Origin: Candidatus Falkowbacteria bacterium | Lineage (GTDB): Bacteria; Patescibacteriota; Patescibacteriia; Patescibacteriales; Patescibacteriaceae | NCBI GenBank assembly: GCA_016699775.1 | Contig: CP065010.1 | Span: 496,001 to 560,000 of the forward strand | Direction of reading: 5' to 3' | DNA: 64,000 nt | Shown here: positions 1 through 64,000 of the stretch, piece by piece | Layout: the number at the start of each line of letters is the position of its first letter | Position numbering within the stretch: position 1 is the stretch's first letter | Position numbers and translations under genes: made by a program | Notes under the pieces: model-generated | Seen by the model: the letters and a program-made list of their open reading frames with translations, nothing else | The model's database searches: none | What the model was told of the DNA's origin: nothing

Positions 1-1
1 A

Positions 2-36
2 TAGATCCCCGTCTTCACGGGGACATGCTTTATAAC
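2..36. repeat. Dispersed palindromic repeat, variant with CATGCTTTATAAC tail
   Basis: A short hairpin (CCCCGT...ACGGGG) is followed by a CATGCTTTATAAC tail. The same 35 bases recur at 50143-50177 with two differences, so this is a repeat and not a chance palindrome. It belongs to the wider set of short palindromes found in other gaps of the window. It sits just upstream of ybaB, where it could also act as the terminator of whatever gene precedes the window. Confidence 0.6.
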
Positions 37-62
37 TTTACAACTTTATAACAAAATATTTT

Positions 63-341
63 ATGTTTGAAAAACTTAAACAAATCAAAGATCTACGTTC
101 GCAAGCTAAAACAATGCAAAGTGTTTTGGCAACTGAATCTGTTACTGCTGAAAAAGGCGGTGTGACAGTTACCTTAAATGGTAATCTTGAAGTTACGGCT
201 TTTGCAATTGGTGATGGTATGACCAAAGCTCAAATTGAAAAAGCTTCACTTGAGGCTGTTAATGATGCGATAAAAAAAGCCCAAAAAGTTATTGCCCAGA
301 AAATGCAAGCAATGGGTGGTCTATCCCAGTTTGGTCTTTAG
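63..341 (+). CDS. ybaB: YbaB/EbfC nucleoid-associated protein
   Basis: This 92-residue protein has the YbaB/EbfC architecture: an N-terminal helix rich in Lys and Gln, a central three-stranded sheet (GGVTVTLNGNLEVTAF), and a C-terminal helix ending in a Met- and Gly-rich tail (MQAMGGL). Family members form dimers that bind DNA. The gene lies 18 bases before recR; the order dnaX-ybaB-recR is common in bacteria, so dnaX may lie just outside the window. No Shine-Dalgarno sequence precedes the ATG, only AT-rich bases. The length is close to the usual 100-110 residues. Confidence 0.9.
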   Translation: MFEKLKQIKDLRSQAKTMQSVLATESVTAEKGGVTVTLNGNLEVTAFAIGDGMTKAQIEKASLEAVNDAIKKAQKVIAQKMQAMGGLSQFGL

Positions 342-359
342 TTTTGTAACTTAAACTTA

Positions 360-956
360 ATGCGTTTCCCTGTCTCCTTAGAAAGACTTATTTCTTTATT
401 TTCACGATTGCCTTCAGTTGGCCCAAAAACTGCTGAGAGGTATGTTTTTTATTTACTGAAACAAAATCCAGCTTGGCTTCAGGAAATGGCGCAAGCTTTA
501 AATGATTTACCACAAAAAATTACAACCTGTTCAATTTGTAATGTCATAACTGAAATTGATCCCTGTTCAATTTGTAGTGACTCAAAGCGGGATGCTGGTT
601 TGTTATGTGTTGTGGCTGATAGTCGTGATATGTTGATTCTGGAAGATACGGGATTGTATAAGGGGTATTATTTTGTCTTGGGAGGCACCATTAATACGAT
701 TGAGGGAATAAAGCCTTCTGATATTAAAGTCCGAGAACTAGTAGCTCGAATTAATGATTTAAAGCCTAAAGAAGTTATTTTGGCTTTTGATCCAAATCTT
801 GAAGGCGAGACAACGGTATTATATTTAACAAAATTAATTAAACCTTCAGGGATTAAATTATCACGTCTGGCAAAAGGTTTGCCAAGTGGTGCCAATATTG
901 AATATGCTGATGAGCTAACACTTGGTCATGCCTTGAAGTTTAGGAGTGAGGTGTAG
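360..956 (+). CDS. recR: Recombination mediator RecR
   Basis: RecR, 198 residues, is essentially full length for the family. It has an N-terminal helix-hairpin-helix (about 10-30, including LPSVGPKTAERYVFYLL), a four-cysteine zinc site at C57, C60, C69 and C72, and a Toprim domain starting near residue 81 (VVADSRD). RecR works with RecO in loading RecA at single-strand gaps; recO is also in the window at 55904-56626. It follows ybaB directly and is probably co-transcribed with it. There is no recognisable ribosome-binding sequence before the ATG. Confidence 0.96.
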   Translation: MRFPVSLERLISLFSRLPSVGPKTAERYVFYLLKQNPAWLQEMAQALNDLPQKITTCSICNVITEIDPCSICSDSKRDAGLLCVVADSRDMLILEDTGLYKGYYFVLGGTINTIEGIKPSDIKVRELVARINDLKPKEVILAFDPNLEGETTVLYLTKLIKPSGIKLSRLAKGLPSGANIEYADELTLGHALKFRSEV

Positions 957-981
957 ATTTCTTTAATCATCTAGCTAGCTT

Positions 982-1818
982 ATGAAAACGGAGAATAATT
1001 TTAATATAGAGCAACAATCAAACGAAGAAGAGCGATTTATTAATGAAAAAATTACATGGTTAAAATATGTTTATAACCAAGAAGCTAGGTTAAACAATCT
1101 TTCTGGTCATGGTTTTGGACTGCGTAGACCCGATTATGAAAGACGATCAGACGATGCATTTGAAGAAAGTCAAAATATTAATTTCCCTGCGTCGACTATT
1201 TTTGAGTTGAACGGTACAAACTATACATTCGAAGTTGATAAGGGCGTTTTTAATCCTGAATTTTTTAGCATTTCCAAAAGAGTCGCAGCGGATTTTCCAT
1301 ACCAAGAATTAAAGGATAAATCAATATTAGAATTTGGTCCTGGGATTGGTGCACAAATGGTTTTACTTGGATTGAATGGTGCAAAAAAAGTTGTTGGGAT
1401 TGAATCTAATACAAAATCAGTTGAGAATTCACAAAAAAATATTAAGAAATATAATCTTGAAGACACAGTTGAGATACGAAAAGGAAATATGTTCTCCTCT
1501 CTAAAAGAAAATGAAAAATTTGCTTCAATCTATTTTCATTCTCCATACTTCTTTAAAAATGAAGTTAATGGTGACCTTAATTCCGCTCTTTATGATCAAG
1601 ACTATGAGGCACTCATTAGATTTATTTACCTTGGAAAAAAATATTTAGAACCAGAAGGAAATTTACTTCTTTTGTATAGTGATACTATCAATATGGATTT
1701 AATGTCAACAATAATTAAAGATGCGGATATGACTGAGGAAATAATCAAACGCTATAAATCAAAAAGTCGCATGGAACCTTTAGGTTTTATTTTTTCAAAA
1801 ATTTACCCCAATAATTAA
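982..1818 (+). CDS. Class I SAM-dependent methyltransferase, substrate unknown
   Basis: The 278-residue protein carries a clear S-adenosylmethionine-binding motif I, LEFGPGIGA (about 116-124), followed by the acidic residue that would bind the ribose at E141 in VGIES. Where HemK/PrmC-type enzymes have NPPY, this one has HSPYF (about 186-190), so the substrate amide-binding Asn is absent and the target cannot be inferred. The first 100 residues match no domain I recognise. The gene begins 25 bases after recR and may be read through from it. A structured gene-free stretch follows. Confidence 0.75.
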   Translation: MKTENNFNIEQQSNEEERFINEKITWLKYVYNQEARLNNLSGHGFGLRRPDYERRSDDAFEESQNINFPASTIFELNGTNYTFEVDKGVFNPEFFSISKRVAADFPYQELKDKSILEFGPGIGAQMVLLGLNGAKKVVGIESNTKSVENSQKNIKKYNLEDTVEIRKGNMFSSLKENEKFASIYFHSPYFFKNEVNGDLNSALYDQDYEALIRFIYLGKKYLEPEGNLLLLYSDTINMDLMSTIIKDADMTEEIIKRYKSKSRMEPLGFIFSKIYPNN

Positions 1819-2260
1819 TCCAAAATACTCTAGATATAGTGTCTTTATAAAAAAGTCTGGGTTATCAGGCTCAACTATATCACTCTATTGACATTTTCTA
1901 CCCGTTTGGTAAAGTAGAAGTCTACCGTCCTGTAATTCCTTCCTTAGGAAGGTAGAAAACGTTCTTTCATATTTGTTCTTCCTTTTATTTACTTGCCAGT
2001 TTGGTATGCACCCTATGCCAACTGGCATGTATATTATATTACAATTTTATCTAGCTTCAGCTTATATACACCTTTATTTGACCATATGGTTACAATATTA
2101 AAGTATTTAAGCTTTTTTATTTTTAAAAAAACAAGTTTCTCTTTGATGTCTATAAAATAATTTCCGCAATTCTGAAATCTGAGTCTAAATTCATTGATGT
2201 CTAAATAGAAAATGCATTGACCTGATAAGATTATTTATTAACTATTTCTTATTTAATTAT
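1819..2260. other. Gene-free stretch with two strong hairpins
   Basis: No open reading frame with coding character was found in these 440 bases. Two inverted repeats stand out. One at about 1940-1960 pairs CCTTCC with GGAAGG around TTA, nested in CTACC/GGTAG. The other, at 1994-2027, pairs TGCCAGT with ACTGGCA and TGGTAT with ATGCCA around a short loop. The remainder is AT-rich. The stretch could encode a small RNA, hold an operator, or be the remains of a lost gene. I see no tRNA or recognised riboswitch. Confidence 0.4.
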
Positions 2261-2292
2261 AAAAAAACACCCCCATTTCGGAGGTGTTTTTT
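2261..2292. terminator. Bidirectional intrinsic terminator after rplU
   Basis: AAAAAACACC pairs with GGTGTTTTTT around a short loop, giving a U-tract on either strand. It lies 12 bases beyond the rplU stop and would also stop any transcript arriving from the methyltransferase side. Confidence 0.85.
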
Positions 2293-2303
2293 GGTAGTAA
2301 GTA

Positions 2304-2612
2304 CTAGGCAATACTTATAATCTTTACTTTAGTGGCAATTTGACGATGTCCAACATTTCGGCGGTAACGAGTTTTGTTCTTAAATTTAATAACACTAACT
2401 TTCTTGCCTTTTTCAGTGCTAACAATTTCACCAGTAACTTTTTCGCCTAATGATGGCAGACCAAGGTTAATTGCTCCGCTGTCATCAAAAGTCATCAAAG
2501 TTTTAAAGGACACATTAGCACCTGCATCCCCTTCTAGTTTTTCAATTGAGACAACGTCATTTTCCTTAACTTTATATTGTTTTCCACCAGTTTTAATAAT
2601 AGCTAATTTCAT
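2304..2612 (-). CDS. rplU: 50S ribosomal protein L21
   Basis: This 102-residue protein begins MKLAIIKTGGKQYKVKEND, the standard N-terminus of bacterial L21, and ends with the conserved basic stretch FKNKTRYRRNVGHRQ that contacts 23S rRNA. The length is normal. It is usually followed by rpmA (L27), but here a terminator follows at once, so the pair is split. A 7-bp hairpin sits 25 bases upstream of the start. Confidence 0.97.
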   Translation of the reverse strand: MKLAIIKTGGKQYKVKENDVVSIEKLEGDAGANVSFKTLMTFDDSGAINLGLPSLGEKVTGEIVSTEKGKKVSVIKFKNKTRYRRNVGHRQIATKVKIISIA

Positions 2613-2636
2613 ACCATCTTTTCTTTAAAAATAAGA

Positions 2637-2654
2637 TTCCTGGGTTACCAGGAA
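2637..2654 (-). promoter_or_regulatory. Hairpin in the rplU leader
   Basis: TTCCTGG and CCAGGAA form a perfect 7-bp stem with a four-base loop in the gap between the WecA-like gene and rplU, read on the minus strand. There is no strong U-tract. It could be a leader used in L21 feedback control, as occurs in other bacteria, or a weak terminator for the upstream gene. The assignment is an inference. Confidence 0.3.
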
Positions 2655-2668
2655 AAGTATTATCAATA

Positions 2669-3739
2669 TTACCTAACAACTTCCCTTCTGTCAAGCCAAC
2701 GAAAAGCCCCAAGGAAAATAAGCATTAAAACGAAAAGTCCAAGTAAACTATAGATTTTTCCTCGACTTTGTAAAAATAAACCACTAAGGCCAAAAACAAG
2801 TGATATCAAACAAAATGTCAAAACGGTTAAACGTGGACCGAGACCAGCATCAAATAATCGAAAGTGCAGATGAAAACGATCAGCCTTAAACGGGCTTTGA
2901 CGTTTAATAATTCGTCGAATAATTGTCCAGATAACATCTAGGACCGGAATACCCATAATTAACAAAGCAATCGCAATTTTTCCTCCAGATATAATTGATA
3001 GCACCCCAAGCATAAAACCAAGAAATAGTGATCCGCCTTCGCCTAGGAAAATTTTTGCCGGATGCCAGTTAAGAAATAGAAATCCCAGAGATGCAGCTGC
3101 AAGCATTAAAGCAGCAAAGGCAATATCAGGTTGAAGCCAACGTGTTGTGGTGGTAAAAAGAAAAATAACTAAACTGCCAACAACAGTTATTGATCCAACT
3201 AGTCCATCAACTCCGTCTAGTAACTTAGTAGTGTAGGTCATTCCTAGAATCCAAAGTATGGTAAAGGAATCAGAAATTAAATTAAAATAAAATGTTTTAT
3301 CCCCCCATATAAGAATAGGAAATTGTAAGGTATCTAAATATAGATATCCGCCACTTGGATTGGTAATTTTTTCAATCCCAACACCGCTTATCACAACGGC
3401 TAAGGCAGCTAAGAGTGGAAAGATAAACTGCTTCAAGGGAGAAAGTTTTTTTATATCGTCAATCAAGCCGCCGATCATTAATAATAAGCCACCAATAAGA
3501 ACGCCTAACCAATGATGAACTTCTAAATTTCCAGCGAGAATAATATTTCTTCCAATATACAGTGTAATCAAAAGGGATATAAAAATGGCTATACCGCCTA
3601 AAAGAGGGGTTGCTCCTGAATGTTTTTTTCTGTCTAAATCAGGTGTATCAACAACTCTAAAATAAAGGGCAATTTTTTTCATTGCCCACGTTAATATAAG
3701 CGAAGATACACATGTCAAAATAAAAAAAGTTGTATACAT
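2669..3739 (-). CDS. WecA/MraY-family polyprenyl-phosphate sugar-1-phosphate transferase
   Basis: A 356-residue polytopic membrane protein of the glycosyltransferase family 4 (MraY/WecA) type. It shows the catalytic Asp pair in GGLIDDIKKLS (D94, D95), the second Asp cluster in LLDGVDGL (D175, D178), the GEGGS loop (about 233-237) and the HLH motif in DRFHLHFRL (about 289-294). These favour a WecA-like enzyme transferring GlcNAc-1-phosphate or a similar sugar to undecaprenyl phosphate over MraY itself. I chose the ATG at 3739, two bases after the upstream gene's stop; an in-frame start at 3772 would overlap that gene. Confidence 0.85.
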   Translation of the reverse strand: MYTTFFILTCVSSLILTWAMKKIALYFRVVDTPDLDRKKHSGATPLLGGIAIFISLLITLYIGRNIILAGNLEVHHWLGVLIGGLLLMIGGLIDDIKKLSPLKQFIFPLLAALAVVISGVGIEKITNPSGGYLYLDTLQFPILIWGDKTFYFNLISDSFTILWILGMTYTTKLLDGVDGLVGSITVVGSLVIFLFTTTTRWLQPDIAFAALMLAAASLGFLFLNWHPAKIFLGEGGSLFLGFMLGVLSIISGGKIAIALLIMGIPVLDVIWTIIRRIIKRQSPFKADRFHLHFRLFDAGLGPRLTVLTFCLISLVFGLSGLFLQSRGKIYSLLGLFVLMLIFLGAFRWLDRREVVR

Positions 3740-3740
3740 A

Positions 3741-6509
3741 TTAGATTGCCTCTGCTTTAATAATTGAGACACTTAAATCATTATTAACTAATATCGTATC
3801 ACGTCGCTCTACTCCACCTTCTAATAATTTGGTGGCAATACTATCATCAATTTTTTCTTGCAATAATCTACGTAAAGGACGAGCTCCAAACTCTGGATTA
3901 AAGCCAAGATTTGCTAGTTGTTTAATAACATCATCGGAGATTGAGAACAGATAGCCTTTGTCTTCAATTCGCTTTTGAATCTTAGCAACTAATAATTTTG
4001 TAATAGAGATCATGGCCTCATTATCAAGTGGTTTGAAGATAATAACACCATCAAAACGGTTAATTAATTCAGGACGCATGGCTTTTACAAGCTCAGTATT
4101 TATTAGTTTTTCTTGCAAAACCTTAAAGTCGCCACCTTCACGAACAGTTTGCTGAATTAAAGGAGAACCAATGTTAGAAGTGGCAATAATAATTGAATTG
4201 GTAAAATCAATGGTTTTTCCTTGACCATCAGTTAGGCGTCCATCATCCATTACTTGCAAGAATAAATTTAATATATCGGGATGAGCTTTTTCGATTTCAT
4301 CCAAAAGAATTAATGAAAATGGCATTTTTCTAACTGCCTCCGTTAAATATCCAGACACACCTTCTGGTGAGCCAATCATTTTATTGACGCTGTCACTATT
4401 TTGGTACTCACTCATATCAATACGAATCATATAATCTTCACGGCCAAAATAGGTTTCAGCAACAGCTTTTGCTAACTCAGTTTTACCAACACCGGTTGGC
4501 CCAAGAAATAAAAAGTTAGCAATTGGACGTTTAGTTTCGCGAAGTTCAACGCGAGCTCGACGTAGAGCCGCTGATATCATTTTTACTGCTTCATCTTGAC
4601 CAATAACACGTTGATGAATTTTTTCTTCAAGGTTTAGTAAACTCTGACTTTCATCTTGGGTAAGTTTTGTAACAGGAATATGAGTTAACTCTGTAATAAC
4701 CGTGGCAATTGCTTCACGATCAACAATTTTGTTTTCTTTTCGGGAGGCCAAAACTGCAACAGATTCCAGTACACTAATAGCTTTACCTGGTAAATATGTA
4801 TCATGCATGTACCGAGCGGTTAAATTTACCACTTCGGCTAATGAGTTATAGGAAAAATATACCCCATATTTATTTTCAATTAAAGGAACTTTGCTCTCAA
4901 CCATTCTAATAGCTGTATTGATGTCCGGTTCTTTGACTTCAATTTTTGCCATTAAACTTCCAAGCAATGATTTTTCAATATACTTTGCATAGTTTTCATC
5001 AGTAACTGAAGCCAAACAATAGATTAAGCCACGACTTATACCGTCGGCCAAGACACTGGCCATATCAAGACTCCCCTCTTGCCCTGAAGTGATCCCCATG
5101 ATTTTTTCTATATCTTTGATATATAAAATAATATTTTTGGCTCGTGCAACTTCAACTATTACTTGTAATAATCTTTGTTCTGCTGCTTCTGGTGTTAGTC
5201 CTCCCAGTAAATGAGCAATATCAATTTCAATTAACCGTTTGTCTTGAAATTGTTGAGGTACATTTTCTAATACCATTCGATGGGCTAAACCGCCAATAAC
5301 AGTATTTTTTCCAACTCCAAAAGGGCCAATTAGTAACATTCCATTTTGACCCTTTTCAACAACATCAAAAATTTTATGAATTTCTTGATCTCGTTCAACA
5401 CATAAATCAACTCGACCCCATTTGGCAGCTAATGTCCAATCATAGGAAAATCGATCAAGAAGCGGGGTTTCAAGGGCGGTATAGGCTCTATCCATATTCG
5501 AAGAAGGTTTAAACAAGGCCATACTTCGATATTGGCGATAGTTTTCAATTAAGGTATCAGAAAATTGAATCCAGAGAACGGTATTAAGTAATTTAATTCT
5601 ATCGGTTTCAAGATCATATAAGAGCTCGGCTAATTTTTTATTATGATCATAACAAGGAACTAATAAATCTACTGGTGATATTTTATTACGACCATTTAAG
5701 GCAGCACTAGCATAAGCTTCAATAAGAATTTCTTTGGTATCACGATCAAAAATTGGTTCAAAAGGACTCTTTTCAATTGATTGTAAGAGTCTTTCAATGC
5801 TTTGCATTAATCTATTTTCTGGAATAGTTAATCGAGAAATAACTGCACTCACCTTTGAGCTACAAAATAAGGCTACAGCAAAGATATGTAAGGCACCAAT
5901 ATGGTTATGTCCAAATTTTCGGGCCAGTAAAAAAGCTTGGTCTAAAACATTTTTGGTTTGCTCGTCCACTCCTTGATATACATTAATTTTGTGAATGTGT
6001 TGTTTGTGGATTTCTGCCCAGGGAACATCTTTAACAAACGGTAATGATGTTGTATAGGTTAGGGGTTTGATTATATGCTCGTCATCTTTTCTTTTTATCA
6101 CTGTATACATAATATACAGAGCTGGGATAGTTGAAATCCAAAAAAGTAACAATAGTGGATGTTGAAAATTCCAAAATTTGAGATTATATAATAGTTGAGG
6201 ATCACCGGTAATAAAAGTTTCTATAATATTGCCAATTGAAAATAACCACCAAAGTAACGATAGAAGTCCAATACTACAAATTATGAAAGCAAGAATATTT
6301 TCAATTTTTTTTCCAACCCTGCTGGCGTGTTGACCACGAATAATTGTTTCGGACAATTTTAAATTAAAGTATAAAAAATTATCACCTTGAAAAGCACCTA
6401 CACCAAAGCCAGAACAGTTCGGACAGATTAATGTTCGCAACTTACCAGTTCCAGAGCAATTAGCACAGGTCATAAAAGCTATTGGTTGTTTTAGATCTTG
6501 GGTTGGCAT
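3741..6509 (-). CDS. Membrane-anchored Clp-type AAA+ ATPase with N-terminal zinc knuckle
   Basis: The 922-residue protein has, in order: a four-Cys zinc knuckle (C15, C18, C29, C32), two hydrophobic segments (about 70-98 and 118-138), a Clp N-domain-like region (about 180-320) and two AAA+ modules. The second module is intact: Walker A GPTGVGKT (670-677), Walker B LILLDE (733-738), Asn 779, an Arg in LINRFD and GARPLRR. The first is degenerate: GPFGVGKN (395-402) lacks the Thr/Ser after Lys, and Walker B reads IKD where IDE is expected. I see no ClpB middle coiled coil and no IGF-type ClpP loop, so this is probably neither standard ClpB nor a ClpP partner. It probably acts as a membrane-tethered unfoldase. 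Confidence 0.85.
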   Translation of the reverse strand: MPTQDLKQPIAFMTCANCSGTGKLRTLICPNCSGFGVGAFQGDNFLYFNLKLSETIIRGQHASRVGKKIENILAFIICSIGLLSLLWWLFSIGNIIETFITGDPQLLYNLKFWNFQHPLLLLFWISTIPALYIMYTVIKRKDDEHIIKPLTYTTSLPFVKDVPWAEIHKQHIHKINVYQGVDEQTKNVLDQAFLLARKFGHNHIGALHIFAVALFCSSKVSAVISRLTIPENRLMQSIERLLQSIEKSPFEPIFDRDTKEILIEAYASAALNGRNKISPVDLLVPCYDHNKKLAELLYDLETDRIKLLNTVLWIQFSDTLIENYRQYRSMALFKPSSNMDRAYTALETPLLDRFSYDWTLAAKWGRVDLCVERDQEIHKIFDVVEKGQNGMLLIGPFGVGKNTVIGGLAHRMVLENVPQQFQDKRLIEIDIAHLLGGLTPEAAEQRLLQVIVEVARAKNIILYIKDIEKIMGITSGQEGSLDMASVLADGISRGLIYCLASVTDENYAKYIEKSLLGSLMAKIEVKEPDINTAIRMVESKVPLIENKYGVYFSYNSLAEVVNLTARYMHDTYLPGKAISVLESVAVLASRKENKIVDREAIATVITELTHIPVTKLTQDESQSLLNLEEKIHQRVIGQDEAVKMISAALRRARVELRETKRPIANFLFLGPTGVGKTELAKAVAETYFGREDYMIRIDMSEYQNSDSVNKMIGSPEGVSGYLTEAVRKMPFSLILLDEIEKAHPDILNLFLQVMDDGRLTDGQGKTIDFTNSIIIATSNIGSPLIQQTVREGGDFKVLQEKLINTELVKAMRPELINRFDGVIIFKPLDNEAMISITKLLVAKIQKRIEDKGYLFSISDDVIKQLANLGFNPEFGARPLRRLLQEKIDDSIATKLLEGGVERRDTILVNNDLSVSIIKAEAI

Positions 6510-6510
6510 G

Positions 6511-6891
6511 TTAAATAGCTTTAAGTAGATTAAACTGATACATTAGTTGAAAAAGAATATAGGCTGGTGCTGTTAGCCATAAAAACACTACAAGGAATAC
6601 AAAAATAAGCCAAAATAACATAATACCTGAGCGAAATACTATTTGCATCGAGCGTGTTAGGAAACTAATTAATATACCCGCCCAATCGTGCTGGCCATAC
6701 ATTGGAGTAAAAATATTTTTTACCCAGACAAGTAATCCTGTACTTTTTAATCTTTGGCCTAAAAAGTTTTTTGACCACACTATGATATTAAAAAATCCTC
6801 TAGTGTACCACCAAAAAGGAAAAAAAATCATATCAAAAATAAATTTGCTGATAATTTTTCCTGAATCAATAATAATGCTATTTAATGTCAT
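6511..6891 (-). CDS. Small membrane protein upstream of the Clp-like ATPase
   Basis: A 126-residue protein with an aromatic, partly hydrophobic N-terminal half (FFPFWWYTRGFFNIIVW) and one long C-terminal membrane span (about residues 88-117). Its stop lies one base before the start of the membrane-anchored Clp-like gene, so the two are almost certainly translated from one message and may form a membrane complex. I do not recognise a named family, and there are no catalytic motifs. The C-terminal span and the lack of a signal peptide suggest it stays in the cytoplasmic membrane. Confidence 0.7.
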   Translation of the reverse strand: MTLNSIIIDSGKIISKFIFDMIFFPFWWYTRGFFNIIVWSKNFLGQRLKSTGLLVWVKNIFTPMYGQHDWAGILISFLTRSMQIVFRSGIMLFWLIFVFLVVFLWLTAPAYILFQLMYQFNLLKAI

Positions 6892-6935
6892 ATTGAAGTT
6901 CTTATATTATACTTAAAACTAGCTAATTTTTCAAA

Positions 6936-6964
6936 TAAAAAAGCCCGCACTGTATAAAGCGGGC
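6936..6964 (-). terminator. Intrinsic terminator of the 6999-7502 gene
   Basis: GCCCGC (6943-6948) pairs with GCGGGC (6959-6964). Read on the minus strand the stem is followed by TTTTTTATTT, a good U-tract. It lies 35 bases past the stop of the minus-strand orphan gene. Confidence 0.8.
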
Positions 6965-6998
6965 ATTTAAAAAGACATGGAAAACTATTAGGGAACTA

Positions 6999-7502
6999 TT
7001 ACTGATAACTTTCGTATTCGACAAGGAATTTTATTTTGTCTATATTTACCCCTTTCCCGATGTATGGAAGCCCATTATCATAAGAAAGAGAAATAGTTTT
7101 GAATTTGCCGTCGTAAGCAGATTCAAGCTTTTTTTTGAGACTTTCATCGGTTAACATTGTATCCTTCATCAACTCTTGATAGAAATGGCTTGTAATAATA
7201 CATAAACCTGAATTAATCAGAGAGCGACCAGATTCATCCTTGAGATAACAAGCAAAAGCGTATAAGTTATCCGGGCGCTGGTTTACATTTTGAATTTCAT
7301 GAAATGAATTTTGTTGTTGCTCTTTGATTAAGTTTACTAATTCCGTTATGGTCAGAATTTTTATTTCAAGTTTGTTAGGTATCTCTCTAGGCGAATAAAA
7401 TTTTGACCATTCATCCCTTTGAACACCAATCCAGCTTAAGATGTTTTTTAGCTTAGTAAGAATTTCCTCCAAGCTCTCTGTTGCTTTTATTTTAGTTGTC
7501 AT
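6999..7502 (-). CDS. Hypothetical protein
   Basis: A 167-residue, probably soluble protein with no family I can name. The first half is helical and charged (ESLEEILTKLKNILSWIGVQRDEW). The second half looks like a mixed alpha/beta domain ending in FLVEYESYQ. There is no signal peptide or membrane span. It is a single-gene unit with its own terminator, divergent from secE. The ATG at 7502 has no clear ribosome-binding sequence. Coding character is supported by its length, the terminator placement and the lack of competing frames. Confidence 0.65.
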   Translation of the reverse strand: MTTKIKATESLEEILTKLKNILSWIGVQRDEWSKFYSPREIPNKLEIKILTITELVNLIKEQQQNSFHEIQNVNQRPDNLYAFACYLKDESGRSLINSGLCIITSHFYQELMKDTMLTDESLKKKLESAYDGKFKTISLSYDNGLPYIGKGVNIDKIKFLVEYESYQ

Positions 7503-7607
7503 TTTCTTTTTATTTATTGTAATTTGTAAAAGGTCAATTAAACTAATTCATAGCAAAATTATAGTTAAGGGTCAAAATATTGCTAAAAATCGCATAAAAA
7601 TTAGATC

Positions 7608-7637
7608 TTGACACTATATGATGCTATTTGGTATTAT
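7608..7637 (+). promoter_or_regulatory. Promoter for secE-nusG-rplK-rplA
   Basis: TTGACA at 7608-7613 and TATTAT at 7632-7637 are separated by 18 bases and lie about 45 bases before the secE start. The match to a sigma-70 promoter is good. It is the only strong promoter-like sequence in the gap. Confidence 0.6.
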
Positions 7638-7655
7638 ATAATCATATTAATCTCG

Positions 7656-7675
7656 GCCCAAAAGGGCTGTTTTTT
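7656..7675 (+). terminator. Leader terminator or attenuator before secE
   Basis: GCCC-AAAA-GGGC forms a tight 4-bp stem followed by TG and six T residues, ending 8 bases before the secE ATG. No plus-strand gene lies upstream that it could serve, and it is downstream of the likely promoter. It may therefore be an attenuator of the secE-nusG-L11-L1 operon. The stem is short, so the call is tentative. Confidence 0.45.
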
Positions 7676-7683
7676 AAACCAGT

Positions 7684-7869
7684 ATGGATAAACTTATTAA
7701 TTACTTTAAGGCCTCAATTGCTGAAATACGTAAAGTTACCTGGCCAACAAAGAAAGAGACATATAATTACACTATTTTGGTGGTAGCTGTTAGCTTGGCA
7801 ACGGCCGTCTTTCTTGGTGGTCTTGACTTAGGTTTTAATGAAATTTTGGAATTAGTTCTTAATCGATAA
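7684..7869 (+). CDS. secE: Preprotein translocase subunit SecE
   Basis: The 61-residue protein is the short, single-span form of SecE. It has the conserved amphipathic helix and cytoplasmic motif (AEIRKVTWPTKKET) followed by one membrane span (about 28-48). SecE clamps the SecY channel; secY is at 59137-60405. The gene is three bases before nusG, the classic secE-nusG pair. In many bacteria tRNA-Trp and rpmG precede secE; in this genome those two lie together elsewhere, at 44421-44703. Confidence 0.95.
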   Translation: MDKLINYFKASIAEIRKVTWPTKKETYNYTILVVAVSLATAVFLGGLDLGFNEILELVLNR

Positions 7870-7872
7870 TAT

Positions 7873-8418
7873 ATGGCAAAACAAACCCTAAACCAAGGAC
7901 GACGCTGGTATGTACTACATACCTATTCAGGCTATGAAGAAAATGTCGCTCAAAATCTCCGTCAAAGAGTAGACTCTATGGATATGGATGACAAGATTTT
8001 TAATATCTTAATTCCAAAAGAAAAAAAGATTAAAATCCATAATGGTAAACGAAAAGTGATTGAAGAAAAAATATTCCCTGGTTATATTTTAGTAGAAATG
8101 ATTGTAACTGATGATTCTTGGTATGCAGTGCGGAATACCCCAAATGTTACTGGATTTATTGGTACCGGAAATATTCCAACTCCAGTTAGTGAAGAAGAAA
8201 TCAAAGATCTTCAAAAACGAATGGGTGTTGAAGAACCGAAGTTTCAAATTGATGTATCTGTCGGCTCCCCTGTTCGAATTGTTGATGGACCTTTCAAGAA
8301 CCTTGAAGGAAAAATTATTGAGGTTGATGATGGAAAGGGAAAAATTAAAGTTTTGATTTCAATGTTTGGTCGTGAAACACCAGTTGAATTAGACTTTTTA
8401 CAGATTAAGAAACTATAA
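7873..8418 (+). CDS. nusG: Transcription termination/antitermination protein NusG
   Basis: NusG, 181 residues and full length. The N-terminal NGN domain (RRWYVLHTYSGYEENVAQNL ... IFPGYILVEM) is followed by a linker and a C-terminal KOW domain (about 125-181) with VRIVDGPFKNLEGKI. It binds RNA polymerase and couples it to the ribosome or other factors. It overlaps no neighbour and begins 3 bases after secE. An unusual palindromic repeat lies between it and rplK. Confidence 0.97.
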   Translation: MAKQTLNQGRRWYVLHTYSGYEENVAQNLRQRVDSMDMDDKIFNILIPKEKKIKIHNGKRKVIEEKIFPGYILVEMIVTDDSWYAVRNTPNVTGFIGTGNIPTPVSEEEIKDLQKRMGVEEPKFQIDVSVGSPVRIVDGPFKNLEGKIIEVDDGKGKIKVLISMFGRETPVELDFLQIKKL

Positions 8419-8422
8419 CTTC

Positions 8423-8535
8423 TGTCATTCCTGTGAAGGTTGCAATGTTTTGTCATTCCTGCGAAGGCAGGAATCTCGTGAATAAAATGTTGTGTCTTTC
8501 GCAGGAATAACTGTGATTCCGGGCTTCTACGGAAT
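8423..8535. repeat. Palindromic repeat cluster between nusG and rplK
   Basis: Two starts of GTCATTCC (8423 and 8452) are followed by hairpin arms such as CCTGCGAAGGCAGG, and then an inverted copy (CTTTCGCAGGAAT). The sequence belongs to the same family as the palindromes at 33107, 33472 and 57420. It lies inside a ribosomal operon without an obvious terminator U-tract, so read-through to rplK is expected. Confidence 0.65.
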
Positions 8536-8549
8536 ATTAATTTAATTAT

Positions 8550-8975
8550 ATGGCCAAAAAAATACTAACCGTTATAAAACTACAAATCCGTGGAGGTCAA
8601 GCTAACCCTGCTCCTCCAGTTGGTCCTGCTTTGGGTCAACATGGACTTAATATTGCCGAATTTTGTGCAAAGTTTAATGATGCAACCAAGGATAAGATGG
8701 GTGATGTTGTGCCAGTAGAAATTACTGTCTATGCTGATAGAACTTATACTTTTATCACTAAGACTCCTCCAGCATCCGAGTTGATTAAGAAATTTGCCAA
8801 AATTGAAAAAGGCTCTGGAAAACCATTGACTGATAAAGTTGGTTCAATTACTCAAGAACAACTTGAGGAAATTGCAAAAATTAAACTCCCTGACTTAAAT
8901 GCTCGAGATATTGCAGCTGCTAGTAAAATTATTGCTGGTACTGCTCGTCAAATGGGTGTTGAAATAAAAAAATAA
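8550..8975 (+). CDS. rplK: 50S ribosomal protein L11
   Basis: L11, 141 residues, normal length. The N-terminal domain has the conserved [19 protein letters not shown]. The C-terminal rRNA-binding domain ends with [10 protein letters not shown]11 forms the GTPase-associated stalk base. It is followed by rplA as usual, but the stalk genes rplJ and rplL that normally come next are not here. No Shine-Dalgarno sequence precedes the ATG. Confidence 0.97.
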
Positions 8976-8990
8976 TTAATTAACTAATTT

Positions 8991-9051
8991 GTGGGAGATT
9001 TCTTTTGTCACCGGTCAAACGGTTATTTAACAATGAAATCGTCCGCACCAC
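8991..9051 (+). promoter_or_regulatory. Possible L1 autoregulatory hairpin upstream of rplA
   Basis: The rplK-rplA gap can fold into a two-part hairpin. GTGG (8991-8994) pairs with CCAC (9048-9051), GATTTC (8997-9002) pairs with GAAATC (9035-9040), and ACCG/CGGT (9010-9013 and 9020-9023) forms the apex. The asymmetric internal loop between the lower stems recalls the L1-binding sites in mRNAs of other organisms, where L1 represses its own operon. This is an inference from pairing only. Confidence 0.35.
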
Positions 9052-9058
9052 GAAATAT

Positions 9059-9778
9059 ATGACAAAAAAAGATGTTAAAAAGACCACTAAAGTAGTTGAA
9101 AAAAAAGCTCCTGTTAAAAAAGCAAAAAGCTTTGAATATGATCGGCTTAAGACTTATACAATTGGAGAAGCTATAGAGCTAGTCCAAAAATTTTCCAAAA
9201 CAAAATTTGACTCCTCACTTGAGGCTCACTTTCGTTTAGGAATTGATACAAAAAAGGGTGATCAACAAATTCGTTCAGCAATTGCTCTGCCTTTTGGTAC
9301 TGGAAAAACAGTTAAAGTAGCTGCCTTTGTATCTTCAGCAAATGAAAAGGCTGTTAAAGAAGCTGGAGCTGATATTGTTGGTGGTGAAGATTTAATTGCC
9401 GAAATTAAGAAAACCGAAAAAACTGATTTTCAAGTTGCAGTGGCTGAACCAGCTATGATGAAAAATCTAGCACAGATTGCAAAAATTCTTGGAACTAGAG
9501 GTTTAATGCCTTCTCCAAAGAATGAAACAGTTACTCCAAACCCAGCTTTAGCAGTTGCGGAACTAAAGAAAGGAAAGATTAGTTTTAAAAATGACGATAC
9601 AGGCAATGTTCATGTGGCGATTGGTAAAGTTTCTTTTTCTAAAGAAAATTTGATTGCCAATTTTGATTCTATTTTAACCGCGATTAAGAAATCAAAGCCA
9701 GCGAGTTCTAAAGGTGTGTACATCCAAAGCGCGACTATTTGTTCAACAATGGGGCCAGGAGTTAAGGTTCAAATATAA
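9059..9778 (+). CDS. rplA: 50S ribosomal protein L1
   Basis: L1, about 239 residues from the chosen ATG. A lysine-rich N-terminal extension precedes the conserved core (FDSSLEAHFRLGIDTKKGDQQIR). The motif GTRGLMPSPKNETVTPN and the C-terminal ATICSTMGPGVKV are typical. A TTG-initiated frame from 9005 adds 18 residues but would run through the hairpin region, so I prefer 9059. A terminator follows, and rplJ-rplL are absent from this locus. Confidence 0.95.
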   Translation: MTKKDVKKTTKVVEKKAPVKKAKSFEYDRLKTYTIGEAIELVQKFSKTKFDSSLEAHFRLGIDTKKGDQQIRSAIALPFGTGKTVKVAAFVSSANEKAVKEAGADIVGGEDLIAEIKKTEKTDFQVAVAEPAMMKNLAQIAKILGTRGLMPSPKNETVTPNPALAVAELKKGKISFKNDDTGNVHVAIGKVSFSKENLIANFDSILTAIKKSKPASSKGVYIQSATICSTMGPGVKVQI

Positions 9779-9793
9779 CTTACTTTTAAGTCA

Positions 9794-9828
9794 AAAAAGA
9801 GCCCTCAATTGGGGGTTCTTTTGTTTTT
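9794..9828 (+). terminator. Intrinsic terminator after rplA
   Basis: AGAGCCC pairs with GGGTTCT (with G-U pairs) and is followed by TTTTGTTTTT. It ends the secE-nusG-rplK-rplA unit. Confidence 0.8.
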
Positions 9829-9876
9829 CATAGCATTGTTGACGTGAATCATTTTGATGGATACACTGACTACTAT

Positions 9877-10341
9877 ATGATTACACATCGCACAGAAGGA
9901 GTTTTATCTTGGGATGAATGTTTTATGAAAATTGCCCAAGTGATTGCTCAACGTTCAAAAGATCCTGGTACACAAGCAGGATCAGTTGTTGTTAATGAAA
10001 AAAATATTGTTCTTGGACTTGGCTATAATGGCTGGCCTCGTGGTACAAAGCTTAATGATTTTCCCTGGGAACGTGAAGGAGAATTTACTGAAACAAAATA
10101 TCCTTATGTTGTTCATGCTGAAGAAAATGCTCTCTATAATGCCAATGGACCAACAGAAAATTGTATTTTATACTGCACCTTATTCCCATGTAACGAATGT
10201 GCTAAAACAATTATCCAAAAAGGCATTAAAGAAGTTGTTTATGAAAGTGATAAGTACCATGATACACCAGCCTGGATAGCCTCACGTCGTTTATTTGATG
10301 CTGCTGGAGTAACTTATAGGCTATTTAGTTTAATTGACTAG
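9877..10341 (+). CDS. dCMP/CMP deaminase family protein
   Basis: A zinc-dependent cytidine deaminase-fold protein of the dCMP deaminase (ComEB) type, 154 residues from the chosen start. The zinc site is explicit: HAEENA supplies His and the catalytic Glu, and PCNEC supplies the two Cys ligands. SWDECFMKIAQVIAQRS at the N-terminus matches the family. It would convert dCMP to dUMP, feeding the thymidylate synthase encoded next. A GTG start at 9844 would add 11 residues; I prefer the ATG because family members start shortly before SWDE. Confidence 0.85.
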   Translation: MITHRTEGVLSWDECFMKIAQVIAQRSKDPGTQAGSVVVNEKNIVLGLGYNGWPRGTKLNDFPWEREGEFTETKYPYVVHAEENALYNANGPTENCILYCTLFPCNECAKTIIQKGIKEVVYESDKYHDTPAWIASRRLFDAAGVTYRLFSLID

Positions 10342-10406
10342 AAATAGTTTATATGATAATTTGTAGGGAAATATTCTTTACAAATTAAATAATAAAAGGA
10401 GAAATT

Positions 10407-11744
10407 ATGCCAAACAATCAGGAGCAAATCAAAGAAACTGCTATAGAAAAAAAACGACAAATCTTTATTGATGATGATCTTAAACCTGAGGACAACGCAA
10501 TGCTTCAGGCACTCTATTCTCGAAGTTCAGAAAGTGCCAAGGATCATTTACTGAAAGTGAAAGAAAAAGGTTCTGGGAAATTTATGTCTAGCTTTTACGT
10601 TGGTTATGGTCATGGAAGTATTGGTGATTGTGGAACAACAACAATCTTTATTGAAAATGTTAGTATTTTGACAGCTAAAGCGATTCAGGATTGGCGATTG
10701 TATAGTGGTCAAGAAACTAGTACTCGCTATATTGATATGACCCAGCAACCAATATTGGATCCTCTTGCAACCGCTGAATCAAAGGCAATTATGTCGGCTT
10801 GGATGGATTTTTATATCTCAAGTCAGGAAGAGTTAAAAGAACACTTGCGATTAACTTTCCCACTTCAAGACAATGAAGTAGAAAAGATTTATGAAAAAGC
10901 AATTAAAGCTAGGATTTTTGATATACTTCGTTCATTTCTTCCAGCTGGTATATGTACTCAATTAAGTTGGCACACCAATTTACGCCAAGCGGCTGAGAAA
11001 CTTGCCTTACTTAATCATCATCCCCTAGCTGAGATACAAAAAATTAGTGAAGAAATTCATTCTTTACTTCAGGAAAAATACTCTTCGAGCTTTGGTCATA
11101 AAAAATATGGAGAGCAAGAGGCGTATCGAGAAATTGAAAGTAAAGAATTTAGTTATTATCATAATTCACAATCTCCAGATTTCAGTTTTAAAACAAATAT
11201 TGATAATAATGAACTTAGGCAATATCTTGAAGTGCTGATTAAAAATCGTCCAATTAAAACAAACCTCCCCTCTTTTCTTGATGAACTTGGTGGTTGTTGG
11301 TGTGATTACAAGCTTGACTTTGGTTCTGCACGTGATGCACAAAGACATCGTAACGGAGTTTTCCGTATGCCATTACTGACAACCGAGCTTGGTTTTCATA
11401 CCTGGTATCTTGATCAATTACCTGCCTCGCTACGAACCAAAGCAGAAAGCTTAATTAAGAAACAAATTAAGGCCATAGCCTGCCTTGATTGCTCGGAGGA
11501 AATTCGACAATACTATATATCTTTGGGATTTTTAGTAAGTTGTCGAACGTATTATAGCTTACCGCAAATGGTCTATGTTACTGAACTTCGGTCCGGGATC
11601 TTGGTTCATCCCACCTATCGTGAAGTTGCACACAACATGCATCATGCGTTAAAAAATCAGTTTCCTGATTTAGTTTTGCACTCAGATCTTAACAAAAATG
11701 ATTGGGATATCCGACGCGGAAGTCAGGATATTGTTAAAAAATAA
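10407..11744 (+). CDS. thyX: Flavin-dependent thymidylate synthase, two-domain ThyX-like
   Basis: The 445-residue protein is about twice the length of classical ThyX and appears to hold two Thy1-like domains. The first has WRLYSGQETSTRY (about 96-108), which matches the ThyX signature except that the usual Asn-Glu is Gln-Glu. The second has RDAQRHRNGVFR (about 309-320). ThyX makes dTMP from dUMP using FAD and methylene-tetrahydrofolate. The context is strong: a dCMP deaminase precedes it and a kinase plus thymidylate kinase follow 2 and 557 bases later. It has one of the few real Shine-Dalgarno sequences here, AAAGGAG at 10395-10401. Confidence 0.8.
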   Translation: MPNNQEQIKETAIEKKRQIFIDDDLKPEDNAMLQALYSRSSESAKDHLLKVKEKGSGKFMSSFYVGYGHGSIGDCGTTTIFIENVSILTAKAIQDWRLYSGQETSTRYIDMTQQPILDPLATAESKAIMSAWMDFYISSQEELKEHLRLTFPLQDNEVEKIYEKAIKARIFDILRSFLPAGICTQLSWHTNLRQAAEKLALLNHHPLAEIQKISEEIHSLLQEKYSSSFGHKKYGEQEAYREIESKEFSYYHNSQSPDFSFKTNIDNNELRQYLEVLIKNRPIKTNLPSFLDELGGCWCDYKLDFGSARDAQRHRNGVFRMPLLTTELGFHTWYLDQLPASLRTKAESLIKKQIKAIACLDCSEEIRQYYISLGFLVSCRTYYSLPQMVYVTELRSGILVHPTYREVAHNMHHALKNQFPDLVLHSDLNKNDWDIRRGSQDIVKK

Positions 11745-11746
11745 AT

Positions 11747-12298
11747 ATGATTATCATTGGTTTAATCGGTCCAATGGCTTCAGGAAAGTCAACGGCTACT
11801 GAATATATTGGTAAAGAATATCAGGCAAAGACCTATCGATTTTCTGATATTATGCGTGATGTATTGCAGAGACTATATCTTCCCTGTTCGCGTGACAATC
11901 TGATTCAGATTTCTATTGTTTTACGAGAAGAATTTGGTCACGATCTTTTTGCCAAAGCCATGGCTGAGGATATTAAACATGATGATCATAACGAATATAT
12001 TGTTGTTGAAGGAATTCGACGTGAAGATGATATTGCCTTTCTAGCATTATTACCAAACTTTCATCTTGTCGGGATTACGGGAGAGATTAAAACAAGATAT
12101 AAACGTTTAACCGCAAGAACTGAAAACTCCGATGATCAACAAAAAACGTATGAAGAATTTCTGGCTGATCATGAGAGAGAAACAGAAAAATCTATTGTTC
12201 CATTAATGGAAAAAAGTGAATATTTAATTCATAATAATGGAACAATAGAAGATCTTTATACAGAGATACAAAACATAATCCAAAAGATAAAACAATAA
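11747..12298 (+). CDS. P-loop nucleotide kinase-like protein (dNMP/dephospho-CoA kinase fold)
   Basis: A 183-residue P-loop kinase starting MIIIGLIGPMASGKSTATEY, with Walker A GPMASGKS near the N-terminus and a dephospho-CoA-kinase or deoxynucleoside-monophosphate-kinase-like overall layout. The central ILVEGIRRxxD-like segment reads VVEGIRREDDIAFL. It begins two bases after thyX and ends three bases before tmk, so it very probably acts in deoxynucleotide metabolism. A paralogue of the same length lies at 32062-32613. The exact substrate cannot be read from the sequence. Confidence 0.7.
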   Translation: MIIIGLIGPMASGKSTATEYIGKEYQAKTYRFSDIMRDVLQRLYLPCSRDNLIQISIVLREEFGHDLFAKAMAEDIKHDDHNEYIVVEGIRREDDIAFLALLPNFHLVGITGEIKTRYKRLTARTENSDDQQKTYEEFLADHERETEKSIVPLMEKSEYLIHNNGTIEDLYTEIQNIIQKIKQ

Positions 12299-12301
12299 AA
12301 T

Positions 12302-12973
12302 ATGCAAAACAAAAGTAAGGGCTTATTTTTTGTTATCGATGGAACAGATGGTTCTGGTAAAAAAACTCAAACTGAACTGTTGGTTAAACGTTTAGAACAG
12401 GAAGGCTACCCAGTGCTGTCGGTAAGTTTTCCCCGTTATGGAACACCCTCAGCAAAAAGTGTTGAGTTATACTTGGCCGGTGAAATGGGAAATGACCCAA
12501 ATAAGATAGACCCATACGCAGTTTCTAGATACTATGCCGATGATCGTTTGGCTCATTCCCCGGAAATACAAAATGCATTGAACAACGGTATAATAGTTAT
12601 TTCTGACCGCTATGTGACAGCCAATATGGGTCATCAGGGAAGCAAATTTACTAATGACCCGGATAGAGATGCATATTTACAATGGCTCTATAAGCTTGAG
12701 TATGAAGAAAATAAGATCCCTGTTCCTGATGTAAATTTTATTCTCCATGTTCCTACAGTAATAAGTCAAAATCTTGTTAGCAAACGAGGGCAAAAAAAAG
12801 ATATTCATGAGAATAATCATGAACATTTGCTCCGTGCTGAACAGACTTATCTCAAACTTCCAGAACTGTTTGAAAAAATGGTTTTGATTGAATGCTGTCA
12901 GGATGGAAAATTAATGACAACTGAGCAAATTCACAAAATACTTTGGGAACGTATAGCTCCCCTTTTAAACTGA
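12302..12973 (+). CDS. tmk: Thymidylate kinase
   Basis: Tmk, 223 residues, phosphorylates dTMP to dTDP. It begins with the family P-loop, here IDGTDGSGKKTQ. The residue after the P-loop Lys (K20) is Lys and the Thr comes one place later, whereas most members have GKTTQ or GKSTQ. DRYVTAN supplies the DR(Y/H) motif. The C-terminal lid includes KRGQKKDIHE. It is the last gene of the ThyX unit and is followed by a terminator, so dCMP to dTDP is covered by one cluster. It stops with TGA, showing that TGA is not reassigned. Confidence 0.9.
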   Translation: MQNKSKGLFFVIDGTDGSGKKTQTELLVKRLEQEGYPVLSVSFPRYGTPSAKSVELYLAGEMGNDPNKIDPYAVSRYYADDRLAHSPEIQNALNNGIIVISDRYVTANMGHQGSKFTNDPDRDAYLQWLYKLEYEENKIPVPDVNFILHVPTVISQNLVSKRGQKKDIHENNHEHLLRAEQTYLKLPELFEKMVLIECCQDGKLMTTEQIHKILWERIAPLLN

Positions 12974-12993
12974 ACGTAAGATAACTCCCCTCA

Positions 12994-13025
12994 AAAGCCC
13001 AGCGTAAGTTGGGTTTTTTCTTTTT
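12994..13025 (+). terminator. Intrinsic terminator after tmk
   Basis: AAAGCCCA pairs with TGGGTTTT (one G-U pair) around a loop, followed by a T-rich tract. It separates the thymidylate unit from gatB. Confidence 0.75.
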
Positions 13026-13076
13026 ATATTGTATGTTAGAATTAGCTTGAAATATTAAATTTTATTCTCCTTCTCC

Positions 13077-14579
13077 ATGAACTACGACGTTATAATTGGC
13101 CTCGAAATCCATACCGCTTTGAAGACAAAATCAAAGATGTTTTGTGCCTGCGATAATACCCTATCCATCAAACCAAATACAACTGTTTGTCCTATTTGTC
13201 TTGGCCATCCAGGAACACTGCCTGTAGCCAATAAACAGGCCATAGAATGGACGATTCTGCTTGGATTGGCCCTTGGTGCCTCAATAAATAAGGAGTCAAA
13301 ATTTGACCGAAAAAACTACTTTTATCCAGATCTGCCAAAAGGTTACCAGATTTCTCAGTATGATCAGCCACTCTGCGAAGGTGGGTCTTTAGATGTTAAT
13401 AATCATACAATAGATATTACCCGTATTCATCTTGAAGAAGATACAGGTAAGTTGTCACACCCAGGTAATACTGATTATTCATTAGTTGATTATAATCGTG
13501 CTGGAACACCGTTGGTTGAGATGGTAACAGAACCAGTTATCCCCGATGCAGCGACAGCTAAAGCCTTTTGTCAAAAGTTTCAACAGATCCTGCGCTACTT
13601 AGATATTTCTGGAGCTGATATGGAAAAAGGTGAAATGCGTTGCGAAGCGAACATCAGTCTACAGAAAAAAGGTGCCTGGAAGTATAGCAAAGGTCATATA
13701 CTGCCACTTGACAAAAATACATTAAATTCTAAAGTTGAAGTCAAGAATATTAATTCTTTTAAGTCATTAGAAAAAGCGATTGAGTTTGAAATTAATCGTC
13801 AATCTACTTTGTTGGATAATAATGAAACAATACTTCAGGAAACTCGTGGTTGGGATGATACAAAAAATCAAACAGTTGGACAACGAGTTAAAGAAACCTC
13901 GGCTGACTATCGTTATTTTCCCGAACCAGACTTACCTCCTCTGCATTTTACTGATGCCGAAATCAAAACAATCAAAGCTAGTTTAACAGAATTACCAGAT
14001 CAAAAAGCCAAACGTTTTCAAGCTGAATATAATTTATCAGAATATGATGCACTGACTTTAGTTATTGATAAACAACTTGCTGCTTTTTTTGAAGCTGTGG
14101 TATCAGAACTTCATGCATGGATCATATCATCAAAAGACAGTTGGGAAAGACAAAATACAATTTTGGCAAAAAATACTGCTAACTGGCTAACTAATGATTT
14201 TATTAAATTTATAAAACAAAAAAAACTTGAGTTTAATGAAATATCAATTACTGCTGAAAATTTTGCTGAGTTTATTCTTTTAATTCATAAAGGTAAAATT
14301 AACTCTAGTGCAGCACAGGCTATTCTGGACATTATGATTATTAAAGGAGATGAACCTGAGGCAATTATGCGAAATCTTGGCTTGGAACAGATTGATGATG
14401 AAGAGCAGATTGTTGGGATTATTAAGCAGATTATGAAGGAGAATCCCTCTTTAGTGGAAGAGTATAAAAAAGGCAAATTAACCCTTTTGCAGTTTTTTGT
14501 TGGTCAAGTTATGGCAAAGACAAAAGGCAGTGCTAATCCGGAGACGGTGAAGAGATTACTTCAAAAAACCTTGGTTTAA
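13077..14579 (+). CDS. gatB: Asp/Glu-tRNA amidotransferase subunit B
   Basis: GatB, 500 residues, full length. It starts with the conserved YDVIIGLEIHTALKTKSKMFC, carries the zinc-binding Cys residues of the GatB family (CACDN, CPICLGHPG), the PLVEMVTEP and DYRYFPEPDLPP signatures, and a C-terminal YqeY-like tail domain (from about residue 350). GatCAB converts misacylated Glu-tRNA(Gln) and Asp-tRNA(Asn) to the correct forms. Neither gatA nor gatC is adjacent. An insertion-like stretch (about 200-215) varies from the usual pattern but keeps frame. Confidence 0.96.
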   Translation: MNYDVIIGLEIHTALKTKSKMFCACDNTLSIKPNTTVCPICLGHPGTLPVANKQAIEWTILLGLALGASINKESKFDRKNYFYPDLPKGYQISQYDQPLCEGGSLDVNNHTIDITRIHLEEDTGKLSHPGNTDYSLVDYNRAGTPLVEMVTEPVIPDAATAKAFCQKFQQILRYLDISGADMEKGEMRCEANISLQKKGAWKYSKGHILPLDKNTLNSKVEVKNINSFKSLEKAIEFEINRQSTLLDNNETILQETRGWDDTKNQTVGQRVKETSADYRYFPEPDLPPLHFTDAEIKTIKASLTELPDQKAKRFQAEYNLSEYDALTLVIDKQLAAFFEAVVSELHAWIISSKDSWERQNTILAKNTANWLTNDFIKFIKQKKLEFNEISITAENFAEFILLIHKGKINSSAAQAILDIMIIKGDEPEAIMRNLGLEQIDDEEQIVGIIKQIMKENPSLVEEYKKGKLTLLQFFVGQVMAKTKGSANPETVKRLLQKTLV

Positions 14580-14610
14580 TTGGTTAAGCATCTATATATT
14601 CTGTCTGAAC

Positions 14611-14639
14611 TTGATATTTCTTTGGTTATGTGATATAAT
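14611..14639 (+). promoter_or_regulatory. Promoter of the 59-residue membrane protein gene
   Basis: TTGATA at 14611-14616 and TATAAT at 14634-14639 are separated by exactly 17 bases, a near-consensus sigma-70 promoter. It lies 48 bases upstream of the small gene's ATG. Confidence 0.75.
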
Positions 14640-14686
14640 TTTATAAGTTTTGTTAATATTTAAAAATCAAATGAAAGGAGTAAGAA

Positions 14687-14866
14687 ATGTGGTTAACATT
14701 AATACTAAAATGGTTACTTGTTGGTTTTGCTTTTTTGACAATATTTACTGGTTTTAAGGACGGGCATTTTATTGCTTTTTTACTTTTTGGGTTTTTGTTA
14801 ATTTCAAAAAAGCTAGAAGTTATAATAAAAATTCTAGCTCCCAAAGAGGAAAAAGAAGAAGAATAA
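14687..14866 (+). CDS. Small (59-residue) membrane protein
   Basis: The frame begins MWLTLILKWLLVGFAF and encodes 59 residues: two hydrophobic segments (about 3-20 and 27-40) joined by GFKDGH, then a charged C-terminus ending PKEEKEEE. It is preceded by a strong Shine-Dalgarno sequence (AAAGGAG, ending at 14680, six bases before the ATG) and by a near-consensus promoter, and is followed by a perfect terminator. This makes it a complete one-gene unit. I do not recognise a family. The layout suggests a small membrane peptide with a cytoplasmic acidic tail. Confidence 0.75.
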   Translation: MWLTLILKWLLVGFAFLTIFTGFKDGHFIAFLLFGFLLISKKLEVIIKILAPKEEKEEE

Positions 14867-14898
14867 ACAAAAGTATAAATATACACTGATTTAAAGTG

Positions 14899-14925
14899 GT
14901 GGAGAAATTTTTTCTCCACTTTTTT
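14899..14925 (+). terminator. Intrinsic terminator after the small membrane protein
   Basis: GTGGAGAAA and TTTCTCCAC form a perfect 9-bp stem with a three-base loop, followed by six T residues. It is one of the strongest terminators in the window. Confidence 0.9.
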
Positions 14926-14963
14926 ATTGCCCAATAATAGAAATATTGATATAGTTAGTTTAT

Positions 14964-15941
14964 ATGAATATATCTATTTTTGACATAAAGCCTTGGGAGA
15001 AAAATCTTTTTTCTAAAGCTTTAAAAAAGCATAAGGTTACTTACTTCACAGAGCCAATTCAAAAAGTAAATATAAAAAAACTTCAGAAAACTGAAATTAT
15101 TTCTTGTTTTATTACCTCTAAACTTGATAAAAAAATTATTGATCAATTGCCTAGTTTGAAATTAGTCGCGACTAGATCTACCGGTTTTGATCATCTTGAT
15201 ACAAAAACTTTGGAAAAAAGAGCAATTAAAGTAATGAATGTACCAAGCTATGGAGAAAATACGGTCGCTGAACATACCTTTGCTTTGATTTTAACTTTAT
15301 CCCGAAATATTCATCAATCGTATCTACGTACTCTGAAGAATAATTTTTCTATAGATGGACTTAAAGGTTTTGATCTTTGTCAAAAAACACTTGGTGTGAT
15401 TGGCACAGGAAGAATTGGTAGTCATGTTGTTCGTATTGCCAAGGGTTTTGAAATGAAGGTTGTGGCCTATGATGGATATCGAAATAAAGCTTTGGCAAAG
15501 CAACTTAATTTTAAGTATGTTTCCTTAAAAGAATTATTACAACAATCTGACATTATTACTCTTCATCTCCCCTTTTCCAAAGAAACTGAACATATAATAA
15601 ATTTAAGTAATATTAAATATATAAAAAAAGGAGCATTATTGATAAATACTGCCCGTGGTGGATTGATTCAAACCTCTGCTTTAATTAAAGCGCTTGATGA
15701 TAAGATTATTTCTGAAGTAGGGCTTGATGTCCTGGAAGAAGAAAACTTAATTCTTGAAGAACATCACCTACTTTCTCATGGACTTAAACATCGTAAAGCA
15801 CTTGGAATGATTATAAAAAATCACAAGTTACTTAAGCGTAATAACGTTATTTTTACCCCGCACATCGCTTTCTTCAGTCAGGAAGCTGTTGATCGTATTA
15901 CTAAGTCGACGATTGAGAATATTCTTGCCTTTCACCCATAA
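14964..15941 (+). CDS. D-2-hydroxyacid dehydrogenase (D-lactate dehydrogenase-like)
   Basis: A 325-residue NAD-dependent D-isomer 2-hydroxyacid dehydrogenase. It has the Rossmann motif GVIGTGRIG (about 144-152), the catalytic Arg in NTARGG (R231), a Glu in the GLDVLEEE segment (about 258-260) and the catalytic His in TPHIA (H300). The LEEE stretch and long loop before the last motif resemble D-lactate dehydrogenases, which would reoxidise NADH in a fermentative cell; the substrate is inferred. Its last 114 bases overlap the convergent miaA, and this overlap includes the catalytic His codon. Confidence 0.85.
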   Translation: MNISIFDIKPWEKNLFSKALKKHKVTYFTEPIQKVNIKKLQKTEIISCFITSKLDKKIIDQLPSLKLVATRSTGFDHLDTKTLEKRAIKVMNVPSYGENTVAEHTFALILTLSRNIHQSYLRTLKNNFSIDGLKGFDLCQKTLGVIGTGRIGSHVVRIAKGFEMKVVAYDGYRNKALAKQLNFKYVSLKELLQQSDIITLHLPFSKETEHIINLSNIKYIKKGALLINTARGGLIQTSALIKALDDKIISEVGLDVLEEENLILEEHHLLSHGLKHRKALGMIIKNHKLLKRNNVIFTPHIAFFSQEAVDRITKSTIENILAFHP

Positions 15942-16811
15942 TATCTCTCTGCCTTGTTTTTCCCAACGTCGAAACCAGGTCATTTGACGTTTAGCAAATT
16001 GGCCTGAAGCAATTGCAAGTTTTTCTTTCATAACTTGCAGAGATATTTTTTTTTGTAAATACTGGGAAATGTATTTATATTCTAAACCAAAAGCTTCAAG
16101 CTTTTCCCAGCTCAATCCCTTATTGTGTAACCCCTCAACTTCCTCAATCATCCCCTGTTTAAAGCGGCTATCTAGTCGTTTTTTTATTTTTTGGCGAATT
16201 GTATCTAATGAATAATTAATACCTATTACTAAACTGTTATATCGAGGTTTAGATATTCCGTGTAAGTCATTATGTGCCGTATTACTGGATTGTAAAATTT
16301 CCAGATATCTTTGCAATCGTTGTTTGTTATTTTTTTCACTTTGATTTAATCTATCCAGAAATTTTGAGTCAAGTCTTTTTATTTGATTATATATTTCTTC
16401 AAGTGACAATTTTGACGTTTTGTGGATTTGTATATTATTTAGTTTAGCATCTGAGAGTTGATAGCCATCAACCACTGCCTGGAGATATAATCCACTGCCA
16501 CCGACTAAAATAGGGGTTATTTTTCGCTTTATAATCCCGTCTATGGCTCTATAGGCAAGAGATTGGTATTGCTTAAGGTTAAACTGATTACTTGGCTCTG
16601 CTACGTCAATTAAGTGGTATTGTATAGCTTTACTACCTTTGCCATATTCGTCTAGATCTTTTCCAGTTCCGATATCCATGCCTTTATAGACTTGTCTTGA
16701 GTCGGCACTTACTATCTCGCCATTAAACAGACGAGCAACTTCAACTGCCAATTTTGTTTTTCCAGAAGAGGTTGGACCGAGTATTACTATTAGTTTAGGT
16801 AAGTTTTTCAT
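15828..16811 (-). CDS. miaA: tRNA dimethylallyltransferase MiaA
   Basis: MiaA, 327 residues, adds the isopentenyl group to A37 of tRNAs reading codons starting with U. Motifs include the P-loop GPTSSGKT (12-19), SADSRQVYKGMDIGTGK, and GGSGLYLQAVVDG. The core ends around WFRRWEKQGREILW. The remaining 37 residues lie in the overlap with the convergent dehydrogenase and look like a dispensable extension. The length is slightly above the usual 300-315 residues. It lies downstream of dnaJ but after that operon's terminator. Confidence 0.95.
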   Translation of the reverse strand: MKNLPKLIVILGPTSSGKTKLAVEVARLFNGEIVSADSRQVYKGMDIGTGKDLDEYGKGSKAIQYHLIDVAEPSNQFNLKQYQSLAYRAIDGIIKRKITPILVGGSGLYLQAVVDGYQLSDAKLNNIQIHKTSKLSLEEIYNQIKRLDSKFLDRLNQSEKNNKQRLQRYLEILQSSNTAHNDLHGISKPRYNSLVIGINYSLDTIRQKIKKRLDSRFKQGMIEEVEGLHNKGLSWEKLEAFGLEYKYISQYLQKKISLQVMKEKLAIASGQFAKRQMTWFRRWEKQGREILWVKGKNILNRRLSNTINSFLTEESDVRGKNNVITLK

Positions 16812-16840
16812 GACAGTATTATAGAGGATATATGGAAAAT

Positions 16841-16872
16841 AAAAAAGTCTTACATTTCTGAAAGACTTTTTT
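16841..16872 (-). terminator. Terminator of the heat-shock operon
   Basis: AAAAAGTCTT pairs with AAGACTTTTT, with U-tracts on both strands. It lies directly after the dnaJ stop and before miaA. Confidence 0.8.
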
Positions 16873-16880
16873 ACATAAAA

Positions 16881-17960
16881 TTATTTGTCAAATTCCTCTA
16901 ATAACTGTCTTTGCTTTCGACTTAAATGAGCAGGCGTATCAACAATCACCTCAACCTGATGATCACCACGATCTTTACCACGCAAACTTGGTACTCCTTT
17001 ATTGCGTAGCATAAAAATTTTACCTGACTGGGTTCCGGAAGGAATTTTTAAACTAACTTCACCATCAACTGTTATCACATCAATATTTGTTCCAAGGGCT
17101 GCTTGAGGAAATGTTATATGTGCTTGAGAAAAAATAGTTGTGCCCATTCGTTTAAAGCGTTTGTCAGGGGTGACTGCAATATGAATATATAGATCCCCTG
17201 CTTGAGCTCCTTTATGTCCAGCTTCACCTTGACCAGTTAAACGAATTGATTCACCTGTATCAATGCCTGCGGGTATTTTAATTTTAAGTTCTGTTGTTTC
17301 TATGGTTGCACCGTTTCCTGAACATTTATGACACGTTTTAGTAATCTTTTTTCCTTCACCCTGACAAGTTGGACAAACAGTCTGCACTTGCATTTGTCCA
17401 AAAATAGTTCTTTGAACTTGATTAACAGAGCCAGATCCATGACAGGTTGAACAGTTTTCAATTTTTGATCCAGGTTCGGCTCCATTGCCTTGACACACAG
17501 AACAGACAACTGATTTATTTAAACGAATTAATTTCTCAGACCCAAAAATAGCTTCTTTGAAATCAATTTCTAAGCGGACTTCAATATCTCCACCTCTAGA
17601 TTTTCTATGTCCTTGTGACCGTTGTCCACCAAAACCAAAGATATCACCAAAGCCACCAAAAAGGTCACCAAGGTCATCCATATTAATATTAAAACCTCCT
17701 CCGCCATTAAAACCACCCCAGTTGGCTTGTTGTCCACCAGCTTGTCCTGACTCAAAACCTGAACCAAACTGGTCATACCGAGCTCGTCGTTCTTTGTTTC
17801 CGAGAACTTGATAAGCTTCATTTAATTCTTTAAACTTCGCCTCATCACCGCCTGACTTGTCAGGATGATGTTTATGAGCTTCTTTACGAAAAGCTTTTTT
17901 TATTTCTTCTTCAGTGGCAGTTTTATTAACACCAAGAATTTTATAGTAATCTTTGGACAT
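16881..17960 (-). CDS. dnaJ: Chaperone DnaJ
   Basis: DnaJ, 359 residues. It has the J domain with HPD (in HKHHPDKSGGDE), a Gly/Phe-rich linker (FGGFGDIFGFGG), a cysteine-rich zinc domain with four CxxCxGxG-type repeats (CSVCQGNG, CSTCHGSG, CPTCQGEG, CHKCSGNG), and the C-terminal substrate-binding domain. It stimulates DnaK ATPase. It is the last gene of the hrcA-to-dnaJ unit and is separated from dnaK by a DUF3467 gene. The length is slightly below the usual 370-380 residues. Confidence 0.96.
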   Translation of the reverse strand: MSKDYYKILGVNKTATEEEIKKAFRKEAHKHHPDKSGGDEAKFKELNEAYQVLGNKERRARYDQFGSGFESGQAGGQQANWGGFNGGGGFNINMDDLGDLFGGFGDIFGFGGQRSQGHRKSRGGDIEVRLEIDFKEAIFGSEKLIRLNKSVVCSVCQGNGAEPGSKIENCSTCHGSGSVNQVQRTIFGQMQVQTVCPTCQGEGKKITKTCHKCSGNGATIETTELKIKIPAGIDTGESIRLTGQGEAGHKGAQAGDLYIHIAVTPDKRFKRMGTTIFSQAHITFPQAALGTNIDVITVDGEVSLKIPSGTQSGKIFMLRNKGVPSLRGKDRGDHQVEVIVDTPAHLSRKQRQLLEEFDK

Positions 17961-17986
17961 GAATATGTAATCTGAGAAAAGTTATT

Positions 17987-18271
17987 TTATTGACCCTTAA
18001 AGCCAATTTCTTTTTCATTTTGTTCGGCCTGTTTTATTGGTCCAAACTTCTCTTCATATTTCTTTAAATTATCTGTCATGGCCGCAATCATTCTTTTAAA
18101 GTGACCAGGGGTTGTCATGATTTTTGAAACAATCTTTCCAGAAGCACCAGCAATGTTTCCAAAAATTAAATGGAACTCTTCTTCATTATGATTAATCCAA
18201 GCGATATTAGCATACTCACCGCCTTGAATCGTATCATTGATTTGGATTTCTTGCTTATTTTCGTTAGACAT
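17987..18271 (-). CDS. DUF3467 family protein
   Basis: The 94-residue protein matches the DUF3467 pattern: an N-terminal EYANIAWINHNEEEFHLIFGN strand pair followed by a helix with KIMTTPGHFKRMIAAMTDNLKKYEEKFG. Its function is unknown. It lies between dnaK and dnaJ with gaps of 21 and 26 bases, so it is presumably made with the chaperones. That placement suggests, but does not show, a link to proteostasis. There is no signal peptide or membrane span. Confidence 0.8.
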   Translation of the reverse strand: MSNENKQEIQINDTIQGGEYANIAWINHNEEEFHLIFGNIAGASGKIVSKIMTTPGHFKRMIAAMTDNLKKYEEKFGPIKQAEQNEKEIGFKGQ

Positions 18272-18292
18272 AAGAATAATTAGTTAATAAAA

Positions 18293-20215
18293 CTATTTCT
18301 TTTCTTCAAATTCACCTTCAACAGGAGCTTCTTTATTTTCCTCTGTTCCGGCCTCAGCTTGAGGTTGCTCACTAGTTGCACCTTGGGCTTGTTCAGAGCC
18401 TGGTGGAGGTGTTTGTGCTGCTTGATACATGGCTGCACCAATACGTTGAGCCACAGTGTTTAATTCTTCCATAGCCTTTTTCATATCATCATAACGGTCA
18501 CTATCCTTGATATCAGTTAAGGCTTTTAACTTAGTTTCTAATTCAGTTTTATCTTCAGCTTTCATTTTATCTCCGGATTCTTTTAAGAGTTTATCAGTTT
18601 GGAAAACAACAGCATCAACTTGGTTTTTCATTTCCGCTTGTTCTTTCTTTTTATTATCTTCATCAGCATGTAATTCTGCTTCTTTCTTCATCTTTTCAAT
18701 CTCTTCTTTAGAAAGACCAGAGGAGGCGGTGATAGTAATATGCTGCGCTTTACCTGAAGCTTTGTCAGTGGCTTTAACATTTAAAATACCGTTGGCATCA
18801 ATGTCAAAAGAAACTTCAATTTGTGGAATACCGCGTGGAGCTGGTGGAATACCATCTAAAATAAATCTACCTAAACTTTTATTATCCCCGGCCATTGGAC
18901 GGTCACCTTGGACAACGTGAATTTCAACACTTGTTTGACTGTCAGCAGCCGTTGAGAAAATTTGAGACTTTGAGGTTGGAATAGTTGTATTTCTCTCAAT
19001 TAAGGGAGTTGCTACTCCACCCATTGTTTCAATGCCTAATGATAACGGTGTGACATCAAGCAATAAGACATCACGAATATCACCTTGCATAACTCCAGCT
19101 TGAACAGCAGCACCTAAAGCTACTACTTCATCAGGGTTAACGCTTAAGTTTGGTTCTTTGCCAAAAAATTCTTTGACCTTTGCTAAGACAAGAGGCATAC
19201 GAGTCATACCACCAACCATTACAATTTCTTGAATATCATTAATGGTCATCCCCGCATCAGCTAAGGCTTTTTTACATGGTTCAATAGTTTTATCTACTAA
19301 ATCTGCTACCAATGATTCAAGTTGAGCCCGAGTCATTTTCATAACCAGGTGCTTTGGTCCACTTGAATCTGTGGAAATAAATGGTTGATTAATTTCTGTT
19401 TCAGCAGCTGTTGAAAGTTCAATCTTGGCTTTTTCAGCTGCTTCTTTAATACGTTGTAAGGCAAGAGTGTCTTTTGATAAATCAATACCTTGATCTTTTC
19501 TAAACTCATCAATGATCCAAGTAATAATTCGTTGGTCAAAATCTTCACCGCCTAAGTGAGTATCACCATTAGTTGCTTTTACTTCAACTGTATCTTCAGA
19601 AATCTCTAGAACGGAAACATCAAAGGTTCCACCACCTAAGTCATAGACAGCAATTTTTTGTCCTTTCTTTTTATCAAATCCATAGGCAAGCGCGGCTGCA
19701 GTTGGTTCATTAATAATACGCTTAACATCTAAACCGGCAATTTTCCCGGCGTCTTTTGTTGCTTGTCGTTGTGAGTCATCAAAATAGGCTGGAACTGTGA
19801 TAATTGCTTCGGTAATTTTTTCTCCAAGCTTTGCTTCAGCATCAGCTTTTAGTTTTGATAAAATCATGGCTGAAATTTCTTGAGGGGAGAATTCTTTGTC
19901 TTGAAGTTTAACTTTTACACCTTCGCCAGCTTGCACAATTTTATACGGCATGTTTTTTTGATCACGCTGTACTTCAGCATCATCAAAACGACGACCAATT
20001 AAACGCTTAACTGCAAAAACGGTATTTTCTGGGTTAGTAACAGCTTGACGTTTGGCAGTTAAACCAACGAGTCGTTCACCATTTTTTGAAATAGCGACAA
20101 TAGAAGGTGTTGTTCGGTTTCCTTCAATGTTCTCAATAATTTTTGGTTGCCCACCTTCCATGATTGCCATGGCACTGTTAGTGGTTCCTAAGTCAATTCC
20201 TAATATTTTTGGCAT
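18293..20215 (-). CDS. dnaK: Chaperone DnaK (Hsp70)
   Basis: DnaK, 640 residues, full length. The ATPase domain begins [15 protein letters not shown] and contains [13 protein letters not shown] and the phosphate-binding [14 protein letters not shown]. The substrate-binding domain has [14 protein letters not shown]. The C-terminal lid ends in a Gln/Ala/Glu-rich tail closing with EFEEKK. It works with DnaJ and GrpE encoded alongside. A palindromic repeat lies in the gap upstream, between hsp20 and dnaK. Confidence 0.98.
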
Positions 20216-20261
20216 AAATTTAAAGTTATTATAGGTTAGTTATTTAGATACTAGTATTCGA

Positions 20262-20335
20262 GACCCTGATAAGGACAGAGAGCGGGGATACCAGGTGTCA
20301 CGAGATTCCCGACCAAGTCGGGGATGTCACTTCGT
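20262..20335. repeat. Palindromic repeat between hsp20 and dnaK
   Basis: CCCGACCAAGTCGGG forms a hairpin within CGAGATTCCC...GGGGATGTCAC. The flanking AGCGGGGATACC looks like a decayed partner. It resembles the GTCATCC-type palindromes elsewhere in the window. It lies within the heat-shock operon and lacks a terminator-like U-tract. Confidence 0.5.
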
Positions 20336-20346
20336 TTCATTTCGTG

Positions 20347-20769
20347 TCACTTAGTTTCAATTTTAATTTTATTTGGTAAAGCTTCTGGTGCTTTTGGGAT
20401 AATAATTTTTAACACTCCTGACTCAGCAACTGCTTTAGCAAGATTTCCTTGAACATGAGTTGGTAATGGAATACTGCGATAGAAACTGCCTCGATGAATT
20501 TCTTTACGGTAATAATTTTTTTCATCAATTTCACTTTGTTTTTCTCCTTCACCCTTGAGAGATAACACATTGTTTTCTATGGAGATATCTACTTTATTTG
20601 GGTCAATGCCGGCTAGCTCAGTTTCTACAATGACATTATCCTTATCTTCATACATATCAATGGCGGGCATAAAGTTTTGATTACGGTTGACTGTTGGCAG
20701 TAAACTTCCAAAACTCTTTTCAACCTCATCAAATGAATCAAAGAATGGTGTCCATTTTATTAGTGACAT
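20347..20769 (-). CDS. Small heat-shock protein, Hsp20 family
   Basis: A 140-residue alpha-crystallin-type chaperone. The alpha-crystallin domain runs from about residue 35 to 130, with DVIVETELAGIDPNKVDISIENNVLSLKGE and the C-terminal AVAESGVLKIIIPK; a short I-x-I-like tail (KIKIETK) follows. Hsp20 proteins hold unfolding proteins for refolding by DnaK. Its place between grpE and dnaK indicates shared HrcA/CIRCE control. It is full length for the family. Confidence 0.94.
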   Translation of the reverse strand: MSLIKWTPFFDSFDEVEKSFGSLLPTVNRNQNFMPAIDMYEDKDNVIVETELAGIDPNKVDISIENNVLSLKGEGEKQSEIDEKNYYRKEIHRGSFYRSIPLPTHVQGNLAKAVAESGVLKIIIPKAPEALPNKIKIETK

Positions 20770-20807
20770 ATATTTTTAGTTAAATGTTAAAAAAGTTATA
20801 AGGTTTA

Positions 20808-21326
20808 TTAAGAACCTTTATTAATTGTAAATACTGCTACTCGAGCAGGTGCTATAACTTTATTATTTAGCGTATAGCCAGCTTTTAATTCCTCAGCTAC
20901 AGTATGATCTAGTTTTTTTTCAGTAGTTTCTCTATTCTCAACTGCTTCCATTGTAGCTGGATCAAATTTTTCTCTTTCTGTTTGAATTTCCTTTACGCCT
21001 GCTTCTTCAAGGACTTTTCTAAACTGCTGAATGACGTGTTGCAAGCCAGTTAACCATGATTCATTGCCCTCGCCACCAGAATGTTTAAGAGAAAGTTTTA
21101 AATTATCATAGACTGGCAAGAGATCAAGAATCAAAGCTTCATTAGCATACAAAATGGCATCACGTCGCTCTTTGGTTGTTTGACGTAGTAAATTCTGATA
21201 ATCAGCCAGCGCTTATTTATATTTATGCTCTAGCTCATCTGCTTGAGCCTTTAGCGACTCTATGTCAGTAGTTGACTCATCACGAGTTACTTCATCAGTA
21301 TTTTGTTGTTCTATTTCATCGGACAT
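20808..21326 (-). pseudogene. grpE: grpE with an in-frame stop codon (nucleotide exchange factor for DnaK)
   Basis: Reading from the ATG at 21326 gives MSDEIEQQNTDE, an acidic GrpE-like N-terminus, until a TAA at codon 38 (21213-21215). The same frame then continues ALADYQNLLRQTTKERRD, the typical start of the GrpE coiled coil, through to the normal C-terminus (GYTLNNKVIAPARVAV) at 20808. The stop sits where an AAA Lys codon would fit, one base away. The full product would be 172 residues. A truncated product from the ATG at 21152 would lack most of the coiled coil. Sequencing error, a true mutation and read-through are all possible. Confidence 0.85.
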
Positions 21327-21331
21327 ATTTT

Positions 21332-22011
21332 TTATTTAATATCAATTTGTTTTAAAATATAATTTAATCTAGATAAATTTTGGGCATAGTCCATCCTCAT
21401 TGGTCCAATTAAACCAATAAGCCCGACACTTTTTTTTCCGTGAAATCGGCTAATAATAGTTCCAGAAAAAGACCCAAAGGGACTTTGTTGACCAATTAGA
21501 ATTTGTGGAGTGAAATCTACAGATTCAAATATATCGCCAATAATTTCATCTACTCGATCAATAATTAGAGAAATGTCATAAACCAAAGAAGAGTGATTAA
21601 ATTCAGGCTGTTGTAAAAGATTAGAAACGCCGGTGTAATAGACGTGATTTTTATGAAAAGCCCAGATAACTGCTAAATTTGACTGGTGAGCAAGTTGTTT
21701 GGCTATTTGTTTGGCATCATTTTCTTCTTTAATATTTGATTCAAAAAGAGCCTCTTCTTTTTTGACAAAGCATGGGTCTTCATTGTTTCAATATACAGGT
21801 TATAGGCTTGCTCAGTTGGAATACGACCGGCTGATGTATATGGTTGAATTATCCAGCCATCATTTTCAAGTTCAGCCATTTCGTTTCTAACTGTGGCCGG
21901 ACTGCAGTCAATTTGATACTTTTCAACAACAATATTTGAAGCAACTGGCTGACCAGTAGCAATATGTTCTTGAATTATTATATCTAATATTAGCCTTTTT
22001 CTTTCATCCAT
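21332..22011 (-). pseudogene. hrcA: hrcA with a -1 frameshift (heat-inducible transcription repressor)
   Basis: The winged-helix N-terminus from 22011 (MDERKRLILDIIIQEHIATG ... CSPATVRNEMAELE ... TSAGRIPTEQAYNLYI) is canonical HrcA. After codon 83 the frame runs to a stop at 21703. The missing part continues in the -1 frame (KKEEALFES, later NLAVIWAFHKNH) down to PMRMDYAQNLSRLNY and the stop at 21332. The switch falls on six A residues (21758-21763) reading A-AAA-AAG in the zero frame, the classical -1 slippery heptamer. Joined, the product is about 226 residues, shorter than the usual 340. A TTG start at 22035 is less likely. Confidence 0.88.
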
Positions 22012-22025
22012 AGTATTATATAATA

Positions 22026-22055
22026 ATTTTAGCAAAATTAGCAGTCAGGTGTCAA
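22026..22055 (-). promoter_or_regulatory. Promoter of the hrcA-dnaJ operon
   Basis: On the minus strand, TTGACA (22055-22050) lies in the spacer of the CIRCE element and TAAAAT (22031-22026) follows after 18 bases. The ATG of hrcA is only about 15 bases beyond the -10 box, so the transcript would have a very short leader or none. Confidence 0.6.
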
Positions 22056-22064
22056 GAGTGCTAA
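22038..22064. promoter_or_regulatory. CIRCE operator
   Basis: TTAGCAGTC-N9-GAGTGCTAA matches the CIRCE consensus (TTAGCACTC-N9-GAGTGCTAA) at 17 of 18 arm positions. HrcA binds CIRCE to repress heat-shock operons. It lies just upstream of hrcA and encloses the -35 box, which fits repression of the whole hrcA-grpE-hsp20-dnaK-DUF3467-dnaJ unit. It also abuts a divergent promoter. Confidence 0.92.
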
Positions 22065-22065
22065 T

Positions 22066-22095
22066 TTGGTAGATTATAAGAGTCTAGGTTATAAT
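22066..22095 (+). promoter_or_regulatory. Divergent promoter next to CIRCE
   Basis: TTGGTA (22066-22071) and TATAAT (22090-22095) are spaced by 18 bases and point to the plus-strand hypothetical gene. CIRCE ends two bases upstream, so HrcA might affect this promoter too. Confidence 0.5.
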
Positions 22096-22180
22096 ACTAC
22101 ACACAAACACCAAAGCAAAAATTTTCATTAAAAACTAAATAAATTGATCATGACATTTGAAAAACCGTTGATGCTTGGTT

Positions 22181-22744
22181 ATGCTAAAAAATTTCCCTTT
22201 TTCTTTTAATCAAGAATTATGGAAATTTAAAATATATAACATAGCTGACAAAGATACAAAGGAGCAAAAACAAATTGTACCGGAAAATTCAAAAACCTTA
22301 GACTTCCAAATTCTAAGAGTCTTAACTAAGGTTGGTTATCATTACAAAATAACGGGGAATCCCGATAGACCGGTAGAATATTTTGTTCAAGAGGACATTA
22401 TGTATTTAAAAAGAAATATAAAATATAAATTAAATGCTTTACTGTCTTTATACGAATGGGAAGAAAGTCGTAGCGGTCATGAAGTTGTAAAAAATCAATT
22501 AACCGGTTTTCAGAGATTAATTGGAACTGGAAAATTGAATATTGATCGTAAAAAAAATAATGGATATTTTTTCTGGACAGGACTAAAATCCTTCGGAAGA
22601 ATTTATCTATTAGTTCCAGGGTATTATGGTAGAAAAATTGGAAAGTATCAAGAGTATATTAGAGTAAGCGAAGATACAAATATTAAAGATGCTTCTATTA
22701 TATATGATCCAAAAAAGTATATAATAGTGCCAAAGTTTTTCTAA
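22181..22744 (+). CDS. Hypothetical protein beside the CIRCE operator
   Basis: About 187 residues, basic and aromatic, with no recognised domain, signal peptide or membrane span. The middle (EYFVQEDIMYLKRNIKYKLNALLSLYEWEE) is helical and the end (KKYIIVPKFF) strand-like. A TTG at 22175 is an alternative start. An overlapping upstream frame from the ATG at 22151 (MTFEKPLMLGYAKK) would join this one if a run of six A residues at about 22185-22190 had one A fewer, so the true N-terminus may be longer. It has its own promoter and terminator. Confidence 0.6.
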   Translation: MLKNFPFSFNQELWKFKIYNIADKDTKEQKQIVPENSKTLDFQILRVLTKVGYHYKITGNPDRPVEYFVQEDIMYLKRNIKYKLNALLSLYEWEESRSGHEVVKNQLTGFQRLIGTGKLNIDRKKNNGYFFWTGLKSFGRIYLLVPGYYGRKIGKYQEYIRVSEDTNIKDASIIYDPKKYIIVPKFF

Positions 22745-22750
22745 TACACT

Positions 22751-22780
22751 GCCCGCTGCTAATCTACAGCGGGCATTTTT
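22751..22780 (+). terminator. Intrinsic terminator after the 22181-22744 gene
   Basis: GCCCGCTG and CAGCGGGC form a perfect 8-bp stem followed by ATTTTT. It lies seven bases after the stop codon and would also reduce read-through from the opposite strand. Confidence 0.85.
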
Positions 22781-22792
22781 AATACAAAAAAA

Positions 22793-24760
22793 TTATTTCT
22801 TTTTATATTCTCCAAAATACCATTGTAAAAATTCTCTTGCAACTGGTGTGGCAGCCACACTTCCCTCTTTGCCCTCTTCAACTAAAATCGTAATAACAAG
22901 TTCTGGGTTTTCAAAAGGAGCAAAGCCAGTAAACCAAGCGTGTGGATCTTTTTTTGAAGACCACTGGGCAGTTCCAGTTTTTCCAGCTGATGAAACTGGT
23001 AAGACACTCAAACTACGGGCACTACCTGATATAGTTGTTTCTTTCATGCCCTCTCTCACAATCCTAACAACTTCAGGAGATACAATATTTTCAGCCAGTG
23101 GTTTTGGTGAAATATGTGTTACCAAGTGACCGTCTGGTGATCTAACTTCTTTGACTAGATGAGGCTGAAACAGTGTAGATCCATTTGCAAAATACGATGT
23201 ATAGGCTGATACTTGCAGTGGAGTTGTGATTAAATCCCCCTGACCAATTGCCACATGATACGTATCACCAATATACCATTTTTCTTTTTTAACTTCTTCT
23301 TTCCAGGCCTTTGTTGGAACAAATCCCGAAGCTTCGTTTGGCAAATCAATTCCCAGAGTCTGACCTAATAAAAACTTTTTTAAGTATACTACCATTTTAT
23401 CAATTCCAAGACCTTGAAAATCATTATGCCCTCCACCAATATAGTAAAAAAAGGTATTAACTGATTCAGCAATGGCTTTACGAACATTACTGACACCGTG
23501 TCCGCCGGCTTTCCAATCTGGGAATGACCATTGACCGACTTGAAGACCCCCTGTACTCAAAAATGAGGTATCAGAGCTAATAATTTTTTCTTGAAGGGCA
23601 GCGGCGGCGATTATAGGCTTAATTGTTGATCCAGATGGATATTCACCACTTACGGCTCGATTAAACAATGGTTTATCTATTGATTGCTCCAAGGATTGAT
23701 ATTCCTCAATGGTAATACCACGAGCAAAAACATTAACATCAAAAGTAGGCAAGCTTACTAAGGCTATAATTTCGCCATTTTGCGGATTCATAATAATTCC
23801 AACTCCTTTTTGGCGGTTCAGCTTTTTTAAATTATCACTTAAAATTTCCTCTAATTTCTTTTGGATGTTAGCGTCAATTGAAAGTATTAAGTCATTACCT
23901 GGAATTGAAGTTAATTCACTAACCACACTTTTTTCTTTACCCAAAGCAGTTACTTCAATTTGCTTAACACCAGGCTTGCCTCTTAATTCTTTTTCCCAAG
24001 TTTTTTCTAAACCACTTTTTCCAATATAATCAATTTGTGTATAGTCCTTACTATCTTTTTTTAATTCCTTTTCACTAATTTTTCCCGTATACCCAAGTAT
24101 ATGTGAAAAAGATAAACTAGGTGTTTGATATTCACGTCGACTTTTGCTTGATAAAATGACTCCAGGTGAAGAAAGAGATTCCAGATAGGTCTTTATAGCT
24201 GCTTCATAAGAAATATTATCGGCTAAAAATATTGGTTGATAATACTCGAGTTGTGATGGTTTGATGCTTTCAATAGATTTAATAACTTCTTCTGAATTAA
24301 ATTGACCTGTTAGATTGGCTAATTTTTCAAAAAGATTTTTTCTTTCAGTGATATCTTTTGGTAAATCGGCTGGAATACAATATAAAAGAAAATTAGCTAT
24401 ATTATGAACAAGTGGCTTCTCGTTAGAATCATAAATAGTCCCTCGACTAGCTTCTAACCTCTCTAATCGTAAGCGATTTCCATTAGCCATATCTCGATAA
24501 TACTCACCTTTAGCAATTTGAAGCCAGAGTAAACGAGTGCCAAGTAAAATTATTAAACAAGCAAGACACCATTTTAAGAATACTAAAAATGTTGTATTAA
24601 AATGATTGGCAACTGTTTCTTGGCCTTCACCAGTTGGCGTAAAAGCATCCTCAATCCAACCTCGTTTAAAACGACCGGCAAAATCACCATATTTAAGTCT
24701 CCCCTCTTGAATAACAAAGGGGTTAGTATTTTTTCTTTTATTTTTTCTCTGAATCATCAT
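22793..24760 (-). CDS. mrdA: Penicillin-binding protein 2 (peptidoglycan transpeptidase)
   Basis: A 655-residue class B penicillin-binding protein. It has a cytoplasmic basic N-terminus, one membrane span (about 57-77), a dimerisation/pedestal domain containing RGTIYDSNEKPL, and a transpeptidase domain with SxxK at S378-K381 (SGSTIK), SVN at 433-435 and KTG at 594-596. With MreBCD it forms the elongasome that crosslinks side-wall peptidoglycan. It is the last gene of proS-mreB-mreC-mreD-mrdA and overlaps mreD by four bases. No RodA is adjacent. Confidence 0.94.
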   Translation of the reverse strand: MMIQRKNKRKNTNPFVIQEGRLKYGDFAGRFKRGWIEDAFTPTGEGQETVANHFNTTFLVFLKWCLACLIILLGTRLLWLQIAKGEYYRDMANGNRLRLERLEASRGTIYDSNEKPLVHNIANFLLYCIPADLPKDITERKNLFEKLANLTGQFNSEEVIKSIESIKPSQLEYYQPIFLADNISYEAAIKTYLESLSSPGVILSSKSRREYQTPSLSFSHILGYTGKISEKELKKDSKDYTQIDYIGKSGLEKTWEKELRGKPGVKQIEVTALGKEKSVVSELTSIPGNDLILSIDANIQKKLEEILSDNLKKLNRQKGVGIIMNPQNGEIIALVSLPTFDVNVFARGITIEEYQSLEQSIDKPLFNRAVSGEYPSGSTIKPIIAAAALQEKIISSDTSFLSTGGLQVGQWSFPDWKAGGHGVSNVRKAIAESVNTFFYYIGGGHNDFQGLGIDKMVVYLKKFLLGQTLGIDLPNEASGFVPTKAWKEEVKKEKWYIGDTYHVAIGQGDLITTPLQVSAYTSYFANGSTLFQPHLVKEVRSPDGHLVTHISPKPLAENIVSPEVVRIVREGMKETTISGSARSLSVLPVSSAGKTGTAQWSSKKDPHAWFTGFAPFENPELVITILVEEGKEGSVAATPVAREFLQWYFGEYKKK

Positions 24761-25284
24761 ATTTTGTAACCTCTTTGTGCTAGAAAAACCGGTCGAAGTC
24801 GTTTTGTAGCTGCATTAATCAAATAGAAAAGTACTGTGGCTATAGCAATACTATACAAAATAGTTACGCCTTGTTCAGTAAAAAAAGTTGGCCAAGAAAT
24901 ACTTCGTTGTTGAATACCAATATACACTTCAAGAAAAAGACTTGAGTTATATAACAGTACAGAAACTCCAGAAACAAAAGCAATGGAATATAAAGAACGG
25001 TTTGTCATTACTTGTTCAAATAAAATATATATAGCCGCAAGAGCTAGACCTAAACCTAAGAAATGTAGGCCATAAACTCCAAAGGAAAAAAGTTCCAAAA
25101 AATAGCTACCACCAATTACCCACCATGCTGAATAACGAATATTACCAAGTAAAAAAACAAATAATAACATAATAGGGAAAAGATGCACCCGATGTAAGCC
25201 TAAAGGTAAGCGACTCATAAAGGCAATATCAATCAGTGCAATAATAATTATTAAAATTAAGTGACTGATAACTTTTATATACAC
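24757..25284 (-). CDS. mreD: Rod shape-determining protein MreD
   Basis: A 175-residue polytopic membrane protein with about five spans. Primary sequence is poorly conserved in this family, but the place between mreC and PBP2, the size, and motifs such as LPLGLHRVHLFPIMLLFVF fit MreD. It would help organise the elongasome at the membrane. Its stop overlaps the PBP2 start by four bases, implying coupled translation; mreC ends 5 bases upstream. Confidence 0.8.
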   Translation of the reverse strand: MYIKVISHLILIIIIALIDIAFMSRLPLGLHRVHLFPIMLLFVFLLGNIRYSAWWVIGGSYFLELFSFGVYGLHFLGLGLALAAIYILFEQVMTNRSLYSIAFVSGVSVLLYNSSLFLEVYIGIQQRSISWPTFFTEQGVTILYSIAIATVLFYLINAATKRLRPVFLAQRGYKI

Positions 25285-25288
25285 AATA

Positions 25289-26095
25289 TTATTTTATTAC
25301 GGTTACTATTTTAATATTAGTAAAATTACTAATTGGTTTAACCAAAGCATGCTGCCAGAGTTCATTACCATCTTTGATTACTTGGTTAATTCGACCAATA
25401 ACTAGTCCAGCCGGCATCCCCTCTTCTAAACCAGAGGTAACTACAATTTGATTTTCTGAAATTTGCTGGCTATGGGGGATAAAATCAATCTTTAGTGTAA
25501 GTGATAAATCACTTTGAATTACGCCAATAGTTTCTGGCTGACCCTGAATAGCCACAGCTATTCGGCAAGAATTATCAAAAAGTAAGCATCCTTGGGAAAT
25601 ATGGTCTTTTGTTTCTGTTATTTTTCCAAGTAATACGCCTTCATTATCAACTATTGGCATTCCAATAGTAATACCATCAAGGCTCCCATGATCAAGGGTT
25701 ATACTCTGCTGTTGGCTAAAACTATTTGGTAATCCGCGAGCAATAACGTTAGAGATAACATATAATCGAGGACTTGCATTAAAAAAATCAAGGAATTTTC
25801 GTAGGGTAATATTTTCTTGCTCAATTTCTGCTACTCGTGCGTTTTCAACAATTAATGTATTATTTTCAGTAGTAAGTCTTGATACTTCATTTTGTAATTG
25901 ATCTAAGTTTTTTTCACTATCTGAACTAGTAGAAAATATATCTCCAAACCAATACGTTAAACGGACAAATGGAGAAAGAAGTTGACTCATTCCTTCATTA
26001 ATTGGTTTTAAAATATTAATTTGCTGTCCTATTACTAAAAAAATAGCAATTACTGCCATAGCGATAAACGTAAGCAGGGATTTTTTTTGTTGCAT
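25289..26095 (-). CDS. mreC: Rod shape-determining protein MreC
   Basis: MreC, 268 residues. It has one N-terminal membrane span (about 8-26), a coiled coil (about 60-95, with LDQLQNEVSRLTTENNTLIVENARV), and the extracytoplasmic beta domain with LDHGSLDGITIGMPIVDNEGVLLGKI and VVTSGLEEGMPAGLVIGRI. It links cytoplasmic MreB to cell-wall enzymes. It lies 9 bases after mreB. Length and domain order are typical. Confidence 0.94.
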   Translation of the reverse strand: MQQKKSLLTFIAMAVIAIFLVIGQQINILKPINEGMSQLLSPFVRLTYWFGDIFSTSSDSEKNLDQLQNEVSRLTTENNTLIVENARVAEIEQENITLRKFLDFFNASPRLYVISNVIARGLPNSFSQQQSITLDHGSLDGITIGMPIVDNEGVLLGKITETKDHISQGCLLFDNSCRIAVAIQGQPETIGVIQSDLSLTLKIDFIPHSQQISENQIVVTSGLEEGMPAGLVIGRINQVIKDGNELWQHALVKPISNFTNIKIVTVIK

Positions 26096-26104
26096 AAATT
26101 GGCT

Positions 26105-27148
26105 TTACAATTCTCTTGTTCCTGGAGCAACAACTTTTTCTAACAAAACTGAATCAGCTAATAAAATACCTGTACCACGGACTACACACGTTAAAGGGTC
26201 ATCGGCTGCCCGAACGGAAATTTTTGTAGCTTGAGCAATTTCTTGATCTAGGCCACGTAAGAGGGCTCCCCCACCGGTTAAAATAATTCCATATTCATAA
26301 ATATCGGCCACTAATTCAGGAGGTGTGGTTTCTAAAATTAATTTTATATTATCAATAACTTGATGAATAGTTCTACTCATTGCTTCACGAACTTGGCTGT
26401 CAGTAATTTTCATTTCTTTTGGTAAACCGTTCATTAAATCACGACCGCGAACCATCATGTCTAGTGATTCTTTTAATGGTGTGGCAGAGCCTATACGAAT
26501 TTTTATTTCTTCAGCTAATTGCTCGCCAATTAATAGATTAAATTCTTCACGAATATATTGAATAATCTCATAGTTTAAAAAATTTCCAGCCAGACGTAGA
26601 TTTTTCCAACTAACAGCTCCACCAAGCGATATAACAGCAATTTCAGTGGTTCCTCCGCCAATATCAACTACCATAGTGGCACTGGCTTCGGTGACTGGTA
26701 GGCGTGCTCCAATAGCTGCTGCCATTGGTTCTTCAACCAAATATACTTGCCTAGCCCCAGCTGATTTGGCAGCATCTTCAACGGCTTTTTTTTCTACTTC
26801 AGTAATATCTAGTGGTATTCCAATTACAACTCGGGGACGTGGTGAAAGACTAAACTGTTCATTGTGAGCTTTATCAATAAAATATTTTAACATTTTTTCA
26901 GTAACTTCAAAGTCAGAAATAACTCCATCAACTAAGGGTTTTATAACCTGAATGTGAGCCGGTGTTTTACCAAGCATTTTTTTAGCTTCTTCACCAACAG
27001 CTAAAATTTCTTCAGTTCGGATATTAACGGCCACAATTGATGGCTCATTAATTAAAATACCCTTGTCTGGAGTGTAGACAAGGGTATTTGCTGTGCCCAA
27101 ATCAATTCCCAAGTCTTTACTAAATTTTCCAAAAAATTTATTAAACAT
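26105..27148 (-). CDS. mreB: Rod shape-determining protein MreB
   Basis: MreB, 347 residues, is the bacterial actin that directs side-wall growth. It has phosphate-1 DLGTANTLVY, the MVVDIGGGTTEIAV phosphate-2 motif, and the adenosine motif IILTGGGALLRGLD. The N-terminal FNKFFGKFSKDLGIDLG supplies the short membrane-binding helix. It opens the mreBCD-mrdA group and follows proS by 24 bases. Its presence suggests a rod-like or at least elongating cell. Confidence 0.98.
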   Translation of the reverse strand: MFNKFFGKFSKDLGIDLGTANTLVYTPDKGILINEPSIVAVNIRTEEILAVGEEAKKMLGKTPAHIQVIKPLVDGVISDFEVTEKMLKYFIDKAHNEQFSLSPRPRVVIGIPLDITEVEKKAVEDAAKSAGARQVYLVEEPMAAAIGARLPVTEASATMVVDIGGGTTEIAVISLGGAVSWKNLRLAGNFLNYEIIQYIREEFNLLIGEQLAEEIKIRIGSATPLKESLDMMVRGRDLMNGLPKEMKITDSQVREAMSRTIHQVIDNIKLILETTPPELVADIYEYGIILTGGGALLRGLDQEIAQATKISVRAADDPLTCVVRGTGILLADSVLLEKVVAPGTREL

Positions 27149-27172
27149 GTATATACATTTTAAAATAAAAAA

Positions 27173-28423
27173 CTACAAAAATCTTGCAAGTAAATTATCA
27201 AAAGCTAAGACCTCACTTTTTTCTTCTTTTCGACCCTTAATTTCCAAGCCACCGGCTGCTAATGATTTCTCACTAACAACAACTCTAAATGGACAACCAA
27301 TTAAGTCAGCATCCTTAAACTTTTCACCATTACTAATTTCGGATCTGTCATCAAACAAAACTTCAATATTTTTTTCTAGCAATTTTGTATAGGCTGATTG
27401 AGCAGCCGCTATAACCTCTTCATTATTACCAAGTGCGAGTAAGTGAATTGTATAGGGGGCAATATTTTCTGGCCAAACAATTCCTCGATCATCTGAAAGA
27501 GTCTCAACAATTGTGCCCATAACGCGAGCTGGACCAATTCCGTATGAACCCATTATTACTTTTTGAGAATCTCCTTGTTCATCAAGATAGGTTAAGTCTA
27601 GAGCATCGGAAAAACGAGTACCAAGATTAAATATATTCCCAACCTCAGAGGCTTTTGACTCAACAAGGTCTGTTTCTGATAATTCTAATTCTGAAAGTAT
27701 ATCTTTTGAGAAAACTTCTTTATTAATAGCTAGTTTTTTTTCTTTGTGTATATAGATTGTGTCTTCACCGGCGTCAGTAACCACCTGAAATTCGTGTGAG
27801 AATTTTGAAAAAACGCCTCCTGAGGCTGTTGTGATATAGGTTATGTCACCAAGTCCCAATTGATTAAATATTTCAGTATAAGCTTGTTTGATTTTTTCAT
27901 ATAAGCTTTCATGTTCGGAAATATTTCGAGAAAAAGAGTACATATCTTTCATTACAAATTCTCTCGTTCGCATAATACCACTTTTGGCACGAACTTCATT
28001 TCGGAACTTTGTTTGAAATTGATAAAGTAATTTTGGCACATCACGATATGATAAAATATAATTTTTCATCATTTTAGTGATGGCTGCTTCGTGCGTAAAG
28101 GCTAAGCCTAGTTCAGTGTCATTTTTTAATTTTGTTTTAAACCAAATATCAACTTCTGCATCATCCCATTGATTGGTTGGTTCCCATGTTTCTTTGTTTT
28201 GCAGTGAAGATAAGGTAATTTCCTGACCACCAACCTTATTCATTTCTGTTCTAATAACATTCTCAATCTTTTTTATTACTCTAAGGCCTAAAGGAAGAAA
28301 ACCATAGACCCCCGCCATTTCTTTGTATACAAATCCAGCTTTGAGTAAAAGTTGAGCATTCAAAGAAGTTTCGTCCTTTGGCGTTTCTTTGATTGTTTTG
28401 GTAAATAATTGAGATTGACGCAT
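27173..28423 (-). CDS. proS: Prolyl-tRNA synthetase, short form without editing domain
   Basis: About 416 residues from the ATG at 28423 (MRQSQLFTKTIKE). It is a class II synthetase with motif 2 in FRNEVRAKSGIMRTREFVMKD, motif 3 in GSYGIGPARVMGT, and a C-terminal anticodon-binding domain (VLFDDRSEISNGEKFKDADLIG). Bacterial ProRS usually has an editing insertion of about 180 residues between motifs 2 and 3. Only about 80 residues are present here, so Ala-tRNA(Pro) editing in cis is presumably absent. A frame open to 28483 adds a segment overlapping the secF terminator and is rejected. Confidence 0.93.
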   Translation of the reverse strand: MRQSQLFTKTIKETPKDETSLNAQLLLKAGFVYKEMAGVYGFLPLGLRVIKKIENVIRTEMNKVGGQEITLSSLQNKETWEPTNQWDDAEVDIWFKTKLKNDTELGLAFTHEAAITKMMKNYILSYRDVPKLLYQFQTKFRNEVRAKSGIMRTREFVMKDMYSFSRNISEHESLYEKIKQAYTEIFNQLGLGDITYITTASGGVFSKFSHEFQVVTDAGEDTIYIHKEKKLAINKEVFSKDILSELELSETDLVESKASEVGNIFNLGTRFSDALDLTYLDEQGDSQKVIMGSYGIGPARVMGTIVETLSDDRGIVWPENIAPYTIHLLALGNNEEVIAAAQSAYTKLLEKNIEVLFDDRSEISNGEKFKDADLIGCPFRVVVSEKSLAAGGLEIKGRKEEKSEVLAFDNLLARFL

Positions 28424-28470
28424 ATAATTTGTTCTGGAAGTATACCGGAAATATAGCTCTTTGTCAAAAT

Positions 28471-28508
28471 AAAAACAGCCCATTTTTTATAATAAATAGG
28501 CTGTTTTA
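28471..28508 (-). terminator. Terminator of secD-secF
   Basis: AAAACAGCC (28472-28480) pairs with GGCTGTTTT (28499-28507). On the minus strand the stem ends in a U-tract. It lies between the secF stop and the proS start. Confidence 0.8.
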
Positions 28509-28524
28509 TTCAGAAATAAGAATA

Positions 28525-29439
28525 TTATGATTGACGTTGTTTCATTTGCTGCCAAATAACCAATAACGGAGAGGCTAGGAAAATTGAGCTATAAGTCCCA
28601 AAGAAAATTCCAATCAATAAAGCCAAAGAAAAATAATGGATTGACGAGCCACCAAGAACAGTGGTTGAAAGCAAAACTAATAATACTGTTACTGAAGTGT
28701 TTATAGAACGACGAAGAGTTTGGTTAACACTGGTATTTACTGTTCCAGCAAAGTCGTCATTAGAACGTGGTAAGTTTTCTCGTAATCGGTCAAAAACAAC
28801 AATTGTATCGTGAACTGAAAAACCAAGCACAGTTAAGACAGCTGCAATAAAGCTTGTATTAATTTCAACCCCGTGAAAATGTCCAAGGTAAGCAAAAAAG
28901 CCAAGAACAATTATAACATCATGAAATAATGAAATAATCGTTGCCATGCCATATTTCCATGAAGTAACAGGACGAGAAACTTTTCTAAAGGCCCAAGCAA
29001 TATACAAACTAATAGATAATAATACTAATAAGGTGGCGTAGATGGCCTTTTGTTGTAATTCTTGACCAATTGATGGTCCTACAGACTCAAAACGCAATTC
29101 TTCAAAGTTTACTTGGTTATTCTCTGATATAGGTGATAGTTCTCGTAATTTTGTTAAGACAGCCTGGTGAGTTTCTTCACTAGTATCTTGAAAACGTAAA
29201 ATCATTCCCTTCTCATTAACAGGTTGGACGGTTAAACTTTTTAGATTATTACTTTGTAGTGCTTCCTCAATTATGGTTACTGATGGGCGATCAGTATTAT
29301 ATTGAATTTCTAATAAACTTCCTCCAGTAAAATCAATGCCAAGTCGTAAGCCCCACATTGATAATGCGACTATTGAGGTGGCTATTAAGAGACCGGAAAT
29401 AGAGAGCCAAATTTTACTTTTTGAAATAATATTATACAT
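28525..29439 (-). CDS. secF: Protein translocase subunit SecF
   Basis: SecF, 304 residues, six membrane spans. It has the N-terminal motif GLRLGIDFTGGSLLEIQY and the conserved helix-4 region SVHDTIVVFDRLRE. With SecD it uses the proton-motive force to pull proteins from the SecYEG channel on the outer face. It begins 9 bases after secD, and a terminator follows. The length is normal. Confidence 0.96.
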   Translation of the reverse strand: MYNIISKSKIWLSISGLLIATSIVALSMWGLRLGIDFTGGSLLEIQYNTDRPSVTIIEEALQSNNLKSLTVQPVNEKGMILRFQDTSEETHQAVLTKLRELSPISENNQVNFEELRFESVGPSIGQELQQKAIYATLLVLLSISLYIAWAFRKVSRPVTSWKYGMATIISLFHDVIIVLGFFAYLGHFHGVEINTSFIAAVLTVLGFSVHDTIVVFDRLRENLPRSNDDFAGTVNTSVNQTLRRSINTSVTVLLVLLSTTVLGGSSIHYFSLALLIGIFFGTYSSIFLASPLLVIWQQMKQRQS

Positions 29440-29447
29440 AATATTGT

Positions 29448-31469
29448 CTATTGATTTTTCTTATAGCCAATTAACCATCGGTGTTTCTCAAACCACTGCT
29501 CGCTAAACAATCGTAAAAGAGTTCTGGTTATGGTAATTGCGCTAAACATTGAAAGCAAAACACCAAGCATCAAAGTAACGGCAAAACCTTTAATTACACT
29601 GGTAGAAAATTCAATCAATACAAATGTAGTTAACAATGTAGTGAAATTACTATCTCTGATTGATGGCCAAGCTCTTGAGAAGCCTTCACTTATAGCCGTT
29701 GATAATGATTTTCCGGCTCTTAATTCTTCCTTGAGACGTTCAAAAATCAAAATGTTAGCATCAACCGCCATACCGATAGACAGAATAAATCCAGCAATTC
29801 CTGATAAGGTTAAAGTTACAGGCCACAACTTAAAAATGGCTAATGATAATATTCCATAGGCAGCCAGAGCAATAATAGATAGAAAACCAAGAAATCTATA
29901 GTAGATTAACATAAAGATGGCGACCAAAATTAAACCAATCATACCTGCATATAAGCTGTCTCTAACTGACTGTTGACCCAAACTTGCCCCAACTGTTTGC
30001 TGATTAACTAGAGTAATTGGAACCGGTAAAGCTCCAGCATTAAGTCGCTTTGCTAAATCCCGGGCTTCTGTAACAGTGAAACTACCAGAAATTACGGCTT
30101 GTCCTCCAGTAATTTTTTCATTAACGTTAGGTGTGCTAATTGGGTAATTATCAAGAAAAATGGCCACTGGTTTACCAACATTTCGTTCAGTAATTTCTTC
30201 AAACATCTTTGATCCAGCTTCATCAAACTCTAGACTTACTTCCGGAGAATTATCTTGAGGATTAAACTGAACAGTTGCCCGCTTGAGGTTTTTTCCTGTT
30301 AACTCAGTATTTTTCCAATCAGATTCAGGTCCAAGAATATCATCAATTGATTGTGTAGCAATCAAAATATGGCTGATATTGTATTCAGGATTTTCATCGG
30401 TTTTATGAATTAAATGATAGCCAAACTTTGTTTCAACAACAAAAGAAATAGTGTCAATTTTTTGACCAAAAGCAACTTCTTCAAATGGTTTAGCCATTAT
30501 ATCTTTACCAAACCAACCAAGATCACCGCCACGTTCCTTATTAGACGCATCAGTGGAATGTTGTTTAACTAAATCAGCGAAATTTTTTGGTGTTGCTTGT
30601 TCTTTTATTTCCTTAATTTTTTTATAAGCATCTTCTTTACTCATTTCACTGGAACATCCTTCTGAGCCTTTATAGCAAAGTAGTAAATGAGAAGCTTTAA
30701 CTTCTTTAATTCGTTGGTCATTAACTTTTATTATTTCAAAGCCACGATCTGTCTGAATATAGGTTGAACCAACTTGCCCAATAGCAATTTTTGAGGCAAC
30801 ACTAGCGATCTCCTCACTATCTCGTTTTGAAACCCACTCCACATTACCTCCGTTGTCTTTACTGGTTGTGTCATCGCTATATTCTTTTGCTAAGGCAGAA
30901 AAATCGCCATTACTTTTAACTTTTTGTAATACTTCATCAGCTTTCTTTTTGGCTGATTCATTAAAAACTTTTAAGCTATTCTCTTCTTCCGTAGTAAGAG
31001 CTCGTCTGGCTGTATTTTGTTCTTTAAATTCTAGTAATGGTGTTTCACCAATTTTTTTAATGGCTTCTCCAATATCTTTGATACCTGCTAATTCAACTAG
31101 AATTCGATATTTATTATCAGCTGTTCGGTTAACTTCAACATGAGGCTCACTAACACCAAAGACGTTAACTCTTTTTTCAATGACATCACGGGCGCCTTCA
31201 ACTGCATTCCCCTGTTCTCCAGCCGGAACTCCTGAAACATCAGCATCATATGTAAGCTGGGATCCACCTAGTAAATCAAGACCAAGTCTAAAAGGAATCT
31301 CTTTTACTTTTGGTAAAGGGATCTTGTAGGCGTCAATTGCTTGATTATAATAGTTACCAAAAACTACTAAAGAACCGGCAATTATAATTATTAATATAAA
31401 AACAAAGCTCCGCCAGACACGGCCTTTGCTTGTCACACGAAGTAATTTAGAAAAGCGACTTTCAGGCAT
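29448..31469 (-). CDS. secD: SecD with an inserted parvulin (PpiC-type) module
   Basis: At 673 residues this SecD is much longer than usual. The first span (about 21-38), RLGLDLLGGSQLTYDAD and KRVNVFGVSEPHV are normal. Residues about 150-365 are an insertion with parvulin features twice over: NGDFSALAKEYSDD...NGGNVEWV (172-252), and KASHLLLCYKG...NFADLVKQHSTD...RGGDLGWFGKD...FGYHLIHKTDE (258-356). SecD then resumes with VSLEFDEAGSKMFEEIT and the channel spans including GMAVDANILIFERLKEE. The module would lie on the extracytoplasmic side, where it could fold proteins as they leave the channel. Confidence 0.93.
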   Translation of the reverse strand: MPESRFSKLLRVTSKGRVWRSFVFILIIIIAGSLVVFGNYYNQAIDAYKIPLPKVKEIPFRLGLDLLGGSQLTYDADVSGVPAGEQGNAVEGARDVIEKRVNVFGVSEPHVEVNRTADNKYRILVELAGIKDIGEAIKKIGETPLLEFKEQNTARRALTTEEENSLKVFNESAKKKADEVLQKVKSNGDFSALAKEYSDDTTSKDNGGNVEWVSKRDSEEIASVASKIAIGQVGSTYIQTDRGFEIIKVNDQRIKEVKASHLLLCYKGSEGCSSEMSKEDAYKKIKEIKEQATPKNFADLVKQHSTDASNKERGGDLGWFGKDIMAKPFEEVAFGQKIDTISFVVETKFGYHLIHKTDENPEYNISHILIATQSIDDILGPESDWKNTELTGKNLKRATVQFNPQDNSPEVSLEFDEAGSKMFEEITERNVGKPVAIFLDNYPISTPNVNEKITGGQAVISGSFTVTEARDLAKRLNAGALPVPITLVNQQTVGASLGQQSVRDSLYAGMIGLILVAIFMLIYYRFLGFLSIIALAAYGILSLAIFKLWPVTLTLSGIAGFILSIGMAVDANILIFERLKEELRAGKSLSTAISEGFSRAWPSIRDSNFTTLLTTFVLIEFSTSVIKGFAVTLMLGVLLSMFSAITITRTLLRLFSEQWFEKHRWLIGYKKNQ

Positions 31470-31548
31470 AGAGGGAAATTTAAGGATATTTGGGTATTAT
31501 ACAGTAAGGACTATAAAAAGCAAGGCTAAAAATGTGGAAAAACTTAGT

Positions 31549-31986
31549 CTATTTCAGAAGGGATTGGATAAATAATATATTTAGATTTATTCCTGGGCAA
31601 GATTTATGGGCAAAATCACGATGAAAGAATATATAGTTTGATTCAATTTTATATTTTTTGGCTAATTTTCGTAATAAATCACGAAGGGCATACATTTGCT
31701 CAGCTTTTGGTTTTTCTTGATCAAAATTTCCGTCAAGGCAAATATGAAGACAACGCCCATCGTTCATTCTTTTTTGCCAACAAGCTACTGAGATTTCTCC
31801 ATCTTGCCGAGCTTGTCTTATTTTTCCATTAGTGGCAATTTCGTAATGATAGCCATTATAAAATCCTTTACTACTTTTTACACCCCACTTTTTCTGATGA
31901 TAGAGATTAGTTGCTTTAAACTGATCAGGATTTTTGTTAATTGAGACAGCAGTGTGATGAATCATTATACTGGATGGCTTAATCAT
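31549..31986 (-). CDS. N-acetylmuramoyl-L-alanine amidase-like protein (Amidase_2/PGRP fold)
   Basis: About 145 residues. It shows the zinc-amidase pattern: MIHHTAVS near the start (first His ligand), FYNGYHYEIATNG in the middle, and HRDFAHKSCPG near the end (second His and the Cys ligand). These enzymes cut the bond between muramic acid and the peptide stem. I chose the ATG at 31986 (MIKPSSIMIHHTAV); the frame extends to 32031 but the added residues are not a clear signal peptide. Without an export signal its site of action is uncertain. Confidence 0.8.
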   Translation of the reverse strand: MIKPSSIMIHHTAVSINKNPDQFKATNLYHQKKWGVKSSKGFYNGYHYEIATNGKIRQARQDGEISVACWQKRMNDGRCLHICLDGNFDQEKPKAEQMYALRDLLRKLAKKYKIESNYIFFHRDFAHKSCPGINLNILFIQSLLK

Positions 31987-32061
31987 AAAGCTAAATACAA
32001 AATGACTAAATTTTAAATCCAAAACTATCAAATAAAAAAATAAAATCTCAAAATTAAATGA

Positions 32062-32613
32062 CTAATCTTTTTTTATCTTTTCAAGTAGTGAATCAAGTTT
32101 TCGATATAATTCAGCACGGATGCCAGAGTTTTCAATAATATAATTTGCTTTGGCTATAACATTATCTACTTCATGTGATTCAGGATCATTATTCCTTTCA
32201 GCTTCTTCTTGCTCTTGAAATTCTTCAAACGAAATATTATCCCCAACGCGATTACGACTAATTGTTCGTTCATATCGGGAATGTAACGGAGCTTCTAGCG
32301 CAACAAGTGTAAAATTGTCTTTAAAAAAATTTTTAGTATAATCTGCTTCTGCCACGTTTCTAAAACCAGTTATCACAGTATTCCCTTTCACTTGCTCACA
32401 AGCTATATCAACTGGATAAAAGGCACCGCGTTTTTTCCTTTCTTCAGCAGCAAACTTTCGAATTGAAGGTCGATCAATGGAAAGATTTCTTTTTTTCATT
32501 TCTTCCCGGAGTAAATCTCCACAAGAAATATGAGCAAAGCCCTTACTAGCGATAAATTCAGCGGCTGTATCTTTACCCGAGGAAGGATGTCCGGTTAATC
32601 CAATAATAATCAT
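32062..32613 (-). CDS. P-loop nucleotide kinase-like protein (dephospho-CoA kinase-like)
   Basis: A 183-residue P-loop kinase starting MIIIGLTGHPSSGKDTAAEF, with Walker A GHPSSGKD. It continues GFAHISCGDLLREEMKKRN and GNTVITGFRNVAEADY. It is a paralogue of the 11747-12298 protein: same length, same opening and similar motif spacing. Both belong to the dephospho-CoA-kinase/dNMP-kinase superfamily; the substrate is unknown. Its start overlaps the end of the nucleotidyltransferase gene by four bases, so the two are translationally coupled. Confidence 0.72.
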   Translation of the reverse strand: MIIIGLTGHPSSGKDTAAEFIASKGFAHISCGDLLREEMKKRNLSIDRPSIRKFAAEERKKRGAFYPVDIACEQVKGNTVITGFRNVAEADYTKNFFKDNFTLVALEAPLHSRYERTISRNRVGDNISFEEFQEQEEAERNNDPESHEVDNVIAKANYIIENSGIRAELYRKLDSLLEKIKKD

Positions 32614-33098
32614 TTATATTTGCTTAAAGTTTTTTTAGCAGCTTTGCCGACTAAAACAGAGCTTGATTGAATTTTACCACCTTTGCCAATATTAAACACC
32701 ATTTTAATCCCTAATTTTTTGCACAATTTATTTTCAGGAATTTCATCCAAAAAACGATCTCCGCCATTAGCGAAAATATCGGGTTTAAGTTTAGCAAGTT
32801 CTTTGACAACACTTCGTTCAAGTGGATTGCTATATGTAGTATTTTTTTTATGTGAAGTATATATAACTTTATCAACGGCTGATAAGGCCATTAGTAACTC
32901 TTTGCGCTCTTTTTGAGGCATGAATATATAGCCCTTTTTAGCGCGTAGCCAGTGATCATTGTTCATTATGACTACTAATTCATCCCCAAGTGCCTTAGCC
33001 TCGTTAATAAGACGAATATGGCCAATATGGATGGGGTCAAAGCCACCACTAATAGCTACGATGATTTTCCTCTGGTTTTTTAGGGAGGGTTTTTTCAT
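32610..33098 (-). CDS. Cytidylyltransferase-like nucleotidyltransferase
   Basis: A 162-residue protein of the HxGH nucleotidyltransferase superfamily. GGFDPIHIGHIRLINEAKALGD carries the catalytic HIGH-like motif, and GKIQSSSVLVGK near the end is the second phosphate-binding motif. The middle (MPQKERKELLMALSAVDKVIY) resembles RfaE C-terminal/TagD-type enzymes, so it may make a CDP- or ADP-activated sugar, polyol or cofactor. It forms a coupled pair with the kinase-like gene. The precise substrate cannot be called. Confidence 0.75.
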   Translation of the reverse strand: MKKPSLKNQRKIIVAISGGFDPIHIGHIRLINEAKALGDELVVIMNNDHWLRAKKGYIFMPQKERKELLMALSAVDKVIYTSHKKNTTYSNPLERSVVKELAKLKPDIFANGGDRFLDEIPENKLCKKLGIKMVFNIGKGGKIQSSSVLVGKAAKKTLSKYK

Positions 33099-33106
33099 AT
33101 AATTCT

Positions 33107-33189
33107 GTCATCCCCGCGAAGGCGGTGATCTGATTAATCACAAGGTCTCCGCCGGAGTTTATCCCTGCGTAGGCAGGGACCAGGATGAC
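33107..33189. repeat. Palindromic repeat doublet (GTCATCC...GGATGAC)
   Basis: The 83-base unit starts GTCATCCCCGCGAAGGCGG and ends in the inverse terminal sequence GGATGAC, with a second hairpin CCCTGCGTAGGCAGGG inside. The unit at 57420-57494 has the same plan. Two head-to-head palindromes of this type resemble REP doublets or a small non-autonomous element. Confidence 0.7.
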
Positions 33190-33198
33190 AATAGTAAA

Positions 33199-33462
33199 TT
33201 ACTCCAAAGAAATTATCTGAAATCCTTTCTTCTCTATCTCCTCAACTGGCCAAAAAAGTTTGTCGAGTTTAAACTTCTTTACGTAAGTTACTTTTTTCTG
33301 AAGTTTTCGGCCTGTTAACTGTTTATTCTCGTCTATCTCTACTAATTCTAGCATGTCCCCTTCTTTAATTGTGAAGTTATTAAGTCGCAAATCAAACTTT
33401 TTCTTTCCAGACAGCAAGTCTTCATAATATCCCTTAACAATTTTCTTTCTGATACGGTTCAT
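33199..33462 (-). CDS. DUF3850/ASCH-like small protein
   Basis: The 87-residue protein begins MNRIRKKIVKGYYEDLLSGKKKFDLRLNNFTIKEGD, which matches the ASCH-like fold of DUF3850 (a Lys/Arg-rich first strand, an LSGKK.FDLR turn, then xxGD). These small beta-barrel proteins are thought to bind RNA or modified nucleotides; the function here is unknown. Palindromic repeats lie on both sides (33107-33189 and 33472-33499), so the gene may have arrived as a small cassette. No ribosome-binding sequence is evident. Confidence 0.65.
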   Translation of the reverse strand: MNRIRKKIVKGYYEDLLSGKKKFDLRLNNFTIKEGDMLELVEIDENKQLTGRKLQKKVTYVKKFKLDKLFWPVEEIEKKGFQIISLE

Positions 33463-33471
33463 AAAATTTTA

Positions 33472-33499
33472 CCTAGATCCCCGCTTTCGCGGGGATGAC
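33472..33499. repeat. Single palindromic repeat upstream of the DUF3850 gene
   Basis: CCTAGATCCCCGC and GCGGGGATGAC flank TTTC and form a strong hairpin. It is the single-arm form of the GTCATCC family in inverted orientation and lies between secA and the DUF3850 gene. Confidence 0.65.
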
Positions 33500-33510
33500 A
33501 GGAGAAAGTA

Positions 33511-36300
33511 TTACTTCTTCCCTATCAACTCCTGATGCTCAACAGTATTTAATAACCCACATTTCTTATACTTCTTCCCACTACCACAAGGGCAAGGGTC
33601 ATTACGTCCAATTGTATTTCCCTCACTATCTTTAGCTTTTCTTTCAATATAAACAGGAGTCGTAACTGAAAGTGAGCCTTCATCACTCATTTCTTTGGCT
33701 GGGGCGGTTAATTGAATATTTTGGGTATTAATTGTCGGCATCATAAATTCCTGCAAACCACCAATCTTATAGATTGAATAAACAACTTGCTTCTCAATCA
33801 TACTGTTTAATTCGTTAAATAGTGTGTAAGCTTCTTTTTTATACTCAACTAACGGATCACGCTGACCATAACCTCGCAAACCAATACCTCGACGCATATA
33901 GTCCATTGTTTCCAAGTGATCCATCCACAACATATCCATTGAGCGTAATAAAACTGAACGCTCAACTTCTGGCCAGTTAAAGCCTGCTTCAGTAGCCAGT
34001 TTTGTCATTTTGTCGTAGGTCTCATGAGCTAACTTTGATAAATGTTCAATAATCTCCGTTTTTAAATTAATTTTATCAAGTTTTGAAGCATCACTTGTCA
34101 ATTGCCCAAGTACTTCTTCAAAATTATTCTCAATTGGAAATATTGTCGCAATGGCTTCTCTGATTTCTTTCAAACTCCAATCCTTAGAATTATCAGCCTC
34201 GGTATGAATGGAAATAATTTGTTCAATTTCATGTTCAACCATTCCTAAAATGATATCTTTTAAAGTTTTTTCAGCTTCATCAGACTCTGGCAAATCTGCC
34301 AAGCGCAAGACTTCAGCTCGACGTGTATACATTGCCATTCTATGACGATTAATAACGTCATCATAATCAACTAAATGTTTTCTGGTATCAAAGTTATTGC
34401 CTTCAACTCGTTTTTGAGCTGATTCAATTGAACGTGAGATAATTTTATTTTCTATTGGAGTGCTTTCAGGAAGTTTCAATGATTGCATCATTCTTTTCAT
34501 ACGATCCCCGCCGAAAATACGCATCAAGTCATCTTCCATAGAAACAAAAAATCGACTTGATCCAGGATCACCCTGACGACCGGCCCGACCTCGTAACTGA
34601 TTATCAATACGTCGTGCTTCATGTCGCTCTGTACCAATAACATGCAAACCTCCAGCAGCTACCACTGCATCATACGATGCTTGATCAAAAGGTGTTCCGC
34701 CTAGGATAATGTCCACACCACGACCAGCCATGTTTGTAGCAATTGTCACAGCACCTGGTTTACCAGCTTGAGAAATAATTGAAGCTTCTTTTTCGTGTTG
34801 TTTAGCGTTTAAAACATTAGGGGTTATACCTTCTCGGTCTAATAGTTCAGCTAAATGCTCATTTTTCTGAATAGAAATCGTACCAACTAGAACTGGCTGA
34901 CCATTACTATGTCGTTCTTTTATTTCTTGAATAACAGCTTGATATTTTCCTTCCTCCGTTGCATAAATTAAGTCATTCTCATCTTTACGAACGGTTGCTT
35001 TATTAGTTGGGACCGAGACAGTTTCTAATTTATAGATCTTAAAAAATTCTTCAGCTTCGGTAAGAGCCGTTCCGGTCATACCGGACAATTTCTTAAACAT
35101 ACGGAAATAATTTTGAAAGGTAATAGTGGCCAAGGTTCGGCTTTCGCGTTGAATTTTTACTCCTTCTTTAGCTTCAATAGCCTGATGCAACCCTTCGCTA
35201 TACCGACGACCAAACATTAATCGACCAGTAAACTCATCAACAATAATAACTTCTCCTTCGCGAACAACATAATCACGATCGCGTTTAAATAAAACTCGAG
35301 CTTTTAAGGCTTGTTCAATATGGTGAACTTCTTTGATCCCACCTTCTGTATAAATATTTTTAATATCTAGCCAATCTTCCATTTTCTCAATTCCGGCTTC
35401 GGTTAAGGTTGAGACACGAAGCTTTTCGTCAACGTTATAATCTTCATTTTCATTAAGTCGTTCTACTAATTGAGCAAAAGTGTAATATCGATCTGTTGAT
35501 TCTTCGGCTGGGGCACTAATAATTAAAGGTGTTCTGGCTTCGTCAATTAAAATTGAGTCTACTTCATCAACAATGGCATAATTTAAATCACGTTGAACTC
35601 GTTCTTCAGCTTTTTGAACCATGTTGTCTCGTAAATAATCAAAGCCAAATTCATTATTTGTGCCATATAGAATATCACATTGATAAGCCTCATTACGTTT
35701 TACTGACCGAAAATGTTGAAGTCGTTCATCAAATTGCCTGTCATCAATATGTTCTGGGTCATATACCACTGCTTCATCATGAATAATAACTCCAGTTGAA
35801 AGACCAAGAGCTGCATACACAGGGGCCATCCAACCCGCACCGACACGGGATAAATAATCGTTGACTGTTACAAGATGAACTCCACGTCCTGTAAGCGCGT
35901 TTAAATATAAAGGTAGTGTTGCAACTAAAGTTTTTCCTTCTCCAGTTTTCATTTCAGCAATTTGGCCTTTATGTAAAATCATGCCTCCAATTAGCTGAAC
36001 ATCATAGTGTCTTTGTCCACTCACTCTTCTAGCTGCTTCACGAACAGCAGCAAAAGCTTCCGGCAATATTTCTTCAAGAATTTCATTCTGCTCTTCAAGA
36101 CTTAATGATTGCTCGGGTAAATTTTGTTCGTTGAATGAAACCCCTAGTTTTTTCCGAAAGGTATTTGTTAGTTCTCGTAATGCTTCGTCACTTAAAGCAG
36201 AAAACTGCTCTTCAAGACTATTGATTTTTACAACAATCGGTTTATAAGCCTTAACTTCTTTTTCATTTGGATCACCAAATAATCTTCTAAAAATACTCAT
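33511..36300 (-). CDS. secA: Preprotein translocase ATPase SecA
   Basis: SecA, 929 residues. NBD1 has the Walker A motif in AEMKTGEGKTL and the second half DEVDSILIDEARTPLIIS. The preprotein crosslinking domain follows, then NBD2 (ATNMAGRGVDIILGG, RIDNQLRGRAGRQGDPG) and the helical scaffold and wing. It ends with a SEC-C tail, CPCGSGKKYKKCG; where a His or Cys zinc ligand normally follows the last Cys there is Gly. SecA powers export through SecYEG. It is monocistronic or nearly so, with repeats in the downstream gap. Confidence 0.98.
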   Translation of the reverse strand: MSIFRRLFGDPNEKEVKAYKPIVVKINSLEEQFSALSDEALRELTNTFRKKLGVSFNEQNLPEQSLSLEEQNEILEEILPEAFAAVREAARRVSGQRHYDVQLIGGMILHKGQIAEMKTGEGKTLVATLPLYLNALTGRGVHLVTVNDYLSRVGAGWMAPVYAALGLSTGVIIHDEAVVYDPEHIDDRQFDERLQHFRSVKRNEAYQCDILYGTNNEFGFDYLRDNMVQKAEERVQRDLNYAIVDEVDSILIDEARTPLIISAPAEESTDRYYTFAQLVERLNENEDYNVDEKLRVSTLTEAGIEKMEDWLDIKNIYTEGGIKEVHHIEQALKARVLFKRDRDYVVREGEVIIVDEFTGRLMFGRRYSEGLHQAIEAKEGVKIQRESRTLATITFQNYFRMFKKLSGMTGTALTEAEEFFKIYKLETVSVPTNKATVRKDENDLIYATEEGKYQAVIQEIKERHSNGQPVLVGTISIQKNEHLAELLDREGITPNVLNAKQHEKEASIISQAGKPGAVTIATNMAGRGVDIILGGTPFDQASYDAVVAAGGLHVIGTERHEARRIDNQLRGRAGRQGDPGSSRFFVSMEDDLMRIFGGDRMKRMMQSLKLPESTPIENKIISRSIESAQKRVEGNNFDTRKHLVDYDDVINRHRMAMYTRRAEVLRLADLPESDEAEKTLKDIILGMVEHEIEQIISIHTEADNSKDWSLKEIREAIATIFPIENNFEEVLGQLTSDASKLDKINLKTEIIEHLSKLAHETYDKMTKLATEAGFNWPEVERSVLLRSMDMLWMDHLETMDYMRRGIGLRGYGQRDPLVEYKKEAYTLFNELNSMIEKQVVYSIYKIGGLQEFMMPTINTQNIQLTAPAKEMSDEGSLSVTTPVYIERKAKDSEGNTIGRNDPCPCGSGKKYKKCGLLNTVEHQELIGKK

Positions 36301-36421
36301 AAATATAGTTAAATTGACTTCTATCTAGATTAAATAGTTATACAATCTTAGCCTAAAATAGGAAATAAATCAATTATTCCCTTAAATATACAAATATTAG
36401 ACAATTTATAGTAACAATTAA

Positions 36422-36760
36422 TTAAGACGCCTTTTTGGTTGTAATTCTGCGTTTAGCTAACCTTTTGTCCTTATGCTTCTTAATTAAATCGCTAATGTGA
36501 TCCTTTACTTTATCTATAGCCTTGTATAAGTCGTCTGCAGTGCAATCGGCCCACAAAACTTCTCCAGGAATTGTTAAATTAACTTCTGCTCGAAAAATCT
36601 CACCTTTATTATGATGTTTAGTTGTTAGTTCAATCTCAAAATCGCAATTAATTACTTTTGTTTTTCCTAAAAACTTCTCAACCATTTCCATCTTTTTCTC
36701 AATATACGATTGAATTGCTGGAGTTATTTCTAAGTTAGTAGCTCTAATTTGTGGCTTCAT
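36422..36760 (-). CDS. hpf: Ribosome hibernation promoting factor (short HPF/YfiA)
   Basis: A 112-residue HPF/YfiA-type protein. It begins KPQIRATNLEITPAIQSYIEKKM and has the beta-alpha-beta layout with RAEVNLTIPGEVLWADCTADDLYKAIDKVKDHI. Its basic C-terminus (KKHKDKRLAKRRITTKKAS) would contact rRNA. It lacks the extra C-terminal dimerisation domain of long HPF. It stabilises idle ribosomes. It lies 11 bases after rseP in the frr-rseP-hpf run. Confidence 0.9.
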   Translation of the reverse strand: MKPQIRATNLEITPAIQSYIEKKMEMVEKFLGKTKVINCDFEIELTTKHHNKGEIFRAEVNLTIPGEVLWADCTADDLYKAIDKVKDHISDLIKKHKDKRLAKRRITTKKAS

Positions 36761-36771
36761 AGAATTAGAAA

Positions 36772-37905
36772 TTAATTAAATAAATTTTTGATATCCTTAA
36801 AGGTCACTAAAATAATCAGACCTATTAATAACATAAAACCAATATTGTGAATCAAAGCTTCGGTTTCTTGTTTTGCCGGTCGTCCTTTTATTTTTTCTAT
36901 AATTAAGAATAAAATTCGACCACCATCTAGAGCAGGAAAAGGTAAAATATTTATAACTGCCAAATTTAATGATAGCAAGGCGGCAAATTGTAATAAATAC
37001 TGGAATCCCATCTCAGCAACTTGTCCGGTAAGAACAGCTATGCCAACCGGTCCTGCAATATCAGCGCTTACTCCCCCACCAGTTACTAATTTTGTTAGAA
37101 GGTCAACGAAGCCTGTGATAATTAACCAAAGATAAAATCCTGTGGTTTTTACTCCTTCATAAATAGCTAAATGCCAAGGAAAACGAACAAAAGCATTTTC
37201 TGAAATAGTAATACCTATACCTCCTCGGCTGGTTTCTTTTATGGTAACAGGAGTAATTTCTTTGGTAATAGTTTCTGTATCTCTAGCAAAGGTATAAGTT
37301 ACAACTTGGCCAGTCTTTTCACCAACATAATTTTGAAGGAAATCTGTGCTACTAATTTCATTATTATCTACGGAAATAATTCTATCACCTGGTTGTACTC
37401 CGGCTTTTGCAGCTGGTGAGTCACCTGTAACTGAATTAACTGCAATATGTCTGTCCCTAACAATCGCACCGTCAAGTGGCACACCTTCAATTGGCTGAAC
37501 TGCACCGATTAGTAGGTTAAATGAGATAATAATGGCTGCTAATATGACATTCATAACGACTCCGGCGGATAATATAATACTACGTTGCCAAATTGGCTTA
37601 TTTGCAAAACTGCTACTATCAGATTTGCCTTCTCCGTCTTCACCTTTAATTTTTACAAAACCACCCAAAGGGATACTATTTATAGTGTATACCGTGTCTA
37701 TGGCGTCAGTTACTTCAGTATTCCCAAAAACAGTCTTCCATTTACCAGAAGAGCTTTTATACCAGCCAACTATTCGTGGTGGGAAGCCAAGACCAAATTC
37801 ATCAGCTTTGGCCCCAAATCTTCTGGCTGCCAAAAAATGTCCTAGCTCATGAACAAAGACTAGAACACTTAAAATTAGAATGAATGAAATAATAGTTACT
37901 AACAT
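36772..37905 (-). CDS. rseP: RseP-type site-2 protease (M50 family)
   Basis: A 377-residue intramembrane metalloprotease. HELGH at residues 19-23 in the first span supplies two zinc ligands and the catalytic Glu. FPALDGGRILF near the C-terminus supplies the third ligand. A single PDZ domain (about 155-215, GDSPAAKAGVQPGDRIISVD) lies between, where RseP of E. coli has two. It probably cleaves membrane-bound regulatory proteins. It lies between frr and hpf, an arrangement close to the frr-...-rseP order seen in many bacteria. Confidence 0.93.
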   Translation of the reverse strand: MLVTIISFILILSVLVFVHELGHFLAARRFGAKADEFGLGFPPRIVGWYKSSSGKWKTVFGNTEVTDAIDTVYTINSIPLGGFVKIKGEDGEGKSDSSSFANKPIWQRSIILSAGVVMNVILAAIIISFNLLIGAVQPIEGVPLDGAIVRDRHIAVNSVTGDSPAAKAGVQPGDRIISVDNNEISSTDFLQNYVGEKTGQVVTYTFARDTETITKEITPVTIKETSRGGIGITISENAFVRFPWHLAIYEGVKTTGFYLWLIITGFVDLLTKLVTGGGVSADIAGPVGIAVLTGQVAEMGFQYLLQFAALLSLNLAVINILPFPALDGGRILFLIIEKIKGRPAKQETEALIHNIGFMLLIGLIILVTFKDIKNLFN

Positions 37906-37940
37906 AGTTTACTTTAAAGGTATTAAGGAGGGAGAATTTA

Positions 37941-38495
37941 TTAAATTGTCATTATATCCTTTTCTTTATGATCACGTTTGGTTTTTAAGTCTTCGTTATA
38001 TGAATTTACGGCTTCATCAAGATCTTTTACAAATTTAAACTTATCATCTTCGCCAATTTCTTTGTCAGAAAAAGCTTTTTCTATCAACTGTTTAACTTCA
38101 TCACGAATTTGTCTAATAACAATACGAGCCTCTTCCATTTTAGCATTTAATTTTTTTACTAATTCTTTTCGGTTTTCTTCAGTTAATTGAGGCACGGATA
38201 ATCGAATTTTATCCCCTTCATTAACAACACCCACACCAAGATCAGCCGCCACTAAAGCTTTTTCAATATCCTTCAAAACCGTTTTATCCCAGGGAATAAT
38301 TACCATGCTTCGTCCATCAGCTACGGAAATATTTCCTACGGCGTTTAAGGCCATTTTTGAGCCATAGGCCTCAACTTCTATACCCTCTAAAATGCCAGGA
38401 TTAGCTCGTCCAGTTCGCAAGGCTGAGATATCTTTTTCAAAAAAATCAATTGCTTGTTTAAAAGCGTTACTATGTTCTTGTAGATATATATTCAT
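37941..38495 (-). CDS. frr: Ribosome recycling factor
   Basis: RRF, 184 residues, full length. Motifs include ALRTGRANPGILEGIEVEAYG and the C-terminal three-helix bundle with LTEENRKELVKKLNAKMEEARIVIRQIRDE. With EF-G it splits the post-termination ribosome. The usual neighbours tsf and pyrH are not adjacent; instead the BNR lipoprotein gene lies upstream and rseP downstream. No Shine-Dalgarno sequence is visible. Confidence 0.97.
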   Translation of the reverse strand: MNIYLQEHSNAFKQAIDFFEKDISALRTGRANPGILEGIEVEAYGSKMALNAVGNISVADGRSMVIIPWDKTVLKDIEKALVAADLGVGVVNEGDKIRLSVPQLTEENRKELVKKLNAKMEEARIVIRQIRDEVKQLIEKAFSDKEIGEDDKFKFVKDLDEAVNSYNEDLKTKRDHKEKDIMTI

Positions 38496-38512
38496 ACAAT
38501 GATTTACTAATA

Positions 38513-39574
38513 TTATTTCTTTACTTGTTTAAAGGTTAGATAGACAGTAGTTGGAGATTTTGGATCACTGAGTAATTGTTGCCCGGGACGACTTGATGGA
38601 AGTTTCTTTGTGGCCCAGTTTTCACCCCCATCTGTAGAGCCATAAAAGGTGGTATTGGTTATATAATATATTTCTTGAGGGTTCTGTGGATGAGTAATAA
38701 CAGAGTTTATTGTGGCCTCTGACTCTGGAGTAATTAATTTTAGGGCAGTCCAGTCGTCTCCATTATTAATTGATTTTATTAAACCATATTTTGTAGCCAT
38801 CATTACAAAACCTGGCTGTGAGGTAGATACAAATAAATCTCTATATTTTTTGCTATCAGGAAATTCTTTAAGATTTTCTTTTAATGATATCCACGTTACA
38901 CCTTTATCCAATGATCTAAATAGTCCAGCTGACTCAGTAGCGACAAAAAGTATGCGACTATCAGCTGGTCCAATTAATATTTTCTTTAAATCATTTTCAA
39001 AACGATTCATAGTTTGCCAGCTTTTTCCACTATCTAATGATTGAATTATTTCGCCACGAGAGGTTCCGATATAAACAATAGTGCTATCGTAATGATCAAT
39101 AGCCACTACATTTATTTTAACTTTTACATCATTGTCATAATAAGTTTGAATCCAACTGCGTCCACAATCAGAGCTTTTGAGAAGTTTATTATCGGTTGCT
39201 GCATATAAAACACATTTTGAGCTTGGATCAACAGCAAAGGCGATAACAAGAGTACCTTTTAAGGCTGGGATTTCACGCCAACTTTCTGCACTATCATAGG
39301 TATAATAGACACCTCCCTCAGAGCTTGCGTAATATAGAGCCTTAGTATCACTTGGATCCATTGCGAGTACTGTGGAGCCGGACTCATTGAATTGTCCAGG
39401 CTTTCCTGATGTGGTAGCGATTAAGGATTTTTGTGCCCAGGTGCTTCCACTGGTCGTTGATTTAAAAATACCGCCATCGGGACCTTTAGTGGTTTTTTTT
39501 GAACCAAAATTAATTGTACAGCCTGATAAGGTAACAGCCACTATCAAAAAAACAAATATAAGTATTTTTTTCAT
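38513..39574 (-). CDS. BNR/Asp-box repeat lipoprotein (beta-propeller)
   Basis: A 353-residue lipoprotein: signal peptide MKKILIFVFLIVAVTLSGC with the lipobox Cys at residue 19. Seven Asp-box-like repeats follow at regular spacing (STTSGSTW, TYDSAESW, SSDCGRSW, SLDSGKSW, SLDKGVTW, SINNGDDW, STDGGENW), the pattern of a six- or seven-bladed beta-propeller such as sialidase-like or YCF48-type proteins. No sialidase catalytic residues are evident. It would be anchored on the outer face of the membrane, possibly as an assembly or binding factor. Confidence 0.82.
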   Translation of the reverse strand: MKKILIFVFLIVAVTLSGCTINFGSKKTTKGPDGGIFKSTTSGSTWAQKSLIATTSGKPGQFNESGSTVLAMDPSDTKALYYASSEGGVYYTYDSAESWREIPALKGTLVIAFAVDPSSKCVLYAATDNKLLKSSDCGRSWIQTYYDNDVKVKINVVAIDHYDSTIVYIGTSRGEIIQSLDSGKSWQTMNRFENDLKKILIGPADSRILFVATESAGLFRSLDKGVTWISLKENLKEFPDSKKYRDLFVSTSQPGFVMMATKYGLIKSINNGDDWTALKLITPESEATINSVITHPQNPQEIYYITNTTFYGSTDGGENWATKKLPSSRPGQQLLSDPKSPTTVYLTFKQVKK

Positions 39575-39582
39575 ATAATATT

Positions 39583-40557
39583 TTACTGAATATTCATCAT
39601 CGCCTGCTCTAAAACAAGCTTGGGATTGATGTTTGAACGAATATAAATAAGAGCTCGTTCAAGTATTGAGTCATAAGTACGAATATCCGAAGGACTTAAA
39701 CGTTTAGTAGCTAACTGTAGTTCATCAAGAAGCAGTGTATGTACAACCAACTCCGGACGATTTAAGTGTAGCAGTAATATGTCCCTTAGACCAAGTCGCC
39801 AGTGAGAAATAATGGAATTTGCCTTAATTCCAGCATCGGTTCCTTTTGCAGACCCGAGGAGTTTATCAATCATTTGCCATCGTTCATATAATGAAGATGT
39901 CAAGGCAGAACACAATAAACGAACAGGAGCGATATGTTCATCCACTACTTTCTTGTCTTTCAATAAGGAAACTGCTACGCCCGGCCGACCATTAGCTAAC
40001 CGAGAGATGTGCTTAGCCTGTGTGCGAGGTAGTTTATGCGAGTCAATTAACCATTGGTACATTGTATCTGCTGAAACTGAGTTAAAAGAGATAACTTGGC
40101 TTCGTGAACAAATGGTTGTTGGAAGTTGATCAAGTGAAGTTGTTATTAAAAATATAATTGCTTGATCACGTGCATCTTCCAAAGTTTTCAAAAGTCCATT
40201 AGCAGCTTCTATGCTTAAATACTCGGCTGATTCAATAATACCAATTCGATAATAGTTTCCAAAAGAGCTTAAAGCCATTTGATTACTAAAGTCTCTTGCC
40301 TGTGCAATCCCTATTTCTTTTTTGTCACTTAGAATTTCTAGTCGAGCAATGTCATATACAGAATGTTTTGAATGAGAAATCTTGCTTAATTTTTCTAAAA
40401 ATAAAGCAAGGGTGGACATTCTTCCACTGCTTGTTGAACCTGATAAAATATAGCTACCACCTAAATTGCCAGGCAATCGTTGCTCATAGCTTAAAAGATG
40501 TTCAAAAAAATTAATAGCTTGATTTTGCCCAATTATTGGCCAGGAATGCTCTTTCAT
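39583..40557 (-). CDS. holB: DNA polymerase III delta' subunit-like clamp-loader protein
   Basis: A 324-residue clamp-loader AAA+ protein. The P-loop is degenerate (G40 to R46: GSTSSGR instead of GxxxxGK), as expected for the non-hydrolysing delta' subunit, while the arginine-finger motif is kept as TICSRSQ. There is no zinc finger of the DnaX type. NGLLKTLEDARDQAIIFLITTSLDQLPTT is the typical sensor region. It is followed upstream by a gap and downstream by the BNR lipoprotein; tmk, which often adjoins holB, is elsewhere at 12302. Confidence 0.85.
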   Translation of the reverse strand: MKEHSWPIIGQNQAINFFEHLLSYEQRLPGNLGGSYILSGSTSSGRMSTLALFLEKLSKISHSKHSVYDIARLEILSDKKEIGIAQARDFSNQMALSSFGNYYRIGIIESAEYLSIEAANGLLKTLEDARDQAIIFLITTSLDQLPTTICSRSQVISFNSVSADTMYQWLIDSHKLPRTQAKHISRLANGRPGVAVSLLKDKKVVDEHIAPVRLLCSALTSSLYERWQMIDKLLGSAKGTDAGIKANSIISHWRLGLRDILLLHLNRPELVVHTLLLDELQLATKRLSPSDIRTYDSILERALIYIRSNINPKLVLEQAMMNIQ

Positions 40558-40621
40558 GTCATAAATATTATCATATTTTTATGGTAAATACAAGTTTAAA
40601 AATAAAAAAACTCGAACCTTT

Positions 40622-41326
40622 TTAATTAGTCCGAGTCTGATTTTTATCTTTTCTAAATGTTAAGTATTTATGGCACAAAAACCACACCCAACCAGTAAAG
40701 AAACTGGTTAAAAATTGAGGTGTTGATTTGTAGCCAACTATTCCAGCAATACCATCCGGGAAACCAAGAAATATATTGTTTACCCGATTGAAATTGCTTT
40801 CAATAGCTTGTACGGCGTGGTAGTTTGCAATCAATCCAATTACAGAAATGATTGTATACACCACAGCCTGTTTGAAATATTTTTTTCCTTCGTACCTAAA
40901 TATATAGGTACGACTAATAAAAAAATTAAAAACGTTAAGAATAAATAAAGATATGTCAGAGGCTGATGCGATTGAGAAATTTGTGAAACGCAAAATAATC
41001 TCAATCATTCCTATTTGACATACCGAAATAAGTAGGCTTATTGAAACTGAAACCAAAAAAACGATAGACGATTTTTGTTTGGTTATCCAATCTAAGTACT
41101 CATCCCTTAGAGCTTGGTATTCATAAGTCACTACATCCCACTTCATTTGAAAGTAGAAGGTGACTGAAATCATACCTAAACAAGAAAAGATTGTTACCGA
41201 TGGGATCTCAGCTATTGAAGACAAACCATAGGCAGGCTGATAGCTTACAAGAAAGCAAAAGGTAGAGTATATTCCGATTAATCCAAGGAAAAATACTCTA
41301 CATATTGAAATTAATTTTTTAAACAA
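40622..41326 (-). CDS. Polytopic membrane protein, possibly GtrA-like
   Basis: A 234-residue protein with about six membrane spans. The segments FILNVFNFFISRTYIFRYEG and WFLCHKYLTFRK resemble the Asn-...-Arg-...-Phe signatures that end the second and fourth spans of GtrA-family proteins, which help move lipid-linked sugars. The first third (about 1-75), however, is extra. The match is suggestive and not firm. It stands alone between holB and the tspO gene, all on the minus strand. Confidence 0.5.
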   Translation of the reverse strand: MFKKLISICRVFFLGLIGIYSTFCFLVSYQPAYGLSSIAEIPSVTIFSCLGMISVTFYFQMKWDVVTYEYQALRDEYLDWITKQKSSIVFLVSVSISLLISVCQIGMIEIILRFTNFSIASASDISLFILNVFNFFISRTYIFRYEGKKYFKQAVVYTIISVIGLIANYHAVQAIESNFNRVNNIFLGFPDGIAGIVGYKSTPQFLTSFFTGWVWFLCHKYLTFRKDKNQTRTN

Positions 41327-41419
41327 CGGACCCTCCTTTTTTAATTATTTTGTAATACCACTTCTTTTTTAAAAAGTCAATGTTTTAAGTAATATTACGT
41401 TAAAAAACAAGAATTAGTT

Positions 41420-41815
41420 CTAAATGTTAAGAATAGTTATTGAGATCTGAAGAGTAGTTGCAAACATTACCCAAAGAAAATAGGGAATATTAACATAAAC
41501 AACCCAACGCTTATCTTGTCCAATTGCCATAAAGCCCCAAGTTAAAGTCGCTAAAATCAAGATAATATCAATAGAAGCTAGTACATTATTTCTTAAACCA
41601 AACTGCAAAGGTGTAAATAGAAAATTAAATAAAAGGTTTAAAGCAAAAGGCCAGGCAATATATTTTGATAATTTTTTTTCATATAGATCATAAAAAACCG
41701 CTCCAAAAGAAATGAAAATTATAACATACAAAATTATCCAGACAGGTTGAAAAACCTCGGCTACAGGTGCCCAAGAAGGTTTTAGTAGTGAATCATACCA
41801 AGAATATGCATCCAT
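41420..41815 (-). CDS. tspO: TspO/MBR family protein
   Basis: A 131-residue five-span protein with TspO signatures: WYDSLLKPSWAPVAEVFQPVWIILY at the start, FALNLLFNFLFTPLQFGLRN in the middle, and PYFLWVMFATTLQISITILN at the end. TspO binds porphyrins and related tetrapyrroles and is tied to stress responses; its ligand in an organism with little biosynthesis is unclear. It is slightly short (usual 150-160 residues), which may reflect the lineage. It is divergent from the plus-strand membrane protein gene. Confidence 0.88.
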   Translation of the reverse strand: MDAYSWYDSLLKPSWAPVAEVFQPVWIILYVIIFISFGAVFYDLYEKKLSKYIAWPFALNLLFNFLFTPLQFGLRNNVLASIDIILILATLTWGFMAIGQDKRWVVYVNIPYFLWVMFATTLQISITILNI

Positions 41816-41880
41816 ATTGATAGTATATAATAGATTCTCATAATAATAAATTATATCTTAGGCTATGATATAATAAATAT

Positions 41881-42285
41881 ATGAAAAAAATTACAATTCC
41901 AAGTCCAAGTTCGCCAAGTTATCGTCTACTTGTTTTTATAGTTGGGATTATTGCCACAATTTCCTATCGAGCAATTATTATTGTTAGCCATTATAATCAG
42001 GCCTGGACTGATATTATTTGGTACATTGGCACAATCGGCTTTGTTTGGTATTTTGCCCATCGTTATCATATTGAAAAAAAGCGGGATAGAATTATTATAG
42101 AACATAAACTCATTCAAAAAATAAATCGTAGTAAAGAACTAAATGAAAGTGACCGTGAAGCTCTTGAATACACTTTGAAAAGTTTAGCCTCCAGTAAATC
42201 AAGTTGGAACTATATCGCTATTTTTGTGGCTTCTGGAGTTGCTTTGCTATACGATATTTGTCTACGAATATTTTTCTCGCAATAA
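41881..42285 (+). CDS. Hypothetical three-span membrane protein
   Basis: A 134-residue protein with three hydrophobic segments (about 16-34, 44-60 and 110-131) and a charged helical segment between the second and third (KLIQKINRSKELNESDREALEYTLKSLAS). No known family is recognised. It is a single-gene unit divergent from tspO, and ends two bases before the convergent greA stop. The AT-rich gap of 65 bases upstream probably holds its promoter. Confidence 0.65.
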   Translation: MKKITIPSPSSPSYRLLVFIVGIIATISYRAIIIVSHYNQAWTDIIWYIGTIGFVWYFAHRYHIEKKRDRIIIEHKLIQKINRSKELNESDREALEYTLKSLASSKSSWNYIAIFVASGVALLYDICLRIFFSQ

Positions 42286-42287
42286 TA

Positions 42288-42788
42288 TTATTCAATTTTT
42301 AGAATTGAAATCTTAATTAGGTTATTTTGCAATGATAGCTCTACACTCTCCCCTACCTTTCTACCAAGTAGGACTTGCCCCAAAGGAGAATTATGAGAAA
42401 TTATATTTTTTGTTGGATCAACTTCAGAGGAGCCTAAGATTAAATAGGTTTTTTCTTTTTTATTACTTAATATAGTTACAGTACTCCCTAGTGTAACTCT
42501 TGCAGTATTTTTTTGAGGCTGAATTATTACAGCTTTTTTGATTTGATTTTCTAAGTCTAATATAAGTTGATTAATTCCCCGCAACTTGCCTTTGGCAATT
42601 TGGTAGGCTGCATTTTCAGATAAATCCCCCATTTCAGCTAAAGTTGAGACTTCTTTCATTGAGCGAAAGCGAGAAGTCTTTTTTAAATGCTCAAGTTTAT
42701 TAACCAGTTCTTGATATTTTTTAGCTGTAATATGAGGATCAAGTTTTGGACGCGCATAATTTTCTGAACGACGAGTTGGGACTCTCAT
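42288..42788 (-). CDS. greA: Transcription elongation factor GreA/GreB
   Basis: A 166-residue Gre factor. The N-terminal coiled coil has the tip signature AEMGDLSENAAY with the acidic residues that activate RNA cleavage in backtracked RNA polymerase. The C-terminal FKBP-like domain has SSEVDPTKNIISHNSPLGQVLLGRKVGESV. The N-terminus is about 15 residues longer than usual (MRVPTRRSENYARPK). Gene convergent with the small membrane protein gene. Confidence 0.95.
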   Translation of the reverse strand: MRVPTRRSENYARPKLDPHITAKKYQELVNKLEHLKKTSRFRSMKEVSTLAEMGDLSENAAYQIAKGKLRGINQLILDLENQIKKAVIIQPQKNTARVTLGSTVTILSNKKEKTYLILGSSEVDPTKNIISHNSPLGQVLLGRKVGESVELSLQNNLIKISILKIE

Positions 42789-42806
42789 AAAGATTATATT
42801 ATATAT

Positions 42807-44348
42807 TTATTGTTCAACACTCGGAGTTGGTGGTGTAGGATTCTTTGTCCTTATTGCTAAGATAGCTTGCGAATTTTTATATTCTTTTATTATCTGCAAA
42901 GAGTATATTTCAATTAATTGATAGTCATCAGGTAATAAAATATATACATTATAATTTGGGGTTGGCGGAAGTGTGCTTGCCCACGGTAACCAGCCAATAG
43001 AATCAGTCTGCTTTATATAGTTAATTGAGGGCATAAGCTTCCAGTTATTCCAGATAAGTAATTTTGACTGTGGTGAGGCTTGATGAATTAAATCAATATC
43101 TGCCAAAATATTTTTTGTATCACTGTCGTATTTCCAAATATATGTATAGGAAAGATTGGCATTGATTATAAAATTAAAAGTTAGACAAAGCATTAGTGTT
43201 AAGCCAACTGCTAGGACATACATTTTCCCGCTATCCTTTATCGTTAAATACAATGTTTTGAAGATTAACACTAGCGATAACATAACAATCGGGATGAAAT
43301 AAATAACTGCTCGATCAGAAACAAATGGTGTTTTAAAAATTAAATGCTGAAGAAAACTGGCAAAGAATAGAAGAATTATTATTAGATAAATATATGCAGT
43401 ACTATTCACGTCCACTTTACTTTTTTTCTTATACATATATAAAATGACTCCCCCGCCAATAACGAAAAATAATATTATGATAATTGCAGGTATATAGGAA
43501 ATAGCTAAACTGATTGTTGGATTATAGAGAGAGGCTTTTATTACACTCATGACTGTATCAGTAAAAAAGCCAGAGTTTCCTCCCACATATAGTAAGCCTG
43601 CTTTTTTTAAAAATAATAGTTGGGGGCCAAGTAAAATATAGAGTAAAAGAGGGGTGGCAACTGCCGGTATAATGGTTTGTTTTATTAAATTTTTAGTGTT
43701 TCTAGTTTTTTTATTTCTAATATATGTATTTATGTAAATAGCAATGCGCACATATATAATAATTAAGAATGGAGTAATAAAGGTGAAGTTAGCAAATGAA
43801 GCAAGTAGACCACAAATAATTAAATTAAATAACGTGTTAGGTGTTGCTTTTTTGCTAAAGCTTAAAAAGAAATAATATAGACTTCCCATTAAGAAGCCAA
43901 GCCCTAATGAGTATCCACGAGCTAAAGAAAAGAATTCAAGCAAAAAAGGGTTTAGAGTTAGAGCTATGACAGATATAATAATCCATTTTTTTGTAAATAA
44001 TATTTTAGATATTTTTACTGAATACCATAGATACAAAGCAAAACCAAGAATAGCCGGTAAACGAAAAATAAAGTTAAATTGGCCAAATACCATTTCAAAA
44101 AATTTTATAAGAATAGTATTTAAAATATGGTTATTAACCGCAAAGCCACCAAATGAAGGAAAGTTAAACAAGGTGGAAAAATTATTTAAAGAAATAAAAT
44201 AAGTAATTGCTTCATCATGAACCACTGATACAGAAAAAGCACGAATTAAAACATATGCCGAGACTAAGCTAATATACAAAGCCAAGAAAAGGTTTTCTTG
44301 AGTTATTGTAACTTTTTTTGAGAGTTGATTTAATAACATTTTTTTCAT
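42807..44348 (-). CDS. Glycosyltransferase-family-39-like membrane protein
   Basis: About 513 residues with ten or more predicted spans. After the first span comes SVVHDEAITYF, the acidic loop typical of GT-C/PMT-type glycosyltransferases that use polyprenyl-phosphate sugars. The short C-terminal extracytoplasmic part includes LLIWNNWKLMPSINYIKQTDSIGWLPW. The acceptor is unknown. A TTG start at 44354 adds two residues; the ATG at 44348 is preferred. It is downstream of the rpmG-tRNA-Trp terminator. Confidence 0.68.
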   Translation of the reverse strand: MKKMLLNQLSKKVTITQENLFLALYISLVSAYVLIRAFSVSVVHDEAITYFISLNNFSTLFNFPSFGGFAVNNHILNTILIKFFEMVFGQFNFIFRLPAILGFALYLWYSVKISKILFTKKWIIISVIALTLNPFLLEFFSLARGYSLGLGFLMGSLYYFFLSFSKKATPNTLFNLIICGLLASFANFTFITPFLIIIYVRIAIYINTYIRNKKTRNTKNLIKQTIIPAVATPLLLYILLGPQLLFLKKAGLLYVGGNSGFFTDTVMSVIKASLYNPTISLAISYIPAIIIILFFVIGGGVILYMYKKKSKVDVNSTAYIYLIIILLFFASFLQHLIFKTPFVSDRAVIYFIPIVMLSLVLIFKTLYLTIKDSGKMYVLAVGLTLMLCLTFNFIINANLSYTYIWKYDSDTKNILADIDLIHQASPQSKLLIWNNWKLMPSINYIKQTDSIGWLPWASTLPPTPNYNVYILLPDDYQLIEIYSLQIIKEYKNSQAILAIRTKNPTPPTPSVEQ

Positions 44349-44387
44349 TATCAATTAATAACTGTAATCATATCATAGTGCTTCTAA

Positions 44388-44419
44388 ACAAAAAATACAG
44401 CCGTATCGGCTGTATTTTA
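44388..44419 (-). terminator. Terminator of the rpmG-tRNA-Trp unit
   Basis: AAAATACAGCC pairs perfectly with GGCTGTATTTT (11 bp) around GTATC. It lies immediately downstream of the tRNA-Trp CCA end on the minus strand. Confidence 0.85.
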
Positions 44420-44420
44420 T

Positions 44421-44494
44421 TGGCACGGGATGAGGGAATCGAACCCCCGCTAGAGGTTTTGGAGACCCCTGTACTACCACTATACGAATCCCGC
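44421..44494 (-). tRNA. tRNA-Trp (anticodon CCA)
   Basis: A cloverleaf of 74 bases. The acceptor stem pairs GCGGGAT with ATCCCGT; the anticodon loop CTCCAAA holds CCA for UGG. The T arm is GGGGGTTCGATTCCCTC. A 3' CCA is encoded after discriminator G. It is downstream of rpmG, an arrangement that often precedes secE; here a terminator and a glycosyltransferase gene follow instead. Confidence 0.95.
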
Positions 44495-44550
44495 ATATGT
44501 TTGCTAACTGCAAACAATAATCGATAGATCCGACACAGCCCGGAGGCAGC

Positions 44551-44703
44551 TTACTTTGTTTCTCGATGCAGAGTGTGTTTGCGAGCTTTTTTCGAAAACA
44601 ACATTAATTCAAGACGACCTTTTAAAGTCTTCTTGTTTTTATGTGTTCGACGAATCTCACCGGTCTCGGTGCATTGCATCTTAATCATGTTATCTTGAGG
44701 CAT
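44551..44703 (-). CDS. rpmG: 50S ribosomal protein L33
   Basis: The 50-residue product begins MPQDNMIKMQCTETGEIRR and has the L33 core HKNKKTLKGRLELMLFSKKARKHTLHRETK. It lacks the paired zinc-binding cysteines of the C+ form, having a single Cys, so it is the zinc-free type. It lies between tRNA-Tyr and tRNA-Trp on the same strand, as in tRNA-rpmG-secE groups of other bacteria, but secE is at 7684 here. The gap upstream holds an 8-base tandem repeat. Confidence 0.93.
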   Translation of the reverse strand: MPQDNMIKMQCTETGEIRRTHKNKKTLKGRLELMLFSKKARKHTLHRETK

Positions 44704-44717
44704 AAAATATTTTAAAT

Positions 44718-44746
44718 GTTATAAAGTTATAAAGTTATAAAGTTAT
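44718..44746. repeat. Short tandem repeat (GTTATAAA)x3.6
   Basis: GTTATAAA is repeated three times and then partly a fourth time. A nearby inverted copy (ATTATAACTTTAT, from about 44758) could pair with it. Similar TTATAAC/GTTATAAGG strings occur in other gaps (near 30-53, 20795 and 60875). Confidence 0.6.
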
Positions 44747-44793
44747 TGTTATTCACATTATAACTTTATGACCTTAAAACTTTATACGTTTTA

Positions 44794-44879
44794 TGGTGGG
44801 CCGGGTAGGATTCGAACCTACGAAGGCGAAAGCCAACAGATTTACAGTCTGCCCCGGTTGACCGCTTCGGTACCGACCC
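44794..44879 (-). tRNA. tRNA-Tyr (anticodon GTA)
   Basis: An 86-base tRNA with a long variable arm (class II), as for bacterial tRNA-Tyr. The acceptor stem pairs GGGTCGG with CCGGCCC; the anticodon loop CTGTAAA holds GTA. The T arm is GTAGGTTCGAATCCTAC. Discriminator A and CCA are encoded. It lies upstream of rpmG and was probably once next to tRNA-Thr, now 3 kb away. Confidence 0.95.
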
Positions 44880-44970
44880 TTACCTAATTAAAAAGAGGCT
44901 TTTCAAGCCTTAAAAATTATAACAGGATTATAACAGAAATAAAAGTTTTTTGCAAGAGATGGTGAAAACT

Positions 44971-44990
44971 CTGAGCCGTTGACCGGGATT
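44971..44990 (-). pseudogene. Fragment of the tRNA-Thr 3' end
   Basis: Twenty bases (CTGAGCCGTTGACCGGGATT on the plus strand) are identical to the 3' end of the intact tRNA-Thr at 47867-47939, in the same orientation. Beyond that the similarity decays (CGGACGTGAGACC against GAACCGGTGACC). There is no matching 5' half. It lies just after the EEP-family gene and looks like the oldest of three tRNA-Thr-derived scars. Confidence 0.7.
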
Positions 44991-45053
44991 CGGACGTGAG
45001 ACCCTATTATTAGCATTATTTATTCATTCATATATTATATAAAAACCATATCT

Positions 45054-45800
45054 TTAATCAAAATCTAGATACATAGCTAAATGATCAGAAACCTCATCAG
45101 GCATGATCTTAAAATCGTTCATTGTTATCCCGGGGCTTAGGAATGTATAATCCGCAAAACGAGAAGAAGTCTTAGTATACATACTTGATCGCGTAGTAGA
45201 AATATTAAATTCTTTGATCAGGTTGCGTAATCCTACCTCTTCAATCATTTGTAGGCTCTTAGTATCGGGTTCTAAATTAAAATCTCCGCAGAGAATAAAT
45301 GGATCAGAAATACTTTTAAGAAATTTAATAATATTTTCTGATTGAATAATACGCTCCGGAAAATCCTCTTTACTAATACCATTCCATAAACCATGAAAAT
45401 TCAAAATAACTCTGACGCCATTTGGCGTTTCTATTTTTAGATATTGCAGATTCCGGGCATGATTTATTGCTTTGTCATCATCAAAGATATTTTCTCGCTC
45501 CTTATAAACAAAAATATCCCCTTCTTCCAAAACTTTAATATCTTTTTTAAGAAAGATTGCATCACCAAAGAAACCCATGTAATGAGGGTAAAAAAAGTTG
45601 GTATGAGTAGGAAGAATATTTTTTACACTTGTAACTAACCTTGGATCAATCCCCTCACCCCATAATGGTGCATGGTCTTCTCCACCTTCCCACATTTCTT
45701 GAAGACAAAAAATATCGACCCCCTGATTCTTTTTAAAGAAATTATATAGTTTTTCTTTTCCTCCTCTGCCCGCCCAGGTATTTAAGCAAATAAGTTTCAT
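45054..45800 (-). CDS. Endonuclease/exonuclease/phosphatase (EEP) family protein
   Basis: A 248-residue protein of the EEP (DNase I-like) fold. Metal and catalytic motifs are in order: LNTWAG (Asn), FCLQEMWEG (Glu), NFHGLWNG (His), ILCGDFNLEPDTKSL (Asp/Asn) and EVSDHLAMYLDF (Asp-His). The fold serves nucleases, phosphodiesterases and phosphatases, and the substrate cannot be told. No signal peptide is present, so it is cytoplasmic. It lies 8 bases after a CYTH-protein gene inside the region bracketed by tRNA-Thr fragments. Confidence 0.85.
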   Translation of the reverse strand: MKLICLNTWAGRGGKEKLYNFFKKNQGVDIFCLQEMWEGGEDHAPLWGEGIDPRLVTSVKNILPTHTNFFYPHYMGFFGDAIFLKKDIKVLEEGDIFVYKERENIFDDDKAINHARNLQYLKIETPNGVRVILNFHGLWNGISKEDFPERIIQSENIIKFLKSISDPFILCGDFNLEPDTKSLQMIEEVGLRNLIKEFNISTTRSSMYTKTSSRFADYTFLSPGITMNDFKIMPDEVSDHLAMYLDFD

Positions 45801-45808
45801 AGAAGTAA

Positions 45809-46351
45809 TTATTGCTTTTTTTCTAACAACAAATAAGGATACCCTTTAAAATTACGTTCCAAATTACCACATTCTAATGCCATTAGAAATTGCATCATTT
45901 GGTCAGTTATTTCTTTTGGGTTTGCATCTTTACCTTTATATTCGATTTCAACAAACTCTCCCAGCTCTTTAACGCTATCTAAGGAAATTTCATAATCATT
46001 ATAATTCCAGGAACTTCGATTTTTATCAACTGTTATCAAATACTTAAAATTTAAAGCTTTAAAAATATTATTCATTTGTTCTAGGTTATCAATTGCTGAT
46101 TCGAATTCGTCAGCATAATTACTCTTTCCATCTTCCTCGTAATAATGTTTTTTATATGTAATAAAAAACTTGCCATTACTATTACGTAATCGTAACCATT
46201 CTTCTATAGGATTAAAATCTACAAAATTTCGATGAGCAGGAGTGTAGTATTCGTCTATTTGGTTATGAGTATACTTAAACTTACCTTTCTCTTCTAGAAA
46301 AGTTAGTAATGGTCTAATATTTTCAACTTTAACTTTAATTTCTATTTCCAT
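45809..46351 (-). CDS. CYTH-domain protein (class IV adenylate cyclase/thiamine triphosphatase-like)
   Basis: A 180-residue protein starting MEIEIKVKV, the ExExK motif of the CYTH superfamily, which binds triphosphates in a tunnel of acidic and basic side chains. WLRLRNSNGKFFITYKKH and EISLDSVKELGEFVEIEYKG are the other expected strands. Members include CyaB-type cyclases and triphosphatases; which applies is unknown. It lies between a truncated ASCH gene and the EEP gene, probably as one unit, in the tRNA-Thr-bounded accessory region. Confidence 0.85.
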   Translation of the reverse strand: MEIEIKVKVENIRPLLTFLEEKGKFKYTHNQIDEYYTPAHRNFVDFNPIEEWLRLRNSNGKFFITYKKHYYEEDGKSNYADEFESAIDNLEQMNNIFKALNFKYLITVDKNRSSWNYNDYEISLDSVKELGEFVEIEYKGKDANPKEITDQMMQFLMALECGNLERNFKGYPYLLLEKKQ

Positions 46352-46379
46352 AATTAATGAAGTGTAAACTTAATTATCT

Positions 46380-46514
46380 TTACAATACTCTATTAATAAA
46401 CTGCAGTTCATCGCCTTCTTTTAAATCTTTATCATCAAACAAACGCCATGTTGAATCTTTCTCACCTGAAAGTTTTAGTGGAACTAAATGGGGTTTAAAT
46501 TTTAATGTTTTCAT
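46380..46514 (-). pseudogene. Truncated ASCH-domain protein (44 residues)
   Basis: The frame starts MKTLKFKPHLVPLKLSGEKD and continues STWRLFDDKDLKEGDELQFINR before stopping after VL. This is the N-terminal part of an ASCH-domain protein (a Lys/Pro first strand, GEKxxTWR, DDKDL..GD), which is normally over 100 residues. The rest is missing and unrelated sequence follows, so the gene looks truncated. The lost part is downstream, towards the CYTH gene; the upstream side abuts a tRNA-Thr fragment at 46549-46606. Confidence 0.65.
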
Positions 46515-46548
46515 AATTTAAAATATTTCTTCTAAAAAACTTCGATAC

Positions 46549-46606
46549 TATAAAAAAATATCTGAGTCGTTAACCGGGATTGAACCGGTGACCTTCTCCT
46601 TACCAT
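46549..46606 (-). pseudogene. Partial tRNA-Thr copy (3' half plus flank)
   Basis: These 58 bases match 47851-47908 at 56 positions. The copy covers the tRNA-Thr 3' half from the anticodon loop to the 3' end and 16 bases beyond, including the A-rich flank. It stops abruptly inside the anticodon loop and is followed by unrelated sequence. The two differences break acceptor-stem pairs, and there is no 5' half. It has the form of an attachment-site copy left by integration at tRNA-Thr. From its end to 46817 I see no gene. Confidence 0.8.
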
Positions 46607-46817
46607 CTTTGGCTCCATCCTCCTCTTGTATAAAAACCTTTTAATCATTGACTAAAATCAGATTTTAACAACTCTAAAAAACTTAATAAGGTAGGCCTAC
46701 TCCGTATGCAACTTTTGTATGGTTACCAAAGTCTTTGAAAAGTAGTGTACTCTATTTAGTTAGTAAAAAATTATACATTATATTCTACTTTGAAAGGGTT
46801 TTCAAGATGGATATCTT

Positions 46818-47720
46818 CTAAAAATAAGGATTTTTACCAGGTGGGCAAACATTCTTAATTACTGTATTAGTTACAGTGTCATACATATCCTCTCTACCAT
46901 TAAAAAGCATTATAGTGCCTGTCTTAAACCCGATAAGGTTAGAAAATAATTCTTGCTTTTCAGTTGAGCTCCTGTGAGTAATAGCATCTTTAGGTAATGT
47001 ACATTCATTAAACATGCATTTTGTCGTATCTTCTGCTTTTGAGATATTATAAGTTTGAGTCTCAAAATTAAAATTTGTATCCTCTGGAAAAACTGGGTTG
47101 ATAGTTGTTCCTTCAACTTCAAATTTAGCAGGTTTACAATTTAGCAATGCATCGTTTATACATTCAATTGCGGCCAGAGAACTAGCTGGAACCTCATATG
47201 GTGGTTCAATCGTATTAAACGAAGACAAAAATTTTTCGTCTAGAGAGAAAAAAACATAATCTTTATAAGAAATAGATCCACATTCTGCTACAACTAAATT
47301 TTGAGAATTTGATTGATTGTTTTCAATTTCGCTATCTAATTTAGAAGTTTGTGTAATTGCATTGTCTCTCGAAATAGGATAATTATTTGTTTCATAGTCT
47401 GATTGTAAAGGAAAATTGTCCAAAGCTTTTTTTAATACGGGAATTGTACTGGTAGTAAAATATAAAATAAATACAATATACACAAGAACAGCTCCTATCC
47501 CCACACTGAATACTATCAATAATAGCTTTAAGTATAGTGATTTTTTACTTGAAGGCTCGATTTTAATAGCTTTTAACTCCTCCAAAGGAATAGAATTAAA
47601 TCCCTCATCAATCATTTCTTTTTTCCAGCCACTAGATAATAAGGCATTTTCTATATCTGCTCTCGTACAACCTTGATTCAAGGATTCTTTAATATAGGAA
47701 ACTAAGTTCTGATCAATCAT
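46818..47720 (-). CDS. Hypothetical membrane protein with UBA-like N-terminus
   Basis: A 300-residue protein of three parts. Residues 1-45 (LVSYIKESLNQGCTRADIENALLSSGWKKEMIDEGF) form a UBA-like three-helix motif that I associate with many Patescibacteria membrane proteins. A long span follows at about 62-87. The remaining 210 residues are outside the membrane, low in charge and contain seven or so Cys (for example CMFNEC, VCPP), suggesting disulfides. No known enzyme domain is seen. It is the sole gene between the intact tRNA-Thr and its 58-base partial copy. Confidence 0.7.
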   Translation of the reverse strand: MIDQNLVSYIKESLNQGCTRADIENALLSSGWKKEMIDEGFNSIPLEELKAIKIEPSSKKSLYLKLLLIVFSVGIGAVLVYIVFILYFTTSTIPVLKKALDNFPLQSDYETNNYPISRDNAITQTSKLDSEIENNQSNSQNLVVAECGSISYKDYVFFSLDEKFLSSFNTIEPPYEVPASSLAAIECINDALLNCKPAKFEVEGTTINPVFPEDTNFNFETQTYNISKAEDTTKCMFNECTLPKDAITHRSSTEKQELFSNLIGFKTGTIMLFNGREDMYDTVTNTVIKNVCPPGKNPYF

Positions 47721-47815
47721 AAGAATTTTCTAAATATTATACTATTTATAGTATACTCTGTTTTGAACACGGATTCAACAATTATAATTAATCAGATATT
47801 TTACATGAAGAATAG

Positions 47816-47842
47816 AAAAAAGCGGATTATTCTCCGCTTTTT
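47816..47842 (-). terminator. Terminator downstream of tRNA-Thr
   Basis: AAAAAAGCGGA pairs with TCCGCTTTTT around TTATTC, with U-tracts on both strands. It lies about 25 bases past the tRNA-Thr 3' end. The partial tRNA copy at 46549 lacks this element. Confidence 0.85.
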
Positions 47843-47866
47843 GTGAAAATTATAAAAAAATATCTG

Positions 47867-47939
47867 AGCCGTTGACCGGGATTGAACCGGTGACCTTCTC
47901 CTTACCATGGAGATGCTCTACCAGCTGAGCTACAACGGC
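47867..47939 (-). tRNA. tRNA-Thr (anticodon GGT)
   Basis: A complete 73-base cloverleaf. The acceptor stem pairs GCCGTTG with CAACGGC; D arm GCTCAGCTGGTAGAGC; anticodon stem TCTCC/GGAGA with loop ATGGTAA (anticodon GGT for ACC); T arm ACCGGTTCAATCCCGGT. The 3' CCA is not encoded (discriminator T, then CAG), unlike the Trp and Tyr genes here. Two partial copies of its 3' end lie downstream at 46549-46606 and 44971-44990. Confidence 0.95.
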
Positions 47940-48010
47940 TAATTAATCTATGAATATATAAAGACTTTTCAAAAAGAAAATCCTTTAATCTTAACTTTTC
48001 AGAAAACATC

Positions 48011-48832
48011 TTAAAGAATGTCTATTCTTTCTTTAAAACTAGCCAATTTCTGATTCTCAGGGTTGGCACTTTCAAGTTGCGACAAAGCTTGCTGAGCACT
48101 GATTTTATCTTTCTTTAGTATACTGACCTCAATCAACCTGTCAAGATAACGTGGGCTATTTTGCTCAATTTTTAGAGCCTTCTTTAATTGAACTATAGAT
48201 TTGGTAAATTCACCTAATTCTTCAAAAACTTGGGCTAATAAAAAATAAGCTTGAGCAACATCTATATCTTTGTTTATAGAATCAGTAATGACTTCACCTT
48301 CAGGAATTACTTTTTTATTAAGTCGCAAAGCATGCTCGAGAGTTTGCTTGGCTTCATTTAAATTTTGATTTTTTAAATACACTTCACCAAGATCTTTGAA
48401 AGCTCGGAAGTTTTTTGGATCAAGTCCAATAATTTCAATATATTTTTTTTCAGCAGCATCAAGTCTTCCATCTCGAACTAACTCTTCGGCTTCAAATAAT
48501 AAGACTTCTATTCGTTTAGAAATTTCCTGTCCAAAAGCTGCTTCACGATTAGCTTGAGATTTTTGCCAATTATTTAATTTATCATATAACCAATCAAAAC
48601 TATTCCTAAGAAACCGTGAGAATGGTTTTAAAAGTCTGGCGAAAAAAATTCCAGCGCGTCCAAAACGACGTCGTAACTGACTGGCAATAATTTGCTGTTT
48701 AAGAAGAGCATTTTTTTCACTTTGAATTTCTGCTACATCAATATTAGCCAAAACGCTAAACTTGCGTCCGACAATAACTAAAACACCAATAAATCCAACA
48801 ATAAATAAGCTCCAGCCTAATAAATAAATCAT
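48011..48832 (-). CDS. Membrane-anchored TPR-repeat protein
   Basis: A 273-residue protein. An N-terminal span (about 3-22) is followed by a basic linker (RRRFGRAGIFFARLLKPFSRFLR) and, from about residue 105, four or so TPR motifs (for example DAAEKKYIEIIGLDPKNFRAFKDLGEVYLKNQN and VAQAYFLLAQVFEELGEFTKSIVQLKKALKI). TPRs bind partner proteins, here presumably on the cytoplasmic face. It is next to a small membrane protein gene and the aldolase gene; its partner is unknown. Confidence 0.8.
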   Translation of the reverse strand: MIYLLGWSLFIVGFIGVLVIVGRKFSVLANIDVAEIQSEKNALLKQQIIASQLRRRFGRAGIFFARLLKPFSRFLRNSFDWLYDKLNNWQKSQANREAAFGQEISKRIEVLLFEAEELVRDGRLDAAEKKYIEIIGLDPKNFRAFKDLGEVYLKNQNLNEAKQTLEHALRLNKKVIPEGEVITDSINKDIDVAQAYFLLAQVFEELGEFTKSIVQLKKALKIEQNSPRYLDRLIEVSILKKDKISAQQALSQLESANPENQKLASFKERIDIL

Positions 48833-48839
48833 AATAAAA

Positions 48840-49214
48840 TTAAAAATTTGTAATAATCCAATTCGTCAATGCTATCACACTAATGAAAATAGTAACATAA
48901 AAAAATATTACTACTAATAAATTAACTACAATGTAAAACTTTTTTAGTAAAGGTCGAAAAGCAATTTTAAATTTATTTGGTTTGTCTTTTAATTTAATAG
49001 TTGTTATAAAATCGGCAATAAAAATAGATAAAATTATTTCTAAAAACCAATTCAATAAAAAAACTGGCCAAGAAAAAATACTATCAAACCAGTAAACTTT
49101 TTTTTCATTTTCTTGTGAGATAACTCGGCTCCTTTGGTCAAACTGTTGTTCCTCAAAACCTAGAAAACTTATCGGAGTAGTAAATAATTTCTTTACTCCT
49201 TGTAAAAAAGTCAT
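48840..49214 (-). CDS. Hypothetical small membrane protein
   Basis: About 124 residues with two membrane spans (about 44-64 and 88-120 from the chosen start MTFLQGVKKLFTT). The region between is basic (KLKDKPNKFKIAFRPLLKK). The frame is open to 49280, but that start would lie inside the aldolase gene; the ATG at 49214 is five bases after the aldolase stop. No family is recognised. It is probably translated with the TPR protein gene, whose start is 8 bases further on. Confidence 0.6.
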   Translation of the reverse strand: MTFLQGVKKLFTTPISFLGFEEQQFDQRSRVISQENEKKVYWFDSIFSWPVFLLNWFLEIILSIFIADFITTIKLKDKPNKFKIAFRPLLKKFYIVVNLLVVIFFYVTIFISVIALTNWIITNF

Positions 49215-49218
49215 ATCT

Positions 49219-50127
49219 TTAAAGAACTGGATTGGTAATTTCCGGTGTCTGCCCATCATAGACAACACCAGCAATTGCATTAGCTAAAGCAACGGCTTCA
49301 GCTAAAGGTCGTTGATGAATATTACGACCAACAGCAGCGCCTGCAATACCTGCACCATTCACTTCTTCATGAATCAGACGTAATAATTGCCCAGCCGACA
49401 TAGTATCACCACCGGCAAATAATAGTCTAGAGCCTTCACCGGCTGCGGTAATTTCTTGCAGGCCATTATAATCCTCAGAAAGTGGACGATTAATTTTTAT
49501 AAAGTCTGCACCAAGAGCTGAGCCAATATTCACTGCTCCTGCAATCGTATGTGCCGAAAACTTATCAGCCACTGACTTACCTCGAGGATACATCCAAAGA
49601 ATAACTACTAAACCAGCCTTATGAGCATCAAAAACAATCTGAGCGGCTTCTCGTAGCATAGCACTTTCATAACTGCTACCAACATAAACTGTATAACCAA
49701 CGGCAGGAATATTTAGCTTGGTTTGACGAGCAAATTCTACAACTTGTCTAACATCATACCATGCAGCACTAAAAGGATCATGAAGTTCTTCGGTAACAAG
49801 ATTAGACTTACTATTTAATTTAACAGCATAAGGTATATGCGGATATTTTCGTCCAAATTTTGCAATATAGCCCAACTGAGTCGCAAAAACACCAATTCGC
49901 GAGGAGGAAGCAATTTTGAATAAATGTTCAGGTGTAGCATCATCAGATGAAATATCAGGACCAAAAAAATCATCATTTAAGTGTTCAACCCGTTGATCAC
50001 CGGCAAATAAAAACAAACGACCAGAATTTTTTGTGATCAAATTAAAATTTTTCAAATACGTTGAGCACTTATCATTAGGAACATCAAGTGGAGGTTGGAT
50101 AATTATTTTTGAACTCATGTACTTCAT
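49219..50127 (-). CDS. Class I fructose-bisphosphate aldolase (DhnA/FbaB type)
   Basis: A 302-residue aldolase of the archaeal/FbaB class I type. ADFIKINRP near residue 210 contains the Schiff-base Lys. GYTVYVGSSYESAMLREAAQIVFDAHKAGLVVILWMYPRGKSV is the preceding strand-loop, and LLFAGGD plus AVGRNIHQR form the phosphate site. It splits fructose-1,6-bisphosphate into two triose phosphates. tpiA is encoded 54 bases upstream in the same direction, so two consecutive glycolytic steps are paired. Confidence 0.88.
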   Translation of the reverse strand: MKYMSSKIIIQPPLDVPNDKCSTYLKNFNLITKNSGRLFLFAGDQRVEHLNDDFFGPDISSDDATPEHLFKIASSSRIGVFATQLGYIAKFGRKYPHIPYAVKLNSKSNLVTEELHDPFSAAWYDVRQVVEFARQTKLNIPAVGYTVYVGSSYESAMLREAAQIVFDAHKAGLVVILWMYPRGKSVADKFSAHTIAGAVNIGSALGADFIKINRPLSEDYNGLQEITAAGEGSRLLFAGGDTMSAGQLLRLIHEEVNGAGIAGAAVGRNIHQRPLAEAVALANAIAGVVYDGQTPEITNPVL

Positions 50128-50142
50128 ATACTTTATAAACTT

Positions 50143-50177
50143 TAGATCCTCGTCTTCGCGGGGACATGCTTTATAAC
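50143..50177. repeat. Dispersed palindromic repeat, variant with CATGCTTTATAAC tail
   Basis: This is the second copy of the 35-base sequence at 2-36 (33 of 35 identical), with a short hairpin and the same CATGCTTTATAAC tail. It lies between tpiA and the aldolase gene. Extension of the identity beyond the hairpin shows true repeat ancestry. Confidence 0.65.
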
Positions 50178-50181
50178 ACTC

Positions 50182-50934
50182 TTAGTCTATCACGGTTGAA
50201 ACTATCTGGTAAAATTCACGGGCCTTTAAACTCGCACCACCAACTAATAAACCATCAACTGAAGGTTGATTGATAATTTCTTCGGCAGTTTCAGCATCTA
50301 CACTGCCACCATAAATCGTGGCACACAAATCATCTGCATGTTGACCAAATTTTTTTCGTAACATTACTTTGATAACATTTAAAGTATACTCAATATCCTC
50401 TGCTTCAGGCATCTCACCACTACCAATCGCCCAAATTGGTTCATAGGCAACTATTAAATTTTTACCAATACCTAAGCTAACACCTGCCAAAGCTTCACTA
50501 AGTTGCATTTCCAGAACAGATTCTCTAGCATCGGCTTGATAATCCTCTTCACTTTCTCCAATACAAAGAATTGGACATAATGGGTGAGTTGCTAAAACGG
50601 TTCTAATCTTTCGATTAATCATCCAATCTTCTTCGCCAAGATGTTGTCGTCGTTCACTATGACCAATAATTACATAACCTGCTTTTAAAGCTACTAAATC
50701 AAGTGCTGATACTTCTCCGGTAAAGGCTCCCGACTTTTCCCAAAAGACATCTTGTGCACCAACCGCCAGTGGACTATCATCTAACATTTTTCCAACAAAG
50801 GGTAAACTTGTGAAAGAAGGACAAACCACAACTTCAGCTGGAGTTTTTTTAAAATATTTTAGATAATCCTTAGTTAATGCAATACTTTGCTCAACATTAA
50901 GGTTCATCTTCCAGTTAGCAATAATAAACTTCAT
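50182..50934 (-). CDS. tpiA: Triose-phosphate isomerase
   Basis: TpiA, 250 residues, full length. FIIANWKMNLN provides Asn7 and the catalytic Lys9; YVIIGHSERRQHLGE the catalytic His; VAYEPIWAIGSGE the catalytic Glu and the mobile loop; and LLVGGASLKAREF the phosphate site. It interconverts the products of the adjacent aldolase. It lies 12 bases after the D,D-carboxypeptidase gene on the same strand. Confidence 0.98.
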   Translation of the reverse strand: MKFIIANWKMNLNVEQSIALTKDYLKYFKKTPAEVVVCPSFTSLPFVGKMLDDSPLAVGAQDVFWEKSGAFTGEVSALDLVALKAGYVIIGHSERRQHLGEEDWMINRKIRTVLATHPLCPILCIGESEEDYQADARESVLEMQLSEALAGVSLGIGKNLIVAYEPIWAIGSGEMPEAEDIEYTLNVIKVMLRKKFGQHADDLCATIYGGSVDAETAEEIINQPSVDGLLVGGASLKAREFYQIVSTVID

Positions 50935-50945
50935 ACTCGGTTAGT

Positions 50946-51878
50946 TTACCATGAATAGCCATTATATGCCCATTTGACTAATTTTTGAGTTTCAATAAAG
51001 CGATCATCAGCTTCCGGAGCCCCTAAAACAACAGAAACTATGGCCTGACCGTTATGTTCAAACCAACCAACAAAACAATAGCCAGCTTCTGGTAGATGAC
51101 CAGTTTTTCCTGCCAGTAGCTTTGGAGAGTTTGAGGAAGGAATTCCTAATAAGTCATTAGTAGAATAAACAATTACTTTTTTTTCAGCCTTAGTTTGAAA
51201 TTCATATCTAGAATATTGCAGAGCTTGTCTAATTTCTGGCTTTTCAAAAGCAGTTAAAGCTAAGCGTGTAATGTCTCTAACGGTTGATTGATTATTACTA
51301 TCTAATCCGGTGGGTTCAACAAAAACTGTTGATCCGAGACGAAGAGTTTCGCCCTTTTGATTCATCTCTTTGACAAACTCTTCTTCTGATAAACCTGTAC
51401 TTCTGACCAGAGCCGTAATTGCAGTATTATCAGAAGCTACTAGTGCAGTTTTAAATAGATCTTCTACTGACAATGTATCACCTAAAAATAAATAAGCTTT
51501 ACTACCAAGACGATTGTCATCAGCAGTAATTTCAACTATTTTTTCCCAACCAGGATTATGATCAAGAAAAACTAAAACCGTCATTAATTTTGTGATACTG
51601 GCAATTGGTCGAACAGTTGTACTATTTTTTGACCAAAGGGTAAAACGAGAACGAGCTTCATAAACACCAGCAGCTAGAGCTTTAATTTCTGGATCATTAA
51701 TTTCACTTCGTATTGGCTTGGCACGAGTATTTAGTTTATTATCAGAAAAATCTTTTGGTATAAGATTAGAAAACAAGACATCATTCAAAGTGTCATCCGC
51801 CGAAACTGATTGCAAAAAAGTTGGTTGCCAAGAACCAAAAATCAAGAGCACTGCGATGGCAATAATGACAGGATACAT
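50946..51878 (-). CDS. D-alanyl-D-alanine carboxypeptidase (PBP5/6-like)
   Basis: A 310-residue serine D,D-carboxypeptidase. A signal sequence (about 1-27) is followed by SxxK in PIASITKLMT, SxN in LVASDNTAITALV, and KTG in LLAGKTGHLPEAG. It removes the terminal D-Ala from peptidoglycan stems, limiting crosslinking. The second, C-terminal domain of PBP5 is missing, so this is the short form. It is followed upstream by scpB and scpA with gaps of three or four bases, giving a compact unit. Confidence 0.92.
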   Translation of the reverse strand: MYPVIIAIAVLLIFGSWQPTFLQSVSADDTLNDVLFSNLIPKDFSDNKLNTRAKPIRSEINDPEIKALAAGVYEARSRFTLWSKNSTTVRPIASITKLMTVLVFLDHNPGWEKIVEITADDNRLGSKAYLFLGDTLSVEDLFKTALVASDNTAITALVRSTGLSEEEFVKEMNQKGETLRLGSTVFVEPTGLDSNNQSTVRDITRLALTAFEKPEIRQALQYSRYEFQTKAEKKVIVYSTNDLLGIPSSNSPKLLAGKTGHLPEAGYCFVGWFEHNGQAIVSVVLGAPEADDRFIETQKLVKWAYNGYSW

Positions 51879-51881
51879 AGA

Positions 51882-52430
51882 TTAAGATTGAATTTCTTCA
51901 GAGAGAACTCTTTCCAAACTATCATGCTTGCGAAGTCGATCGTAGTCTGGTAAAGAACTAACTTCACTAATTCCCAAAAAACGAACAAAATCAACGGTTA
52001 CAGAATAGTACGTATCATCTTTTTGTTTATCAAATGTGGCTTCTATTAAACCATGCATTAATAAATTACGAAGAATCAGGGCACAATTAACACCACGAAT
52101 ACGATCCAAGTCTAATTTTGAGATTGGCCCACGATAAGCAATAATTGTTAAAGCCTCAAGGCTTGGACGAGATAACTCCCCCATTGTTTCGTCCTTAATA
52201 AACTCTTTGACTAAATCTGCTTGCTCAGGAGCGGTCACCAATTGATAAGTTGTGCCTTGATTAACAAGTCGAACACCTCGTTTTTGCTGCTCAAGGTCAA
52301 TTAGTAATTCATGTAAGGCGGAAACGATTGTTTCTGATTTTGCTTTTGTTAAAGCTACTAAATCTTTAACATGTAACGGTTTAGCAGCTACAAATAACAG
52401 AGCTTCAAGATTGGCTTTAAGTATACTCAT
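51882..52430 (-). CDS. scpB: Segregation and condensation protein B
   Basis: ScpB, 182 residues, is a tandem winged-helix protein of the SMC-ScpAB condensin. The first winged helix starts ILKANLEALLFVAAKPLHVKDL. The second has SRPSLEALTIIAYRGPISKLDLDRIRGVNC, the family's most conserved stretch. It begins 3 bases after scpA. The SMC gene itself is not in the window. Confidence 0.95.
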   Translation of the reverse strand: MSILKANLEALLFVAAKPLHVKDLVALTKAKSETIVSALHELLIDLEQQKRGVRLVNQGTTYQLVTAPEQADLVKEFIKDETMGELSRPSLEALTIIAYRGPISKLDLDRIRGVNCALILRNLLMHGLIEATFDKQKDDTYYSVTVDFVRFLGISEVSSLPDYDRLRKHDSLERVLSEEIQS

Positions 52431-52433
52431 AGA

Positions 52434-53144
52434 TTAATTTATTTTTACAATATCAATCTCGGAAAACAACTCACCTTGTTCTGCAGTAATATTTCGTTGC
52501 TTCATTAATTCAAGCATAGCTAAAAAACTAACTACGATCTCAACTTTTGAAGCAGCACTGGAAAATAACTGACTAAAGCGAGTTTTAATAGCCAGGCGAA
52601 TTGTCTTAGTAATAAAAGCAATTTTTTCTTCAATACTTACTGCTGATTGAATAGTCTGTTCAGGCAACGGTGCTGACTCTGGTCTAAGGTTTTCAATAAC
52701 ACCTAAAAATATTGTTTTCATTTCCTTTGGTGTTAGTTTTGCTGGCGGAGCAAATAAATGTAGGTTGTTGACTATAGCCTTGCGGTTGAATTCTCGAACA
52801 AACATAAACTTTTTTCCAGCAACCATTGTTTCAATTTTTTTTGTTGCTTCCAAAAACTCTTTATACATACGTAGTTGCTCCTCAAGATCTTCAATCGCCT
52901 CTTCTTCTTCTGGGAGAAGATAGGGTAATAAGGCCTTTGACTTAATTAAAAGAAGTCTTGATGCCACGACTAAAAAATCAGCCATGGCTTCTGGATCAAG
53001 GTAGGTTAGACTTTTTAAATGGGCAACATATTGATCAGCTACTTTTGCTAAACTAACTTGAGTAATATCAAGCTCGGCTTTATCAATAAGTTTAACTAGT
53101 AAAGCTAAAGGACCTTCAAATTGTTCTAACTTTATTTGAATCAT
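52434..53144 (-). CDS. scpA: Segregation and condensation protein A
   Basis: ScpA, 236 residues, is the kleisin of the SMC complex. It begins IKLEQFEGPLALLVKLIDKAELDITQVSLAKVADQYV, then DFLVVASRLLLIKSKALLPYLLPEEEE. The C-terminal part ends with the winged helix FLAMLELMKQRNITAEQGELFSEI. The length is normal. It lies between a DUF5671 gene and scpB. Confidence 0.95.
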   Translation of the reverse strand: MIQIKLEQFEGPLALLVKLIDKAELDITQVSLAKVADQYVAHLKSLTYLDPEAMADFLVVASRLLLIKSKALLPYLLPEEEEAIEDLEEQLRMYKEFLEATKKIETMVAGKKFMFVREFNRKAIVNNLHLFAPPAKLTPKEMKTIFLGVIENLRPESAPLPEQTIQSAVSIEEKIAFITKTIRLAIKTRFSQLFSSAASKVEIVVSFLAMLELMKQRNITAEQGELFSEIDIVKIN

Positions 53145-53156
53145 TTTTTATGATAA

Positions 53157-54095
53157 CTACGGTTGCATTATAAATGGCACTTCTTTCATTCCTGGATTGA
53201 TATTATCTAAAACTTTTTGACTTAAACAATGATAACCTGAACCATGTGGCCAACGATCAGTGTAAGCATAATCTTGAGTATCACCCGGAATGGTATTATC
53301 TGTTTCAAACGTAGCACAAAGTTGATATTCTTTATCGCCAACTTTCTTATATTCATAATTTACTCCAGTATTTGGATCTTTTAAGGCAGCTGCATTAATA
53401 TATGGTATTTGTCCCTTGAGTTCATCAAGATTTTCAGGCAAAACTTTTTTCTCGGAATAATAATTTGTAATTGTGCTATCAATCTGAGTAAAATTATTTA
53501 AAACTTCATAATCATGACGGCGGGCTCGAGCTTGCGATGGTGATTCAACAACAAAGAAAGCAGCAACCAATGATCCAATTGTAATAACAAGTGAGACAAC
53601 CAAATACGTCTTCATGATTGAACTAGTTTTAGTTGTTTGATCGCGACGAATGTCATATAAATAATAGCTAAATACTAATCCAGAAATAACCATTACAGTT
53701 AGAGTTTTTAACAAGAATTTTGATGTCAGCTCACCACCCAAGAAGCTATTTATAGTTGCAATCAACCAAACGAGGATTACTACTGAAGAGACGAATAAAA
53801 TAAAATAAGTTAACCAGCGACGAACCGCAGAATCTTTGTCTAGCTCTTTTTTTTGTAAACTTTTTTCAATCTGCCTCGTAATTATAAAATAGAGAGGAAT
53901 TGAAATAATTAATGAAGAAATTGCAAATTTTAAAATTCCAGACTCAAAACTTTGGGCATACCCATTGCTAAAATCAGCAATAAATTTATTGATAATCTGA
54001 AAGATTACCTGCCCGGTTGATAGCGCCATAAAAATAAGCGCCACTAGTGAGAGCATATACCAGAAAGCAAATTTTGCATTATTAGTATTAGACAT
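53157..54095 (-). CDS. DUF5671 membrane protein with pilin-like C-terminal domain
   Basis: A 312-residue protein. The first 200 residues hold five or six membrane spans of the DUF5671 type (NAKFAFWYMLSLVALIFMALSTGQ, RRWLTYFILFVSSVVILVWL, FSYYLYDIRRD). After the last span (about 165-188) comes an extracytoplasmic segment (about 190-312), ARRHDYEVLNNFTQIDSTITNYYSEKKVLPENLDELKG, that looks like the C-terminal domain of a type II secretion pseudopilin. The function is unknown. It is the first gene of the scpA-scpB-carboxypeptidase run, or the last of aspS's. Confidence 0.75.
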   Translation of the reverse strand: MSNTNNAKFAFWYMLSLVALIFMALSTGQVIFQIINKFIADFSNGYAQSFESGILKFAISSLIISIPLYFIITRQIEKSLQKKELDKDSAVRRWLTYFILFVSSVVILVWLIATINSFLGGELTSKFLLKTLTVMVISGLVFSYYLYDIRRDQTTKTSSIMKTYLVVSLVITIGSLVAAFFVVESPSQARARRHDYEVLNNFTQIDSTITNYYSEKKVLPENLDELKGQIPYINAAALKDPNTGVNYEYKKVGDKEYQLCATFETDNTIPGDTQDYAYTDRWPHGSGYHCLSQKVLDNINPGMKEVPFIMQP

Positions 54096-54113
54096 ATATT
54101 TTATTAAAAGTAA

Positions 54114-55907
54114 CTAAGATTTTATTTGAGACAATCCCAATTCTCGTAATTGTTCAGGATTAACTTCGCTTGGACTATTCATTAAGACATCTCGACCTTG
54201 ACCGTCTTTTGGAAAAGCATATAAATCACGAATTGAATCCCAGTCATTCAACACCATCAGTAAGCGATCAACTCCTGGAGCATTGCCGGCGTGTGGTGGG
54301 ACACCATACCGAAAGGCTTTAATCATAGCTCCAAATCGTCGCTCAACTTCCTCCGCTTCATAACCAGCTTTGATAAATACTTTTTTAAGTAATTCTGGAT
54401 CATGATTACGAACCCCTCCACTGGAAATTTCATAGCCATTTAAGACTAAATCATATTGATAGGCCAAAATGTCTAACGGATGTTTTGTATCAATGGCTTC
54501 ATGTCCACCTTGAGGCATTGAAAAAGGGTTATGACCAAAGTCAATTGCTCCTGGTTTTATTTCAGAGTGATCATACATTGGAAAATCAACAATCCAACAC
54601 CATGCAGCCGAACTCTTATCAATCAAATTTAATTGCGTGGCACAGAATGATCGAACAAGTCCAAAAGCCTCACAGACATTTCGCCATTGTCCAGAAATCA
54701 TTATGACCTGATCTCCTGGCTTGGCTAAAACCTTCTCGGCAATTGAATCCAGAGTAGTTTGATCTAAGAATTTAGAAAGTGAGCTTTTTACCTCGCCATT
54801 TTCTTCAACCAAGAGAGTGGCAAAAGCTTGAATTGATTTTTTTCCAGCCAATTCTTTTATCTCATCTATAATTTTTCTGGTAAACGTTGCACCGCCTGGT
54901 ATTCGGAGAGCATGAACGACTCCTTGATGCTGTAAGGCCTCATCAAAACCAGCAAAGCCTTTGTTTTCAACTACACTAGAAATTGATTGAATAGAAAGAT
55001 CATAGCGCAAATCAGGTTTGTCACTTCCATACATTTCCATTGATTCTTTCCAGGCCAAACGACGAAAACTACCATTGGCTTCTAGATTAATAATTTTTTT
55101 TGAACTAAATTTTTCTGTAATTTGCTGCATGACTGGCTCCATAATCTCAAAAATATCATCTTGTGTGGCAAAGCTCATCTCCATATCAAGTTGATAGAAT
55201 TCACCATAATGACGATCATGACGAGTATCTTCATCTCGAAAACATGGGGCAATCTGAAAATAGCGGTCAACACCACCAACCATTAATAATTGTTTAAACT
55301 GTTGTGGAGCTTGAGGCAAAGCATAAAAACTTCCTGGATAAAAACGCGAAGGAATTAAAAAGTCGCGTGCACCCTCTGGAGAAGAATTGGCCAAAATTGG
55401 AGTTTGAACTTCAACAAAGTTATGCGATTGAAAGTAGGATCGAAGATATTGAAAAAGATCATCCTTGGCTTTTAACATTGCTTGTAGTTTTGGACGACGT
55501 AAATCTAGAAAACGATATTCTAATCGTAATGACTCTTTGACAGTAGCCATTGTTTCCTCGTTATTAATTTCAAAAGGCAAAACTTCAGCCGTACTTAAAA
55601 CAATCAATTCAGCAGCCTCAATTTCAATTTCTCCTGTTGGAAGTGAGCTATTAATCATAGACTCTGGTCTCACAACTACATGTCCATTAATTTGCACAAC
55701 TGATTCTTGTCGTAAATCTGAGGCTGCCTGACAAAGCGTAGCATTTTTTTCACCATTAAAAGTAACCTGCGTTATACCGTAGCGATCACGAATATCAATA
55801 AAAATAACACCACCAAAATCACGGCGACTATGTACCCAACCGGCTAAGGTGATATTTTGATTACTATCTTCACGGCGTAATTCGCCGCAGGTATGTGTTC
55901 GTATCAT
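54114..55907 (-). CDS. aspS: Aspartyl-tRNA synthetase, bacterial type
   Basis: AspRS, 597 residues, is the long bacterial form. It has the N-terminal OB anticodon-binding domain, class II motifs (motif 2 FQIAPCFRDEDTRHDRHYGEFYQLDMEM, motif 3 GAPGVDRL within PPHAGNAPGVDRLLMVLND), and the central GAD insertion typical of bacteria. With GatCAB (gatB is in this window) it may also mischarge tRNA-Asn, but that cannot be decided here. Its start overlaps the recO stop by four bases. Confidence 0.97.
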   Translation of the reverse strand: MIRTHTCGELRREDSNQNITLAGWVHSRRDFGGVIFIDIRDRYGITQVTFNGEKNATLCQAASDLRQESVVQINGHVVVRPESMINSSLPTGEIEIEAAELIVLSTAEVLPFEINNEETMATVKESLRLEYRFLDLRRPKLQAMLKAKDDLFQYLRSYFQSHNFVEVQTPILANSSPEGARDFLIPSRFYPGSFYALPQAPQQFKQLLMVGGVDRYFQIAPCFRDEDTRHDRHYGEFYQLDMEMSFATQDDIFEIMEPVMQQITEKFSSKKIINLEANGSFRRLAWKESMEMYGSDKPDLRYDLSIQSISSVVENKGFAGFDEALQHQGVVHALRIPGGATFTRKIIDEIKELAGKKSIQAFATLLVEENGEVKSSLSKFLDQTTLDSIAEKVLAKPGDQVIMISGQWRNVCEAFGLVRSFCATQLNLIDKSSAAWCWIVDFPMYDHSEIKPGAIDFGHNPFSMPQGGHEAIDTKHPLDILAYQYDLVLNGYEISSGGVRNHDPELLKKVFIKAGYEAEEVERRFGAMIKAFRYGVPPHAGNAPGVDRLLMVLNDWDSIRDLYAFPKDGQGRDVLMNSPSEVNPEQLRELGLSQIKS

Positions 55908-56626
55908 GTAATTTCTTCAATTAATATTTTAGTTCTTAAATTTAAAAATTCAGTAGTCCCTTCCAGATCAAGTCGTTTAGATGGTAGTAATGCAGCTGAC
56001 AAAGGCTGACGGACTAGTGATGCCAGAAATGATAAATTAGAAAATTTAAATTTCTGACCTTGCCCAAGCGACTCTGAACAATTTTTACAAAAGAGTGAGT
56101 GATCCGAAAATGAAAAAACTACTTCTTCATCATTGAATTGTTTTTGACATCCTCGGCAAACTTCAATATTTAATCCATAGCCCAAGATATCAATCACTTT
56201 ATACATAAACAGCTCACTCAACCAATTATACCAAACTGGGTCAGCCACTTGATTGTTAAGTAATCCTAGAAATGAAGCCATTATGTCAAAAATTTTTTCA
56301 TCGGCAACCTGTTCTTTTAATAAACGGTTGAGATAATAAAAAGCTTGACCAGCTGCTTGTAACTTATCAAAATTATTTTTGATATTTGGAAAACAATCTC
56401 GACTAACCGAACCACCAACATACGCCATTCGTCCTGAGATAACCATAATGTCAACCAGGTTAAACGGTTCAAGGTGAGAGGCTAATTTGGAGTTGGGACG
56501 CAATGCCCCACGTACTAAAAGGTCTATTTTCCCACGCTCTCTCGTATAAACTGAAATGCGACTGTCGTAACCACGATATGCTTGACGACGCAAAACAATT
56601 GCCCGCTCACAGTATGTTTCTGGCAT
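55904..56626 (-). CDS. recO: DNA repair protein RecO
   Basis: RecO, 240 residues. The N-terminal OB fold (ERAIVLRRQAYRGYDSRISVYTRERGKIDLLVRGALRPNSKL) is followed by a helical domain with a four-cysteine zinc site: CRGC (about 153-156) and CKNC (about 174-177). With RecR (360-956) it loads RecA. Overlaps aspS and follows ruvX closely (8 bases), so three genes form a unit. The length is typical. Confidence 0.94.
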   Translation of the reverse strand: MPETYCERAIVLRRQAYRGYDSRISVYTRERGKIDLLVRGALRPNSKLASHLEPFNLVDIMVISGRMAYVGGSVSRDCFPNIKNNFDKLQAAGQAFYYLNRLLKEQVADEKIFDIMASFLGLLNNQVADPVWYNWLSELFMYKVIDILGYGLNIEVCRGCQKQFNDEEVVFSFSDHSLFCKNCSESLGQGQKFKFSNLSFLASLVRQPLSAALLPSKRLDLEGTTEFLNLRTKILIEEIT

Positions 56627-56633
56627 ACCTATA

Positions 56634-57014
56634 TTATAGACTATCGAAATAGCTTTGCAAAATGATCATGGCCGCCACAGCATCACGTTCTCCATCTCGA
56701 CCAGTTCTACCCATTAACTTATCAGCAGCCTGGCTTGTAAAACGCTCATCTATAGATGTCACAGAAAGCCCGCTTTGAGCCTCCAGAGCCTCCAGAAAGC
56801 CCTTAAAATGGCTATCCAGGGCTTTATCCTGTCCTTCGCTATGTAGAGGCAAACCAATCACCAAATGCTCAATTTTCTCTTTTTTTACTATATCCAGAAG
56901 GGCATCCAAAGACTCCACCGACCCCAAGGGCGAGGCTATTTTAGTTTCAGCATTACCTAACGCCAAACCGATTCTTTTTGTCCCCCAGTCAATTCCTAAA
57001 CATTGTTGGTTCAT
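56634..57014 (-). CDS. ruvX: Putative pre-16S rRNA nuclease/Holliday junction resolvase (YqgF family)
   Basis: A 126-residue RNase H-fold nuclease of the YqgF/RuvX family. CLGIDWGTKRIGLALGN provides the first Asp; HLVIGLPLHSEGQ the central region; SIDERFTSQAAD and RDAVAAMIILQSYF the later acidic residues. In other bacteria it processes 16S rRNA or resolves junctions. It is next to recO, which fits either role. A palindromic repeat lies just upstream. Confidence 0.92.
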   Translation of the reverse strand: MNQQCLGIDWGTKRIGLALGNAETKIASPLGSVESLDALLDIVKKEKIEHLVIGLPLHSEGQDKALDSHFKGFLEALEAQSGLSVTSIDERFTSQAADKLMGRTGRDGERDAVAAMIILQSYFDSL

Positions 57015-57028
57015 AAGTTTCTTTATTC

Positions 57029-57060
57029 GTCATCCTGCCGAAAGGCAGGACCTAGCTAAG
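57029..57060. repeat. Palindromic repeat, GTCATCC type
   Basis: GTCATCCTGCCGAAAGGCAG followed by GACCTAGCTAAG. The copy at 57420-57451 differs at only two of 32 bases, and those two form one base pair of the hairpin (C-G here, G-C there), a compensatory change. It lies on the ruvX side of the GIY-YIG gene, in the same orientation as the other copy. Confidence 0.8.
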
Positions 57061-57076
57061 TTGGTATATTTGTATT

Positions 57077-57385
57077 CTATGAATACTCTTTAATAATATC
57101 ATCATACAAATCCCTCCAGGTAGGATTCACTTCTTCAATTAATTTTAATTTCCAAATTCTTTTCCAGTTTTTCAGTTTGTGCTCTCGTGCAATTGCCATC
57201 TTAATACTTCCTAATATCTCATAATAAACCAAGATTGTCACATTATACTTTGATGTAAAGCTATATGGGTAATAATGAGTTTTATGTTGATCAATACGTT
57301 TTAATATATTATCAGTTACTCCGATATAGATTGTACCATTTCTTTGACTAGCCAATATATAAACATAACATAAGCCCTCCTGCAT
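57077..57385 (-). CDS. GIY-YIG nuclease-superfamily protein
   Basis: A 102-residue single-domain protein. The motifs are YVYILASQRNGTIYIGVT (the GIY-YIG pair appears as VYI...YIG), then DNILKRIDQHK (the conserved Arg), and EILGSIKMAIAREHKLKNWKR (the catalytic Glu). Such UPF0213-like genes are common and often numerous in Patescibacteria; their role is unknown. It lies between two directly repeated palindromes of the GTCATCC family, which suggests it may move or have been copied along with them. Confidence 0.88.
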   Translation of the reverse strand: MQEGLCYVYILASQRNGTIYIGVTDNILKRIDQHKTHYYPYSFTSKYNVTILVYYEILGSIKMAIAREHKLKNWKRIWKLKLIEEVNPTWRDLYDDIIKEYS

Positions 57386-57419
57386 ATGTTTGAATAATTA
57401 ATTATTAAATTAGCTTAGC

Positions 57420-57494
57420 GTCATCCTGGCGAAAGCCAGGACCTAGCTAAGACTTTAATAGTCTAGACTGGGTCCCTGCCTACGCAGGGATGAC
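57420..57494. repeat. Palindromic repeat doublet (GTCATCC...GGATGAC)
   Basis: The first arm (57420-57451) is the near-identical copy of 57029-57060, ending CCTAGCTAAG. The second arm is an inverted hairpin (CCCTGCCTACGCAGGG) closing with GGATGAC. The whole 75 bases have the same head-to-head plan as 33107-33189. Confidence 0.8.
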
Positions 57495-57517
57495 GAGAAA
57501 ATTTTCTGACATTTCAA

Positions 57518-58330
57518 TTATAGCTTAAAGCGTGTCAAAACTTCACTGCCCTCTTCTGTTACTAAAACTGTGTGCTCAAAATGAGCAGCTAAACTTTTAT
57601 CAGCTGTAATAAAAGTGAAGCCATCATCAGCCGTAGCAATTTGCCAACTGCCCAAAGTCGCCATTGGCTCAATCGCAATCACCATCCCAGCTTTTAATTC
57701 CATATCTGTGAATTCATTCTTTTTGAAACTATAGTTTGGAACCTGTGGCGGTTCGTGAACATCTAGACCAACCCCATGACCAACTAAATCACGGATTACA
57801 CCAAGTTTATATTTTTTTAAAACAGTCTCAATTGTCTTACCAAGTTGATTTAAAGTTACACCTGGTTTTACAAAATCAATTCCCGCCTCTAGAGATTCTT
57901 TTGTGCCAGCCAATAACATTCTTGCCTCAATAGAAATATTGCCAACAGCCACAGTTGTCGCCATGTCTGTATAATAACCTTTTTTTCCTTTTACAAAAGG
58001 ATACTCCATGCCAATATCCAAAGTGACAATTTGACCTTCCTCAAGTTTTCGAGAAGGAACAGCCGGACCGTGAACAATCTCTTCATTAACAGAAATACAA
58101 AGTGCGGAAGGAAATGGCTTTGAATGTTTATCAGGCTTATAACCTTTAAAAGCCGGACGCCCACCAGCTGTGTCTATTAATTCGAGAGCCCTATCTTCTA
58201 AAACTTTAGTTTCAATTCCTGGAGAAACTAAAGCAGACACATCTTCTAAGATCTGACCAAGAATATGCCCGCCTTCACGGATCATATTAATTTCTTCGGT
58301 TGTTTTAATTAATCTACTCATCACAATCAT
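57518..58330 (-). CDS. map: Methionine aminopeptidase
   Basis: MetAP type I, about 270 residues. The dimetal site is visible: VTLDIGMEY (first Asp), GYYTDMATTVAVG (second Asp), GHGVGLDVHEPP (His), AIEPMATLG (Glu), and EHTVLVTEEGSEVLT (Glu nearby). It removes the initiator Met. The start at 58330 overlaps the adk stop as TAATG; an internal ATG at 58321 (MSRLIK) is the alternative. Gene order secY-adk-map is the standard spc tail, but infA and the S13/S11 genes do not follow. Confidence 0.96.
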   Translation of the reverse strand: MIVMSRLIKTTEEINMIREGGHILGQILEDVSALVSPGIETKVLEDRALELIDTAGGRPAFKGYKPDKHSKPFPSALCISVNEEIVHGPAVPSRKLEEGQIVTLDIGMEYPFVKGKKGYYTDMATTVAVGNISIEARMLLAGTKESLEAGIDFVKPGVTLNQLGKTIETVLKKYKLGVIRDLVGHGVGLDVHEPPQVPNYSFKKNEFTDMELKAGMVIAIEPMATLGSWQIATADDGFTFITADKSLAAHFEHTVLVTEEGSEVLTRFKL

Positions 58331-59004
58331 TATTTACTTGTTTTCTTTTTTAGAACCCCAAAACTCTTTAACTGTTTTTTTAACTCTTGGTTAATTGTTG
58401 CGATTGAACGCTCTCCATCAACAATAATAATTGAACCTCGTCCACTGGCTTTTTCAAGTAGTGGCTTAATTGAGCTATGATATTCTTTAAGCCTCGTTCT
58501 AATCACTCCTGGTTTGTCATCAGCCCGCTGTCGAAGTGTATTGCCACATAAATCACATTTCCCAGCGTTTTTTGGAGGGTTATACATTATATGGTAAGAA
58601 GCCCCGCAATCGCAAATCCGACGCCCTGACAATCTGGTAACCACTTCACGATCGGGTACTTGAAATTCAATAAAATAAAGGCGATCATCACCTTTGATTA
58701 GTTTTAATAAATTACGAAATTGATATTCATTACGAGGATAGCCATCAATCATAAAACCTTTTTTTGTATCTGGCTTTGATAACCGAAGTTTTAATAAATG
58801 GTCAACCAAAGTTGCCGAAACCATTTTCCCACTACTCATTAATCCCCTCACTTTTCGGCCAAGTGAACTTCCAACTTTTTGTTCATGACGAAGTAGCTCA
58901 CCAGTGGAAATGGCTGGTAAGTCTGTGAGCTCGGAAAGCATATCTGATTGAGTCCCTTTACCTGATCCAGGAGGGCCGATAAAGACTAAAATTGTGCGTG
59001 GCAT
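58330..59004 (-). CDS. adk: Adenylate kinase
   Basis: Adk, 224 residues, with a zinc-type LID. It has the P-loop GPPGSGKGTQ; the AMP-binding ISTGELLRHE; DGYPRNEYQF; and a LID with two Cys pairs (CDCGASYH, and CDLCGNTL). It equilibrates ATP, ADP and AMP. The LID reads RRICDCGASYHIMYNPPKN, where the four-Cys site is CxC...CxxC. It lies after the secY terminator and is coupled to map by a one-base overlap. Confidence 0.96.
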   Translation of the reverse strand: MPRTILVFIGPPGSGKGTQSDMLSELTDLPAISTGELLRHEQKVGSSLGRKVRGLMSSGKMVSATLVDHLLKLRLSKPDTKKGFMIDGYPRNEYQFRNLLKLIKGDDRLYFIEFQVPDREVVTRLSGRRICDCGASYHIMYNPPKNAGKCDLCGNTLRQRADDKPGVIRTRLKEYHSSIKPLLEKASGRGSIIIVDGERSIATINQELKKQLKSFGVLKKKTSK

Positions 59005-59085
59005 GATGTTAATAGTGAATAATTAGATGATTATAGTATAACATATATGACTAAATTTCAATGCAAAATCAAAATAATAAAACAA

Positions 59086-59117
59086 AAAACCCCTCATTAA
59101 TTAAACAAGGGGCTTTT
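59086..59117 (-). terminator. Terminator after secY
   Basis: ACCCCT pairs with AGGGGc around an AT-rich loop; on the minus strand a T-run follows the stem. It separates the ribosomal-protein/secY run from adk-map. Confidence 0.75.
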
Positions 59118-59136
59118 GTATAAATACGTAACAAGT

Positions 59137-60405
59137 CTAATCCATTGTATATTCGCGCATTGAGAGCTGAGCTTCAAGCTGTTTAACACTTTCAATAACT
59201 ACCGATACCACAATCAATAAACTAGTACCACCAATAGCCAAGGATTGAATACCTGAGAAATACTGCATGACTAAAGGCAAAATAGCAATAATACCTAAGA
59301 ATAAAGCACCAGCAAAAATAATTTTATGCGTAGTATTGGCAAGATATTCTGAGGTATGGCGACCTGGTCGAATACCAGGGATAAAACCACCTTGCTTTTG
59401 TAAATTTTCAGCAATCTGATCTGGCTTGAAGACGATTTCAGTATAAAAATAAGTAAAGGCAACTACTAAGACAAAGTAACTAATACCATAGACTAATTGA
59501 TTTTGGAAAACTGAAATCACCCATTGAGCAGCTTCAGCAATTCGAGTGCTTCGAGCATTTACAAAGAATTGAGCTGTCATTGAGGGGAATAGTAGAACTG
59601 ATATGGCAAAGATAATTGGAATTACACCAGCCATGTTAACTCGTAATGGCAGATGAGTTGTTGAACCACCAAAAGCACGATTACCGCGCATTTGTCTGGC
59701 GTATTGAATTGGAACATTACGTTGACCTTCATTTATAACTACCACACCCACAACAGTAATGATGACGATTACGAGCATGCCAATTAACGTGAAAAGCTGT
59801 GAAGGATCATAGTTTACAAATACTTGTTGTAAAGCGGTTGGTAAACCCGAGATAATACCGGCAAAAATTAATAGAGAAATACCATTTCCAATCTTTTTTT
59901 CGCTGATTAATTCTCCAAGCCACATTAAGAAAATAGTACCAGCCGTAACTGTTAACATGATACTTACTAAATCAAAAACCGGTAATTCGGGTAGAATTAC
60001 TGTTCCAGAATTTCTGAGTAAGGAGATCATAGCGTAGGACTGAATAAGAGCAAAGGGAACAGTTGCCCAACGAGTCCACATATTAATTTTTTGTCTTCCA
60101 GCTTCTTCCTTGTTCATTTCTTCAAGTTTTGGAATCAACATGGCTAAGAGCTGAAAAATAATTGACGAAGTAATATATGGACCAACGCCCATCATAACAA
60201 TAGAAAAATTTTCCATTCCACCTCCAGAAAAAAGATTTAATAAACCTAAAATTTCATTTGAGGAAAAAAACTGACGAAGAGCCGCTGGATCAACACCAGG
60301 AACAGGAATATGCGCCGCAAGTCTAAAAATTGCTAGCATTGCTAACACAAAGATTATACTTTTTCTGATATCTTTATCTCTCCAAATTTTGGCTATTTTT
60401 TCCAT
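59137..60405 (-). CDS. secY: Protein translocase subunit SecY
   Basis: SecY, 422 residues, ten membrane spans. The first loop has FRLAAHIPVPGVD with the plug region following (NLFSGGGMENFSIVMMGVGPYITSSI). Signatures include GNGISLLIFAGI and the cytoplasmic loop YARQMRGNRAFGGSTTHLPLRVN, which contacts SecA and the ribosome. The C-terminal loop IPGIRPGRHTSEYL is also typical. SecE is at 7684 and SecA at 33511; no SecG is recognised in the window. Confidence 0.98.
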   Translation of the reverse strand: MEKIAKIWRDKDIRKSIIFVLAMLAIFRLAAHIPVPGVDPAALRQFFSSNEILGLLNLFSGGGMENFSIVMMGVGPYITSSIIFQLLAMLIPKLEEMNKEEAGRQKINMWTRWATVPFALIQSYAMISLLRNSGTVILPELPVFDLVSIMLTVTAGTIFLMWLGELISEKKIGNGISLLIFAGIISGLPTALQQVFVNYDPSQLFTLIGMLVIVIITVVGVVVINEGQRNVPIQYARQMRGNRAFGGSTTHLPLRVNMAGVIPIIFAISVLLFPSMTAQFFVNARSTRIAEAAQWVISVFQNQLVYGISYFVLVVAFTYFYTEIVFKPDQIAENLQKQGGFIPGIRPGRHTSEYLANTTHKIIFAGALFLGIIAILPLVMQYFSGIQSLAIGGTSLLIVVSVVIESVKQLEAQLSMREYTMD

Positions 60406-60410
60406 AGAAA

Positions 60411-60848
60411 TTAGGAAATTATGCCACCATTTTTTTCAATCTGTTCACGGGCACCAGCTGAAAAAAGCAGGCCACTTAGTTTAAGATTTTTTATAGTCAA
60501 AGTTCCTTGAGCTAAAACTTTAATTCGTCCCTTAACAGTTGATACTAGATTTGATCGTAATAAAACTTGAGCATTAATTACTGCTCCATCTTTGAAATGA
60601 CGATTAAGTTGAGATAAGGTAATTGGCTGAGCTTTTGATTGATATGAAGTAAAGCCTCGTTTTTTTGGAATACTTAACATCTGTTTTTTCATACCCAAAC
60701 GCTTTAAACCACTAACACCCGAACGTGATTTTTGGCCTTTTAAACCTCGAGTACTATATGTACCATGCCCAGACGCATTACCACGCCCCACACGCTTGCG
60801 AGTTTTATTGCTTTTAATTGTTTTAAGATTTGAGAGTGAAAGTGACAT
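60411..60848 (-). CDS. rplO: 50S ribosomal protein L15
   Basis: L15, 145 residues from the chosen ATG. The Gly/Arg-rich N-terminal extension (KTRKRVGRGNASGHGTYSTRGLKGQKSRSG) that reaches into the ribosome is intact. The globular domain ends VLAQGTLTIKNLKLSGLLFSAGAREQIEKNGG. In most bacteria L30 (rpmD) is encoded between S5 and L15; here only a 60-base gap with no frame lies between them. An ATG two codons earlier is possible. Confidence 0.96.
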   Translation of the reverse strand: MSLSLSNLKTIKSNKTRKRVGRGNASGHGTYSTRGLKGQKSRSGVSGLKRLGMKKQMLSIPKKRGFTSYQSKAQPITLSQLNRHFKDGAVINAQVLLRSNLVSTVKGRIKVLAQGTLTIKNLKLSGLLFSAGAREQIEKNGGIIS

Positions 60849-60910
60849 ATGCAATAGTTAAAAGTGGAAAGTTATAAGGTTTATAATATTGTAAAACAAG
60901 AATGTATAAT

Positions 60911-61567
60911 CTATTTAGTTTCTACTGGTTCTGCTTTAACTACTTCTTCTTTATTCTTATCAGTAACTGGTTGCTTTTTTGGAGTTCGTAATGATTTCAA
61001 GGCTTCAATAACACATTTGGCATTATTAACCTTATTATTAGTTCCTAGAATTTTACTAGTTACATTGTTGACTCCCGTTAATTCCAAAATAGTACGAACA
61101 ATACCTCCTCCTATAATACCACGTCCAACGGCTGCTGGCTTTAGTAAGACATGAGCAGCCCCAAACCATTGATCAACGGAGTGAGGAATAGTTTGATTTA
61201 CCATTGGCACAGTTACCATATCTTTTTTTGCTTGATTTACAGCCTTTGCTACAGCTAAGGTAACGTCTGCACCCTTTGCTAGACCAATGGCTACTTTACC
61301 TTTCTTATCACCAATAGCTACACAGGCACGAAAACGCATACGCTTTCCTCCGGCCATAACACGGGTTACTCGAGCGATATCAACAATTCTTTGTTCAAAT
61401 TCATCAGCTGGTTTTTCTTCATGACGACCACCGCCACGACGTGGACCACGACCAGCTCCACCCCCACCGCCTCGACGTGATCGATTATCACGACCAGCGC
61501 CACGAGAAGAAGTCTGACCTTGATCAGAATTTGCTTGACTGCTTGTTGTTATTTCTTGTTCATTCAT
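60911..61567 (-). CDS. rpsE: 30S ribosomal protein S5
   Basis: S5, about 218 residues, with a long N-terminal extension rich in Gly, Arg and Ser (SRGAGRDNRSRRGGGGGAGR) before the conserved core FEQRIVDIARVTRVMAGGKRMRFRACVAIGD. The second domain has AHVLLKPAAVGRGIIGGGIVRTILELTGV. A TTG-initiated frame to 61576 adds three residues; the ATG at 61567 is preferred. It is in the normal L18-S5 order. Confidence 0.96.
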   Translation of the reverse strand: MNEQEITTSSQANSDQGQTSSRGAGRDNRSRRGGGGGAGRGPRRGGGRHEEKPADEFEQRIVDIARVTRVMAGGKRMRFRACVAIGDKKGKVAIGLAKGADVTLAVAKAVNQAKKDMVTVPMVNQTIPHSVDQWFGAAHVLLKPAAVGRGIIGGGIVRTILELTGVNNVTSKILGTNNKVNNAKCVIEALKSLRTPKKQPVTDKNKEEVVKAEPVETK

Positions 61568-61578
61568 ACGTTTCAAAA

Positions 61579-61929
61579 TTAAAATTGCAGCCCGCCTTCA
61601 CGAGCACCATCAGCGGCCGCCTTAATACGACCAGTATATCTATTTCCTCCACGATCAAAGACCACACTTGAAATTTTCTTAGCAATTGCTTTTTCAGCCA
61701 GTAATTTTCCAAGAGCAGCTGCTGCCTCAACTTTTTTCACAGTACCTTTAAGTTCTCGAGTATGAGCACTGACAATTGTCACACCTGTTTCATCATTAAT
61801 TAATTGAAGATATAAACTTGTGTTTGACTTTGAAACATTTAATCGTGGACGAGCTGAAGTTCCAGAAATCTGTTTACGAATTCTTCGTTGTCGTCGAACT
61901 TTTGTAATTTTAGCTTGTTGTTTATTCAT
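61579..61929 (-). CDS. rplR: 50S ribosomal protein L18
   Basis: L18, 116 residues. A basic N-terminus ([31 protein letters not shown]) is followed by the 5S rRNA-binding domain, ending [28 protein letters not shown], which is nearly invariant. It lies 9 bases after rplF and 11 before rpsE. Confidence 0.97.
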
Positions 61930-61938
61930 ATATATATC

Positions 61939-62484
61939 TTATGCGCTCTTGGCAGCAGTTTTACCAGCTTTGCGACGAACCTGTTCGCCAACATAACGGA
62001 TTCCTTTTCCTTTATATGGTTCTGGTTTTTTTAAACGTCGAATCTGAGCAGCTGTTTCACCAACAAGTTGTTTATCAATGCTTGTCAAAGTTATAATATT
62101 ACCTTCAATGGCTGCCACAACTCCCGTTGGCATTTCAAAATTAACAGGGTGTGAAAAACCTAAACTTAAATTAATGGCTTTTCCGCCTCCAGCAACTTTA
62201 TATCCAACTCCCTGAATTTCTAATTTTTTTTCATAACCTTGGCTAACACCAATAACCATATTCTTTATTAGACTATAAAACAATCCCCACATTGCACGTT
62301 CTTTTTTATTATCTGGATTCGCCACTGAGACTTTAATATCTTCAGGCGTTAAGGAAACAGTAACTTGATTATGGACAGCCTGATGTAGCTCGCCTTTAGA
62401 CGACTTAATCGTTAATATATTGTTAGCCAAAACAGCAGTAGTGCCGGATGGTAATTCAATTGGTAGTTTTCCTAGACGTGACAT
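61939..62484 (-). CDS. rplF: 50S ribosomal protein L6
   Basis: L6, 181 residues, two similar domains. It starts MSRLGKLPIELPSGTTAVL; the middle VSQGYEKKLEIQGVGYKV and the C-terminal KKPEPYKGKGIRYVGEQVRRKAGKT are conserved. It sits between S8 and L18 in the standard order with short gaps. Confidence 0.97.
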   Translation of the reverse strand: MSRLGKLPIELPSGTTAVLANNILTIKSSKGELHQAVHNQVTVSLTPEDIKVSVANPDNKKERAMWGLFYSLIKNMVIGVSQGYEKKLEIQGVGYKVAGGGKAINLSLGFSHPVNFEMPTGVVAAIEGNIITLTSIDKQLVGETAAQIRRLKKPEPYKGKGIRYVGEQVRRKAGKTAAKSA

Positions 62485-62494
62485 ACTGGTATAA

Positions 62495-62896
62495 TTAGTA
62501 AATTTCGCAAATAACTTCCCCGCCCAAATTTCGCTTTCTGGCTTCGCGGTTAGTCATTAAGCCTTGTGAAGTTGAAAGAATTGCAATTCCTAGATTGTTT
62601 AACACTCGAGGTAATTCATCTTTGCCAACATAGACACGTCGGCTTGATTTACTAATACGAGTAAGAGAAGCAATTTTTGGTTTGCCATCAGGCTTATATT
62701 TCAAAACTATTTTAAGTTCATCAAAACCATCCTTGCCTTCATGAGGAATAACTTCAGCTTTAGTTACCCAACCATTTTCTTCAAGTAACTTGGCAATATT
62801 AAATTTAAGCTTGCTCATTGGCAAAACAATCTCCGCCTTTTGAACAGCGGCAGCGTTTCTGATTCTTGAGAGCATGTCTGCTATTGGATCCATCAT
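62495..62896 (-). CDS. rpsH: 30S ribosomal protein S8
   Basis: S8, 133 residues. It starts MMDPIADMLSRIRNAA and ends with the conserved ISTSQGLMTNREARKRNLGGEVICEIY. It binds the centre of 16S rRNA. In E. coli S8 is the spc operon's translational repressor; whether that holds here is unknown. Confidence 0.97.
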   Translation of the reverse strand: MMDPIADMLSRIRNAAAVQKAEIVLPMSKLKFNIAKLLEENGWVTKAEVIPHEGKDGFDELKIVLKYKPDGKPKIASLTRISKSSRRVYVGKDELPRVLNNLGIAILSTSQGLMTNREARKRNLGGEVICEIY

Positions 62897-62909
62897 ATAA
62901 TTATATTGC

Positions 62910-63095
62910 TTACCAGCTGGACTTAGTAACTCCAGGCATATCAGTATTATTAGCTAATTCTCGAAAACAAATACGGCACAAATCAAAGTCACGCATATAG
63001 CCATGGTTTCTACCACAACGCCAACAACGTCGGACTTTTCGGGAGCTAAATTTTGGTGCTCGTTTTGCTTTTGCGATTAATGCTTTTCTTGCCAT
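62910..63095 (-). CDS. rpsN: 30S ribosomal protein S14, zinc type
   Basis: The 61-residue, zinc-binding (type Z) S14 has four Cys ligands at C24, C27, C40 and C43 ([20 protein letters not shown]). The end MPGVTKSSW is characteristic. It lies between L5 and S8, with gaps of 9 and 13 bases. Confidence 0.97.
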
Positions 63096-63104
63096 ATTGA
63101 TAGC

Positions 63105-63656
63105 CTAATTATCTTTCTTAAAAGGAAATCCCAATAATTGGAATAATTCCAAACCTTCTTTTGCATTTTTTGCGGTTGTTGTGATATTAACTTCTAGACC
63201 ATGGATATTATCAACTTCATCAGCTTTAATTTCTGGAAAAGCAATATGCTCCTTAAAACCAATTGATAGATTTCCAGTTTTATCCATTTTCTTTGGATCA
63301 ACACCTCGAAAGTCTCTAACCCGAGGAAACGTAACTTTAATCAGTTTTTCTAAAAAGTCATACATTCTTTGACCACGTAAAGTGACAGCTACACCAATAG
63401 TTGTACCTTCACGAAGTTTAAATGCTGAAATTGATTTTTTAGCTTTTGCCATAATTGGCTTTTGACCAGTAATACGGGCAATGTTATGAGCAACTGCTTC
63501 CAGTTGACCTTTATCTTTAGTTAGACGCCCAACTCCGACATTCAAAGAAATTTTTGTAATTCTTGGAATGGCTAAGTCGTTTGCATAACCAAACTTTTCT
63601 TTCAAAGCTGGTTTTACTATTTTTTGGTATTGTTCTTTAAGTTTCATATTAGTCAA
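63105..63656 (-). CDS. rplE: 50S ribosomal protein L5
   Basis: L5, 183 residues. KISLNVGVGRLTKDKGQLEAVAHNIARITGQKPIMAKAKKSISAFKLREG is the conserved core, and the C-terminal half has LPRVRDFRG-like FPRVRDFRGVDPKKMDKTGN. It binds 5S rRNA. It overlaps the end of rplX by eight bases, so the two are coupled. Confidence 0.97.
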   Translation of the reverse strand: MTNMKLKEQYQKIVKPALKEKFGYANDLAIPRITKISLNVGVGRLTKDKGQLEAVAHNIARITGQKPIMAKAKKSISAFKLREGTTIGVAVTLRGQRMYDFLEKLIKVTFPRVRDFRGVDPKKMDKTGNLSIGFKEHIAFPEIKADEVDNIHGLEVNITTTAKNAKEGLELFQLLGFPFKKDN

Positions 63657-63975
63657 TTGCTACTTTACATTTAGTGCAGACACGAACTTTTGTGCCCTTT
63701 TTACCACCTTCACCTTTAATCAATAAATGGCTAATACGAGTCGGTTTGTTACACTTTGGACAAACTAACATTATATTAGAAAGGTTTAAAGGAGCTGCAA
63801 ATTCAACTCGTTGACCCTTTTCACCATTTTTTCGTGGTCGTAAATGTTTAATCAGTAAATTAATGCCTTCAACGCTAGCGCGCCCAGTCTCAGTAAAGAT
63901 CTGAATAACCTTTCCTGTTTTGCCTTTATCCTTGCCGGCAATTATTTTTACTTGATCATTTTTCTTAATATTCAT
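63649..63975 (-). CDS. rplX: 50S ribosomal protein L24
   Basis: L24, 108 residues. A KOW motif (KNDQVKIIAGKDKGKTGKVIQIF) is followed by the C-terminal part with two Cys pairs (MLVCPKCNKPTRISHL and VRVCTKCKVAID), a zinc-ribbon form. It initiates 50S assembly. The upstream L14 gene would lie past the end of the window. The start is preceded by AT repeats and no Shine-Dalgarno sequence. Confidence 0.96.
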   Translation of the reverse strand: MNIKKNDQVKIIAGKDKGKTGKVIQIFTETGRASVEGINLLIKHLRPRKNGEKGQRVEFAAPLNLSNIMLVCPKCNKPTRISHLLIKGEGGKKGTKVRVCTKCKVAID

Positions 63976-64000
63976 ATATATATCTAAACTTACAAAACTT

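Follow-up and report, generated by a model that had tools for sequence, protein, structure and literature searches.

We analysed a 64 kb stretch of DNA (the window; 35% G+C) in which ARAGORN detects three tRNA genes, Trp, Tyr and Thr(GGT), all on the - strand. In the direction of transcription on that strand, an intact tRNA-Thr(GGT) gene is followed by an accessory stretch and then by tRNA-Tyr, rpmG and tRNA-Trp. Two partial copies of tRNA-Thr divide the accessory stretch into an inner interval, which holds a single near-orphan gene, and an outer interval, which holds a 44-codon ORF and genes for a CYTH-domain protein and an endonuclease/exonuclease/phosphatase (EEP) family protein. The spacings between the copies are 1,302 and 1,591 bases, and the intact gene lies ~2.9 kb from the outer copy. 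The features of the locus, in order of transcription, are:

47866-47939, - strand: intact tRNA-Thr, anticodon GGT, the presumed attachment gene (ARAGORN)
47817-47842, - strand: terminator-like hairpin downstream of the intact tRNA-Thr (consensus match only)
46818-47720, - strand: gene for a near-orphan protein of 300 aa, probably a membrane protein
46549-46606, - strand: partial tRNA-Thr copy, 58 bases, 56/58 identical (repeat search)
46380-46514, - strand: 44-codon ORF (ORF listing; family unconfirmed)
45809-46351, - strand: CYTH-domain protein, class IV adenylate cyclase (CyaB) family (PF01928, TIGR00318)
45054-45800, - strand: EEP family protein (PF03372)
44971-45016, - strand: second partial tRNA-Thr copy, exact over 44971-44990 and then decayed (repeat search and alignment)
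44955-44927: promoter-like site, 15 bases past the end of the short fragment (by consensus match only)
44794-44879, - strand: tRNA-Tyr, the next gene after the accessory stretch (ARAGORN)
44551-44703, - strand: rpmG (PF00471)
44421-44494, - strand: tRNA-Trp (ARAGORN)

Terminator-like sites number five in the region against 1.9 expected in shuffles, and promoter-like sites are common (22 found vs 15.9 expected in shuffles). The genes secE, nusG, rpmG and tRNA-Trp are grouped together in many bacteria. Here the ORFs that resemble secE and nusG by eye (7684-8418) lie ~37 kb from rpmG and tRNA-Trp (44421-44703), and the region may therefore have been rearranged. Elsewhere in the window, a 102-aa ORF with a GIY-YIG nuclease domain (PF01541; 57077-57385, - strand) sits amid core genes.

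The longer partial copy (46549-46606) pairs with 47851-47908 over 58 nucleotides, identical at 56 of 58 (97% in the repeat search) and differing only at positions 46567 and 46572. It runs from base 32 of the 73-base tRNA gene to the 3' end, continues through 16 flanking bases, and has the orientation of the intact gene, downstream of which it lies. Base 32 is the first base of the 7-base anticodon loop ATGGTAA, between the stem halves TCTCC and GGAGA. A 35-mer pattern allowing up to three mismatches finds both the intact gene and the 58-base copy, with no match in 100 shuffles. A preliminary description of this DNA had given the same position, identity and extent for this copy and had placed the intact gene and both partial copies in one orientation, as we find them.

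The second copy is exact over 44971-44990 (20/20, or 21 bases if 44970 is counted), and the repeat search reports a third match in register at 44946-44990. In random sequence composed like the window, and with both strands counted, this exact 20-mer would be expected 1e-8 times. The exact block begins inside the T-loop. Onward from it, after one inserted base, 16 of 25 positions match and the similarity reaches the same base 32 boundary. An extension as good, taken as the best of three registers, was reached by 4 of 20,000 random window stretches, and its gapped score by 8 of 4,000. By this alignment the short copy appears to be a decayed homologue out to the anticodon-loop boundary, which is newly detected here; the earlier account of 20 matching bases followed by decay thus gains an end point at the same anticodon-loop base. 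That account had also called the fragment older. The fragment is indeed decayed, but decay gives no simple measure of its age, since both differences of the 58-mer from the intact gene lie in the part over which the short copy is exact. A perfect 20-mer in the short copy alongside changes in the 58-mer would be explained if every integration replaced the 3' half. Compared with the window by blastn, tRNA-Thr matches itself, 46568-46606, 44973-44990 and two further 10-mers at E 3.1, with no further fragment below E 3.

Diverged complete tRNA genes, which the preliminary description had named as the outcome that would speak against integration, were looked for, and neither fragment has a recognisable 5' half. 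When the DNA beyond the 58-base and short fragments is compared with the tRNA 5' half, 2,590 and 3,476 of 4,000 random stretches, respectively, score as well. A covariance model aligns a full tRNA to 46565-46637, but its score of 16.2 bits (E 1.5) is below the gathering score of 29. A decayed full-length tRNA gene is thus unsupported at either fragment.

The 300-aa protein of the inner interval has four relatives besides itself at E ≤ 0.01 among ~5.8 billion proteins, of which two are full-length relatives at 90% and the other two align over 29% and 19%, mainly within the first 44 residues. It has no Pfam family above cut-off (best E 0.092) and no NCBIfam family, and a long predicted helix (residues 59-101) suggests that it is probably membrane-bound. 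What had been described as an orphan membrane gene is therefore better called a near-orphan whose product is probably a membrane protein. In the outer interval, the CYTH protein matches PF01928 (E 3.3e-22) and TIGR00318 (91.8 bits, cut-off 57.95), the EEP protein matches PF03372 (E 2.3e-13), and both earlier family assignments stand. With 409 and 2,945 relatives at E ≤ 0.001, respectively, these two genes need not be imports. The relatives include a CYTH protein at 97% on a 33.7-kb contig and an EEP protein at 94% on two contigs, the longer of 71 kb; the two 90% relatives of the near-orphan protein lie on contigs of 1,829 and 1,317 bp. Of the 240 CYTH and EEP relatives listed, 15 have names that include an organism: 12 name Patescibacteria or groups within it, two read only "bacterium" and one is Bathyarchaeia. 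The names include Paceibacterota, Parcubacteria, Nealsonbacteria, Azambacteria and Ryanbacteria, which we take to be Patescibacteria groups, and the DNA itself we assign to a probable Patescibacterium. The 44-codon ORF (46380-46514) may be an eroded gene; its earlier ASCH label finds no support in Pfam or NCBIfam, and the truncation, like the family, is unconfirmed. Codon usage of the three accessory genes is native-like: 35, 44 and 52 of the 56 other window genes deviate more than the orphan, CYTH and EEP genes, respectively, and both codon usage and GC3 of all three fall inside the range of those 56.

Tyrosine-recombinase integration at tRNA-Thr is the best reading of the repeat anatomy, because the copies are 3' fragments in the same orientation, lie downstream of the intact gene, start in the anticodon loop and have no recognisable 5' halves. 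Passages of PMC4383910 treat partial 3' copies downstream of an intact tRNA as an accepted trace of such integration and the anticodon loop as one main crossover site; in the Islander set reported there, a 3' fragment is present in 3,760 of 3,919 islands and the site is anticodon-centred in 2,083. An excerpt of PMC9897764 likewise describes tRNA fragments left by integration. The near-orphan status of the inner gene and the possible erosion of the 44-codon ORF also speak for this reading. Two fragments suggest two integration events, and the reading that we favour, with reasonable though far from full confidence, is that at least two site-specific integrations took place at tRNA-Thr(GGT), one after the other, and that the 3-kb stretch is what erosion has left of them. 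Each incoming element would have brought a copy of the tRNA-Thr 3' half, and strand exchange by a tyrosine recombinase would have taken place in the anticodon loop. The element's 3' half would then have been joined to the 5' half in the chromosome, keeping the tRNA whole, and the 3' half that it displaced would have ended up downstream, at the far end of the element. The newer element would be the one adjoining the intact tRNA-Thr. Deletion would later have removed the integrases and most of the cargo, leaving the near-orphan gene in the inner interval and the short ORF, the CyaB-like CYTH gene and the EEP gene in the outer one, between tRNA-Thr and tRNA-Tyr genes that we infer were originally adjacent.

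The preliminary description had put forward serial tyrosine-recombinase integration as a whole. The repeat anatomy fits integration, and the stacking of events is plausible, although it leans on the second fragment, the weaker of the two. Of the two events, the one marked by that fragment is the less certain, because its exact block starts in the T-loop, the other main crossover class, and because the only two changes in the 58-mer lie where the short copy is perfect. Counting against integration more generally are the perfect 20-mer in the supposedly oldest copy, the native-like codon usage, the many relatives of the CYTH and EEP proteins, the lack of an exact match to the attachment 33-mer or 21-mer in viral contigs and the lack of a visible integrase in the scanned part of the window.

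The alternative that survives best, although we think it unlikely, is a single integration ending at 46549-46606. The copy at 44971 would then derive from a separate event with crossover in the T-loop, proposed because its exact block begins there, or from a chromosomal original of different sequence. Sites in the T-stem region are the other main Islander class (1,836 islands, in the consulted part of PMC4383910), and the similarity of the short copy drops abruptly, from 20/20 to 16/25. Against this, chance is an unlikely source of the decayed match that runs on to the anticodon-loop boundary (4/20,000; 8/4,000).

The earlier statement that no integrase is visible agrees with our scan of part of the window. 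No recombinase was seen among the Pfam matches (E ≤ 0.1 or E ≤ 0.01) of 27 of the 76 window ORFs of at least 100 aa; the other 49, outside the Pfam scan, are partly antisense frames and partly housekeeping genes recognised by eye. The three accessory genes and the 44-codon ORF match no recombinase family in Pfam or NCBIfam. The strict motif HxLRH, which would miss divergent integrases, has no match in the six frames of the window.

Searches for mobile or viral relatives gave little. In viral contigs, the attachment 33-mer and 21-mer have no exact match, and the 20-mer has five, all in one unrelated sequence context without tRNA-Thr. Pattern searches of IMG/VR matched one stretch with the single CYTH protein and 144, 33 and 70 with the CYTH, EEP and orphan alignments, respectively; with no confirmed relative among these pattern-matched stretches, a viral origin of the cargo was set aside. 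Annotated phages contain one CYTH match (29.8%) and none for the orphan, the EEP protein or the 44-aa ORF. The plasmid collection returned 17 records, and the 10 of them that are listed match only 58-79 bases at the tRNA. A scan of genome contigs with the neighbouring aldolase, using a single-protein pattern of a kind that reaches close relatives only, matched 33 stretches. One of these, on a Coriobacteriia contig where the neighbouring genes differ, codes for a relative (47%); a family search of that genome found no CYTH protein and is uninformative for the present locus.

A second alternative dispenses with an integrase at the locus: non-autonomous gene cassettes of 1.3-1.6 kb would have been added singly at tRNA-Thr, moved by a trans-acting integrase whose gene lies at another place in the genome or on a helper element. 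Both intervals are short (1,302 and 1,591 bases), with one to three genes each and no integrase seen. Published tRNA-linked islands start at 330 bp and 1 CDS according to sections of PMC10872708, and an excerpt of PMC7771536 reports small tRNA-linked cassettes in Ca. Actinomarinales. Eroded larger elements would look the same, however, and we rate these cassettes as improbable.

A tandem or illegitimate duplication that took in tRNA-Thr and its surroundings, with later deletions and no site-specific recombination, would sit well with the native codon usage of the three genes and with the copying of the 16 flanking bases. The DNA upstream of the two fragments also shows a weak similarity, which 19 of 3,000 random stretches equal and part of which is the end of the EEP gene; as a sign of shared upstream DNA it is too weak to use. 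Both fragments, however, appear to end at the same functional boundary with no recognisable 5' half, and a blastn comparison of the stretch with the window finds nothing besides the 58-base repeat at E ≤ 0.01. We consider duplication quite improbable. Least credible of all is an integron-like arrangement, with the tRNA gene as attachment site, by which a minimal-genome Patescibacterium would gain genes one by one, each on a non-autonomous cassette of 1-2 kb with tRNA-Thr 3' halves at its ends, and with the recombinase supplied in trans.

The eroded remnant of successive integrations that we prefer has counterparts among known systems. It resembles the tDNA islands of Islander, as presented in portions of PMC4383910, in its intact tRNA with a displaced 3' fragment downstream in the same orientation and in its anticodon-centred site. 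Tandem arrays are known there ("Tandems >= 2: 125" in a table). The present locus shows the displaced fragment that Islander looks for, whereas no integrase is found inside it (three genes, 44-codon ORF, HxLRH motif). Each interval is also shorter than the 2-kb length filter given in the same portions (1,302 and 1,591 bases), and Islander would therefore reject both.

Similar too are the flexible genomic islands (fGIs) of the streamlined bacteria Ca. Actinomarinales and Ca. Methylopumilus, where, as here, accessory genes lie beside a tRNA with direct repeats of part of that tRNA. In the accessible text of PMC7771536, fGI1 of Ca. Actinomarinales gains cassettes at tRNA genes and is likened to additive fGIs, and, apart from three insertion sequences and one prophage, no identifiable mobile genetic elements are said to occur in these genomes. 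The fGI-2 of Ca. Methylopumilus, as described in parts of PMC10872708, also resembles additive fGIs; it spans 330 bp-42 kb with 1-63 CDS, 79-80% of its proteins are of unknown function, and repeats of the final 20 tRNA-Lys bases stand ahead of it. These systems differ from the present locus in lineage (here probably Patescibacteria) and in their documented strain variation, and the tRNA here is tRNA-Thr; the present locus, too, has accessory genes flanked by directly repeated tRNA ends. Tycheposons, known to us through the same parts of PMC10872708, are likewise tRNA-linked and occur in streamlined genomes, but they measure 4-200 kb and those of Methylophilaceae carry the tyrosine recombinase xerD, whereas the stretch here is ~3 kb with none seen.

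Gene addition at a tRNA in streamlined bacteria is thus not a new mode, contrary to the earlier suggestion of a notable mode of acquisition: small cassettes at tRNA genes with partial tRNA repeats are already described in the cited parts of PMC7771536 and PMC10872708, and the present locus is a small further case. In the open-access subset, the titles and abstract openings among the matches listed include none on such islands in Patescibacteria, which does not imply absence from print. If the integration reading is true, a known gene-acquisition mode of streamlined genomes extends to one more lineage, and tRNA-Thr is marked as an insertion site in what is probably a Patescibacterium. The exact sequence, which runs from the anticodon loop through the 3' end and on for 16 bases, would then serve as a probe for active elements or integrases in relatives.

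Two further observations concern the near-orphan gene and its surroundings. A promoter-like site at 46805-46777 (- strand), matching 11 of 12 consensus positions, reads towards the 58-base fragment. A small RNA behind it was considered and rejected, with no Rfam match at gathering score and an ordinary folding energy (z -0.87, reached by 38 of 200 shuffles). For the 300-aa protein, the structure model (mean pLDDT 42.5) is confident only in an N-terminal three-helix module, residues 1-42. Two other proteins begin with stretches that share 84% and 82% identity with residues 1-44, whereas the rest of each shows little similarity to the 300-aa protein; the three thus carry a constant N-terminal module attached to C-terminal parts that differ.
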